DNA of 38,358 nt, taken from positions 1-38,358 of the forward strand of contig VMCJ01000108.1 in NCBI GenBank assembly GCA_008081395.1, in the 5' to 3' direction. Each line of letters starts with the position of its first letter. Within the stretch, counting starts at the first letter, position 1. The translations under genes and the position numbers were made by a program. Below the pieces are notes generated by a model. It saw only the letters and a program-made list of their open reading frames with translations, was not told the DNA's origin and searched no databases. This stretch comes from Rhodospirillales bacterium. Its GTDB lineage: Bacteria > Pseudomonadota > Alphaproteobacteria > Bin95. Shown here in pieces: positions 1 to 38,358 of the stretch.

Positions 1-100
1 GTATTGGTAAACAATCCAAACCCTTGATTGCAGAGGCCTATTGAAGATAGACCAATTCAAGACAACGCAAGGTTTTGTCAGTTTCAGGAGTAATTATTCA

Positions 101-946
101 ATGCAAGGTGCCAAAATACTGCTCTTTGTTGTCCTTGGCGGTCTTCTTGGCTTCTTGGCAAGTCAATACGCTGGCAGAGATACAACTAAAGCAGATCAGC
201 ACGAGAATAATGTTGCAGGATCTAACTTACAGCTTTCTGATTTAGGGATTGATAGCATAAGCTCATTGGAGAACTTAATTTCTTCAGGCGTTTCTAAGTT
301 CCTTGAAGAGAAGCCTGAAGCTGTTGTCGCGGCCTTGGAAAAATTTCAAGAAAACCAAGCAAAAATAGCAGAAGAAGACCGTGTCAAATTACTGCGAAGC
401 CTAAACGATCCATTGTTTAGCCAACTAACCGACCCCTCCATAGGGGCTACAGCGTCTGAAGCAGATGTATCAATTGTTGAATTTTTTGATTATCGCTGCG
501 GATATTGTCGGCGTGCTCATTCCAGCATCGTGGAACTAATTAAAACCGACAGTAAAATCAGAGTGGTAATGAAGGAATTTCCAATCCTAGGACCAGACTC
601 TGTGTCCGCTGCAATGATTTCACTATCTGCCAACATGATAAACTCAGAGAAATATGCAGATTTACATGACCGTCTCATTCAGCATCAAGGCCCGTATGAT
701 GAGGCCACACTGCTAGCCCTGGCTGCAGATGTTGGATACGACCCTGCAGGCATTCAGGCTGCTATGACAAATAAAGCCCTCACTGCTCAACTTGAAAATG
801 CGCGGCAGATCGCCGAAGCACTCAACATCCGTGGGACACCAGCATTTATCATAGGAGATAAAATTATTCCTGGTGCCGTTCCACTTCAGCAGCTCCGGGC
901 AGCCATTGAAGAAGCGCGATCCAGCGCGGCAAAAAAAGCTAACTAA
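101..946 (+). CDS. DsbA/ScsC-like thiol-disulfide oxidoreductase, membrane-anchored or secreted
   Basis: Thioredoxin-fold protein of the DsbA/Com1/ScsC group, expected to handle disulfides in the periplasm. Of 281 residues, 1-24 form a hydrophobic signal or anchor. Residues about 65-90 hold the helical 'leader' seen in ScsC/Com1 proteins (FLEEKPEAVVAALEKFQE). The thioredoxin fold starts near 120, with the redox motif CGYC at 133-136 and the cis-proline in RGTPAF at Pro247. I start the gene at ATG 101 because CAGGAG lies at 85-90, ten bases upstream. An in-frame TTG at 41 adds twenty residues but lacks a comparable ribosome binding site. It converges on the SDR gene with only seven bases between stop codons. 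Family membership is secure. Whether it acts as oxidase or isomerase cannot be told, and no DsbB or DsbD partner is in the window. Confidence 0.88.
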   Translation: MQGAKILLFVVLGGLLGFLASQYAGRDTTKADQHENNVAGSNLQLSDLGIDSISSLENLISSGVSKFLEEKPEAVVAALEKFQENQAKIAEEDRVKLLRSLNDPLFSQLTDPSIGATASEADVSIVEFFDYRCGYCRRAHSSIVELIKTDSKIRVVMKEFPILGPDSVSAAMISLSANMINSEKYADLHDRLIQHQGPYDEATLLALAADVGYDPAGIQAAMTNKALTAQLENARQIAEALNIRGTPAFIIGDKIIPGAVPLQQLRAAIEEARSSAAKKAN

Positions 947-953
947 CGAAAGT

Positions 954-1676
954 TTAGGTGGCGTTAGCACGCCCAATAGTTACTCCACCACAAATGAATA
1001 AAACCTGACCCGTAACGAAGCTAGATCGGTCATCCATAAGAAATGCAACACCATTGGCAATGTCGTCAGGTGTCCCAAAACGCTGAACAGGAATACGCTG
1101 CCTGTAAGCCTCCCACGCAGGAGAACCTTCACCGTAAACCTCTTTAAGCATGTCTGTCTCGATGGGTCCGGGGCCAATAGCGTTTGAGGTAATGCCGTAG
1201 GACCCCAATTCCTCCGCCCAGGTCTTCGTGATACCGACGACAGCTGCTTTAGTGGCAGAATACACAGTCTGTGTAGCAGCACCCAGAGCTGAACGGCTTG
1301 CAATATTTATAATTCGACCAAATCCCGCAGCTTTCATGCCAGGCACAAGCGCACTTGTGATCTCAATATAGGAACGCACATTTACCGACATTAATTTGTC
1401 GAAGGTTGCCGCATCCGCATCTTCCACATTATGAGTTGCTACAAGTCCTGCGCAATTAACAACCCGTGTGATTTCTCTCCCATCTAGCGCCCATGCCATT
1501 GCCTGAGATACAGCAGCGGAGTTCGAGAGATCAACTTTACGAAATTCTCCTAGAGACGAGTCTTCTGGATCAACGATATCCAGCATAAGGATATCGTAGC
1601 CATCATTTTTTAACCGCGAGGAAATTGCTTTTCCTATATTCCTCGAGGCTCCGGTGACTAAAACGTATTTACTCAT
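954..1676 (-). CDS. SDR family NAD(P)-dependent oxidoreductase (FabG-like)
   Basis: Classical short-chain dehydrogenase/reductase of 240 residues, cytoplasmic, reducing or oxidising a carbonyl/alcohol with NAD(P). Visible motifs are the cofactor loop TGASRNIG (8-15), NCAG (74-77), a serine in IASRS (Ser127 or Ser129) and the catalytic YSATK (Tyr139, Lys143). The C-terminal IPVQRFGTPDDIANGVAFL and VTGQVLFICGG are typical of FabG-like members. It is the last gene of the minus-strand acyl-CoA operon, nine bases after the hydratase/dehydrogenase fusion, with a G-rich ribosome binding site (GGGGTAG) just upstream. Context suggests it works on a beta-hydroxy or ketone intermediate of the same pathway, but the substrate cannot be read from sequence. 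Confidence 0.9.
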   Translation of the reverse strand: MSKYVLVTGASRNIGKAISSRLKNDGYDILMLDIVDPEDSSLGEFRKVDLSNSAAVSQAMAWALDGREITRVVNCAGLVATHNVEDADAATFDKLMSVNVRSYIEITSALVPGMKAAGFGRIINIASRSALGAATQTVYSATKAAVVGITKTWAEELGSYGITSNAIGPGPIETDMLKEVYGEGSPAWEAYRQRIPVQRFGTPDDIANGVAFLMDDRSSFVTGQVLFICGGVTIGRANAT

Positions 1677-1685
1677 AATCTACCC

Positions 1686-3791
1686 CTAGCCAACTAGCGT
1701 ATGTGCTTCACGAAAAGACACTTTTTTGTCGGCAAGACGGCGCAATAGATCAGAAGGCGCCCACCGATCACCATATGCCTGGTGCCAAGCCGCAATCTGG
1801 TTGTAGACCTGCTGAACACCTATGCCGTCAGCCCAATACATCAATCCTCCACGGTAACGCGGAAAGCCAAATCCATAGAGCCACATAATGTCGACATCCG
1901 ACGCTCTATAAGAAATTTTTTCCTCTAGAATTTTACATGCCTCATTCACTGAAGAAAAAAGTAAACGCTTCAAGATTTCCTCATCCGTGAAACTACGAGG
2001 CGTATTACCCATATCCTTTGACATTAAATTGATGAGATCTGTAACTATTGGATCGGGGTGAGGTGTGCGATCGCCTTTTTCATACTTAAACCATCCCGCA
2101 CCAGTCTTCTGACCTAGTCGTCCCATCTCCACTAACTTATCGGCGATTGGCAGCGTTCGATAATTTGGATCAGCTTCCGCGCGTCTTTTGCGACCAGCAT
2201 AGCCAATGTCTAGTCCAGCCAAATCTCCAACGGCAAAAGGACCCATTGGATAGCCAAATTCAACCATGACTTTATCTACTTGTTCAGGGAGACACCCCTC
2301 CTCCAACATAATCACCATTTCTGAATTAAAGGGTGTACGGCTTCGATTAGCCAAGAAGCCATCACAGTTGCCGCACGCCGCTGGAGCTTTTGATATTAAT
2401 TTACCCAATGCCATTGTAGATGCAGTAACTTCAGGAGTTGTCTTAGCTCCTTTTACAACCTCCAGGAGCTTCATGACGTTGGCAGGACTGAAGAAATGCG
2501 CGCCGCCAATCTTCTCAGGACGAGATGTAACTTCTGCAATCTGATCTATATCTAAGGCAGATGTATTTGTTAGGAGAAGAGCATCTGGTTTCATAACGCG
2601 GTCAATTTCTTTGAAGACCTGCTGCTTTACCCCCATCTCCTCAAACACCGCCTCAATTACTACATCCGCCTCGGCAATCTGCTCATAAGCAGTTGCTTTG
2701 GAAATCAAAGCAACTCTCTTCACCATTTCAGCCGCTTCAAGGGATCCACGTTTCACACTAACTTCATAGTTATTGCGAATACGCTCAAATCCTTTTTCAA
2801 GTGCTTCCTCAGAAATTTCCAAAACTTGCACTGGGATCCCAGCATCGGCGAAGCACATCGCGATGCCTCCCCCCATAGTGCCGGCGCCCACAACAGCTGC
2901 AGTTTTGATTGTCTTAACAGGGGTTCCCTTGGGGACATCAGGCAACTTTTGTGCCTCTCGCTCAGCAAAGAAGGCGTATCGAAGCGCTTTTGACTCGTTA
3001 GAATTAACAAGCTCCTCAAAAAGCTCCCGTTCTCGCTTTAATCCATCATCAAACTGCATTTCAACGGCAGCTTGAACCGCCTTGATATTGTTATACGGCG
3101 CTATCTGATTACGTGCGCGGCGGGATATTTCTTTTTTCTTTGCCTCAAATATATCCTCGCCTTCAGGCAACTTTGCCACCAGATCTCTAATAAGTCTTAA
3201 CGGCCTTTTATCAGATATCTCATTCGCAAATTTTATTGCTTCCAATTTTAGGTCAGCATCAGATGGGACAACCCTGTCTAAGATACCAAGCTCAGCCGCC
3301 TCTGGCGCTGGGACATGGCGACCTGATACAATTAGATCAAGCGCTGCTTTTGGACCAATCAGTCTTGGAAGCCGCTGAGTTCCACCACCGCCAGGCAAAA
3401 GTCCAATGAGTACTTCTGGTAGCCCTACCTTCGCTGATGCAACGGCAATTCGATAATGACATGCAAGTGCATTTTCCAAACCACCTCCCAGAGCATATCC
3501 ATGAATAGCAGCTACGATTGGCTTGGATGATTGCTCATAGGCATCATAAGGCTTACGAGCTAAGGGCGGTCGTCCCTTCCCAAACTGCCTGATATCGGCG
3601 CCTGCAATAAAACTTCTACCTGCTCCAATTACCACCATTGCTTTGATGGCTGGATCAGCCGCTCCGGCATCGATATGTTTTACAATTCCTTCAGGAACTC
3701 CAGGAGATAAAGCGTTAACAGGTGGATTGTCGACAATAACAACACCGATATCTCCGTGCCTCTCGAAGTAGACGAGATTTTGCTCGGTCAT
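1686..3791 (-). CDS. Bifunctional enoyl-CoA hydratase / 3-hydroxyacyl-CoA dehydrogenase
   Basis: Fusion enzyme of 701 residues for two steps of beta-oxidation: hydration of a trans-2-enoyl-CoA, then NAD-dependent oxidation of the L-3-hydroxyacyl-CoA. The N-terminal crotonase domain (about 1-190) has the oxyanion/CoA segment FIAGADIRQF (61-70). Glu106 and Glu126 are twenty residues apart, as the two catalytic glutamates of hydratases are. The dehydrogenase begins near 297 with the NAD loop GAGTMG (302-307). It carries the HFFSPANVMKLLE motif, giving His432 and Glu444, the expected dyad. Two C-terminal helical domains follow. The layout resembles peroxisomal L-bifunctional enzyme and FadJ more than FadB. 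It lies 27 bases after the paired acyl-CoA dehydrogenases and nine before the SDR gene, so it should be co-transcribed. Confidence 0.93.
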   Translation of the reverse strand: MTEQNLVYFERHGDIGVVIVDNPPVNALSPGVPEGIVKHIDAGAADPAIKAMVVIGAGRSFIAGADIRQFGKGRPPLARKPYDAYEQSSKPIVAAIHGYALGGGLENALACHYRIAVASAKVGLPEVLIGLLPGGGGTQRLPRLIGPKAALDLIVSGRHVPAPEAAELGILDRVVPSDADLKLEAIKFANEISDKRPLRLIRDLVAKLPEGEDIFEAKKKEISRRARNQIAPYNNIKAVQAAVEMQFDDGLKRERELFEELVNSNESKALRYAFFAEREAQKLPDVPKGTPVKTIKTAAVVGAGTMGGGIAMCFADAGIPVQVLEISEEALEKGFERIRNNYEVSVKRGSLEAAEMVKRVALISKATAYEQIAEADVVIEAVFEEMGVKQQVFKEIDRVMKPDALLLTNTSALDIDQIAEVTSRPEKIGGAHFFSPANVMKLLEVVKGAKTTPEVTASTMALGKLISKAPAACGNCDGFLANRSRTPFNSEMVIMLEEGCLPEQVDKVMVEFGYPMGPFAVGDLAGLDIGYAGRKRRAEADPNYRTLPIADKLVEMGRLGQKTGAGWFKYEKGDRTPHPDPIVTDLINLMSKDMGNTPRSFTDEEILKRLLFSSVNEACKILEEKISYRASDVDIMWLYGFGFPRYRGGLMYWADGIGVQQVYNQIAAWHQAYGDRWAPSDLLRRLADKKVSFREAHTLVG

Positions 3792-3818
3792 AATTTCATC
3801 CCTAGAATTTATAATGCT

Positions 3819-5075
3819 TTATCCAACTTGGTTGCGCGGAACATCGCGGAAGGGTCGATCAGTATCCGTCCTGTTTTCCTTTGGCATTTTTAAAATGCGT
3901 TCCGAAATAATGTTTCGCTGAATTTCGTCTGTCCCACCTGCAATAGAGATAGCTGGGGTTGAAACTAAAATTTCTGCAACGACACCGCCGGCTTCATCCT
4001 CATCACCTGTAAGCATAGCATTTGGCCCAGCTATCTTTGTGTGAGTTAAATTCGCTGAGCGGGCTACTATTGAAGCTGCTAGCTTACCTATAGAACCCTC
4101 AGGCCCTTGCGGTTTTCCCGCTTGAGACGCGGCCCGAGCTCTCCTAGCAGTCCATTCAGCAGACTTAGCAATAGTAAGAGTTTTTGCAATATCCTGCCGA
4201 ATATCTGGGTCATCCCAGACACCCATCGCCTTGGCTCGCTCAACTAAAAGATCAACCCGACCCGTGCGTTGAGGATACCAAGTATAAGGAGCCATAACAG
4301 TAGCAATTTCTTGCCGCTCTTCCTCGTAAATGCGCTCTGGGCGATCCGTACCACTCTCATAGCGACGAGCGGAGTCCGCACCACGGCGTTCATGCATCAG
4401 GGTTGTGGTTGCTATTTTCCAGCCTTCACCGAGCTCACCTACCTGCATACTGGCCTCAACAACAGCATCAGTGATGAAAACCTGGTTGAACGAAGCATGG
4501 CCATTCATTTGCTTAAGCTGGTGAACCTGCACAGCCGGTTGGTGCATATCGAGAATGAAGTAACTTAACCCCTTATGCTTGACGGCATCCCAATCTGTCC
4601 TAGCCAAAAGCAACGCATAGTCAGCGTGGTGTGCACTTGTTGTCCACACCTTCTGTCCATTGATAACCCACTTTCCATCCTTAAAGTCAGCTCGAGTTGC
4701 TGCGCCTGCCAGGTCAGAACCAGATCCTGGTTCGGAAAAAAGCTGACACCAAGTTTCCGTCCCTGTCATAATTCCTTTCAGATATTTTTCTTTCTGAAGG
4801 TCTGTTCCGTGCTCGAGGATCGTCGCTGCTGCGAGCACACGTATTCCCATTTTTGCAGCACCTACTGCACCAAATTTGTTGAACTCCTCATCGACAATTG
4901 CTGTCATGCCAAGTGGCAAGCCCCTACCCAGCCAATCCTTAGGCCAATGAGGCATGCCCCACCCAGATTCTGCAAGCATCTCACGCCATTCTGCGAGCCC
5001 CCGGTTTGGGTCCCAATTGGCTTCTAGGTATTCTCGAACCTGGCTGCGCAGCTCATTTTCAGTAATTTCAGTCAT
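3819..5075 (-). CDS. Acyl-CoA dehydrogenase, likely catalytic subunit of a pair
   Basis: FAD-dependent acyl-CoA dehydrogenase family, 418 residues, introducing a 2,3 double bond into an acyl-CoA. The FAD/substrate segment CQLFSEPGSGSDLAG is at 110-124, and the C-terminal signature IAGGTDEIQRN at 378-388. The short/medium-chain catalytic glutamate would fall in the residue before GGT, where glycine is found. Glu229 in LMHERRG sits where isovaleryl- and long-chain acyl-CoA dehydrogenases carry their catalytic base, so this subunit is probably active. Its start overlaps the stop of the upstream acyl-CoA dehydrogenase by four bases (ATGA), implying coupled translation and a 1:1 complex. The substrate is unknown. 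A cyclic or branched acid is as plausible as a fatty acid. Confidence 0.92.
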   Translation of the reverse strand: MTEITENELRSQVREYLEANWDPNRGLAEWREMLAESGWGMPHWPKDWLGRGLPLGMTAIVDEEFNKFGAVGAAKMGIRVLAAATILEHGTDLQKEKYLKGIMTGTETWCQLFSEPGSGSDLAGAATRADFKDGKWVINGQKVWTTSAHHADYALLLARTDWDAVKHKGLSYFILDMHQPAVQVHQLKQMNGHASFNQVFITDAVVEASMQVGELGEGWKIATTTLMHERRGADSARRYESGTDRPERIYEEERQEIATVMAPYTWYPQRTGRVDLLVERAKAMGVWDDPDIRQDIAKTLTIAKSAEWTARRARAASQAGKPQGPEGSIGKLAASIVARSANLTHTKIAGPNAMLTGDEDEAGGVVAEILVSTPAISIAGGTDEIQRNIISERILKMPKENRTDTDRPFRDVPRNQVG

Positions 5076-6193
5076 GAATTGTCACCCCAGTTTTGCAACA
5101 TACGCTCTCGATTTTGGTTGGCATCACCCAGAAACACTTCGCTGGCTTTAGCTCGCTTAAACCAAAGATGGGTATCATTGTCGTAGGTAAAGCCTATTCC
5201 ACCGTGCATCTGGACAGCGTGCACTGCTGTCTGGATATATGCATCAGATGCACCCGCCTTGGCCAAAGCTACAACCCCACGCGCGTCTGTGTCGCCATCA
5301 TCTATCGCAGCGGCAGCGTAATACGCAGCGGACTTTGCAAGCTCCACATCCAAAAGCATATCAGCCGCTTTATGCTTTGTGACTTGGAAGGAAGCGATTG
5401 ACCGCCCAAATTGCATTCTCATTGAAACGTATTCCAGAGCGTCCTCTCGAAGACGCTCTGCACCACCTACCATCTCACTTGCAAGACAAGCTAAAGCGAT
5501 ATCAAGGGTGCGTTCGTAGGCTTCATTACTGTTGTCAGCTGCTAGTAATACCGCTGGTGTTTTAGCGAAGGAAACAGTGGAGAGTTTCCGTGTTGGGTCC
5601 ATTGAATTCTGAGACTTCCGCGAGACAGTATTGTCGCTTGCATCGACAATAAACATGCCAAGCGCACCATCTGGCTTCCTTGCCACAACAACTAATAAAG
5701 AAGCGATCATACCATCAACCACATGACTCTTAGTGCCAGTTAGTTGATATGCATCTCCGCTCTTTTCAGCAGACATAGAGATTGAGTCTGCTGCCCAACC
5801 CCCGCGGCCTTCTACAGCACAGAGCGCCCCTATAGTTTCACCCGATGCAAACCCGGGTAGAAAATGTCGCTTTTGATCATCTGAGCCAGCTTCGCGTATT
5901 GCTGTAGCGGCGAGAACTACGGATCCGAAATAGGGTGAACAAAGTAGAGCGCGTCCCATTTCTTCGCATGCAATTGCCAAATCCGCTATGCCAAAACCGG
6001 CACCTCCACATTCTTCAGGAATGTGAAGGGAAGCGAGCGCTAATTCTTCGCACATCTGTTGCCATATGCCAGGATCATAGCCTTGGTCCGTTTGCATCTG
6101 CTTGCGAACTTCTGTCGTTGGTGATTTTGCCTGCAAAAAGCGTCTTAGCGCAGTTCGGAACTCGTCTTGTTCCTCTGAAAAGCTAAATTTCAT
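5072..6193 (-). CDS. Acyl-CoA dehydrogenase-like protein lacking both usual catalytic glutamates
   Basis: Second member of the pair, 373 residues, clearly of the acyl-CoA dehydrogenase fold. It starts with MKFSFSEEQDEFRTALRRFL, has the helical stretch RMQFGRSIASFQVTKHKAADM, and ends with HGGIGFTYDNDTHLWFKRA. The IYEGT-type motif is replaced by VFLGDANQ, so the medium-chain catalytic glutamate is missing. Counting back from RMQFG, the alternative 'ER' glutamate position is alanine. That pattern suits a structural or FAD-binding subunit of a heteromeric dehydrogenase, like the alpha2-beta2 FadE pairs described for actinobacterial steroid side-chain degradation. It is the first gene of the four-gene minus-strand operon. 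An independent enzyme with a non-standard base is also possible. Confidence 0.9.
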   Translation of the reverse strand: MKFSFSEEQDEFRTALRRFLQAKSPTTEVRKQMQTDQGYDPGIWQQMCEELALASLHIPEECGGAGFGIADLAIACEEMGRALLCSPYFGSVVLAATAIREAGSDDQKRHFLPGFASGETIGALCAVEGRGGWAADSISMSAEKSGDAYQLTGTKSHVVDGMIASLLVVVARKPDGALGMFIVDASDNTVSRKSQNSMDPTRKLSTVSFAKTPAVLLAADNSNEAYERTLDIALACLASEMVGGAERLREDALEYVSMRMQFGRSIASFQVTKHKAADMLLDVELAKSAAYYAAAAIDDGDTDARGVVALAKAGASDAYIQTAVHAVQMHGGIGFTYDNDTHLWFKRAKASEVFLGDANQNRERMLQNWGDNS

Positions 6194-6372
6194 TCGATAA
6201 CACGTCCTGATGAGGGAGATTCTTTTTTAGAAGACCACTAATCAGAAGCTGCAAGAAAGTGAGCGCTTATGCAAGGATTGGAGGATACAAATTCTTTTGT
6301 GCCCTTAAAAAACAAAAATGAAAAAGCAAAAAGTGCTTCATGCAAATCATCACTCGAGCCGGTTGAAAATAT

Positions 6373-6384
6373 TTTTCATGAAAA
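6373..6384. promoter_or_regulatory. Palindrome in the divergent acyl-CoA gene intergenic region
   Basis: The 277-base gap between the divergent acyl-CoA dehydrogenase and SDR genes contains the perfect 12-base palindrome TTTTCATGAAAA, about 90 bases before the SDR start. A dyad in a shared divergent promoter region would suit an operator for a dimeric repressor of both units, but AT-rich palindromes of this size also arise by chance. I could not place a convincing -35/-10 pair on either strand here. Confidence 0.25.
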
Positions 6385-6470
6385 TTGGTGCCTAATCTGA
6401 TCAGTAAGTTGACCAAAGCGCTTCAGAGCCTGACACTGGAAGCCAATTTTAAAATTATCAGGAAATTCTC

Positions 6471-7391
6471 ATGGGCATGTTGGATGGAAAAGTAGCAATC
6501 TGCACCGGTTCTGGCCGGGGAGTAGGCGCAGAAGTTGCTAAATTGATGGCGGCAAACGGGGCTAAGGTTCTAATTAATGATCCTGGCGTTGGTGGTGGGG
6601 GCGAAGGCGGGGACACAGCCCCTGCACAATCAATTGTCGATCAAATCAAAGCGGCTGGCGGCGAAGCTGTCGCGAACTTTGGCTCCGTGACCTCTTTTGA
6701 AGACTGCCTGGGAATGGTCGAACAAGCAAGAGACGAGCTGGGGGGATGTCATGTAGTTTTCAACCCCGCAGGAATTCTCCGCGACCGAATGTTCCATAAG
6801 ATGTCGCCAGAAGATTGGACTGATGTGATCAACGTCCACCTTAATGGCCACTTCAATATTAACCGTGCCGCAATTAACTTGTTCAGAGAACAAGAGTACG
6901 GACGCATGATTATGGTCTCCTCAACGTCTGGCGTTCTCGGAAATGTGGGACAAGCAAATTATGGTTCCGCCAAGATGGGGATCGTGGCTTTGACACGCAT
7001 TGTCGCTATGGAAAATGCCAACAAAGGAATTACTTCTAACGCTATATTGCCATCAGCCGATACTAGAATGACTCGCTCTGTTCCAACACCAAAAGATCCC
7101 GATGCCGCAAGAATCCGTGAGGAGCGCCTTCGTTTAAGCCCTGCTGATGCGATTGCACCACTGTGTGTTTTTCTTGCTTCTGAGGAAGCATCATATGTCA
7201 ACGGTCAAGTTTTTCACCAACGTGGGGCTGAGCTGACTCTATATGGCGCTATGAGGCCTGTGAGGATGGTGCATAGGAATCATGGATGGACTCCCGAATC
7301 TATCGCTGAAAATGGAATGCCAGCTTTAAAAACAGGTTTCGTTAATATGGGTGACAGCAGAGCGATGCACCCCGGGCTACCCCTTGAATAG
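6471..7391 (+). CDS. SDR oxidoreductase related to the (3R)-hydroxyacyl-CoA dehydrogenase domain of MFE-2
   Basis: Short-chain dehydrogenase of 306 residues, probably oxidising or reducing a 3-hydroxyacyl-CoA. It has the cofactor loop TGSGRGVG (12-19), then a glycine-rich insertion after LINDP (35-39). The active-site serine lies in VSSTSG (Ser150/151), and NYGSAK gives Tyr164 and Lys168. The order GILRDRMFHKMSPEDW, GRMIMVSSTSG, GNVGQANYGSAK matches peroxisomal 17-beta-hydroxysteroid dehydrogenase type 4/FOX2, the D-specific bifunctional enzyme. The usual NNAG is NPAG here. It starts a short plus-strand unit with an acyl-CoA dehydrogenase twelve bases downstream, divergent from the minus-strand acyl-CoA operon. 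A D-specific enzyme opposite an L-specific fusion may serve a different stereochemistry, but that is inference. Confidence 0.9.
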   Translation: MGMLDGKVAICTGSGRGVGAEVAKLMAANGAKVLINDPGVGGGGEGGDTAPAQSIVDQIKAAGGEAVANFGSVTSFEDCLGMVEQARDELGGCHVVFNPAGILRDRMFHKMSPEDWTDVINVHLNGHFNINRAAINLFREQEYGRMIMVSSTSGVLGNVGQANYGSAKMGIVALTRIVAMENANKGITSNAILPSADTRMTRSVPTPKDPDAARIREERLRLSPADAIAPLCVFLASEEASYVNGQVFHQRGAELTLYGAMRPVRMVHRNHGWTPESIAENGMPALKTGFVNMGDSRAMHPGLPLE

Positions 7392-7403
7392 GAATCCTTA
7401 GAA

Positions 7404-8567
7404 ATGACGGTTTTCGAAGAAGAAGAACGGATGTTACTGGATCTTGTCGACAAATTTGTTGACAACGAACTGATGCCTTTAGAGAAGGCCGTGATGGCTC
7501 GCGAAGCTCAAGGAGGCGAGGTTGCACTTTTGCCAGAGGAGGCAGAGCCACTTCTCGCTAAGTGCAAAGAGCTTGGCCTTTGGGCTTTGGATGCCCCTGA
7601 GGAAGTTGGTGGATCAAATATCCGCACCTCTGTGATGCTTGCTATACAAGAAAAGCTGAAAAGTACTGTTACGCCTTTCATATTTCCACCAGACAGCCCA
7701 AATCTCCACATGCTGATGGCTGTGGGTTCACCTCAACAGAAAAAGCAATACATGGAGCCGTATGCTCAGGGGAAACTGAAGTCCAATATTGCAATCTCTG
7801 AGCCCGGTGCTGGTGGTGATCCTGCACACATGAAAACTCGAGCCATCAAAGACGGCGATGACTGGATTATAAACGGTCGAAAAATTTGGGTCTCAGGAGT
7901 ATCAAGAGCCGATTTTTTAATAGTGATGGCCTCAACCGATCCTTCAAAAGGCGCTAGGGGTGGTATAACCGCATTTATAATGGACACTGATACGCCAGGT
8001 TTCTCTATTGAAAGAGAAATTCCCATGCTTGCTGGTGCCAGAACATACGAACTCGTGTTCGACGATGTTCGATTGCCAGACTCCGCAATTCTCGGCGAGG
8101 TTGGCAATGGGTTTGCCCCGATGCAGAAACGCCTAAATGTTCGACGTCTTGAAATGGGGGCGATGGGGGTAGGCATGGCAGAGCGTGCTCTGAAAATGAT
8201 GTGCGAGCACGTACAGCAGCGTGAGACCTTTGGGCAAAAGCTTTCAGACCGACAGGCAATTCAGTGGTGGATTGCTGATGCAGCCACTAAAATACATGCC
8301 ACTCGCCTAATGGTTATGGATGCAGCAGCCAAGCAGGAAGCTGGTAAGGATGTTCGTACAGAAGCGTCGATGATTAAGATCTACGCTACTGAGATGGCTA
8401 CCGAAGTGGTAGATCATGCCATGCAAAGCTTTGGAGCCATGGGTATGACCCGTGAACTTCCATTTGCCATTATGTCTCAAAGGCTACGCCTATCTCGGAT
8501 TTACGAAGGGCCAACCGAGGTGCACAGGATGGCCATTGCTCGGCGAATGTTAAAAAAATACCAGTGA
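7404..8567 (+). CDS. Acyl-CoA dehydrogenase with intact catalytic glutamate
   Basis: FAD-dependent acyl-CoA dehydrogenase of 387 residues. It has the FAD/substrate motif ISEPGAGGDPA (131-141), the RETFGQKLSDRQAIQ helix (273-287) and the C-terminal IYEGPTEVHR. Its Glu368 occupies the medium-chain dehydrogenase catalytic position, unlike the two dehydrogenases on the opposite strand. An electron-transfer flavoprotein is the expected acceptor but is not in this window. It follows the MFE-2-like SDR gene by twelve bases and should be co-transcribed. The substrate is unknown. Related proteins with the N-terminus FEEEERMLLDLVDKFVDNEL occur in catabolic clusters for varied acids. Confidence 0.92.
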   Translation: MTVFEEEERMLLDLVDKFVDNELMPLEKAVMAREAQGGEVALLPEEAEPLLAKCKELGLWALDAPEEVGGSNIRTSVMLAIQEKLKSTVTPFIFPPDSPNLHMLMAVGSPQQKKQYMEPYAQGKLKSNIAISEPGAGGDPAHMKTRAIKDGDDWIINGRKIWVSGVSRADFLIVMASTDPSKGARGGITAFIMDTDTPGFSIEREIPMLAGARTYELVFDDVRLPDSAILGEVGNGFAPMQKRLNVRRLEMGAMGVGMAERALKMMCEHVQQRETFGQKLSDRQAIQWWIADAATKIHATRLMVMDAAAKQEAGKDVRTEASMIKIYATEMATEVVDHAMQSFGAMGMTRELPFAIMSQRLRLSRIYEGPTEVHRMAIARRMLKKYQ

Positions 8568-8695
8568 CTATCGGTCTAATTCAGTAGACAGCAAGAATTG
8601 GTAGCTTTTTGATCTGGATGTAGTGAGAGCACAGGCGCTCTGTAAACTTGCAGGCGCGCCCGCTCCCACTCTTTGAATGTTTCAAATTCCCGAGA

Positions 8696-9097
8696 TCAAA
8701 TACCCATCTCGTCGAAAACTTCCTTTGCAGTCTTAAAGGCACTAACGGCGGAAGGAGCGCCAGCATAAACAGCAGCCTGTAAGAAAACTTCAGCAATTTC
8801 TTCTTTCGAGCAACCATTGTTTATAGCTCCTCGAGTGTGCAGTCTGAGCTCTCCCTCGCGGCCGAGCGCAGCAAGCATCGCCAAATTCAACATACTGCGA
8901 GTTTTCCGATCTAACCCTTCACGCAACCAGACGGTTCCCCAGGCTGTCTCTGTAACAAACTGTTGCAGAGTGCGGGTAAAATCATCCTTCGCACCATTCT
9001 CAACTGATTTTCCTACATACTCTGAACCAAGAACTTCTTCTCTAACCTTTAAGCCAGCAAGAAAAGCCTCATTGGCGTTGTATTTTGATGTATCCAT
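8696..9097 (-). CDS. Carboxymuconolactone decarboxylase family protein
   Basis: Small alpha-helical protein of 133 residues matching PcaC-type carboxymuconolactone decarboxylases, which decarboxylate 4-carboxymuconolactone in the beta-ketoadipate pathway. Diagnostic stretches are WGTVWLREGLDRKTRSML (54-71) and HTRGAINNGCSKEEIAEVFL (82-101), followed by the AVYAGAPSAVSAF helix. There is no CxxC, so it is not an AhpD-type peroxidase. A clear ribosome binding site (GGAG) lies eight bases upstream. No other protocatechuate genes are near, so the exact reaction is open, and many family members are misnamed. It faces the acyl-CoA dehydrogenase gene tail to tail across 128 bases, in which I see only a short dyad (AGAGC/GCTCT near 8627-8642). 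Confidence 0.82.
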   Translation of the reverse strand: MDTSKYNANEAFLAGLKVREEVLGSEYVGKSVENGAKDDFTRTLQQFVTETAWGTVWLREGLDRKTRSMLNLAMLAALGREGELRLHTRGAINNGCSKEEIAEVFLQAAVYAGAPSAVSAFKTAKEVFDEMGI

Positions 9098-9192
9098 AAA
9101 AAAACTCCTATCTGGAATTGAAACTAGTTGAACTAAAAACTGGAGCCGAAGAATTACGGACTATTTTGGTCGCCTCTAGAGCATTTTTAATT

Positions 9193-10113
9193 TCAGATTA
9201 AACCCAATCGCTGGCGAAGGTCGTCTCCATCTTCCACAAGGTTCTGAATTACTTGACGAAGCTCATCCGATATCTTTTCAGGAAGCTTTACTGACAGATG
9301 TACAAATTGATCACCGCGCTCTTTAGTATCACTGCCCTTAGGGATCCCCCTACCTTTTAGCCGAAGCACTGCGCCAGATTGGGCACCTTCAGGAACTGTA
9401 AGCATTACCGGGCCATCAATAGTTGGTGCCGAAACCCGGGCACCCAAAGCTGCTTCTTTCAGTGTTATTGGCAACTCTATTTTAATATCTGAGCCTTCAC
9501 GACGAAAAAATTTATGAGGCATTACAGTAATTTCAACTATGGCATCGCCAGCCTTGTTATTGCCCGTACCAGCCTGGCCAAGCCCACTTAGCCGCAGAGC
9601 TTGACCAGTTTCAGTGCCCGCTGGGACGCGAACATCAACCGTGCGCCCAGTGGGCAAGCTTACTCTCTTGGATGAGCCCCTCGCCGCTTCAAGAAAGCTC
9701 ACCCGCAAGGACACGCGAATATCTCTGTTGCGCGGTGTTTCCCTTTGACGACGCCCCCCAAAATTTTCAAAAAGCTCACTGAACAGGTCATCGGTGGCGA
9801 AGCGCCTATTTCCAGTTTGGCTAAAACCACCTGCTCCAGGATGCCCCCTTTGTCCAAAGCCTCCACCGAAGGTCGAGGATCGAAAAGTATCCTTCCCATC
9901 AGAGTCAATTTCACCAGCATCAAAACGTCTGCGCTTTGAGGGGTCTGATAAAAGATCGTATGCTGCGTTCGCTTCTTTAAACCGACGCTCAGCATTCGCG
10001 TCACCAGGATTAGCATCAGGGTGGAGACGTTTCGCAACTTTTCGAAAGGCTAATTTAATCTCTGACTGGCTGGCGTTTTTATCCAAACCAAGGATGGCAT
10101 AAGGGTCAGGCAT
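9193..10113 (-). CDS. J-domain co-chaperone without zinc finger (CbpA/DnaJ class II-like)
   Basis: Hsp40 co-chaperone of 306 residues that should stimulate DnaK ATPase and bind unfolded clients. The J-domain spans residues 4-66 with the HPD motif at 31-33. A Gly/Phe-rich linker (about 82-125) is followed by the two beta-rich DnaJ C-terminal domains (132-285). The four CxxCxGxG zinc repeats of true DnaJ are absent, which makes it a class II/CbpA-type protein. It is the third gene of a minus-strand unit after the DUF2848 and lipoprotein genes, nine bases from the latter. Because CbpA proteins can also bind DNA, a chaperone-only role is likely but not certain. It is followed after 95 bases by the carboxymuconolactone decarboxylase-like gene. 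Confidence 0.92.
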   Translation of the reverse strand: MPDPYAILGLDKNASQSEIKLAFRKVAKRLHPDANPGDANAERRFKEANAAYDLLSDPSKRRRFDAGEIDSDGKDTFRSSTFGGGFGQRGHPGAGGFSQTGNRRFATDDLFSELFENFGGRRQRETPRNRDIRVSLRVSFLEAARGSSKRVSLPTGRTVDVRVPAGTETGQALRLSGLGQAGTGNNKAGDAIVEITVMPHKFFRREGSDIKIELPITLKEAALGARVSAPTIDGPVMLTVPEGAQSGAVLRLKGRGIPKGSDTKERGDQFVHLSVKLPEKISDELRQVIQNLVEDGDDLRQRLGLI

Positions 10114-10122
10114 ATTCCAAAC

Positions 10123-10632
10123 TCACGCGTCTAAAACTTCCCAATCTCCATTGGATTTGCGACAAGCAATTCGATTGGCGTGTCGAGTATCCTTCCCCTC
10201 AGGAGAGATAGCCACTTTAATAGTGCGACATTGTTTTTCTGACGCCGTGCCTGCATTTTCTGCGAAGGTAGGTCCAGGGGTAACTTTACCAGAAGCGCCG
10301 GTATCCGGATTAGACCAGGAAGTAGTCTGGCCAGGTTCATTGCTCTCTAATGCTTCTTGAGTTGCGGCTTGAGCAATTATTTGATCCTCTCTTGAAAGAT
10401 ATTCCCCAAGCTCGCCTCCCAGCCAGCTTCCAACCGCTGCAAGACCTATGGTGGCCGCCGCTCGACCAACACCAGAGCCAATTTGTGATCCTAAAAAAAT
10501 CCCAGCTGTAGCACCAATAATTGAACCAACTTCGCGACCAGTGGGCTCCCTTGAGCATCCTGCGAGGGTAACGCCTATGGCGGCAACTATAGCAAACTTT
10601 CGCAAAGAGATATCACTCACATCTAAATCCAA
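10123..10632 (-). CDS. Glycine-zipper lipoprotein (RT0821/Lpp0805-like surface protein family)
   Basis: Up to 169 residues. A hydrophobic stretch ends in the lipobox LAGC, so it is expected to be lipid-anchored in the envelope. A glycine-zipper segment of GxxxG-type repeats follows (GSIIGATAGIFLGSQIGSGV, then GVGRAAATIGL). The C-terminal half has the compact domain with two cysteines (CRTIK, IACRK) seen in rickettsial 17-kDa antigen-like proteins. The first codon is uncertain: TTG 10632 gives an acidic N-terminus that is poor for a signal peptide. TTG 10605 (MRKFAIVAAIG) would give a normal lysine/arginine-led one. GTG 10620 is also possible. Such proteins may act in envelope integrity, but the function is not established. 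Confidence 0.75.
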   Translation of the reverse strand: MDLDVSDISLRKFAIVAAIGVTLAGCSREPTGREVGSIIGATAGIFLGSQIGSGVGRAAATIGLAAVGSWLGGELGEYLSREDQIIAQAATQEALESNEPGQTTSWSNPDTGASGKVTPGPTFAENAGTASEKQCRTIKVAISPEGKDTRHANRIACRKSNGDWEVLDA

Positions 10633-10653
10633 TCGTCTTAACGTAATCTGGTA

Positions 10654-11334
10654 TCACGAAACAACTGGCAGAGCCTCAACCCTGTAGGCATGCTGTAGCG
10701 TGCGATCGTGAGCAGGATCAAAAAGGCGCATAGCAAAAGCCTCACCACCCTTTATCTCCCCAATTACTGGAATCGTTCCTAAAAAAAGAACCGTTCCTTC
10801 AGCCAATTCATCTGCTCCCGTATAAAGTTTGATCATCTCTTCTGGTCGCCTGCAAGAACCGAGGACCCCATCCTGATAGTCAACTGTTGCACCAGCCTGC
10901 TCTTGCGCAGACTGCAAACAAATATCATCCCAAACAGCCAAAACTTCATTAAGCCGCCAAACTTGTGAAGAAATTGGCTTGCAACATAGCTGCTTGGATA
11001 AAGCGACCGACCAAGCTTCTGCCTTTCGGTCGGTGTGATCAGACCCAACTGCAACCAAAGTGCCTGACGCAGTGCCAATTAATACGGCCTCCACCTCTCC
11101 CGAACCACCATCACCAACGGTTTGGATGTATGCAGACTGCGTGAGAAGTTCTACGCCAACGCGATAAAACAATGGTGTAGTAGATGGAGCTGGCACACCA
11201 ATATCTGCTAATTCATCAATATGATGCTGTACTGCAGCCTGATCTCGGCCTGTCCAGCCTCCAATGACAACCTCTGTCACGTTGACCTCGACTACAGTTT
11301 CATCACCGCTCAGCTCTTGAACATGGAAGCGCAT
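10654..11334 (-). CDS. DUF2848 domain protein
   Basis: Protein of 226 residues that I recognise as a DUF2848 member, a family distantly resembling fumarylacetoacetate hydrolase-fold enzymes. Family landmarks are VGSDHTDRKAEAWSVALSKQ with the following CCKPIS, then WRLNEVLAVWDDI and the C-terminal GGEAFAMRLFDP. The reaction is unknown. A hydrolase or decarboxylase acting on a small organic acid would be consistent with the fold. The start is supported by GGAGGAGAGGG immediately upstream of ATG 11334. It is the first gene of a minus-strand unit with the glycine-zipper lipoprotein and J-domain genes. No functional link between these three is obvious. Confidence 0.82.
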   Translation of the reverse strand: MRFHVQELSGDETVVEVNVTEVVIGGWTGRDQAAVQHHIDELADIGVPAPSTTPLFYRVGVELLTQSAYIQTVGDGGSGEVEAVLIGTASGTLVAVGSDHTDRKAEAWSVALSKQLCCKPISSQVWRLNEVLAVWDDICLQSAQEQAGATVDYQDGVLGSCRRPEEMIKLYTGADELAEGTVLFLGTIPVIGEIKGGEAFAMRLFDPAHDRTLQHAYRVEALPVVS

Positions 11335-11509
11335 AAGGCCCTCTCCTCCAATTTTTGGCAGCAGTTTTTTTCAACTTTAAGATATATGCAACCAGTAGGT
11401 TGATCTACGTTGAATAACCTAGAATTTGCTGTGACACGTTCTAGCTGAGTGGATTTGTCTATTAAACAGCTTCCATAGCTGGCCGGCTTCAGCTAGTTAG
11501 GAGTTATGC

Positions 11510-11585
<76 letters not shown>

Positions 11586-11590
11586 TATAC

Positions 11591-11628
11591 CGAAAATAAC
11601 CATCGAGTTTGTAAAGCAATCGACGGTT
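11591..11628 (-). terminator. Probable rho-independent terminator after secB
   Basis: Read on the minus strand, AACCGTCGA and TCGATGGTT form a nine-pair stem with one G-U pair and a 13-base loop, followed by ATTTTCGG. It lies 14 bases beyond the secB stop codon. On the plus strand the same stem has an A-C mismatch and no T-run, so it should serve secB rather than the tRNA. Confidence 0.5.
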
Positions 11629-11641
11629 TAGGTTAATCCAA

Positions 11642-12121
11642 TCACTTGTTATCACTTGATTCAGAACTGCGTGACTGCATTTTTTGATACAAATCGCTGA
11701 AATCAATTGGATTGATTAATAAAGGCGGGAATCCCCCATCTCGCACCGCATCAGCTAGAATAGATCGAGCGAATGGGAAAAGCATGCGAGGCCCTTCAAT
11801 CATAACCAAAGGCCGGACATGTTCTTTTGCAACGCCTTCTGCAACCATGCAGACGCCTCCATAACTTACCTCGGCAACGAAAAATACATCTTCATCCCGA
11901 GACGCTGTCGCCCTAACGTGTACCATCGCCTCGAAATACTGACCGCCAAGCTCTCTAACTTCCACATCCACATCCACACTAATTGCTGGTGGCGGATTTA
12001 AGTTAGCTAGGCTCTGCGGCGCATTGGGGTTCTCGAAAGATAGATCCTTAAGGTATTGAACCGTCAAAGTGAGAGGCGCTGTCTCAGTGTTTAGGTCAGC
12101 TGTATTTTCTGTGTCAGCCAT
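11642..12121 (-). CDS. secB: Protein-export chaperone SecB
   Basis: SecB keeps precursor proteins unfolded in the cytoplasm and hands them to SecA for export. The 159-residue length is normal. Typical stretches include QYLKDLSFENPNAP near the N-terminus, the FFVAEVSYGGVC core strand, and GPRMLFPFARSILADAVRDG with FPPLLINPIDF near the end, the most conserved part of the family. A ribosome binding site AGGGAG stands nine bases before ATG 12121. It is preceded on the same strand by the histidine phosphatase and fxsA genes, 107 bases away. The N-terminal fifteen residues are acidic and poorly conserved, as usual. Confidence 0.97.
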   Translation of the reverse strand: MADTENTADLNTETAPLTLTVQYLKDLSFENPNAPQSLANLNPPPAISVDVDVEVRELGGQYFEAMVHVRATASRDEDVFFVAEVSYGGVCMVAEGVAKEHVRPLVMIEGPRMLFPFARSILADAVRDGGFPPLLINPIDFSDLYQKMQSRSSESSDNK

Positions 12122-12228
12122 TATGGCTGTCTCCCTTCATGCAACGTCGACGGAATTCTAGCGTCATCCCGCAGAAGATTTTTGTTATGTGGCGGATACC
12201 ATAATTTTCGCCTCAAACACAGGCCACA

Positions 12229-12795
12229 TCAGGTTGGTGGTTTTATGGTCGGGCGAGGATCATGTTTCACAAATTCACCGTTTTTTAGCAATTGGCCACT
12301 CATCGCACGAATAGTTCCCCAATGGCACACTACTAGTGTTTTATTCCAATCGCTTTCGGCCGCCAGGCGCTTCCGAAACCCACATACACGAGCAAATAAA
12401 TTACTCTCAGGTTCATCGAGCCCTGAATTTTTTGGATCTCCCGGGAATGCCCACCAGTTTGGAGATAAAGAAGAAAAATCCAGATTGGGCCAACGTCTAG
12501 CAAGGTCACTTGGGCTACTACCAATGTCGCAGGAAAAGCCAGCCAACTCGCGCACACAAGCATCCACGTGCACGTCTAAACCTAAACGATCTGCAACTAT
12601 TAAAGCGGTTTCAATAGCTCGAGTATATGGGCTAGTTATAATCCTTGAAATCGGCTTCAAAGCCAGCAAATTCGCTGCATTCGCTGCCTGTTCTCTGCCT
12701 ACCTCAGTTAAAGCAGGGTCCGGAATGCCCGGGTCAAACTTATTTTTTCCGAAATGGAGATTAAATACTGTCTGCCCGTGGCGGAGAAGGATCAT
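12229..12795 (-). CDS. Histidine phosphatase family protein
   Basis: Phosphoglycerate mutase-like phosphatase of 188 residues that uses a phospho-histidine intermediate. The catalytic RHG is at residues 5-7 (His6). It is supported by Arg59 in TSPYTRAIETA, Glu83 in VREL and the second histidine His158 in VVCHWG, so the active site looks complete. The substrate is not predictable; members dephosphorylate sugars, nucleotides, proteins or cobalamin precursors. It starts inside the last codons of fxsA (four-base overlap, ATGA), implying translational coupling. The context with fxsA and secB is envelope or export related but does not define the role. Confidence 0.9.
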   Translation of the reverse strand: MILLRHGQTVFNLHFGKNKFDPGIPDPALTEVGREQAANAANLLALKPISRIITSPYTRAIETALIVADRLGLDVHVDACVRELAGFSCDIGSSPSDLARRWPNLDFSSLSPNWWAFPGDPKNSGLDEPESNLFARVCGFRKRLAAESDWNKTLVVCHWGTIRAMSGQLLKNGEFVKHDPRPTIKPPT

Positions 12796-13259
12796 TGATC
12801 ATCCGAATTTTTTAATAGTTGATGACTGTTTCTGTCCGCAGCAGACCTTTGATCACTCTTTTCCGAAAAATCCCCTTCAATGATGGTCTCTTCAAATTTA
12901 TCACTGCGACGCCGTTGCCAAAATCTAACAAAAACATGAGCCCAAAGTAACCTAGTTGGACGGAATACCAAGGAGAGTCCCAGGGCGTCAGTAATAAACC
13001 CTGGAGTCAACAATAAAATAGCTCCTATGAAAATTGCAGCCGCATCTGCAAGTGCTAGCGCCGCGTTTGCAGAGTTAGCTGCAGCGAGCCTCTGTATTGC
13101 TGCACGTCCCTCTGCGCGAGCTAGAGAGGCACCAACCCCAGCAGTCAAAATAATTAGAAAAATTGTTGGCCAAAGTCCAATTGCTTCACCCGCACTGATC
13201 AGAACGGCAATCTCAGCAATTGGAACCCCAACAAATAAAAGAAAGAATATCCAAGGCAT
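12792..13259 (-). CDS. fxsA: FxsA family membrane protein
   Basis: FxsA-type inner-membrane protein of about 155 residues. It has hydrophobic segments at 3-22 (WIFFLLFVGVPIAEIAVLIS), about 27-45 and about 77-100, with the conserved ILLLTPGFITDALGL region, then a polar tail. E. coli FxsA suppresses F-plasmid exclusion of phage T7, but the normal cellular role is unknown. I take ATG 13259 as the start because family members begin just before the first membrane segment. An in-frame TTG at 13280 adds seven residues and has no ribosome binding site. Its place back to back with timA is a recurrent alphaproteobacterial arrangement. Confidence 0.88.
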   Translation of the reverse strand: MPWIFFLLFVGVPIAEIAVLISAGEAIGLWPTIFLIILTAGVGASLARAEGRAAIQRLAAANSANAALALADAAAIFIGAILLLTPGFITDALGLSLVFRPTRLLWAHVFVRFWQRRRSDKFEETIIEGDFSEKSDQRSAADRNSHQLLKNSDDQ

Positions 13260-13447
13260 GGTTGCTTTAACACTCTCCAACGCTATGGTGATTTCTAATT
13301 ATAAAATTACTTGGGGCTAGCGATTTACCATCGCAATACCCAAATATAAACCTTAAGTGACCTCAATGGTTTTGGGCACTCATTAATCTATTGCGGCAGA
13401 TCTAACCGCAGGTACCTTCGTACAGAAGGGCAGAGGGAGTACTTCGG

Positions 13448-14107
13448 ATGGGCAACAATGACGCCCTAATCGAAATAATAATCCTAGCAGTTGTGGCGGG
13501 GTTTTTAATCCTTCGCTTGAGAAGCGTGCTGGGCAAGCGTCATGGGCACGAGCGACAAAGGTACGAAGAAAGCGAACGATACTCACCCAAAACCAATAGT
13601 GAAGAAAACAACAACGTTACTCCATTCCCTACGCGCGTTGATGCAAGTCCTCCATCAGTAGGGGCTGAGGTCAGCAAAATTCATTCACTTGACCCCAACT
13701 TTTCAGAGGATGAGTTCCTTGGAGGAGCGCAAGAAGCGTTCCGAATGATTTTAGCCGCATATGGCGGATCAGATCGTGAAACATTACGCGCACTTGCAAG
13801 TGATGAAATTTATGAAGAACTCGATGGAGCTATAAGCGGCAGAGAAGACCGTGGGGAAACACTCGACGCAACATTGATCGGAATTCAATCGGCAAGCATT
13901 GATCAAGTGGAAACAGTTGGATCCATTGCACGCGTTACAGTTCGTTTCGAGTCTGAACAAACTAACATTACTCGAAATTCCGAAGGGCAACCTATCGATG
14001 GCGCGCCTAATCAGGTTGAAACCATAATAGATTTTTGGACTTTTGAACGCGATATGTCTAATGACGATCCTAATTGGAAGCTAATCGAGACAGAAGCCGG
14101 CGAGTAG
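13448..14107 (+). CDS. timA: Tim44/TimA family adaptor protein
   Basis: Protein of 219 residues with one N-terminal membrane anchor (about 7-25, LIEIIILAVVAGFLILRLRS), a polar linker, and a C-terminal Tim44-like domain from about 85 on (DPNFSEDEFLGGAQEAFRMI, then DFWTFERDM near the end). Mitochondrial Tim44 tethers the import motor. The bacterial homologue is thought to be an adaptor at the inner membrane, with no proven partner. A strong ribosome binding site (GAGGGAG) lies eight bases before the ATG. It is followed after one base by mltA, and the fxsA-timA-mltA-smr neighbourhood is standard in this class. Confidence 0.92.
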   Translation: MGNNDALIEIIILAVVAGFLILRLRSVLGKRHGHERQRYEESERYSPKTNSEENNNVTPFPTRVDASPPSVGAEVSKIHSLDPNFSEDEFLGGAQEAFRMILAAYGGSDRETLRALASDEIYEELDGAISGREDRGETLDATLIGIQSASIDQVETVGSIARVTVRFESEQTNITRNSEGQPIDGAPNQVETIIDFWTFERDMSNDDPNWKLIETEAGE

Positions 14108-14108
14108 A

Positions 14109-15263
14109 ATGAGGCGCTATGCCTACCTGCTACTGTTAACGACCGTATTGGCAAATTGTGGAGGCTCAGAAAAGCTTTCGCAATCACCCTCTGAAACCAA
14201 TAACGACAACTTGGTAGAAACATCTTTTTCAAAATTACCTAACTGGCCTGAAGCAAACCTCTCTCCTGGACTTTTTGCTTTCCGAAAATCTTGCAAGCGC
14301 TTCTCACTTAAAAAAGCATCTTCAAAAGTATCAAAAGCCTGGCTAGAACTTGGTACCAATGGCGAATGGGCCTTCCTCTGTGAACAGTCCCAGTCTGTTG
14401 ACGCATCAAATGCCAAGGAATTTATTGAAAAACACTTTCGTGTCTTTGAGGTAAAAACTCCAGTTAATGAAGGTTTATTTACAGGTTATTTCGAACCCGA
14501 ATTTGAAGGTTCAAGGCGTCAGAGCCACCGCTATCAACACCCTTTATATAAGCCACCAGGTGATGTCATAACGGCCAATCTAGGTGATTTTGAAAAGGCA
14601 CTGGGAGACAAATTGATCTACGGTCAATTAAGGGGAAAAACCTTTAAGCCGTATTACAGCAGAGCTGAAATCGCTGATGGAGCGTTGCAAGGGAAAGGCC
14701 TAGAACTAGTTTGGTTAGCAGATCCAGTTGATGGCTTTTTTATAGAAATACAGGGTTCAGGGCGGATCAAGTTAGCGGAAGGCGGCTGGATGCGTGTGGG
14801 ATACGCAGGAAAAAATGGAAGGCCCTACAGAGCGATAGGTCGAGACCTTATTGAAATGGGAGAAATCCCTGCAGAAAAGATGTCAATGTCAGCTATTCGC
14901 AACTGGTTGAGCGCGAATTCAAGTCGATCCCAGAGTGTGATGAATAAAAACCCCTCTTACATATTTTTTAAGGAACGACATGGAGACGGACCAATCGGTG
15001 CTGCTGGAACAGCCCTAACACCAGGCTACAGTCTTGCAGTTGATCCCTCTTTCATTCCTCTGGGAGGCTTGGTTTATCTGGATGCAGAGCACCCTGATGA
15101 AAGTCAGCCCCGAATACAGCGACTTGTTGCTGCTGAAGATACAGGGAGTGCCATCAAAGGCGCTCAACGTGGCGATCTTTTTTGGGGCACTGGAAGTGCT
15201 GCTGGAAAAAATGCAGGTCACATGGCAAGTAAGGGGCGCTATTATCTTCTATCGCCAAAGTAA
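14109..15263 (+). CDS. mltA: Membrane-bound lytic murein transglycosylase A
   Basis: MltA cleaves peptidoglycan glycan strands, forming 1,6-anhydromuropeptides, from the periplasmic face of the outer membrane. The 384 residues begin with a lipoprotein signal (MRRYAYLLLLTTVLANC, lipid-modified Cys17). The MltA domain starts about 115 with LFTGYFEPEFEGS (123-135). The C-terminal 3D domain contains AAEDTGSAIKGAQRGDLF, with Asp344 the likely catalytic acid and Asp356, then AGHMASKGRYYLL. Length and order match the family. It is one base from timA and probably co-transcribed with the genes that follow up to the rRNA methyltransferase. Confidence 0.96.
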   Translation: MRRYAYLLLLTTVLANCGGSEKLSQSPSETNNDNLVETSFSKLPNWPEANLSPGLFAFRKSCKRFSLKKASSKVSKAWLELGTNGEWAFLCEQSQSVDASNAKEFIEKHFRVFEVKTPVNEGLFTGYFEPEFEGSRRQSHRYQHPLYKPPGDVITANLGDFEKALGDKLIYGQLRGKTFKPYYSRAEIADGALQGKGLELVWLADPVDGFFIEIQGSGRIKLAEGGWMRVGYAGKNGRPYRAIGRDLIEMGEIPAEKMSMSAIRNWLSANSSRSQSVMNKNPSYIFFKERHGDGPIGAAGTALTPGYSLAVDPSFIPLGGLVYLDAEHPDESQPRIQRLVAAEDTGSAIKGAQRGDLFWGTGSAAGKNAGHMASKGRYYLLSPK

Positions 15264-15281
15264 ATTTAATTGGAGCCGAAA

Positions 15282-15902
15282 ATGAAAATCTATGGCCGCG
15301 TCACATCTAGCAATGTCATGAAAGTTCTTTGGGCTGCGGATGAACTTGGACTCGATTATGACCGGATTGACGCCGGGATGAATTTTGGAGTTGTAGATTC
15401 TGAAGAATATCGCTCCATGAATCCTAACGGCAGGGTTCCTACTCTTGTCGACGGAGATTTAGTTCTTTGGGAATCAAACGTGATAGTAAGATATCTGGCA
15501 GCCAAACACGGTAAAGGAACATTGTGGCCAGAAGAACTTTCTACTCGCGCAGACCTCGAACGATGGATGGACTGGCAACAAACTGTTCAAAACATAACCT
15601 TTACACCAGTATTTTGGGGTCTGGTCAGAACACCGCCAAGCGATAGAGACCAATCTGCGATCGATGCAGCTGTTATTCAGTCAATTGCTGCAATGCAAAT
15701 TCTAGAGGCACACCTGCAGGGTAAAAATTGGATTGGTGGCGACAAGCTCACCATGGCAGACTTTCCAGTAGGCCCAAACATTCATCGCTTTTTTAATTTG
15801 CCCTTCGATCGTCCAGATCTTCCTAATTTGAAAAAGCTTTATGATCGGATGTGCGAACGGCCAGCCTACAATAAAAATATCGCTTCCATCCCCATTTCCT
15901 AG
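15282..15902 (+). CDS. Glutathione S-transferase family protein
   Basis: Cytosolic GST fold, 206 residues. The thioredoxin-like N-terminal domain has a candidate catalytic serine in RVTSSN (Ser9/Ser10), the cis-proline in GRVPTL (Pro53) and the glutathione-binding WESN (Glu64, Ser65). An all-helical C-terminal domain follows, with LTMADFPVGPNIHRF as N-cap/helix 6 motif. ATG 15282 is preferred over the in-frame TTG 15270 because GGAG lies seven bases before it. The substrate is unknown. It resembles small bacterial GSTs of the theta/beta-like group. It sits between mltA and an unrecognised membrane protein. Confidence 0.92.
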   Translation: MKIYGRVTSSNVMKVLWAADELGLDYDRIDAGMNFGVVDSEEYRSMNPNGRVPTLVDGDLVLWESNVIVRYLAAKHGKGTLWPEELSTRADLERWMDWQQTVQNITFTPVFWGLVRTPPSDRDQSAIDAAVIQSIAAMQILEAHLQGKNWIGGDKLTMADFPVGPNIHRFFNLPFDRPDLPNLKKLYDRMCERPAYNKNIASIPIS

Positions 15903-15930
15903 GGAACTGTCTGCACTGTAGGAGCAAAAA

Positions 15931-16401
15931 ATGACAGGTCCAGACATTCACGATCTTTACGAACGCATATGGTATGCAGTTCAAAAGAAGCAAATTGAGC
16001 TGGAATTTGACTTGAAGCTTTTAAATAAGCCTGGCAGTCCGGTGTTTAGTGCTCGTGATGCAGTATTACCCTGGGCTGCAACGTTTTTGCTTGGAATGGT
16101 GGGATGGCGGTTAGGTGGTTGGATAGGGTCAGTGGTCTCCATTTTAGCAATGCTGATCCTTACCGCGACCACGATTAATTACTCAGTGATGAAGCGACTA
16201 CGCGAGCGTGCAGAAACGCATGCGCTAGCTGGATATCTAAGCTTTGAAGAACTGTGGAATGCGGGTGCAGTATCGCTTCGCATGGTTGGTAGCGAGAGTT
16301 CTGAATTCAAAGGCCCGAACCTCCATTGGACAACTTTTGCTGAAGGCCTGCCAAAAACTGAAGCTGAAAAATCAGAAGATAGAACGGGTCGGAAAAAATG
16401 A
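15931..16401 (+). CDS. Unrecognised two-segment membrane protein
   Basis: I do not recognise this 156-residue protein. A charged N-terminus (1-42, with a helical stretch YERIWYAVQKKQIELEFDLK) is followed by two adjacent hydrophobic segments (about 44-63 and 66-86). A charged cytoplasmic-type tail rich in Glu, Lys and Arg ends it. It is very likely real: it has GGAG eight bases before the ATG, and its stop overlaps the smr start by four bases (ATGA). Position within the mltA-smr stretch suggests an envelope or membrane-associated role, but nothing in the sequence defines it. Confidence 0.78.
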   Translation: MTGPDIHDLYERIWYAVQKKQIELEFDLKLLNKPGSPVFSARDAVLPWAATFLLGMVGWRLGGWIGSVVSILAMLILTATTINYSVMKRLRERAETHALAGYLSFEELWNAGAVSLRMVGSESSEFKGPNLHWTTFAEGLPKTEAEKSEDRTGRKK

Positions 16402-16937
16402 TCGGCCGGGGTCGAAGGGATAGACGTGCATCAGATGCCGAACTTGAACTTTGGCAGAGAGCCGTTTCAGATACCGTACCAATTACCAAAAACATTGCAG
16501 CTACTGCTCGGAAGCAACGGACAAATATCCATGTCTCCGATCAAACAGCTAAAGAACCAGCTCTCCCATCAACGGGCAGAGCAACTAAAACACAGCCAAT
16601 TGATAGAAATACCCTAGCCAGACTAAAGAAAGGCCGTATTGAAATTGAGGGAAGACTTGATCTACACGGCTTGAGCGCTTCGCAAGCTGAGCAAGCTCTG
16701 CATCGCTTTCTTCTCTCTAGTCATACAATCGGGCGAAAAGCTGTTCTGGTGATAACAGGGCGCGGCCTTAACCCAGATACTAACGGTCCTGGTATTTTGA
16801 AACGCGAAACACCTCTATGGCTAGATAGAATGCCAGAAATTGTTTCCTCATATGCCCAGGCAGACAGACGTCACGGGGGAGAAGGTGCTTTATACGTGCG
16901 CCTCAGACGCAAAAAGAGAGCGATTCCCGTAAAATGA
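16398..16937 (+). CDS. Smr domain protein (MutS2 C-terminal-like endonuclease family)
   Basis: Stand-alone Smr domain protein, 179 residues. The N-terminal 75 residues are basic and poorly structured. The Smr domain has the LDLHGLS motif at 87-93, the TGRG loop at 120-123 and the closing GGEGALYVRL (160-169), all hallmark positions. Smr domains nick DNA or cleave RNA (for example SmrB on collided ribosomes), so a nuclease role is likely, though the cellular task is not determined here. It is translationally coupled to the membrane protein before it and to the rRNA methyltransferase after it, each by a four-base overlap. Confidence 0.93.
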   Translation: MIGRGRRDRRASDAELELWQRAVSDTVPITKNIAATARKQRTNIHVSDQTAKEPALPSTGRATKTQPIDRNTLARLKKGRIEIEGRLDLHGLSASQAEQALHRFLLSSHTIGRKAVLVITGRGLNPDTNGPGILKRETPLWLDRMPEIVSSYAQADRRHGGEGALYVRLRRKKRAIPVK

Positions 16938-18217
16938 CCCCCAGCGCAATTTTAGCTGCAACAATTGAGATTATGGAGCAACAGGTGGAGCGGTCCGGTC
17001 CTTTGGACCTAATTACTGGCCGCTACCTTCGCCAACGAAGATACATCGGCTCAAAAGACCGGTCATCACTCATGGTTCGGGTCTTTGGACTAGCTCGCAG
17101 GCATTTTCGAATTGGGTGGCGCTTAGAACGAGCTGGCGCGCCTACGACACCACGTGCTCGTGTTATTGCGGACCTAATACTTACTGATGACCTGGAGCTG
17201 GATGCTATTTCAGCTCTATTTAACGGCGAGGGCCATGCTCCAAGAGCACTTGATTCTTCTGAATGGAGCTGGCTACTTCGATTAGGCTCATCCCCACTGG
17301 AAACCAGTGAAATGCCCGCACCAGTGCGACTGGAATGTCCGAACTGGGCTTGGAATGGCTTGAAAAAGGCTTTCGGGGAAAAAACTGAGTTGCAACTTCA
17401 GTCCCTTCTTCAGGAAGCTCCACTAGATCTCAGGGTTAATACACTTAAAACTGATACAAGAAGAGCTTTAAATGCAATTAAAAAAGCAGGTTTTCTTGCG
17501 GAATTCACACCCCTTTCAGTCACAGGCATAAGGCTAGAGCAGAGGGTAGCACTTGGCCGCCTGCCAGGACTACTAGAGGGATCTGTCGACCCCCAGGATG
17601 AAGGTTCTCAATTAGCAGCGGCGGCTCTGAATCCACAGCCAGGCGAACGTATTGCTGACTTTTGTGCAGGTGCAGGCGGCAAGACACTCGCTATGGCTGC
17701 GGCTATGAGAAATAAAGGCAGAATCCTTGCCCTAGATGATGACCAAAGGCGCCTGGATCGAGCTGCCCCAAGATTGGCAAAAGCTGGTGTGGATATTGTA
17801 GAGAGGCGACTTCTTACGCCAGGTCGAGATACCTGGCTCAAGCGACAGGCTGGCAAATTTGACGGCGTTCTTATTGATGCTCCCTGCTCCGGTGTTGGAG
17901 CGTGGCGCCGAAACCCAGATGCTCGATGGGGCCGTGGACAGCCAGACATTGCAAGCTTAACCAAGTTACAGTCAGAAATTCTCGATCGCGCTGCACGTCT
18001 TGTACGACCAGGAGGAAGGCTAGTTTACGTAACGTGTTCGTTAATTCCTGAAGAAAATGAATTACAAACAAGTGCATTTCTTTCACGAACCCCAGGGTTT
18101 TCTTACGGAACTCCTATTAATTTTCCTGTAAAGACCGATGACGGTCATGTCACTCTAACTCCAAGCGATACCGGGACTGACGGGTTTTTTATTGCTTGGC
18201 TGAATCGGGAAATATGA
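16934..18217 (+). CDS. rsmB: RsmB/NOP2-family rRNA (cytosine-5) methyltransferase
   Basis: SAM-dependent RNA m5C methyltransferase, 427 residues. The N-terminal half is the NusB-like helical domain expected in RsmB, though it is short and diverged. The catalytic domain has the SAM loop DFCAGAGGKT (242-251), the aspartate in ALDDD (266-270), and both cysteines of the two-cysteine mechanism: IDAPCSGVG with Cys318 and VTCSL with Cys368. The likely substrate is 16S rRNA (C967 equivalent), but a related paralogue with another RNA target is possible. It is the last gene of the coupled smr unit and is followed by a hairpin with a T-run. Confidence 0.92.
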   Translation: MTPSAILAATIEIMEQQVERSGPLDLITGRYLRQRRYIGSKDRSSLMVRVFGLARRHFRIGWRLERAGAPTTPRARVIADLILTDDLELDAISALFNGEGHAPRALDSSEWSWLLRLGSSPLETSEMPAPVRLECPNWAWNGLKKAFGEKTELQLQSLLQEAPLDLRVNTLKTDTRRALNAIKKAGFLAEFTPLSVTGIRLEQRVALGRLPGLLEGSVDPQDEGSQLAAAALNPQPGERIADFCAGAGGKTLAMAAAMRNKGRILALDDDQRRLDRAAPRLAKAGVDIVERRLLTPGRDTWLKRQAGKFDGVLIDAPCSGVGAWRRNPDARWGRGQPDIASLTKLQSEILDRAARLVRPGGRLVYVTCSLIPEENELQTSAFLSRTPGFSYGTPINFPVKTDDGHVTLTPSDTGTDGFFIAWLNREI

Positions 18218-18244
18218 TCCATTAATGTTCAATCCGCGTAACAA
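18215..18244 (+). promoter_or_regulatory. Possible ECF-sigma (RpoE/ChrR-type) promoter before chrR
   Basis: TGATCC at 18215-18220, eighteen bases, then TAACAA at 18239-18244. As I recall it, the -35 element recognised by the Rhodobacter RpoE (ECF11) sigma factor is TGATCC, with a -10 near TAAGA. The -35 overlaps the rsmB stop codon, and the ATG of the ChrR-like gene lies 65 bases after the -10. A six-base word is expected about once per 4 kb per strand, so this is suggestive only. Confidence 0.3.
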
Positions 18245-18248
18245 CACG

Positions 18249-18273
18249 AAACGAACTTACCTCGTTCGTTTTT
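18249..18273 (+). terminator. Hairpin with T-run after rsmB
   Basis: AAACGAAC and GTTCGTTT form an eight-pair stem around the loop TTACCTC, and the T-run of five begins inside the stem (TTTTT at 18269-18273). It looks like a modest rho-independent terminator ending the mltA-rsmB unit. If the chrR gene is transcribed from the site just upstream, the same hairpin would lie in its leader and could attenuate it. Confidence 0.5.
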
Positions 18274-18308
18274 AAGGTCCAATTGAGAAGTGTTAGGTAA
18301 GATTGAAA

Positions 18309-18953
18309 ATGTCCAATGAGTTCCACGTAGCTGAGGAAGACCTCTTTGAGTATGGGGCGGGCGCGTTAGAGGAAGCATGGAGTCTGGCAATAGCTGCTCA
18401 TCTGTCATTCTGTACTTCTTGTCGATCAGCAACAGAACAGTTCGAAGCACTCGGCGGAATCGCGCTAGAGGACCTATCCCCTTCAGAGTTGGATGCAAAC
18501 TCCCTAGCTTTGTGCCTCAAAACACTTGATGAACAAGCCCCTGAAGGCAATGAGTTTAGTGTTTCCGAAGGTAGTATTTTGCCTGGGGTGCTTCAAAAAT
18601 ATGTTGGATCCGATTTAGACCAAATTCAATGGAAACGTGTTGGCGGAGGGGTAAAGCAGGCCATTATTCCAACTAAAGGCAACGCTACCGCTCGTTTGCT
18701 TCGCATACCTCCAGGCGTCGCAGTTCCTGAGCACAGCCATAATGGAACAGAATTAACCGTTGTTTTAGCGGGCTCGTATGTAGACGGACCTCATCTGTTC
18801 GAGCGTGGTGACATTCAACAAGCTGACACTGAGGTGCACCACTCCCCTAGCGTTGTAGGGGCGGAAGAATGCGTGTGCTTAGTCGCAACTGACGCACCGC
18901 TTAAATTCAAATCGATTGTGCCAAGAGTAGTACAAAAATTTATCAGTCTGTGA
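18309..18953 (+). CDS. chrR: ChrR-like zinc-binding anti-sigma factor with C-terminal cupin
   Basis: ChrR holds an ECF sigma factor inactive and releases it on singlet oxygen or peroxide stress. Starting at ATG 18309 (not TTG 18303) gives 214 residues. The N-terminal anti-sigma zinc ligands then fall at His6, His31, Cys35 and Cys38 (HLSFCTSC), exactly the numbering I recall for Rhodobacter sphaeroides ChrR. The C-terminal cupin, about 110-200, carries His142, His144, Glu148 (EHSHNGTE) and His177/178, the expected second metal site. All eight ligands are present, so the protein looks functional. What is odd is the setting: rpoE normally lies directly upstream, but here rsmB does, and no sigma factor gene exists in the window. 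Confidence 0.92.
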   Translation: MSNEFHVAEEDLFEYGAGALEEAWSLAIAAHLSFCTSCRSATEQFEALGGIALEDLSPSELDANSLALCLKTLDEQAPEGNEFSVSEGSILPGVLQKYVGSDLDQIQWKRVGGGVKQAIIPTKGNATARLLRIPPGVAVPEHSHNGTELTVVLAGSYVDGPHLFERGDIQQADTEVHHSPSVVGAEECVCLVATDAPLKFKSIVPRVVQKFISL

Positions 18954-18984
18954 GATCAATTACATAGTCAAAATTCAACTACCG

Positions 18985-18998
18985 CCTCGACTACGAGG
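18985..18998. terminator. Short GC-rich hairpin between convergent genes
   Basis: CCTCG-ACTA-CGAGG forms a perfect five-pair stem with a four-base loop in the 94-base gap between the converging chrR-like and LLM genes. There is no good T-run on either side, so termination is only a guess from position. Confidence 0.25.
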
Positions 18999-19047
18999 AC
19001 GCAACCTTCTTACCGCAACCAAAAATTTAACATCTTTCTGCCGATGA

Positions 19048-20094
19048 CTAAACCGCAGTTTCAAATGATTTAAAGTCCGACGGAACTTGTTTGATTTTTG
19101 AAATCAAATCAGCGTGACGATCATCTTCGATATCATCTGGCAAATCTAACCTTATGGTATCAACGACACCTCCAAAAGAATCAGATATCGCTTGTGGCAG
19201 ATTTTCATAAGTTCCAATTGCCGCGAACAGAGCGACGACGTCATCGGAAACCTCTCCAGCAAGTTCTGACCAACGCCCTTCCTTAGACATCGCGTGGAGT
19301 TTCAAGCCCAGATCCTCAAGACCATGCTGCTCAAATACTGGCAAATAGGTGCGAGTCGACCCATAAAACCCAACACGGTATCGAGCCCAATCTACACGTT
19401 TTTTAACAGCCTCCTCATCTGGCCCAGTACAAATGAAGCCTCCTCCGGAAATCTCGACCGCAGCGCGTTTGCGATTTGCCCGCGCCATACCTTCTTCAAT
19501 CTTAGGCATACACACGTTTTCAATATATTTTCGAGTGCAGAAACTGTGGAGACGAACGCCATCGGCAACACGGCCCGCCATTCGAAGCATGTCAGGCCCA
19601 ACCGCAGCTAGACTTATTGGAGGTAAAGAAAACCCAGTCTTTGGCGGAGAAAATTCTGGTGTCATCAAAGTGAATTGATAGTGCTCACCTTCGAATTTTA
19701 GCGGTTCGCCATATTCCCAACAACGCCAAATAGCTCGGATTGATTGAACGTATTCGCGAAGACGCGGTACGGGTGCGAACCAAGGTGTAGAAAATCGGCG
19801 CTCATTATGACCCTTGACTTGAGAACCCAACCCAAGCTCAAACCGGCCTCCGGACTGTGCATTAAGATCCCAACCAATATTAGCGGTAATCATTGGGCTC
19901 CGCGGAAAAGCAACCGCAATGGATGTACCAAGCTGGACTTTTTGTGTTTCTTGGGACGCCAGAGCCAGTGGCATAAATGGATCGTGGGCGAGTTCAGAGC
20001 TAGCAACGCCATCATAACCGACAGCCTCAGCCCACTGCGCACGGGATGAAGCTCGTTGCCAGTTATCAGTCGGGAGTTGGCAAATAACCCGCAT
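19048..20094 (-). CDS. LLM class flavin/F420-type oxidoreductase (TIGR03617-like)
   Basis: Luciferase-like monooxygenase-fold protein of 348 residues. Recognisable parts are the N-terminal WAEAVGYDGVASSE, VQLGTSIAVAFPRSPM, the GGRFELGLGSQVKGHNERRF loop that binds the cofactor phosphate, and SLAAVGPDMLRMAGRVADGV. It most resembles the TIGR03617 'F420-dependent' subgroup common in actinobacteria and some alphaproteobacteria. Whether it uses F420 or FMN cannot be decided; no F420 biosynthesis gene is in view. It stands alone on the minus strand. With the acyl-CoA enzymes at the left end it may belong to the same catabolic style, but there is no operon link. Confidence 0.88.
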   Translation of the reverse strand: MRVICQLPTDNWQRASSRAQWAEAVGYDGVASSELAHDPFMPLALASQETQKVQLGTSIAVAFPRSPMITANIGWDLNAQSGGRFELGLGSQVKGHNERRFSTPWFAPVPRLREYVQSIRAIWRCWEYGEPLKFEGEHYQFTLMTPEFSPPKTGFSLPPISLAAVGPDMLRMAGRVADGVRLHSFCTRKYIENVCMPKIEEGMARANRKRAAVEISGGGFICTGPDEEAVKKRVDWARYRVGFYGSTRTYLPVFEQHGLEDLGLKLHAMSKEGRWSELAGEVSDDVVALFAAIGTYENLPQAISDSFGGVVDTIRLDLPDDIEDDRHADLISKIKQVPSDFKSFETAV

Positions 20095-20199
20095 AGCGAT
20101 TTCCTGTCTGTTTTTGTTAGGTAAAGTTTAACCAAACCTGACCCAAGATTAAAATGGAGACTAAGCTCACTAGCTATTTTAGTGAAGCGGGCCTAAATA

Positions 20200-20209
20200 G
20201 CGCTAGCGC
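20200..20209. repeat. Perfect 10-base palindrome upstream of 6S RNA
   Basis: GCGCTAGCGC is fully self-complementary and lies about 35 bases before the inferred 5' end of the 6S RNA. That is where a -35 region or operator could be. I saw no good sigma-70 promoter here to anchor it, so its meaning is open. Confidence 0.3.
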
Positions 20210-20239
20210 GGGGTAAGCTGCGCGATACGTTAGGACCTT

Positions 20240-20390
20240 AGAAATCCCGGGGCCGATATCGAAGCTCCAGGGAGCTGTCACTGCAGGGGATCGTGGTCTC
20301 CTACACACGGCGCCCACCTCACTTGGTGAGGTCCCGGAGGATTCGTTCCAGTCCGACGGTCAAGCGGCACCCCGCGCACCCCGGAGGGAT
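20240..20390 (+). ncRNA. ssrS: 6S RNA (ends approximate)
   Basis: 6S RNA binds the RNA polymerase housekeeping holoenzyme by imitating an open promoter. The region folds into a long imperfect rod closed by CCGGGG (20247-20252) with CCCCGG (20379-20384). A TCCT/AGGA clamp lies inside (20299-20302 with 20338-20341). A perfect terminal hairpin ACCTCAC-TTG-GTGAGGT (20316-20332) caps it, leaving a large internal bubble between the stems. A small extra dyad AGCTCC/GGAGCT occurs on the 5' side (20263-20276). About 150 bases and the position directly before the 5-formyltetrahydrofolate cyclo-ligase gene are as in other proteobacteria. The usual upstream zapA is absent here. Confidence 0.73.
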
Positions 20391-20397
20391 AAACAGC

Positions 20398-20979
20398 ATG
20401 CTCCCAATTGCTTCTGCAAAAGACTCCCTGCGCAAAGAGATGACCGCGCGCCGAAGGCATTTATTCAGCCAGAAACCGGGCGCTGGAGAGATAATTGCGC
20501 AGATTGCATTAAGCCACGGGCTTACGAAAACGGATGATATAATTAGCGTCTACTGGCCAATAAATAGCGAGCTGGACTGCAGACCTTTAATAAAGGCTCT
20601 ATGGCAAATTGGCCGGCGCATTGCTCTGCCAACTTCCTCTGAAGAAAATAACCTCATGGTCTTTCGACGTTTCTCATCTGATACTGCGTTAGTGCCAGGT
20701 CTCTTTGGAACCCTACAGCCTCCGGAATCAGCGATTACTGTTGAACCAAATGTTCTTTTCCTGCCTGTACTCGCATTTGATGCATCTGGCAGGCGACTTG
20801 GATACGGTGGGGGTTTCTATGACCGAAGCCTTGCAAAGCTTCGAAAAAATAAATTTGTAAAAGCGTACGGCCTCGCTTTTTCAGAGCAAGAGCGTGAACG
20901 AGTCCCAACAGATGCCCTTGACCAGCCTCTAGACGGTATTCTAACCGAATTGGGTTTTCGGAAATTTGATTATAGCTAA
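20398..20979 (+). CDS. fau: 5-formyltetrahydrofolate cyclo-ligase
   Basis: Converts 5-formyltetrahydrofolate to 5,10-methenyltetrahydrofolate using ATP, recycling a dead-end folate. From ATG 20398 the protein is 193 residues, normal for the family. It has basic residues near 11-20 (LRKEMTARRR), the YWPINSELD strand (52-60), the LPVLAFD loop (122-128) and the nucleotide-binding signature RLGYGGGFYDRSL (133-145). GGAGGG at 20383-20388 is the ribosome binding site. The frame stays open back to 20293, but that extension would run through the 6S RNA and is rejected. The 6S RNA-cyclo-ligase pairing is conserved in proteobacteria, probably giving one transcript that is processed. Confidence 0.95.
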   Translation: MLPIASAKDSLRKEMTARRRHLFSQKPGAGEIIAQIALSHGLTKTDDIISVYWPINSELDCRPLIKALWQIGRRIALPTSSEENNLMVFRRFSSDTALVPGLFGTLQPPESAITVEPNVLFLPVLAFDASGRRLGYGGGFYDRSLAKLRKNKFVKAYGLAFSEQERERVPTDALDQPLDGILTELGFRKFDYS

Positions 20980-21001
20980 AAAAAATTTGTAGAGGTTTTC
21001 T

Positions 21002-21805
21002 ATGCGCATACTGTTCCTTGGAGATATAGTGGGGCGTTCTGGGCGCGAAGCTGTTGTTGCTGCAGCTCCCGGCCTTCGTGATAGCTTAGACCTCGATCTT
21101 CTTGTGGTTAATGGAGAAAATTCAGCCCATGGCTTTGGCATCACACCCAAAATCTGCAAAGAGCTCTATTCAGCAGGCGTAGACGTCATAACGACGGGCA
21201 ATCACATATGGGACAATCGTGAAATCCTCACCCATATTGACGACGATAGAAAACTGGTGAGGCCCCTAAATTACCCAATAGGAACACCTGGCCGTGGTTG
21301 GGCAATTGTAGAAACTGAAAGAGCTGGAAAAGCTCTTATCGCGAATGTGATGCTCCGTCTATTTATGGATCCCCTAGATTGCCCATTTCAAGCAATGGAC
21401 AAGGTCATGGCCACTGCTCTGCTAGGACGGGATGTTTCAGCCATCGTAATCGATATGCATGGAGAAGCTACAAGCGAGAAAAGGGCTATGGGCCACTTCC
21501 TAGATGGGCGAGCCTCTTTAGTAGTAGGCACTCACTCGCATGTTCCAACAGCAGATGGGCACATCATGACCGGAGGAACAGCCTACCTAACTGATGCTGG
21601 CATGTGTGGAGACTATGACTCAGTAATTGGCATGAGGAAGGAGGTGTCGGTACAAACTTTTCGCAGCAAGCGGCGCGGAGAAAGAATGGGCCCAGCAGAT
21701 GGCCAAGGATCTTTGGCTGGTATTTTTGTCGAAACAGACTCAAAAACGGGACTGGCGAAAGAAGTTCGACCTTTTAGAGAGGGGTTTGGGTTAGAGCCCT
21801 CATAA
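21002..21805 (+). CDS. YmdB-type metallophosphoesterase (TIGR00282 family)
   Basis: Dimetal phosphoesterase of 267 residues. The metal ligands are visible: Asp8 in FLGDIVG, Glu39-Asn40 in VNGENSAHG, Asn67-His68 in TGNHIWD, and the distal histidines in DMHGEATSEKRA and VVGTHSHVPTADGH. B. subtilis YmdB, a relative, hydrolyses cyclic nucleotides and affects mRNA decay and motility. The alphaproteobacterial role is not known. AGAGG precedes the ATG. It follows the cyclo-ligase gene by 22 bases, a neighbourhood repeated in many alphaproteobacteria, and yebC follows after a longer gap. Confidence 0.93.
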   Translation: MRILFLGDIVGRSGREAVVAAAPGLRDSLDLDLLVVNGENSAHGFGITPKICKELYSAGVDVITTGNHIWDNREILTHIDDDRKLVRPLNYPIGTPGRGWAIVETERAGKALIANVMLRLFMDPLDCPFQAMDKVMATALLGRDVSAIVIDMHGEATSEKRAMGHFLDGRASLVVGTHSHVPTADGHIMTGGTAYLTDAGMCGDYDSVIGMRKEVSVQTFRSKRRGERMGPADGQGSLAGIFVETDSKTGLAKEVRPFREGFGLEPS

Positions 21806-21936
21806 TATTCGGGTAGCGTTCGAGTAACTTTCGAGTTTTTTCAAGCCTGGATTTAGTAATAAAAATAACCGAAGGCAGACACGCTTCATGTTTCACCTAT
21901 CAAGTGCTTTAGCCGCTTAATTATCGATATTTCTAT

Positions 21937-21955
21937 GATCCAACAGGGATCTTTT
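21937..21955 (+). terminator. Possible weak terminator hairpin
   Basis: GATCC-AACAG-GGATC is a perfect five-pair stem with a five-base loop followed by TTTTA. It lies about 130 bases after the phosphoesterase stop, so it is late for a terminator but suits the break before the yebC promoter. Confidence 0.3.
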
Positions 21956-22056
21956 ATAGAGACCCTCAAACAGTCAAAATAACCAAAATAAATTTAGTTT
22001 TTTAACGACTACGTCTTGTTGATCTTGAATTCCCGCACTTTATCTTGAGCGATTCG

Positions 22057-22085
22057 TTGGCGTACCTGCCGACTTTGAGTATGAT
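22057..22085 (+). promoter_or_regulatory. Sigma-70-type promoter for yebC-ruvCAB
   Basis: TTGGCG at 22057-22062, exactly seventeen bases, then TATGAT at 22080-22085, close to the consensus -35 and -10. Transcription would start about 40 bases before the yebC ATG. No LexA-type box (GTTC-N7-GTTC in alphaproteobacteria) is evident beside it, so SOS control of the ruv genes is not indicated by sequence. Confidence 0.5.
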
Positions 22086-22133
22086 CAAATATGATACACA
22101 CAGACATTGAAACATTGGCAGTAGGTAACAGCA

Positions 22134-22889
22134 ATGGCGGGCCACTCACAATTTAAGAATATCATGCATCGCAAAGGTGCTCAGGATGCAAAACGCGCCA
22201 AAATATTTACCCGCATTGGTAGAGAAATAATGGTAGCTGTTAAAACAGGCGGCGGACCAGATCCTTCAGGAAACCCTGCTCTTAGGGCTGCGATCCAAGC
22301 GGCTCGTGGTGCAAATATGCCTAATGACCGTATTGACCGTGCTATCAAACGCGCATCAGGCGCGGATGGAGAAGCAGAAAACTTCGAAGAAGTTCGGTAT
22401 GAAGGATATGGACCAGGTGGGGTCGCATTGATCGTTGAGACCCTCACGGACAACCGCAATCGAACAGCGGCTGACGTTCGCGCAGCTTTTAATAAATATG
22501 GTGGCTCTCTAGGAGAAACTAACTCAGTCGCTTTCATGTTTGACCGAGTGGGGCTCGTTATTTACGAGGACCCTAAGCTGGACCACGACACAGTTTTTGA
22601 AGCTGCACTGGAAGCCGGAGCAGAAGACGTTCAATCCAGTGAAGAACTGCATGAAATTTTCACAGCGGCCGATGATCTTTCCAACGTTCGAGAAAATCTT
22701 GAAGGCACCTTTGGCTCACCTTCTTCAGCGAGACTAGCTTGGCGACCACAAAATTCCACGCCAGTTGATAGTGATAAAGCTCACACCTTGATGAAGTTAC
22801 TTGAAGTCCTGGATGAGCATGACGACGTCCAAACCATTTTTGGTAATTACGATATACCCGATGATGTGATGGCTGAGCTTGCCAACTAA
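22134..22889 (+). CDS. yebC: YebC/PmpR family DNA-binding or translation-factor protein
   Basis: Member of the widespread YebC/TACO1 family, 251 residues. The N-terminus [20 protein letters not shown] is near-invariant in the family, and [20 protein letters not shown] and [19 protein letters not shown] confirm it. Members were annotated as transcriptional regulators. Later work on relatives points to helping ribosomes through proline-rich or other difficult stretches. It precedes ruvC by one base between the stop and ATG, and the yebC-ruvCAB order is common across proteobacteria. The ribosome binding site is weak (AGGT, eight bases upstream). Confidence 0.97.
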
Positions 22890-22890
22890 T

Positions 22891-23403
22891 ATGTCATCGC
22901 CTCGCCGTATAATTGGTCTTGACCCTGGATTGCAGCGGACTGGGTGGGGTGTGATTGTGGCCGAAGGGAACCGTCTTTCACATATAGCTAACGGCGTTAT
23001 ACAAACAATGGCAAAAGCACCAATTCCTGAACGCTTAACTGAAATAGATGCGGGTATATCTGCAGTAATAAGTGAATTTCACCCAGATGAAGCGGCTGTC
23101 GAGGAAACATTTTTGAATAGAAATCCCGGCACTACCTTAAAGCTTGGACTAGCTCGAGGGGTTGTACTCCTTACCCCTGCACGAGCTGGACTGCCAGTAT
23201 CAGAATATGCTGCTAAAGAAGTCAAAAAATCGCTGGTTGGTTATGGTTCAGCGGATAAAACGCAAGTAGCCGCGATGGCCTCTCGCTTATTACCCGGTGT
23301 CGAGTTTGCCAATGAGGACGCAGCTGATGCCATTGCCGTAGCAATTTGTCATGCACACGCCAGTCAAACTATGAACCGGTGGGCCAAGGTCGCCAATCAA
23401 TGA
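22891..23403 (+). CDS. ruvC: Holliday junction endodeoxyribonuclease RuvC
   Basis: RuvC cuts Holliday junctions symmetrically during recombination repair. From ATG 22891 the protein has 170 residues. The acidic active site is visible: Asp11 in IGLDPG, Glu71 in AAVEETF, and Asp143 and Asp146 in NEDAADAIAVAICHAH. A longer frame from TTG 22879 would start inside yebC and put four residues ahead of the usual N-terminus, so it is not chosen. It overlaps ruvA by four bases (ATGA) and lies in the yebC-ruvC-ruvA-ruvB unit. Confidence 0.97.
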   Translation: MSSPRRIIGLDPGLQRTGWGVIVAEGNRLSHIANGVIQTMAKAPIPERLTEIDAGISAVISEFHPDEAAVEETFLNRNPGTTLKLGLARGVVLLTPARAGLPVSEYAAKEVKKSLVGYGSADKTQVAAMASRLLPGVEFANEDAADAIAVAICHAHASQTMNRWAKVANQ

Positions 23404-24017
23404 TAGGTCGTCTAACAGGAATTGTTGAAGACTTGGGTGGCAATCAAGCAATCGTCGACGTCAATGGCGTGGGGTACCTTGTTTATTGCTCCTCAAAAAC
23501 ACTTGCCGTTGCCGAAACAGGTTCGCCCGTGCGGCTAGAAATAGAAACACAAGTGCGGGAAGATGCATTCATTCTTTATGCGTTTGCGGCAAAACAAGAA
23601 AAAAACTGGTTCAAACTCCTGACCAGCGTGCAAGGTGTAGGTGGTCGGGTGGCATTACAAATCCTATCTGCTCTTGGACAAGATGAACTTGCTACGGCTA
23701 TTCTTTCTGAGGATAGAAAGGCTGTTTCTCGTGCCGATGGTGTTGGTCCTAAGCTAGCACAACGTATCATCTCAGTTCTCAAAGACCGGGTAATTGAAAC
23801 TGACACCGCCCCAAATATTTTGCATCCAAGTGATGAAGCAAGCTCAAGCAGTCAAAGTGGGGCAGAGCACACGGAAGCCATTTCGGCCCTTGTAAATTTA
23901 GGGTACGGACGTGCAGAGGCATTCTCTGCCGTATCGCGCGCCGTGAGCAAAATTGGAACAGATGCAACGCTGTCTGCTCTTATAACGGCATCGCTTAAAG
24001 AGGCGGCTGGTTCATGA
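23400..24017 (+). CDS. ruvA: Holliday junction helicase subunit RuvA
   Basis: RuvA binds the four-way junction as a tetramer and loads the RuvB motor. Beginning at ATG 23400, inside the ruvC stop, it is 205 residues, the usual size. Its start [13 protein letters not shown], the helix-hairpin-helix regions around [20 protein letters not shown] and [19 protein letters not shown], and the C-terminal domain with [16 protein letters not shown] are all typical. A longer frame (from 23346) lies within ruvC and is not used. Its stop overlaps ruvB by four bases. Confidence 0.97.
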
Positions 24018-25039
24018 CGGAAGATCGTCTTATTGATGCTTTGGCTCATGACGATGATTCTGGTGAAGCCTCCATGCGGCCAGAACGTCTGTCAGACTTT
24101 GTTGGCCAAGCTAAAGTGCGTGAAAACTTAGAAGTTTTTGTAAAGGCCGCAAAAAATCGAGGTGATGCACTAGACCATGTGCTTTTGATTGGTCCCCCAG
24201 GCCTCGGTAAAACAACGTTAGCGCAGATTGTGGCGGCTGAACTGGGTGTTGGTTTTCGAGCAACTTCAGGGCCAGTAGTAGCGCGCGCCGGCGACCTTGC
24301 TGCTCTCCTTACAAACTTACAGCCCCGCGATGTACTTTTCATTGACGAAATACATCGTCTTAATCCTGCCGTAGAAGAAATTCTCTATCCAGCAATGGAA
24401 GACTTTCATCTGGATTTAATCATAGGAGAAGGACCAGCGGCGCGCTCAGTCCGTATCGACTTACCTCCATTTACTCTAGTAGCTGCAACAACTAGAGCCG
24501 GACTGGTACAAGGACCTCTTCGGGACCGGTTTGGAATCCCACTACGCCTTGGTTTTTACACTGTAGAGGAATTATCCCGCATTGTTATGCGTGGCGCAGG
24601 AATTCTTTCCACCTCTATGACACTAGATGGAGCCGAAGAAATAGCTAGGCGGTCGCGCGGCACTCCGAGAATTGCTGGACGCCTACTCCGCCGGGTCAGA
24701 GACTTCGCTGCAGTTGAGGGCCTTGATAACATAGATGCCCATGCAGCCGATCGAGCATTGTTGAGATTGGAAGTTGATACCGAAGGTTTAGATGCCATGG
24801 ATCGCCGCTATCTTGCCTGCTTGGCAGAACGTTACAACGGAGGACCAGCTGGGGCGGAAGCACTGGCGGCTGCACTCGCTGAACAACGGGACGTAATTGA
24901 AGACGTTATAGAGCCTTTTCTTATTCAACAAGGCTTTGTGCTAAGAACACCAAGAGGGCGCATGCTACCTCCTAAAGGCTACCAAGCAATTGGGATTACG
25001 CCACCTACAAAATCAGGCGAGGGGGATCTGTTCAACTAA
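24014..25039 (+). CDS. ruvB: Holliday junction branch migration ATPase RuvB
   Basis: AAA+ hexameric motor that pumps DNA through the RuvA-bound junction. In 341 residues it shows the start [12 protein letters not shown] (21-32), Walker A GPPGLGKT (60-67), Walker B LFIDEIH (108-114), the sensor ATTRAG, the arginine finger region GPLRDRFG and the C-terminal winged helix ending [16 protein letters not shown]. It is a normal-length, intact member. Its stop shares one base with the ybgC start, so the DNA-repair unit runs straight into the tol genes, an arrangement known in alphaproteobacteria. Confidence 0.98.
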
Positions 25040-25437
25040 TGAACAGCGCCGCCCCCGAAACCCTAACGGTCCGAGTGTACTACGAAGATACAGACGCTGG
25101 CGGAATTGTTTATCATGCCGCTTATCTTCGGTTTGCAGAACGCGGGAGGACAGAATTTGTCCGAAAACTTGGTATAGACCAGCAACAGTTGCGCATTGAA
25201 ACAGGTTCTGGCTTCGTTGTGACGTCGCTTACCATCGATTATCTGAAACCCGCTTTCCTCGACGACACTTTAACGATCACCACGGAGATTGATCGTATTC
25301 GACCTGCCAGCGTGAATTTTAAACAGACGGTGGCTCGGGAGAGCCAAATTATAGCCCATCTTAAAGTTCGAGTTGCGTGTTTAGATGGTGATGGACGTTT
25401 AACACGACTACCAAGAGCTTTTGCTATATCGCCTTAG
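25039..25437 (+). CDS. ybgC: Tol-Pal associated acyl-CoA thioesterase YbgC
   Basis: Hot-dog-fold thioesterase of 132 residues, acting on short acyl-CoA or acyl-ACP at the inner face of the membrane. The catalytic motif YYEDTDAGGIVYHAAYLRF (14-32) is nearly the E. coli sequence, with the active aspartate at Asp19, and AERGRTEFVRKLG follows. It starts at the ruvB stop (one-base overlap) and is followed by tolQ after 34 bases, as in most proteobacterial tol operons. The physiological substrate is uncertain; a phospholipid role with Tol-Pal has been proposed. Confidence 0.95.
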   Translation: MNSAAPETLTVRVYYEDTDAGGIVYHAAYLRFAERGRTEFVRKLGIDQQQLRIETGSGFVVTSLTIDYLKPAFLDDTLTITTEIDRIRPASVNFKQTVARESQIIAHLKVRVACLDGDGRLTRLPRAFAISP

Positions 25438-25471
25438 TTCCGCCCTTTTTTTGGCTAGAAAGAATAAAATT

Positions 25472-26185
25472 ATGGATAACACAATTGTATCTGAGGCTGT
25501 TAGCCAGTCTGGCGGACTTTCCCCAGTAGAGCTTTTTCTCGCCGCAGACTTCGTCGTTAAGACAGTAATGGCAATTTTGCTTGCTCTATCAGTCTGGTGC
25601 TGGGCTGTAATTGTAGCCAAGTGGCGTCTGATCGTTCAGCTTAATAAGGATGCCTCCGATTTTGAGGATGCATTTTGGTCTGGTGGATCACTTGATGAAC
25701 TTTACGATAGGGTTAGTAGCAATCCTCTAGATCCTATGACATCTGTTTTTTCTGTCGCCATGCGTGAGTGGCGCCGTGCCGCGAATAAAGAACCCCAGAA
25801 AAATTTTGGCGTAGGCCTAAAAGAACGCCTAGACCGGGTAATGTCTGTAGCTATCGGTAGGGAAATGTCACTAATTGAGAAGGGCATGACAGTTCTCGCC
25901 TCAACTGGATCTACAGCTCCATTTATCGGTCTCTTTGGAACAGTCTGGGGTATTATGAATAGCTTTGGCGCGATTGCTGCTGAAAAGACCACAAATCTTG
26001 CCGTCGTAGCACCCGGGATTGCAGAGGCTCTATTTGCCACTGCAATGGGTTTATTCGCTGCAATTCCTGCTTCCCTTGCCTACAATAAATTTGCGGCAGA
26101 CATGAATCAGTATTCTGGCCGACTTGAGACTTTTGCTGGTGATTTCCAAGCAATTCTCTCCCGTCAAATTGATGAGGAGGGATAG
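25472..26185 (+). CDS. tolQ: Tol-Pal system proton channel subunit TolQ
   Basis: ExbB/TolQ family inner-membrane protein that, with TolR, uses the proton gradient to energise TolA during envelope constriction. ATG 25472 gives 237 residues. An in-frame TTG at 25421 lies inside ybgC and is ignored. Three membrane segments are seen near 22-48, 138-165 and 178-204. The strongly conserved GLFGTVWGIMNSF and VVAPGIAEALFATAMGLFAAIPA lie in the last two. The cytoplasmic loop 52-135 contains the AMREWRRA region. tolR follows after three bases. Confidence 0.96.
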   Translation: MDNTIVSEAVSQSGGLSPVELFLAADFVVKTVMAILLALSVWCWAVIVAKWRLIVQLNKDASDFEDAFWSGGSLDELYDRVSSNPLDPMTSVFSVAMREWRRAANKEPQKNFGVGLKERLDRVMSVAIGREMSLIEKGMTVLASTGSTAPFIGLFGTVWGIMNSFGAIAAEKTTNLAVVAPGIAEALFATAMGLFAAIPASLAYNKFAADMNQYSGRLETFAGDFQAILSRQIDEEG

Positions 26186-26188
26186 AGC

Positions 26189-26629
26189 ATGGCGGGTGGC
26201 CTGATTGGGCGCAGCACTGGAAATAGGAGAGGACGTCATAGGCCTCTAGCTGAAATAAATGTAACACCATTTGTTGATGTTATGCTGGTGCTTTTAATTG
26301 TTTTTATGGTCACCGCACCACTTTTAACCGTGGGAGTTCCTGTCGAACTACCAAAAACGGCAGCAGCTCAGCTTGTCGACCGAGACGAGCCTCTAATTGT
26401 CACTGTAGATAGCGAAGGACGCGTCTTTCTTCAGGAGACTGAGCGCAGTTTAGATGCCTTGATTGCCACACTGAACGCAATTCGTGCTGAAAAGCCAGAT
26501 GGCACTATCTATGTACGAGGCGACAAAGAAATAGCTTATGGCGAAGTAATGCAGGTTATGGGAGCTCTTGTTAAAGCAGGCATTACGAAGCTTTCACTTG
26601 TAGCTGAAACACCCAATTCAGGTCGTTGA
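26189..26629 (+). CDS. tolR: Tol-Pal system proton channel subunit TolR
   Basis: ExbD/TolR family, 146 residues. A basic N-terminus leads to one membrane helix (about 28-48). It contains the essential aspartate, Asp30, in NVTPFVDVMLVLLIVFMV, the proton-path residue. The periplasmic domain (50-146) ends with GEVMQVMGALVKAGITKLSLVAE, typical for dimerisation. A strong ribosome binding site GAGGAGG lies in the last codons of tolQ. tolA starts four bases after the stop. Confidence 0.96.
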   Translation: MAGGLIGRSTGNRRGRHRPLAEINVTPFVDVMLVLLIVFMVTAPLLTVGVPVELPKTAAAQLVDRDEPLIVTVDSEGRVFLQETERSLDALIATLNAIRAEKPDGTIYVRGDKEIAYGEVMQVMGALVKAGITKLSLVAETPNSGR

Positions 26630-26633
26630 GCCC

Positions 26634-27641
26634 GTGCATGGCAACATACTCGTCTCATTTTTGGGCCATATTGCCCTTATCCTCGTGATGGCTTTCGGCC
26701 TACCAAGCTTTTTTCAGCCGGAAGAAACTGGTTTAACAGCTAATAGCGTCGGGATTATTAGCGAGGTTCAACTTGCAGAGCTCAAAAGTGGTGGATTGCC
26801 ACCACCAAAAGATGCAAAGAAAAGTAAAACCTCAGATGCGAAAACTCGTCCTACTCCAGCTGCCAAATCAAAAGAACCTAATTCAGCAAACTCGCCTAGG
26901 TCAGCCCCAACTTCGGCAAAAAAATCATCTAAAAACGCGAAAGCCAATTCTTCGGCAGCATCACCGACAGCTAAAGCAGCTCCCCGCCCATTACCGCCAA
27001 AACGGTCTAAGTCTCTGGAGGCGAAGAAACCTAAGCCTGAAGCAACTAAAACTAAACCGCCTAAAGTAGCGGCACGAACATCGACAGAAAAACTGCAAAC
27101 TAAAAAACCGGCCCCTGTGCCACCACGCCGTACTGTTGAGGCAAAGCTCCCACAAAAACCGGCACCTAAACCTCAGCCCCCAAAACCAGCAGTCAAACCT
27201 ATGCCCAAGGAAAACGCAGATGATGCATTCGCTAACCTAATTGGGGGTGCCATTGGAGTAGAAAATAAAAAAGATGATATGAGTGCGATTGCTGACGCGT
27301 TAGGCGTTGGCGTATCCAGCGGCCCTTTATCCAATACTATTCAACAAGCTATAGCATCACGACTTGGAATGTGCTGGACCCCATTGAAGGGAGCGCCAGG
27401 GGCAGAAGATCTTATCGTTGAAGTTAGAATCCGATTATTGCCCACTTCAGAGGTAGACCAAGTTGAGATAGTCAAAAGACCCCCAGGTCAATTCGGCAAT
27501 GTAGCTGCCCAGAGAGCGGAACAAGCTGTGCGCAAATGTAATCCATTCAATAAATCAGGTATTTTAACGCTGCCATTAAATAAATATCGAGACTGGCGAG
27601 AAATGCGTATTACCTTCGATCCCCGCAAGTACACAGGTTAG
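26634..27641 (+). CDS. tolA: TolA energy-transducing protein
   Basis: TolA spans the periplasm, linking TolQR to TolB and Pal. The 335 residues begin with GTG 26634. An inner-membrane helix (about 5-24) is followed by a Lys/Pro/Ala-rich, repetitive linker (about 52-195, with blocks such as [15 protein letters not shown]). The globular C-terminal domain from about 220 has [11 protein letters not shown] and [16 protein letters not shown], whose two cysteines may pair. The Pro content means the linker is more a polyproline-like rod than the alanine-rich helix of E. coli TolA. This part differs most between species. Confidence 0.93.
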
Positions 27642-27651
27642 GAACTCCCGA

Positions 27652-28977
27652 ATGAAACGAATTCTTCAGATCCTGATTCCTCTGGTCTTAATGCTGAACA
27701 TGGCATCACCTGCACAGTCGCAACTTAGGATCTCTGTTGAGGATGGTCTTCGCGAACCATTACCAATCGCGTTTGCCCCTTTCATAGCTAAAAGTGGCTC
27801 CTCTGCCGGCATGGGACAGAATTTGGCTGATGTGGCTATTGCTGATCTCGAAAGTTCACGCCTTTTTAGAGCAATCGACCCAACAGCATTCATCCAAACT
27901 CCAGCTGCTGCTGCCATCGCACCTCGATTTTCAGATTGGCGCCAAATCAATGCGCAAGCACTAATTACAGGCACAGTGGGAGGTGAACCAGACGGCCGTA
28001 TCCGGGTCGAGTTTCGCCTTTGGGATGTTCTCGGGGAATCTCAGCTTGTTGGCCAAGCATATGTAACTCAGAAGGAAAATTGGCGGCGGGTTTCCCATTT
28101 GGTAGCCGATACCATCTACAAATGGCTGACCGGAGAAAAAGGTTATTTCGATACTCGTGTAGTCTATGTAGCAGAGTCGGGTGCCGCAGACCGAAAGATT
28201 AAACGTTTGGCCATCATGGACCAAGATGGTGCCAACCATTCCTACCTTACCAGTGGAAGAAATCTTGTTCTAACGCCGCGCTTCTCTCCCTCTCGCCAAG
28301 AAATTACCTACATGTCTTATGCCGGGCGTCGTCCACGTGTCCGCATCTTGAATGTTGATACCAATCAAGATGAAACATTAGGACCGATTGACGGTATGAC
28401 TTTTGCGCCACGTTTCTCTCCAGATGGGGAGAAATTGCTATTCTCCGCAGAACAGCGTGGTAATTCAGACGTTTTTGTCCTTGATCTTCGCAGTCGAAAA
28501 AGAGTGCGGTTAACTAATCATCCTGCGATCGATACATCACCCTCTTTCTCACCCAATCAGAGAGAGGTGGTATTCAACTCTGATAGAGGCGGCTCTCCGC
28601 AGCTATATGTGATGGCGTCTGATGGAACTAACGCTCGGCGGATCTCATTTGGTGGGGGACGCTACGCAACCCCAGTATGGTCTCCACGTGGGGACCTTAT
28701 AGCGTTTACAAAGATTGAAGGAGGCCGGTTTGGTATTGGGGTAATGCGGTCGGACGGCTCCAATGAACGAATGTTATCTCAATCGTATTTCGAAGAGTCG
28801 CCAACTTGGGCACCAAATGGTCGAGTGATTATGTTCTTCAGGCGAACCCCAACCGATCGCCAAGGACGAGGTGGGAAAAGCCGTCTATTTATTGTTGACG
28901 TAGCAGGGGGTGAACCTAGGGAAATAAAGACACCTGGGGATGCATCCGACCCTGCTTGGTCTCCACTATCACCATAG
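27652..28977 (+). CDS. tolB: Tol-Pal system periplasmic protein TolB
   Basis: Periplasmic TolB of 441 residues, binding Pal and TolA. The signal peptide is at residues 1-23 (cleavage after AQS is likely). An N-terminal alpha/beta domain (about 25-165) has the [10 protein letters not shown] strand. A six-bladed propeller of PD40 repeats follows, marked by repeated [41 protein letters not shown] and [12 protein letters not shown]. The order and length are normal. AGGA lies ten bases before the ATG. A 126-base gap with possible alternative hairpins separates it from pal. Confidence 0.97.
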
Positions 28978-29001
28978 TTTAAAGAATCTTTCCTACACAA
29001 C

Positions 29002-29053
29002 CTTGAGGTATTGTTTTGGTTCAAGTACTACAGGAGTAACCAAAGCGTTGGTT
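29002..29053 (+). promoter_or_regulatory. Mutually exclusive hairpins in the tolB-pal gap
   Basis: AACCAAA (29038-29044) can pair either with TTTGGTT upstream (29015-29021, seven pairs) or, as AACCAA, with TTGGTT downstream (29048-29053, six pairs, four-base loop). CTTGA (29002-29006) can likewise pair with TCAAG at 29021-29025 or 29063-29067. Such a choice of stems is the geometry of a leader switch or processing site. No clear terminator T-run follows, so the function is unproven. Confidence 0.35.
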
Positions 29054-29103
29054 TGAAGGTCGTCAAGAACTTTTTCGGCGCTGCATTTTGGGGAAGCTAA
29101 AAG

Positions 29104-29628
29104 ATGAAGCTTAAAAATTTAGCAATTATTGGCATTGCTCTACTGATGAGCGCTTGCGCGGCAACTAACGACCAAGCTGCATCAAGCGGATCTGCATCTG
29201 GCGCAAGCGGTGACTCGGCAAAAAGTCAAATGTCTCGCGACGTCTCCACCTCTTCGAGCTCAGCATATGCTCCGGGCAGCCAGGAAGAGTTGCAGGAGTC
29301 AATCGGAGATCGTGTGTTCTTTGACACAGATCGTTATGACCTCTCTGCCGAGGCTCAGGCAATTGCAGGCTCATGGGCGGATTGGATGAAAAAGCACCAA
29401 AACGTTCAAATTGAGATCGAAGGACACGCCGATGAGCGAGGAACCCGCGAGTATAACCTTGCGTTGGGAGCTCGCCGGGCTAACGCCGTGAAAGATTTTC
29501 TTACCTCTCTCGGTGTTCAAGCCAATCGGGTGAGCACCGTATCCTACGGAACTGAGCGTCCAGAGGCTCTAGGCTCGAATGAAGAAGCTTGGTCCAAAAA
29601 CCGTCGAAGCGTGGCGGTAGTTCGCTAA
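29104..29628 (+). CDS. pal: Peptidoglycan-associated lipoprotein Pal
   Basis: Outer-membrane lipoprotein that binds peptidoglycan and TolB. The signal ends in MSAC with lipid-modified Cys18. A Ser/Ala/Gly-rich linker (20-60) is followed by an OmpA-like domain (68-174). That domain has FFDTDRYDLSAEA and the peptidoglycan-binding stretch EGHADERGTREYNLALGARR, with Asp110 and Arg125 as the diaminopimelate contacts. GGGGAAG is the ribosome binding site. The length, 174, is usual for alphaproteobacteria. cpoB follows 43 bases later. Confidence 0.97.
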   Translation: MKLKNLAIIGIALLMSACAATNDQAASSGSASGASGDSAKSQMSRDVSTSSSSAYAPGSQEELQESIGDRVFFDTDRYDLSAEAQAIAGSWADWMKKHQNVQIEIEGHADERGTREYNLALGARRANAVKDFLTSLGVQANRVSTVSYGTERPEALGSNEEAWSKNRRSVAVVR

Positions 29629-29671
29629 TTAGCGCCATGGATTTGGCGCATTGTCGCAATATTGGAGCGGC

Positions 29672-30394
29672 ATGCGGTTACTGAGTTTCTCTCTTGCAAT
29701 TATTGTTGCTACGCTGGGCCCGCCACTGGCGGCTCAGCCAGCAACGCCCGACGAACTCGCCTTCAGACAGCGTCTTGAAGAGAGACTGCAAGGTCTGGAT
29801 CTTCAGCTTCGCGAGTCGACTGGCGCAATAGAAAAACTGCAATTTGAGCTTCGTAGCGCCTATCAGCGCATTGAAAAGCTGGAATCAGAACTCGCTGCAA
29901 GTCGGAAGCCTGTCGATTCTACCACTAAGAATGAGACTTCAAAACCTGCTCCTCTGCAGCCCTCCCAATCGTCAGCCCCGAATAATCTTCCAGGAACATT
30001 GCCCGCTGGGGACGCTCAAGTCGAGTACGATGCTGCGTTCGGTCTTCTCAGACGAGGCGAGTTTGAGGCTGGAGAACAAGCGTTCAATGTATTTCTTATG
30101 CAACATCCCGAGCATAAATTAGCCGGAAATGCTCGATACTGGATTGCTGAAACACTTTACGCGCGTCAGAGGTTTCAAGAGGCTGCTAGCGCCTTTTTAG
30201 AAGCTTGGCAAAAAGACATTCGCGGACCTAAAGCACCCGATAATCTTCTTAAGCTGGGTCTTTCTCTTGGAAAGATGGGCAAAAACAAAGAAGCATGCAT
30301 TAGCCTCAATAAACTCCTCTCAGATTATGCTGATGCACCTGCCAGAATAAGTAACATCGCGTCGCGCGAACGTCAGTCTATGAACTGCGGCTGA
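29672..30394 (+). CDS. cpoB: Cell division coordinator CpoB (YbgF)
   Basis: Periplasmic protein linking Tol-Pal with peptidoglycan synthesis at the septum. From ATG 29672 (GGAG just upstream; the TTG 29651 frame is not preferred) it has 240 residues. A signal peptide is at 1-21 (PLAA before QPA) and a trimerising coiled coil at about 26-78. A Ser/Pro/Gln-rich linker (80-113) and tetratricopeptide repeats (about 117-235, VEYDAAFGLLRRGEFEAGEQ and NARYWIAETLYARQRF) follow. It closes the tol-pal block, and its stop overlaps tilS by one base. Confidence 0.94.
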   Translation: MRLLSFSLAIIVATLGPPLAAQPATPDELAFRQRLEERLQGLDLQLRESTGAIEKLQFELRSAYQRIEKLESELAASRKPVDSTTKNETSKPAPLQPSQSSAPNNLPGTLPAGDAQVEYDAAFGLLRRGEFEAGEQAFNVFLMQHPEHKLAGNARYWIAETLYARQRFQEAASAFLEAWQKDIRGPKAPDNLLKLGLSLGKMGKNKEACISLNKLLSDYADAPARISNIASRERQSMNCG

Positions 30395-31692
30395 TGGCTG
30401 TAGAGCCAGACTGGTCTCCTCAACCCGTCTCCGTTGGGGCATTTGCAGCGACCATGGCTCGATTAGAGCCCTTCGAACCTCAACCCTTACTTGCTGTAGC
30501 AGTGTCCGGTGGGCCGGATAGCATGGCACTTGCTATGCTCGCCAGTGACTGGGCACGTCAGCGTGGAGGTTCTGTACATGCCATTCTTATTGACCATGGT
30601 TTGCGCGCAGAATCAGAAGATGAAGTGCGAATTGCATCAGATGCATTATCTGCCCGCGGCATAGAAACCACTATAGAAACATTGTCAGGTCCAGCCCCAC
30701 GAAACGGCAAACCAGCATGGGCGAGGCAAGAGAGATATAAAAGCCTTATGATGACTACCCATAGGCTTGGAGCACTTCATCTTCTTACCGGACATCATCG
30801 CGACGACCAGGCTGAAACTTTCATCCTAAATCTGGAAAGAGGCAGCGGGGTAAAAGGACTTTCTGGAATGGCAGCAAACCGAGGGGTTGGCTCAGCAAGG
30901 ATTATTCGCCCACTTTTAAATTTTTCAAAAGCGCAATTGCACTCCACAGCGTTAATGTATGGCTTGCCGGTAGCCCACGATCCAAGCAACCAGGACTTTC
31001 GCTACTCTCGCACTCGGGTCAGAGCGCAATTGGACAACTTAGAAATTAGGCGCCTGGCCGATACATCCGCTCGACTTGCAAACGAAGACATAGCTCTAGA
31101 GCTTGCCGTATCAAACTTGGCCGCCAACGCACTTACAATTACCCCTTTAGGTGAAGCAACCATCACAATGAAGAAAATGGCGGAAGCGCCGGCTGTTATT
31201 GCCCTTCGACTTTTTACGCGTATAGCTCATGCAATAGGCGGTCGCGAGACCCCTCCAAGACAAGAGCGCGCCGAAGCGGCTTTGAACCAAATTATTTCGA
31301 AAACAAAGTCAAAACTGACACTCGGAAGCGCAATTATCACTAGGGTTGAGGATCGGCTGAATTTTCGCAAAGAACTTGGCAAAAACCCTCTTCCTGAAAT
31401 CACTAGCCCAGGTCACTGGGACGGTAGATTTGACGTTGCTGTCTATCCATTCTGGCCTGAAAACTGTGTAGTTCGAGGACTAGGCTATGAAGGACTCCGA
31501 CAACTTGAATCTTCCACTGCCAAGAATCGAATTTATCGATCTACCCCAAGGTCCGTGCTCGCAGCGGCCCCTGCTCTTTGGCAAGGCAAGCAGCTATTAA
31601 TTGGACCAAGTCTTGCGGGCGAATTTATGGGAATTGACCAAACCTACTTACAGGTATCGTTTCGGCCACGAAGACCAATTGCTCCTTGTTAA
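30394..31692 (+). CDS. tilS: tRNA(Ile)-lysidine synthetase TilS
   Basis: Modifies the wobble cytidine of tRNA-Ile(CAU) to lysidine, an essential step for reading AUA codons. The 432 residues carry the PP-loop ATP motif SGGPDS (38-43). LTGHHRDDQAETFILNLERG and GLSGMA, typical of the N-terminal catalytic domain, are also present, followed by TilS-specific helical and C-terminal domains (AMYG-like ALMYGLPVAHDPSNQDFRY). It is normal in length. The gene is tied to cpoB by a one-base overlap and precedes ftsH, the usual alphaproteobacterial order. Confidence 0.95.
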   Translation: MAVEPDWSPQPVSVGAFAATMARLEPFEPQPLLAVAVSGGPDSMALAMLASDWARQRGGSVHAILIDHGLRAESEDEVRIASDALSARGIETTIETLSGPAPRNGKPAWARQERYKSLMMTTHRLGALHLLTGHHRDDQAETFILNLERGSGVKGLSGMAANRGVGSARIIRPLLNFSKAQLHSTALMYGLPVAHDPSNQDFRYSRTRVRAQLDNLEIRRLADTSARLANEDIALELAVSNLAANALTITPLGEATITMKKMAEAPAVIALRLFTRIAHAIGGRETPPRQERAEAALNQIISKTKSKLTLGSAIITRVEDRLNFRKELGKNPLPEITSPGHWDGRFDVAVYPFWPENCVVRGLGYEGLRQLESSTAKNRIYRSTPRSVLAAAPALWQGKQLLIGPSLAGEFMGIDQTYLQVSFRPRRPIAPC

Positions 31693-31778
31693 ACGCACAT
31701 AGAGACTTATGTGTATAAAACGTACAGAATAACGCTACCGATTCTGCTGATAGCGAAAAGACAATAGAGAGAAGTTTT

Positions 31779-33710
31779 GTGAAGGGCATTTCAAAAAATA
31801 TGCTGATTTGGGCCGCTATCTTTGTGGCCCTCGTTCTTCTATTCCAAGCCTTTCAGGGTGGGAGCCTCCAAGGTGGGTCTAGCAAACTTCGGTATTCCGA
31901 GTTTGTTGCCCAGCTGAAGGATGGAAGAGTCCAAGAAGCAATTATTCAAGGCCGGAACGTTTCGGGACGGCTTTCTGATGGAACAACCTTCCAAACTTAC
32001 TCACCCGACGATCCCCAACTGGTTCAAAGATTAATTGATGCTGGCGTCAACGTTACTGCGGCGCCCGAGGAAGAAAATCGACTGCTTTCAGTGCTTATCT
32101 CGTGGTTCCCCATGCTCCTCCTGGTAGGTGTTTGGATTTATTTTATGCGGAACATGCAAGGAGGTGCCGGTCGAGCCATGGGCTTCGGAAAGTCTAAGGC
32201 GAAGCTGCTCACAGAGAAATCAGGTCGTGTAACTTTTGAAGATGTGGCCGGGATCGAAGAAGCTAAAGGGGAGCTTGTAGAAATCGTAGAATTTTTACGG
32301 GATCCTCAGAAATTTCAACGACTTGGAGGGAAAATTCCAAAGGGCTGTCTTCTTGTAGGCCCCCCAGGCACGGGTAAAACTTTGTTAGCTAGGGCCATCG
32401 CTGGCGAGGCTAACGTTCCTTTTTTCACAATTTCTGGCTCAGACTTTGTCGAAATGTTCGTCGGCGTTGGTGCAAGCCGCGTCCGCGATATGTTCGAGCA
32501 AGGTAAAAAGAATGCTCCATGCATTATTTTCATAGATGAAATTGATGCCGTAGGTCGTCATCGGGGCGCTGGACTCGGCGGAGGCAATGATGAGCGTGAA
32601 CAAACTCTGAATCAAATGCTTGTTGAAATGGATGGCTTTGAGGCCAACGAGGGAGTAATCCTCATCGCAGCAACCAACCGACCAGATGTTTTAGACCCTG
32701 CACTTCTACGACCCGGTCGTTTTGATAGGCAAGTTGTTGTTCCCAATCCCGATATCCGAGGCAGAGAGCAAATTCTCAAAGTCCACATGCGCAAAATTCC
32801 TCTTGGCAGTGACGTAGACGCTAGGGTTATAGCGCGCGGAACGCCGGGGTTCTCTGGCGCAGACCTTGCTAACCTGGTCAATGAAGCCGCCCTCATGGCT
32901 GCACGTCGTAACAAGCGAACTGTATCCATGTCAGAAATGGAAGACGCCAAGGATAAGGTCCTCATGGGCGCCGAGCGGCGGTCTATGGTTATGTCCGAAG
33001 ATGAAAAGAAACTAACCGCTTATCACGAAGCTGGTCATGCCGTGGTCATGCTTCATGTTAAAGGGCACGAACCCCTCCACAAAGTCACGATTATTCCACG
33101 TGGACGGGCCTTAGGTTTGGCAATGTATTTACCTGAGCGGGACAGGCTTTCGCAGTCCATAACTGAAATTAAAGCGCTAATCGCGAGCGCGTTTGGTGGG
33201 CGAGTGGCGGAGGATATGATTTTTGGAGCGGAGAACGTCACCACTGGCGCCGCCCAGGATATTAAAGTGGCCACTCAGTATGCGCGACGGTTAGTTACTG
33301 AGTTTGGCTTCTCTGACAAACTCGGGCCTCTGCGCTATGCGGATAACGAAGAAGAAGTCTTCCTGGGGCATTCAGTTACTCAACGAAAAAATGTATCCGA
33401 TGCAACAGCTGCAGTGATTGATTTAGAGACTCGGCGATTTGTTGAAGAGGGTGAGGCTGAAGCTCGACGCATTCTAGAAACATATCGCAATGAGCTAGAA
33501 ATGATTGCAGAGGCACTGCTCGAACATGAAACTCTTGACAGATCTGATATTGATGGACTGTTGCGAGGTGAACCCATTGAACGGTCTAAACCGACAGAAC
33601 CTCCCGAAGGTGCGCCTACTGGCGGCGGCCCAAGGTCGTCTATCCCTGGGGGAAAACGGCGTCGTGGCTCTGGACCAACTGGAGACCCTGCACCTCAGCC
33701 CAGTAGCTAG
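31779..33710 (+). CDS. ftsH: ATP-dependent zinc metalloprotease FtsH
   Basis: Membrane-bound AAA+ protease that degrades short-lived and misassembled proteins. In 643 residues from GTG 31779 (AGAGAGAAG just upstream) there are two membrane helices (about 8-25 and 105-124). The AAA module has Walker A GPPGTGKT (194-201), pore loop FVG (227-229), Walker B FIDEIDA (251-257) and RPGRFDR (311-317). The zinc site is HEAGH (416-420), with Asp494 as third ligand. The C-terminus is a long Gly/Pro/Ser-rich tail from about 600. The 86-base leader has a small dyad CACATA/TATGTG. sdhC follows rather than the commonly seen folP or glmM. Confidence 0.98.
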
Positions 33711-33801
33711 TCATCGGACGTTTTATAGGCTGACTTGCCGTGGAAAATAATTTTAGGACAGATCGGATATTCCTTATTAAGGATTATTGATCTAAAACCT
33801 T

Positions 33802-33819
33802 GTTCATAAATGTTTGAAC
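33802..33819. promoter_or_regulatory. Inverted repeat before sdhC
   Basis: GTTCA-N8-TGAAC lies about 25 bases before the sdhC start, inside the 134-base ftsH-sdhC gap. It could be an operator for the sdh operon, but the arms are only five bases and I do not match it to a known regulator. A TCCTT/AAGGA stem occurs about 20 bases further upstream. Confidence 0.2.
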
Positions 33820-33844
33820 CTGATGCGTGATTAGGAGGGGAGCT

Positions 33845-34228
33845 ATGGCTGCAGACAATCGTCCGCTATCGCCGCACCTGCAAATTTATCGGCCCCAATG
33901 GACATCATTTTTATCAATTTTGCATCGAGGCACAGGTATAGTTCTATCTATTGGCATCATCTACATCGCATGGTGGTTAACCGCTGCCGCGACGGGTGGG
34001 GATTACTATAAAACCTTTGAATGGTTTGCCGGTTCAATCATCGGCAACCTGTTCTTCATGGGCTTCACATTTTCTTTGTTCTACCATTTAGCCAACGGTA
34101 TTCGGCACTTGGCTTGGGACACCGGTAGAAATTTAGAGTTAGAAGACGCATATAAGTCAGGACTAATGGTGGTGGCTGCTGCCATCATACTAACCGCAAT
34201 TGCTTGGATAATGGCCCTGGTAGCTTAA
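33845..34228 (+). CDS. sdhC: Succinate dehydrogenase cytochrome b556 subunit SdhC
   Basis: Membrane anchor of complex II, 127 residues from ATG 33845, supported by AGGAGGGG at 33833-33840. The frame continues back to GTG 33827, which would run through that ribosome binding site. The N-terminal SPHLQIYRPQWTSFLSILHRGTGI is diagnostic. Three membrane helices follow, and His81 in YHLANGIRHLAWD is the likely heme b ligand. It opens the sdhCDAB operon, and sdhD starts 13 bases after its stop. Confidence 0.97.
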   Translation: MAADNRPLSPHLQIYRPQWTSFLSILHRGTGIVLSIGIIYIAWWLTAAATGGDYYKTFEWFAGSIIGNLFFMGFTFSLFYHLANGIRHLAWDTGRNLELEDAYKSGLMVVAAAIILTAIAWIMALVA

Positions 34229-34241
34229 AGGATAGTTGAAG

Positions 34242-34622
34242 ATGTCAATGACAAATCCCCTTGCCAGGGTTCGTGGGCTTGGATCTGCAAAAGATGGAAC
34301 TCATCACTGGATTGTCCAGCGGATGACGGCAGTGGCACTGATTCCACTTACTTTGTGGTTTGTAGTTTCATTGATCAGTCTTATCGGAAGCGATCTGGTT
34401 GCGGTCCAATCTTGGCTGTCATCTCCATTCAACGCGGTAATGATGATTTTAACCCTAGTTGCGGGTTTCCATCATGCTCAACTCGGACTCCAAGTGGTTA
34501 TCGAGGACTACATCCATGGGCATGGAAAGAAAATCGTTGCGCTTTGGGTAATGAAGGGCGCCGCAATCTTCTTTGGGGCAGCTTCTGTCTTTTCTGTAAT
34601 TAAACTTAGCTTCGGAGGGTGA
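34242..34622 (+). CDS. sdhD: Succinate dehydrogenase hydrophobic anchor SdhD
   Basis: Second membrane anchor of complex II, 126 residues with three hydrophobic helices (about 27-49, 60-83, 99-120). The segment [17 protein letters not shown] (76-92) has the heme ligand and quinone-site region; the likely ligand is His78. ATG 34242 is chosen over TTG 34236 because AAGGA lies about ten bases upstream. The N-terminus [20 protein letters not shown] is typical for alphaproteobacteria. sdhA follows after four bases. Confidence 0.95.
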
Positions 34623-34626
34623 GGGC

Positions 34627-36417
34627 ATGACTCAGTCCTACGATATCGTTGATCATACGTATGATGTGGTTGTTGTAGGCGCTGGCGGTGCCGGCCTACG
34701 CGCAACGTTTGGTTGTGTTCAGGCAGGGCTTAAGACGGCTTGTGTAACTAAGGTGTTTCCAACGCGTAGCCATACTGTAGCGGCACAGGGTGGTATCGCG
34801 GCCAGCCTAGCCAATATGTCAGAGGACAATTGGAAATGGCATATGTATGACACCGTTAAGGGGTCAGACTGGTTAGGCGACCAAGATGCAATTGAGTATA
34901 TGTGCCGACAAGCAGTGCCATCCGTAATCGAGCTTGAGCACTACGGACTTCCCTTCAGCCGTACTCCAGATGGTAAGATTTACCAGCGTCCATTCGGTGG
35001 GCACATGCGAAATTTCGGCGAAACACCAGCACAACGTGTTGCAGCGGCAGCAGATAGAACTGGTCACGCTCTTCTTCATACCTTGTATCAACAAAGTCTG
35101 AGAAATAATGCTGAGTTCTTCATCGAGTACTTCGCCATTGACCTGATTATGGATGATGATGGGTCCTGCCGGGGCGTTGTTGCTTGGAATCTGGATGACG
35201 GCACCATTCATCGGTTCCGTGCTCAAACGGTAATTCTGGCAACTGGTGGATACGGTCGTGCCTACTTCTCAGCGACATCCGCTCATACTTGTACAGGTGA
35301 TGGAAACGGTATGGTGGCCCGTGCTGGACTGCCAAATCAAGATATGGAATTCGTTCAATTCCATCCAACTGGAATTTATGGTGCAGGCTGCCTCATTACC
35401 GAGGGAGTGCGTGGCGAAGGTGGCTACCTTACCAATTCGGAGGGTGAACGCTTCATGGAACGCTACGCTCCAACTGCAAAAGACCTTGCCAGTCGTGACG
35501 TAGTTGCTCGTTCAATGACCGTTGAAATACGCGAAGGGCGTGGAGTGGGCTCTGGTGCGGACCACATATATCTGCATCTCGAGCACTTAGGTTCGGAAGT
35601 TTTAGAAGAACGTCTACCGGGCATAACTGAAACCGCTAGAATTTTTGCTGGAGTGGATGCTGCAAAACAGCCAATCCCAGTGCTTCCAACAGTCCACTAC
35701 AACATGGGCGGGGTGCCCACCAACTATAATGGTCAAGTTTTGCGACCTACCGCAGCTGACCCAGCAGCAGTTGTGCCTGGCCTCATGGCTGTTGGTGAAT
35801 GCGCTAGTGTATCGGTTCATGGCGCAAACCGGTTAGGAGCAAATTCACTGCTAGATCTCGTCGTTTTTGGCAGAGCAGCGGGTCTTTTCTGTGGCGAGAA
35901 TATAACTCCAGGTGCAAATCAGCCTGAGTTGAAGCCAGGAAGCGATGATTTGGCTCTCTCTAGGTTAGATCGACTCCGCAATGCTGATGGCTCCACCTCT
36001 ACAGCCGAAATTAGAGATGGAATGCAGCGCACTATGCAGAACAATGCCGCAGTCTTCCGGACAGCTGCAGTTCTTGAAGAAGGCTGCAGAATGATGGACC
36101 AGCAGGCTGGAGCGCTTGAAGATATTAAAGTGAATGACAGATCGATGATCTGGAATTCCGACCTAGTTGAGGCTCTTGAATTAGAAAATTTGATGGATTG
36201 TGCACTCACAACTATCATGGGAGCAGAGGCTCGCCATGAAAGTCGCGGAGCACATGCGCATGAAGATTATCCAGATAGGAATGATGAGGAGTGGATGAAA
36301 CACACCCTCGCTTATGTAGATGAAAAGCACAAAGTGCGCCTTGATTATCGACCAGTTCACACATTCACCCTTTCGGACGATATTGAATATATCGAGCCGA
36401 AAGAGCGCGTTTACTAA
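34627..36417 (+). CDS. sdhA: Succinate dehydrogenase flavoprotein subunit SdhA
   Basis: Catalytic subunit that oxidises succinate to fumarate. Of 596 residues, the FAD loop is GAGGAGLRA (18-26). The covalent FAD histidine is His49 in [15 protein letters not shown] (244-249) and the catalytic arginine in VRGEGGYL (Arg262) follow, then [19 protein letters not shown]. Length and motif order are standard. The ribosome binding site (GGAGGGTGAGGG) overlaps the end of sdhD. An 18-base gap leads to sdhB. Confidence 0.98.
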
Positions 36418-36434
36418 GGTAAGGGATTTAAAAT

Positions 36435-37217
36435 ATGGCTGAATTCACCTTACCTAAGAATTCTAAAGTCGGAGAAGGCAAAAGACATCCTGCTCCTTCC
36501 GGCGCAACGAATGTTAAGACATTCCGTGTGTATCGCTGGTCCCCCGACGATGACAAGAACCCAGAAGTCGATTCCTTTGAAATTGATATGGACGACTGTG
36601 GGCCTATGGTCCTCGACGCTTTGATTAAGATTAAAAATGAGGTGGACTCAACCGTTACATTTAGACGGTCGTGTCGCGAGGGTATCTGCGGTTCTTGTGC
36701 CATGAATATTGATGGTACAAATACCTTGGCATGTTTAAAGCCGATTGAAGAGGTGAAAGGCGATGTGAAGGTCTATCCACTGCCTCACATGCCTGTGATC
36801 AAAGACCTTGTGCCTGATGTGTCGCAAATTTACGCCCAACTAGCTTCTATTGAGCCATGGCTCAAAACTGTCACGCCACCACCGCCCGACGGCGAACGTC
36901 TTCAAAGTCCAGAAGACAGAGCAAAGCTTGATGGGTTGTGGGAGTGCATCCTCTGCTTCTGTTGTTCAACAAGTTGTCCTAGCTATTGGTGGAACGGCGA
37001 TCGCTATCTTGGCCCCGCCATACTTTTACAGGCATACCGCTGGCTTGCTGACAGCCGTGATGAAGCTAAGGGTGAGCGCCTAGACGCTTTAGAAGACCCA
37101 TTCCGTCTCTATCGATGTCACACCATCATGAACTGCACCAAGACCTGTCCAAAAGGACTTAACCCAGCAAAAGCTATTGCTGAGGTAAAAAAGATGATGG
37201 TGGAGAGGCAAGGCTAA
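36435..37217 (+). CDS. sdhB: Succinate dehydrogenase iron-sulfur subunit SdhB
   Basis: Electron-transfer subunit of complex II with three iron-sulfur clusters, 260 residues. The [2Fe-2S] ligands are Cys80, Cys85, Cys88 and Cys100 ([10 protein letters not shown]). The C-terminal clusters use the motifs [12 protein letters not shown] (171-182) and [14 protein letters not shown] (228-241). The N-terminal 25 residues form a short extension before the ferredoxin domain. It ends the sdhCDAB operon, with a strong hairpin over its stop codon. The rest of the citric-acid-cycle genes are not in the window. Confidence 0.98.
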
Positions 37218-37260
37218 CGGCTAGTTGCCGTTAGCTCTGGGATAATTTTTGTCCTTTTTT
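37213..37260 (+). terminator. Terminator hairpin at the end of sdhCDAB
   Basis: GCTAACGGC (37213-37221) and GCCGTTAGC (37227-37235) form a perfect nine-pair stem with a five-base loop that includes the sdhB stop codon. T-rich stretches follow at 37246-37250 and 37255-37260, some distance from the stem, so it may act as a terminator or as a 3' mRNA-stabilising element. Confidence 0.5.
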
Positions 37261-37519
37261 AGCTGTTTTTATTGTTAAGCTAAGGCCAAAAAACCTTGAT
37301 CGTTTAAAGCGGTTAAGGTGTGCTGTTATATGTGCAGTTATCCCATTTCGTCCCCTTTAACGGTCTATCTAATGCTCCCATTTCCCGAAGAGTGTTCACC
37401 TTCTTATTAAAATGTTTAGACCGAACCAGAGCCGACATGCCCCGTCGCTGGCAAAATTTCCTTAGATATATTGTCATCTGTGAAGGACTGATCATACTTT
37501 CTGCGGAGGAGTATGATTA
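37236..37519 (+). other. Intergenic region between sdhB and the dioxygenase gene
   Basis: After the sdhB hairpin, about 280 bases hold no gene I can support. A 66-codon open frame (37320-37520) has no recognisable protein or ribosome binding site and is not called. An inverted repeat CGGTCTA/TAGACCG (37361-37367, 37417-37423) has a 49-base spacer and may be chance. A clear promoter for the downstream gene could not be placed. Confidence 0.5.
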
Positions 37520-38358
37520 ATGCCTAACACCTCAACCAGTGAAGAAATCGCGTTTCAGGAATATCTCAAGGCAGGAGAGGCTAGAGCCATGGCCCTTGAA
37601 AACCGTGGGCCTGTTCGCTTCACTGATACAGGGGAACTGCATCCTGAGATTGTGGAAGCGTTCTGGCGCGTGGGTTTCTATGTTTTCGAAAATGTGCTTC
37701 GGCCAGAGGAAATTGAAGACCTCAAAAATGATGTTCGACTTATACAGTCTCGTCTGCCTGTCACAAAAGGTGGAAAGTTAGATTCAAACGGCAAATTAGC
37801 ACTAGGCGCAGACCAGAATGGCCGTAACTTTTACTGGTCCAAACCACTGGCAGATCCTTTTGGCGGAACAGATCTCGCTGGTGGTAGACATCCTGTAAAA
37901 ATGCGAGAACCAAAACCTAGGGCAGGAACACCGGAAGAGATAGTCTATCTCATTCTTGGCTCACTCCAATACTCGGACGCGTGTCTCCGAGTCTATGGTC
38001 ACCCAGATTTACTTCGCATTGCGGCAGCAATAAACGGTGAGGACTTCACTCCTTTCAACGAAGCTTTGTTTATAAAGGCGCCGGGCCTTGGAGCGTCGGT
38101 TGCTTGGCATCGGGATGGACTGACCCACTATGATTCCCCCAACTGGGATGAAGGCGTGCACGGTTTCAATTTTATGGGACAAGTATTCGGTTGTACGGCT
38201 GCAAATGGGGTATGGGTCGTCCCTGGCAGCCACAAACTGCGCCGCGTTGATATCCCAGCAATGGCTGCCGCGGCACAATCTGACCAATTTCCAGATGCAG
38301 TCCCTATAATTTGTGCAGCTGGTGATGTGGCAATGACAAACCGTCAGGCGATCCATGG
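37520..38358 (+). CDS. Phytanoyl-CoA dioxygenase family protein, 3' end beyond the window
   Basis: Fe(II)/2-oxoglutarate-dependent oxygenase fold of the PhyH family, 279 codons present and still open at the window end. The metal triad is visible: His197 and Asp199 in AWHRDGLTH, and the distal histidine, His279, in NRQAIHG at the very edge. HGFNFMGQVFGC and NGVWVVPGSHKLR are typical of the family's core strands. The ATG has GGAGGAG nine bases upstream. Members hydroxylate or modify lipids, halogenated or small metabolites, so the substrate is unknown. The gene begins a new unit after sdhB. Confidence 0.85.
   Translation, partial: MPNTSTSEEIAFQEYLKAGEARAMALENRGPVRFTDTGELHPEIVEAFWRVGFYVFENVLRPEEIEDLKNDVRLIQSRLPVTKGGKLDSNGKLALGADQNGRNFYWSKPLADPFGGTDLAGGRHPVKMREPKPRAGTPEEIVYLILGSLQYSDACLRVYGHPDLLRIAAAINGEDFTPFNEALFIKAPGLGASVAWHRDGLTHYDSPNWDEGVHGFNFMGQVFGCTAANGVWVVPGSHKLRRVDIPAMAAAAQSDQFPDAVPIICAAGDVAMTNRQAIH

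Follow-up and report, generated by a model that had tools for sequence, protein, structure and literature searches.

In the textbook scheme, the linkage of a sigma factor and its anti-sigma factor in one operon, combined with autoregulation, keeps this type of switch balanced. Organic hydroperoxide and singlet oxygen are the known signals of ChrR. The closest described system is RpoE-ChrR of R. sphaeroides (SigE-ChrR, group ECF11), which is encoded by one rpoE-chrR operon according to the available excerpt of PMC6852236. The metal ligands of ChrR are given there as 6His, 31His, 35Cys and 38Cys, and as 141His, 143His, 147Glu and 177His. In the same excerpt, singlet oxygen acts via a turnover of ChrR that requires furan-fatty-acid genes, and organic hydroperoxide acts without them. 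ECF11 is treated as a standard soluble-anti-sigma group in the accessible part of PMC8999054. For ECF12 sigma factors without a neighbouring anti-sigma factor, orphan class I anti-sigma factors have been suggested (PMC7406223, in the portion available). The present case shares with that suggestion the idea of an unlinked anti-sigma factor, but concerns a specific ECF11 set in which the promoter has also changed places.

The chrR gene described here lies at 18309..18953 (+) of the window, the whole 38,358-nucleotide stretch of DNA that was analysed. It encodes a ChrR-family anti-sigma factor of 214 amino acids, and a TTG at 18303 in the open reading frame listing is an alternative start. The protein has an N-terminal zinc anti-sigma domain and a cupin-like domain (Cupin_7 match, 18609-18890). 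It scores 194.6 bits with TIGR02451 ("ChrR family anti-sigma-E factor"), above the cut-off of 124.5, and 145.7 bits with the stricter equivalog NF051881 (StressantisigmaChrR), below the cut-off of 300. The only solved relatives found were two R. sphaeroides ChrR sequences, 2z2s_B and 2q1z_B. In the alignment with the former, which spans residues 4-203 (E 1.4e-49), the zinc anti-sigma ligands H6, H31, C35 and C38 and the cupin ligands H142, H144, E148 and H178 are all present. The preliminary description had reported all eight, and seven stand where it placed them. The eighth, left there as His177/178, is H178 and not H177, being aligned to ChrR His177 and invariant in the genus alignment. Judged by its sequence, the gene is predicted to encode a working ChrR-type anti-sigma factor that would bind and inhibit an ECF11 sigma factor.

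The direct upstream neighbour of chrR is rsmB (16934..18217, +; PF01189 and synteny). Downstream lies a convergent gene for a luciferase-like monooxygenase (19048..20094, -; PF00296), which is also the neighbour in the related genome G002, at 88% identity. As noticed at the outset, no ECF sigma gene stands beside chrR: none was found among its neighbours in the window, none of the Sigma70_r2 matches of the genome lies next to it, and the locus is thus not an rpoE-chrR operon. An ECF11 gene was present in the fetched stretch at 77 of 80 chrR loci of named genomes, the other three being of the same genus. The missing sigma gene is therefore not what chance would be expected to give.

The genome of the window (G000) is a MAG of 2,565,445 bases in 176 contigs, 96.3% complete and 2.0% contaminated. 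Four Sigma70_r2 matches were found in it, one of which is ECF-sized. This is rpoE, encoding an ECF-type sigma factor of 185 amino acids with Sigma70_r2 and r4_2 matches, on contig C47 (C47:8755-9312, -). The best solved match of this RpoE is R. sphaeroides RpoE/SigE (2q1z_A, E 1.6e-39), followed at a wide distance by SigK (3.3e-23). Its assignment to ECF11 is based on SigE as the closest solved chain, on the ECF size and on regions 2 and 4, while the profile matches are to generic ECF models. The 17,341-base contig carrying rpoE contains no chrR. On one side of rpoE are a 96-aa gene without a Pfam match and two genes that we take to be rluD and an rpoH-like gene, named from Pfam domains; a CMD-family gene is on the other side.

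A single match to the orphan ChrR and a single TIGR02451 match were obtained in G000. Sequence and TIGR02451 profile searches of the 96.3% complete assembly found no second chrR, and no second ECF-sized Sigma70_r2 match was seen in the genome. Two other Cupin_7 proteins of G000 have no anti-sigma domain match. The earlier proposal that the orphan ChrR controls a distant sigma factor gains support from this pairing of one ECF-type sigma factor, remote and without a chrR of its own, with one ChrR, and the two proteins would be expected to bind each other. A complete rpoE-chrR operon elsewhere in G000, by which this copy would become a paralogue with another role, was searched for and not found. 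Such a paralogue situation is real in the relatives G001 and G004, both of which have a canonical rpoE-chrR operon besides the split set, but not in G000 as far as the assembly shows.

A motif scan, computational only, placed an ECF11-type promoter-like site, TGATCC-N16-CGTA, before chrR (18215..18240, +). The rsmB stop codon, TGA, forms the start of its -35 element. In the chrR leaders of five genus members, the -35 and -10 boxes are the best-kept block. Identical boxes with identical spacing are described for the ECF11 promoter of Pseudomonas syringae (PSPTO_1043/1042), obtained by ChIP-Seq (PMC5507510), and for that of Shewanella oneidensis (rpoE2-chrR), with a mapped start (PMC4336711), both as given in the available parts of these papers. 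In these two species, the sigma and anti-sigma genes are paired and the promoter precedes the former, whereas here the site precedes the lone chrR. No site was found within 1000 bp upstream of the G000 rpoE. Compared with R. sphaeroides, the protein families and both metal sites are the same and the promoter is of the type of other ECF11 systems; the differences are that the genes occupy two loci here, instead of one operon, and that the site stands before chrR only. Scans for sigma-70 promoters and terminators gave matches at chance level only.

The arrangement is shared by the whole genus as sampled. Both proteins were searched in 95 genomes, five of which (G000-G004) represent the genus of the window. 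In all five, rpoE and chrR are found at separate loci, and the rpoE locus has the order rpoH-rluD-(96-aa gene)-rpoE without a chrR. The synteny of the chrR locus in relatives, a comparison put forward in the preliminary description, agrees: a chrR without rpoE recurs in 5/5 members, with rsmB as the constant gene on its upstream side. G002 resembles G000 in having a single rpoE and a single chrR, and two relatives have two ECF11 sigma factors each. In four of the five, chrR directly follows rsmB. In G003, SDR, DUF3833, MFS, chalcone-isomerase-like, CFA-like, DUF1365 and amine-oxidase genes lie between rsmB and chrR (Pfam names taken from the copies in G006 and G200). We take this SDR-to-amine-oxidase block to resemble the furan-fatty-acid-type target operon of R. 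sphaeroides. The same block adjoins the intact rpoE-chrR operons of G006 and G001. Its DUF1365 gene was found in four of the six genomes searched and is absent from G000 and G002, a further difference from R. sphaeroides.

A survey of the class covered 387 genomes of at least 90% completeness. TIGR02451 matches over the cut-off amounted to 150 chrR rows from 145 genomes, and an ECF11-like sigma factor was present at E 1e-38 or better in 168 of the 387. Nineteen of the 150 rows, from 19 genomes, had no ECF11 gene within 2 kb; for ten of these genomes, the position of the sigma gene was taken from a separate search or from fetched stretches. Four candidates were then set aside. In G135, a weaker chrR adjoins the sigma gene, which makes it an intact pair plus an extra copy, and in G133, G219 and G319 an intact pair is present at another place. 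Truly separate sigma and chrR genes are found in 15 genomes of five families (f1, f94, f19, f71 and f68), with G001 also having an intact operon. The distance between the two genes is about 2 Mb in G200, a single contig of 4.26 Mb, and in G277, where they share a contig.

The position of the promoter-like site changes with the split. A site was counted when the 300 bp before the domain start contained TGATCC-N16-CGTA with no more than one mismatch. Across the five split-pair families, such a site precedes 36 of 42 orphan chrR genes and one of 44 split rpoE genes. The proportions are inverted in intact operons (7/114 before chrR, 104/117 before rpoE). Permuted motifs gave 0.5% on average, and 6.8% as the largest single value. 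Fisher's test for the swap gives p 9e-17, which overstates independence as the rows are related. When the search before 45 split rpoE genes was widened to 1000 bp, G342 still gave the only site. After the pattern had emerged in a first set of genomes, it was checked in additional members of those families. Among the later f94 genomes, the exact site precedes 8/8 orphan chrR genes and 0/9 split rpoE genes, and in the intact f94 pair of G422 it precedes rpoE and not chrR. Among the later f19 genomes, the site with at most one mismatch precedes 12 of 17 orphan chrR genes and none of 17 split rpoE genes; the sigma gene of these 17 orphans is on another contig in 15 cases, and none was found for G431 and G434.

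There are exceptions. Four genomes of one f19 genus (G433, G434, G435 and G437) have no site before the orphan chrR, the f19 rows G031 and G427 have one with two mismatches only, and the split rpoE of G342 has a one-mismatch site in front. Left out of the counts were the fragmentary f19 chrR matches of G430, G436 and G444, repeat genomes, the split rpoE of G424 with less than 100 bp of upstream DNA, and three paired loci without a chrR frame of at least 100 bits or without 100 bp upstream.

The metal sites of ChrR were compared across the set. All eight ligands are kept in four of five genus members, the fifth (G004) having a gap from a frameshift, and in f94 (12/13), f68 (1/1), intact class rows (31/37) and named rows (74/77). 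The four anti-sigma zinc ligands are intact in all five genus rows. The zinc site is kept in none of the orphan ChrRs of f19 (0/21) or f71 (0/2), and the cupin site is kept in all 23 of these. The orphan ChrRs without a zinc site are those of loci L099, L101, L103, L082 and L275-L294 (f19) and L085 and L107 (f71).

For G000, we consider it probable that the two genes are a split pair, in which a working ChrR has the C47 RpoE as its partner and in which the sigma factor has lost autoregulation and drives its own inhibitor, forming a negative feedback loop in trans. In this circuit, ChrR would hold RpoE inactive. Stress would inactivate ChrR and free RpoE, which would then read the site before chrR and transcribe its own brake, and not rpoE. 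The RpoE-type promoter would have been lost from the sigma gene and would stand before chrR instead. The sigma factor would thus be made independently of its own activity, while the brake would be sigma-dependent and self-limiting. Since the DUF1365 gene is lacking in G000 and G002, hydroperoxide would be the likelier inducing signal in these two genomes. The reading is limited by the assembly, as a MAG of 176 contigs at 96% completeness may hold an unseen second ECF gene.

Other explanations differ in what they make of the orphan gene. It may be the leftover of a lost rpoE-chrR operon, with the remaining RpoE being free or otherwise regulated. The differing histories of the sigma factor and ChrR (see below) would fit such an origin, as would the remnant-like position of the G003 orphan, which still adjoins the furan-fatty-acid-type operon seen alongside intact rpoE-chrR operons. 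We nevertheless regard this as unlikely: with 43-62% identity among them, the split copies of the genus keep the eight ligands (with one gap, in the frameshifted G004), and within a leader that has diverged, the RpoE-type site is preserved best. A promoter specific to the sigma factor would hardly be expected to survive in front of a relic. The protein might also have turned into a cupin-type metal sensor or enzyme that has nothing to do with sigma factors. This is suggested by f19 and f71, where the cupin ligands outlasted the zinc ligands (23/23 against 0/21 and 0/2), but it is very improbable for a genus in which the anti-sigma zinc ligands are intact in 5/5 members.

Two further explanations concern the assembly. 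ChrR could control another sigma factor, for instance one whose ECF gene is missing from a MAG of 96% completeness, and the two relatives with two ECF11 sigma factors give this some substance. It is quite improbable, given that G000 has no further ECF-sized Sigma70_r2 match and that G002 likewise combines one rpoE with one chrR. MAGs are fragmented, and the separation itself might be an artefact of assembly; with chrR and rpoE both in mid-contig, with the same neighbours in relatives, and with the split spanning about 2 Mb in G200 (one contig) and G277, this is scarcely credible. The split pair with feedback in trans is the reading that we retain for G000.

The split rpoE occupies one of two locations. 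It is next to rluD in the genus of the window and at rlmN-ialB in f94, f19, f71 and f68 at all loci examined, although at locus L086 only ialB was seen beside it. In G220 and G024, an intact rpoE-chrR pair is found at rlmN-ialB. Beyond these two locations, there is no firm count of independent splits, the resolution of the whole tree being low. In f68 and at most f94 and f19 loci, the genes after the orphan chrR are DUF6134 and SDR genes. Some genomes combine an intact rpoE-chrR pair with an extra chrR that has its own ECF11-type site (loci L111, L105, L109 and L110). This arrangement, seen in G135 and G319, is likely an intermediate, and the split would arise from it once the chrR of the operon was lost.

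Trees of sigma factors and ChrRs, from which six long-branch genomes were left out, do not tell the same story for the genus. The split sigma factors form one group (92/81), and the split ChrRs form another with weaker support (80/77). The eight ChrRs of the family, split and canonical, make up one clade (94/94). Forcing the eight sigma factors of the family together costs 24 log-likelihood units, a constraint that is rejected marginally (p-AU 0.041). A tree that joins the split ChrRs to four rows of the groups nearest to the sigma factor is rejected (p-AU 0.0004), this set having been chosen once the sigma tree was known. The split pair therefore seems to lack one shared history; its members may descend from two different ancestral copies brought together by re-assortment, and may fit each other less well.

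Taken across families, the new observation is that an ECF11-type promoter stands before the orphan chrR and not before the distant rpoE, with the same swap recurring across the five split-pair families. Neither an unlinked ECF11 pair nor such a promoter swap is described in the literature searched; the ECF11 survey of Dufour (2008), which lies beyond it, may note some. We lean toward the view that the ECF11 operon was repeatedly rewired in several alphaproteobacterial families to a split circuit, with a sigma gene that lacks its sigma-dependent promoter, a lone chrR that bears this promoter, and negative feedback in trans. In this scheme, the ChrRs of f19 and f71 dropped the zinc site, the sigma factor and brake of the genus came from different ancestral copies, and G135 and G319 resemble intermediates. 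If true, linkage and self-activation were lost in a conserved and recurrent manner while the sigma-dependent brake was kept. The response predicted for such a circuit differs from that of the operon in being faster and graded, with no self-sustained on state. Naturally wired and rewired pairs would then be a test bed for the purpose of autoregulation, and searches for cognate anti-sigma factors that are confined to the gene neighbourhood would miss such split pairs.

The promoter-like motif was also searched genome-wide. Exact matches with N16 numbered 10 in five genomes, and other spacings gave about five each; as this excess is modest, no regulon is claimed from the search. In both G000 (L233, near 2063, -) and G002 (L236, near 2078, -), a DUF4864 gene is preceded by an exact site at an equal distance, which makes this gene a candidate regulon member. 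Another exact site precedes an rpoH-like gene in G003 (L238, near 2054, -), and R. sphaeroides rpoH2 is known to have an ECF11-type site in front.

The window also contains two RNA genes. A tRNA gene is found at 11510-11582 (+; Rfam RF00005). A 6S RNA gene at 20212-20374 (+; Rfam RF00013) scores 47.8 bits, just above the gathering score, and is directly followed by what is presumably a gene of the 5-formyltetrahydrofolate cyclo-ligase type.
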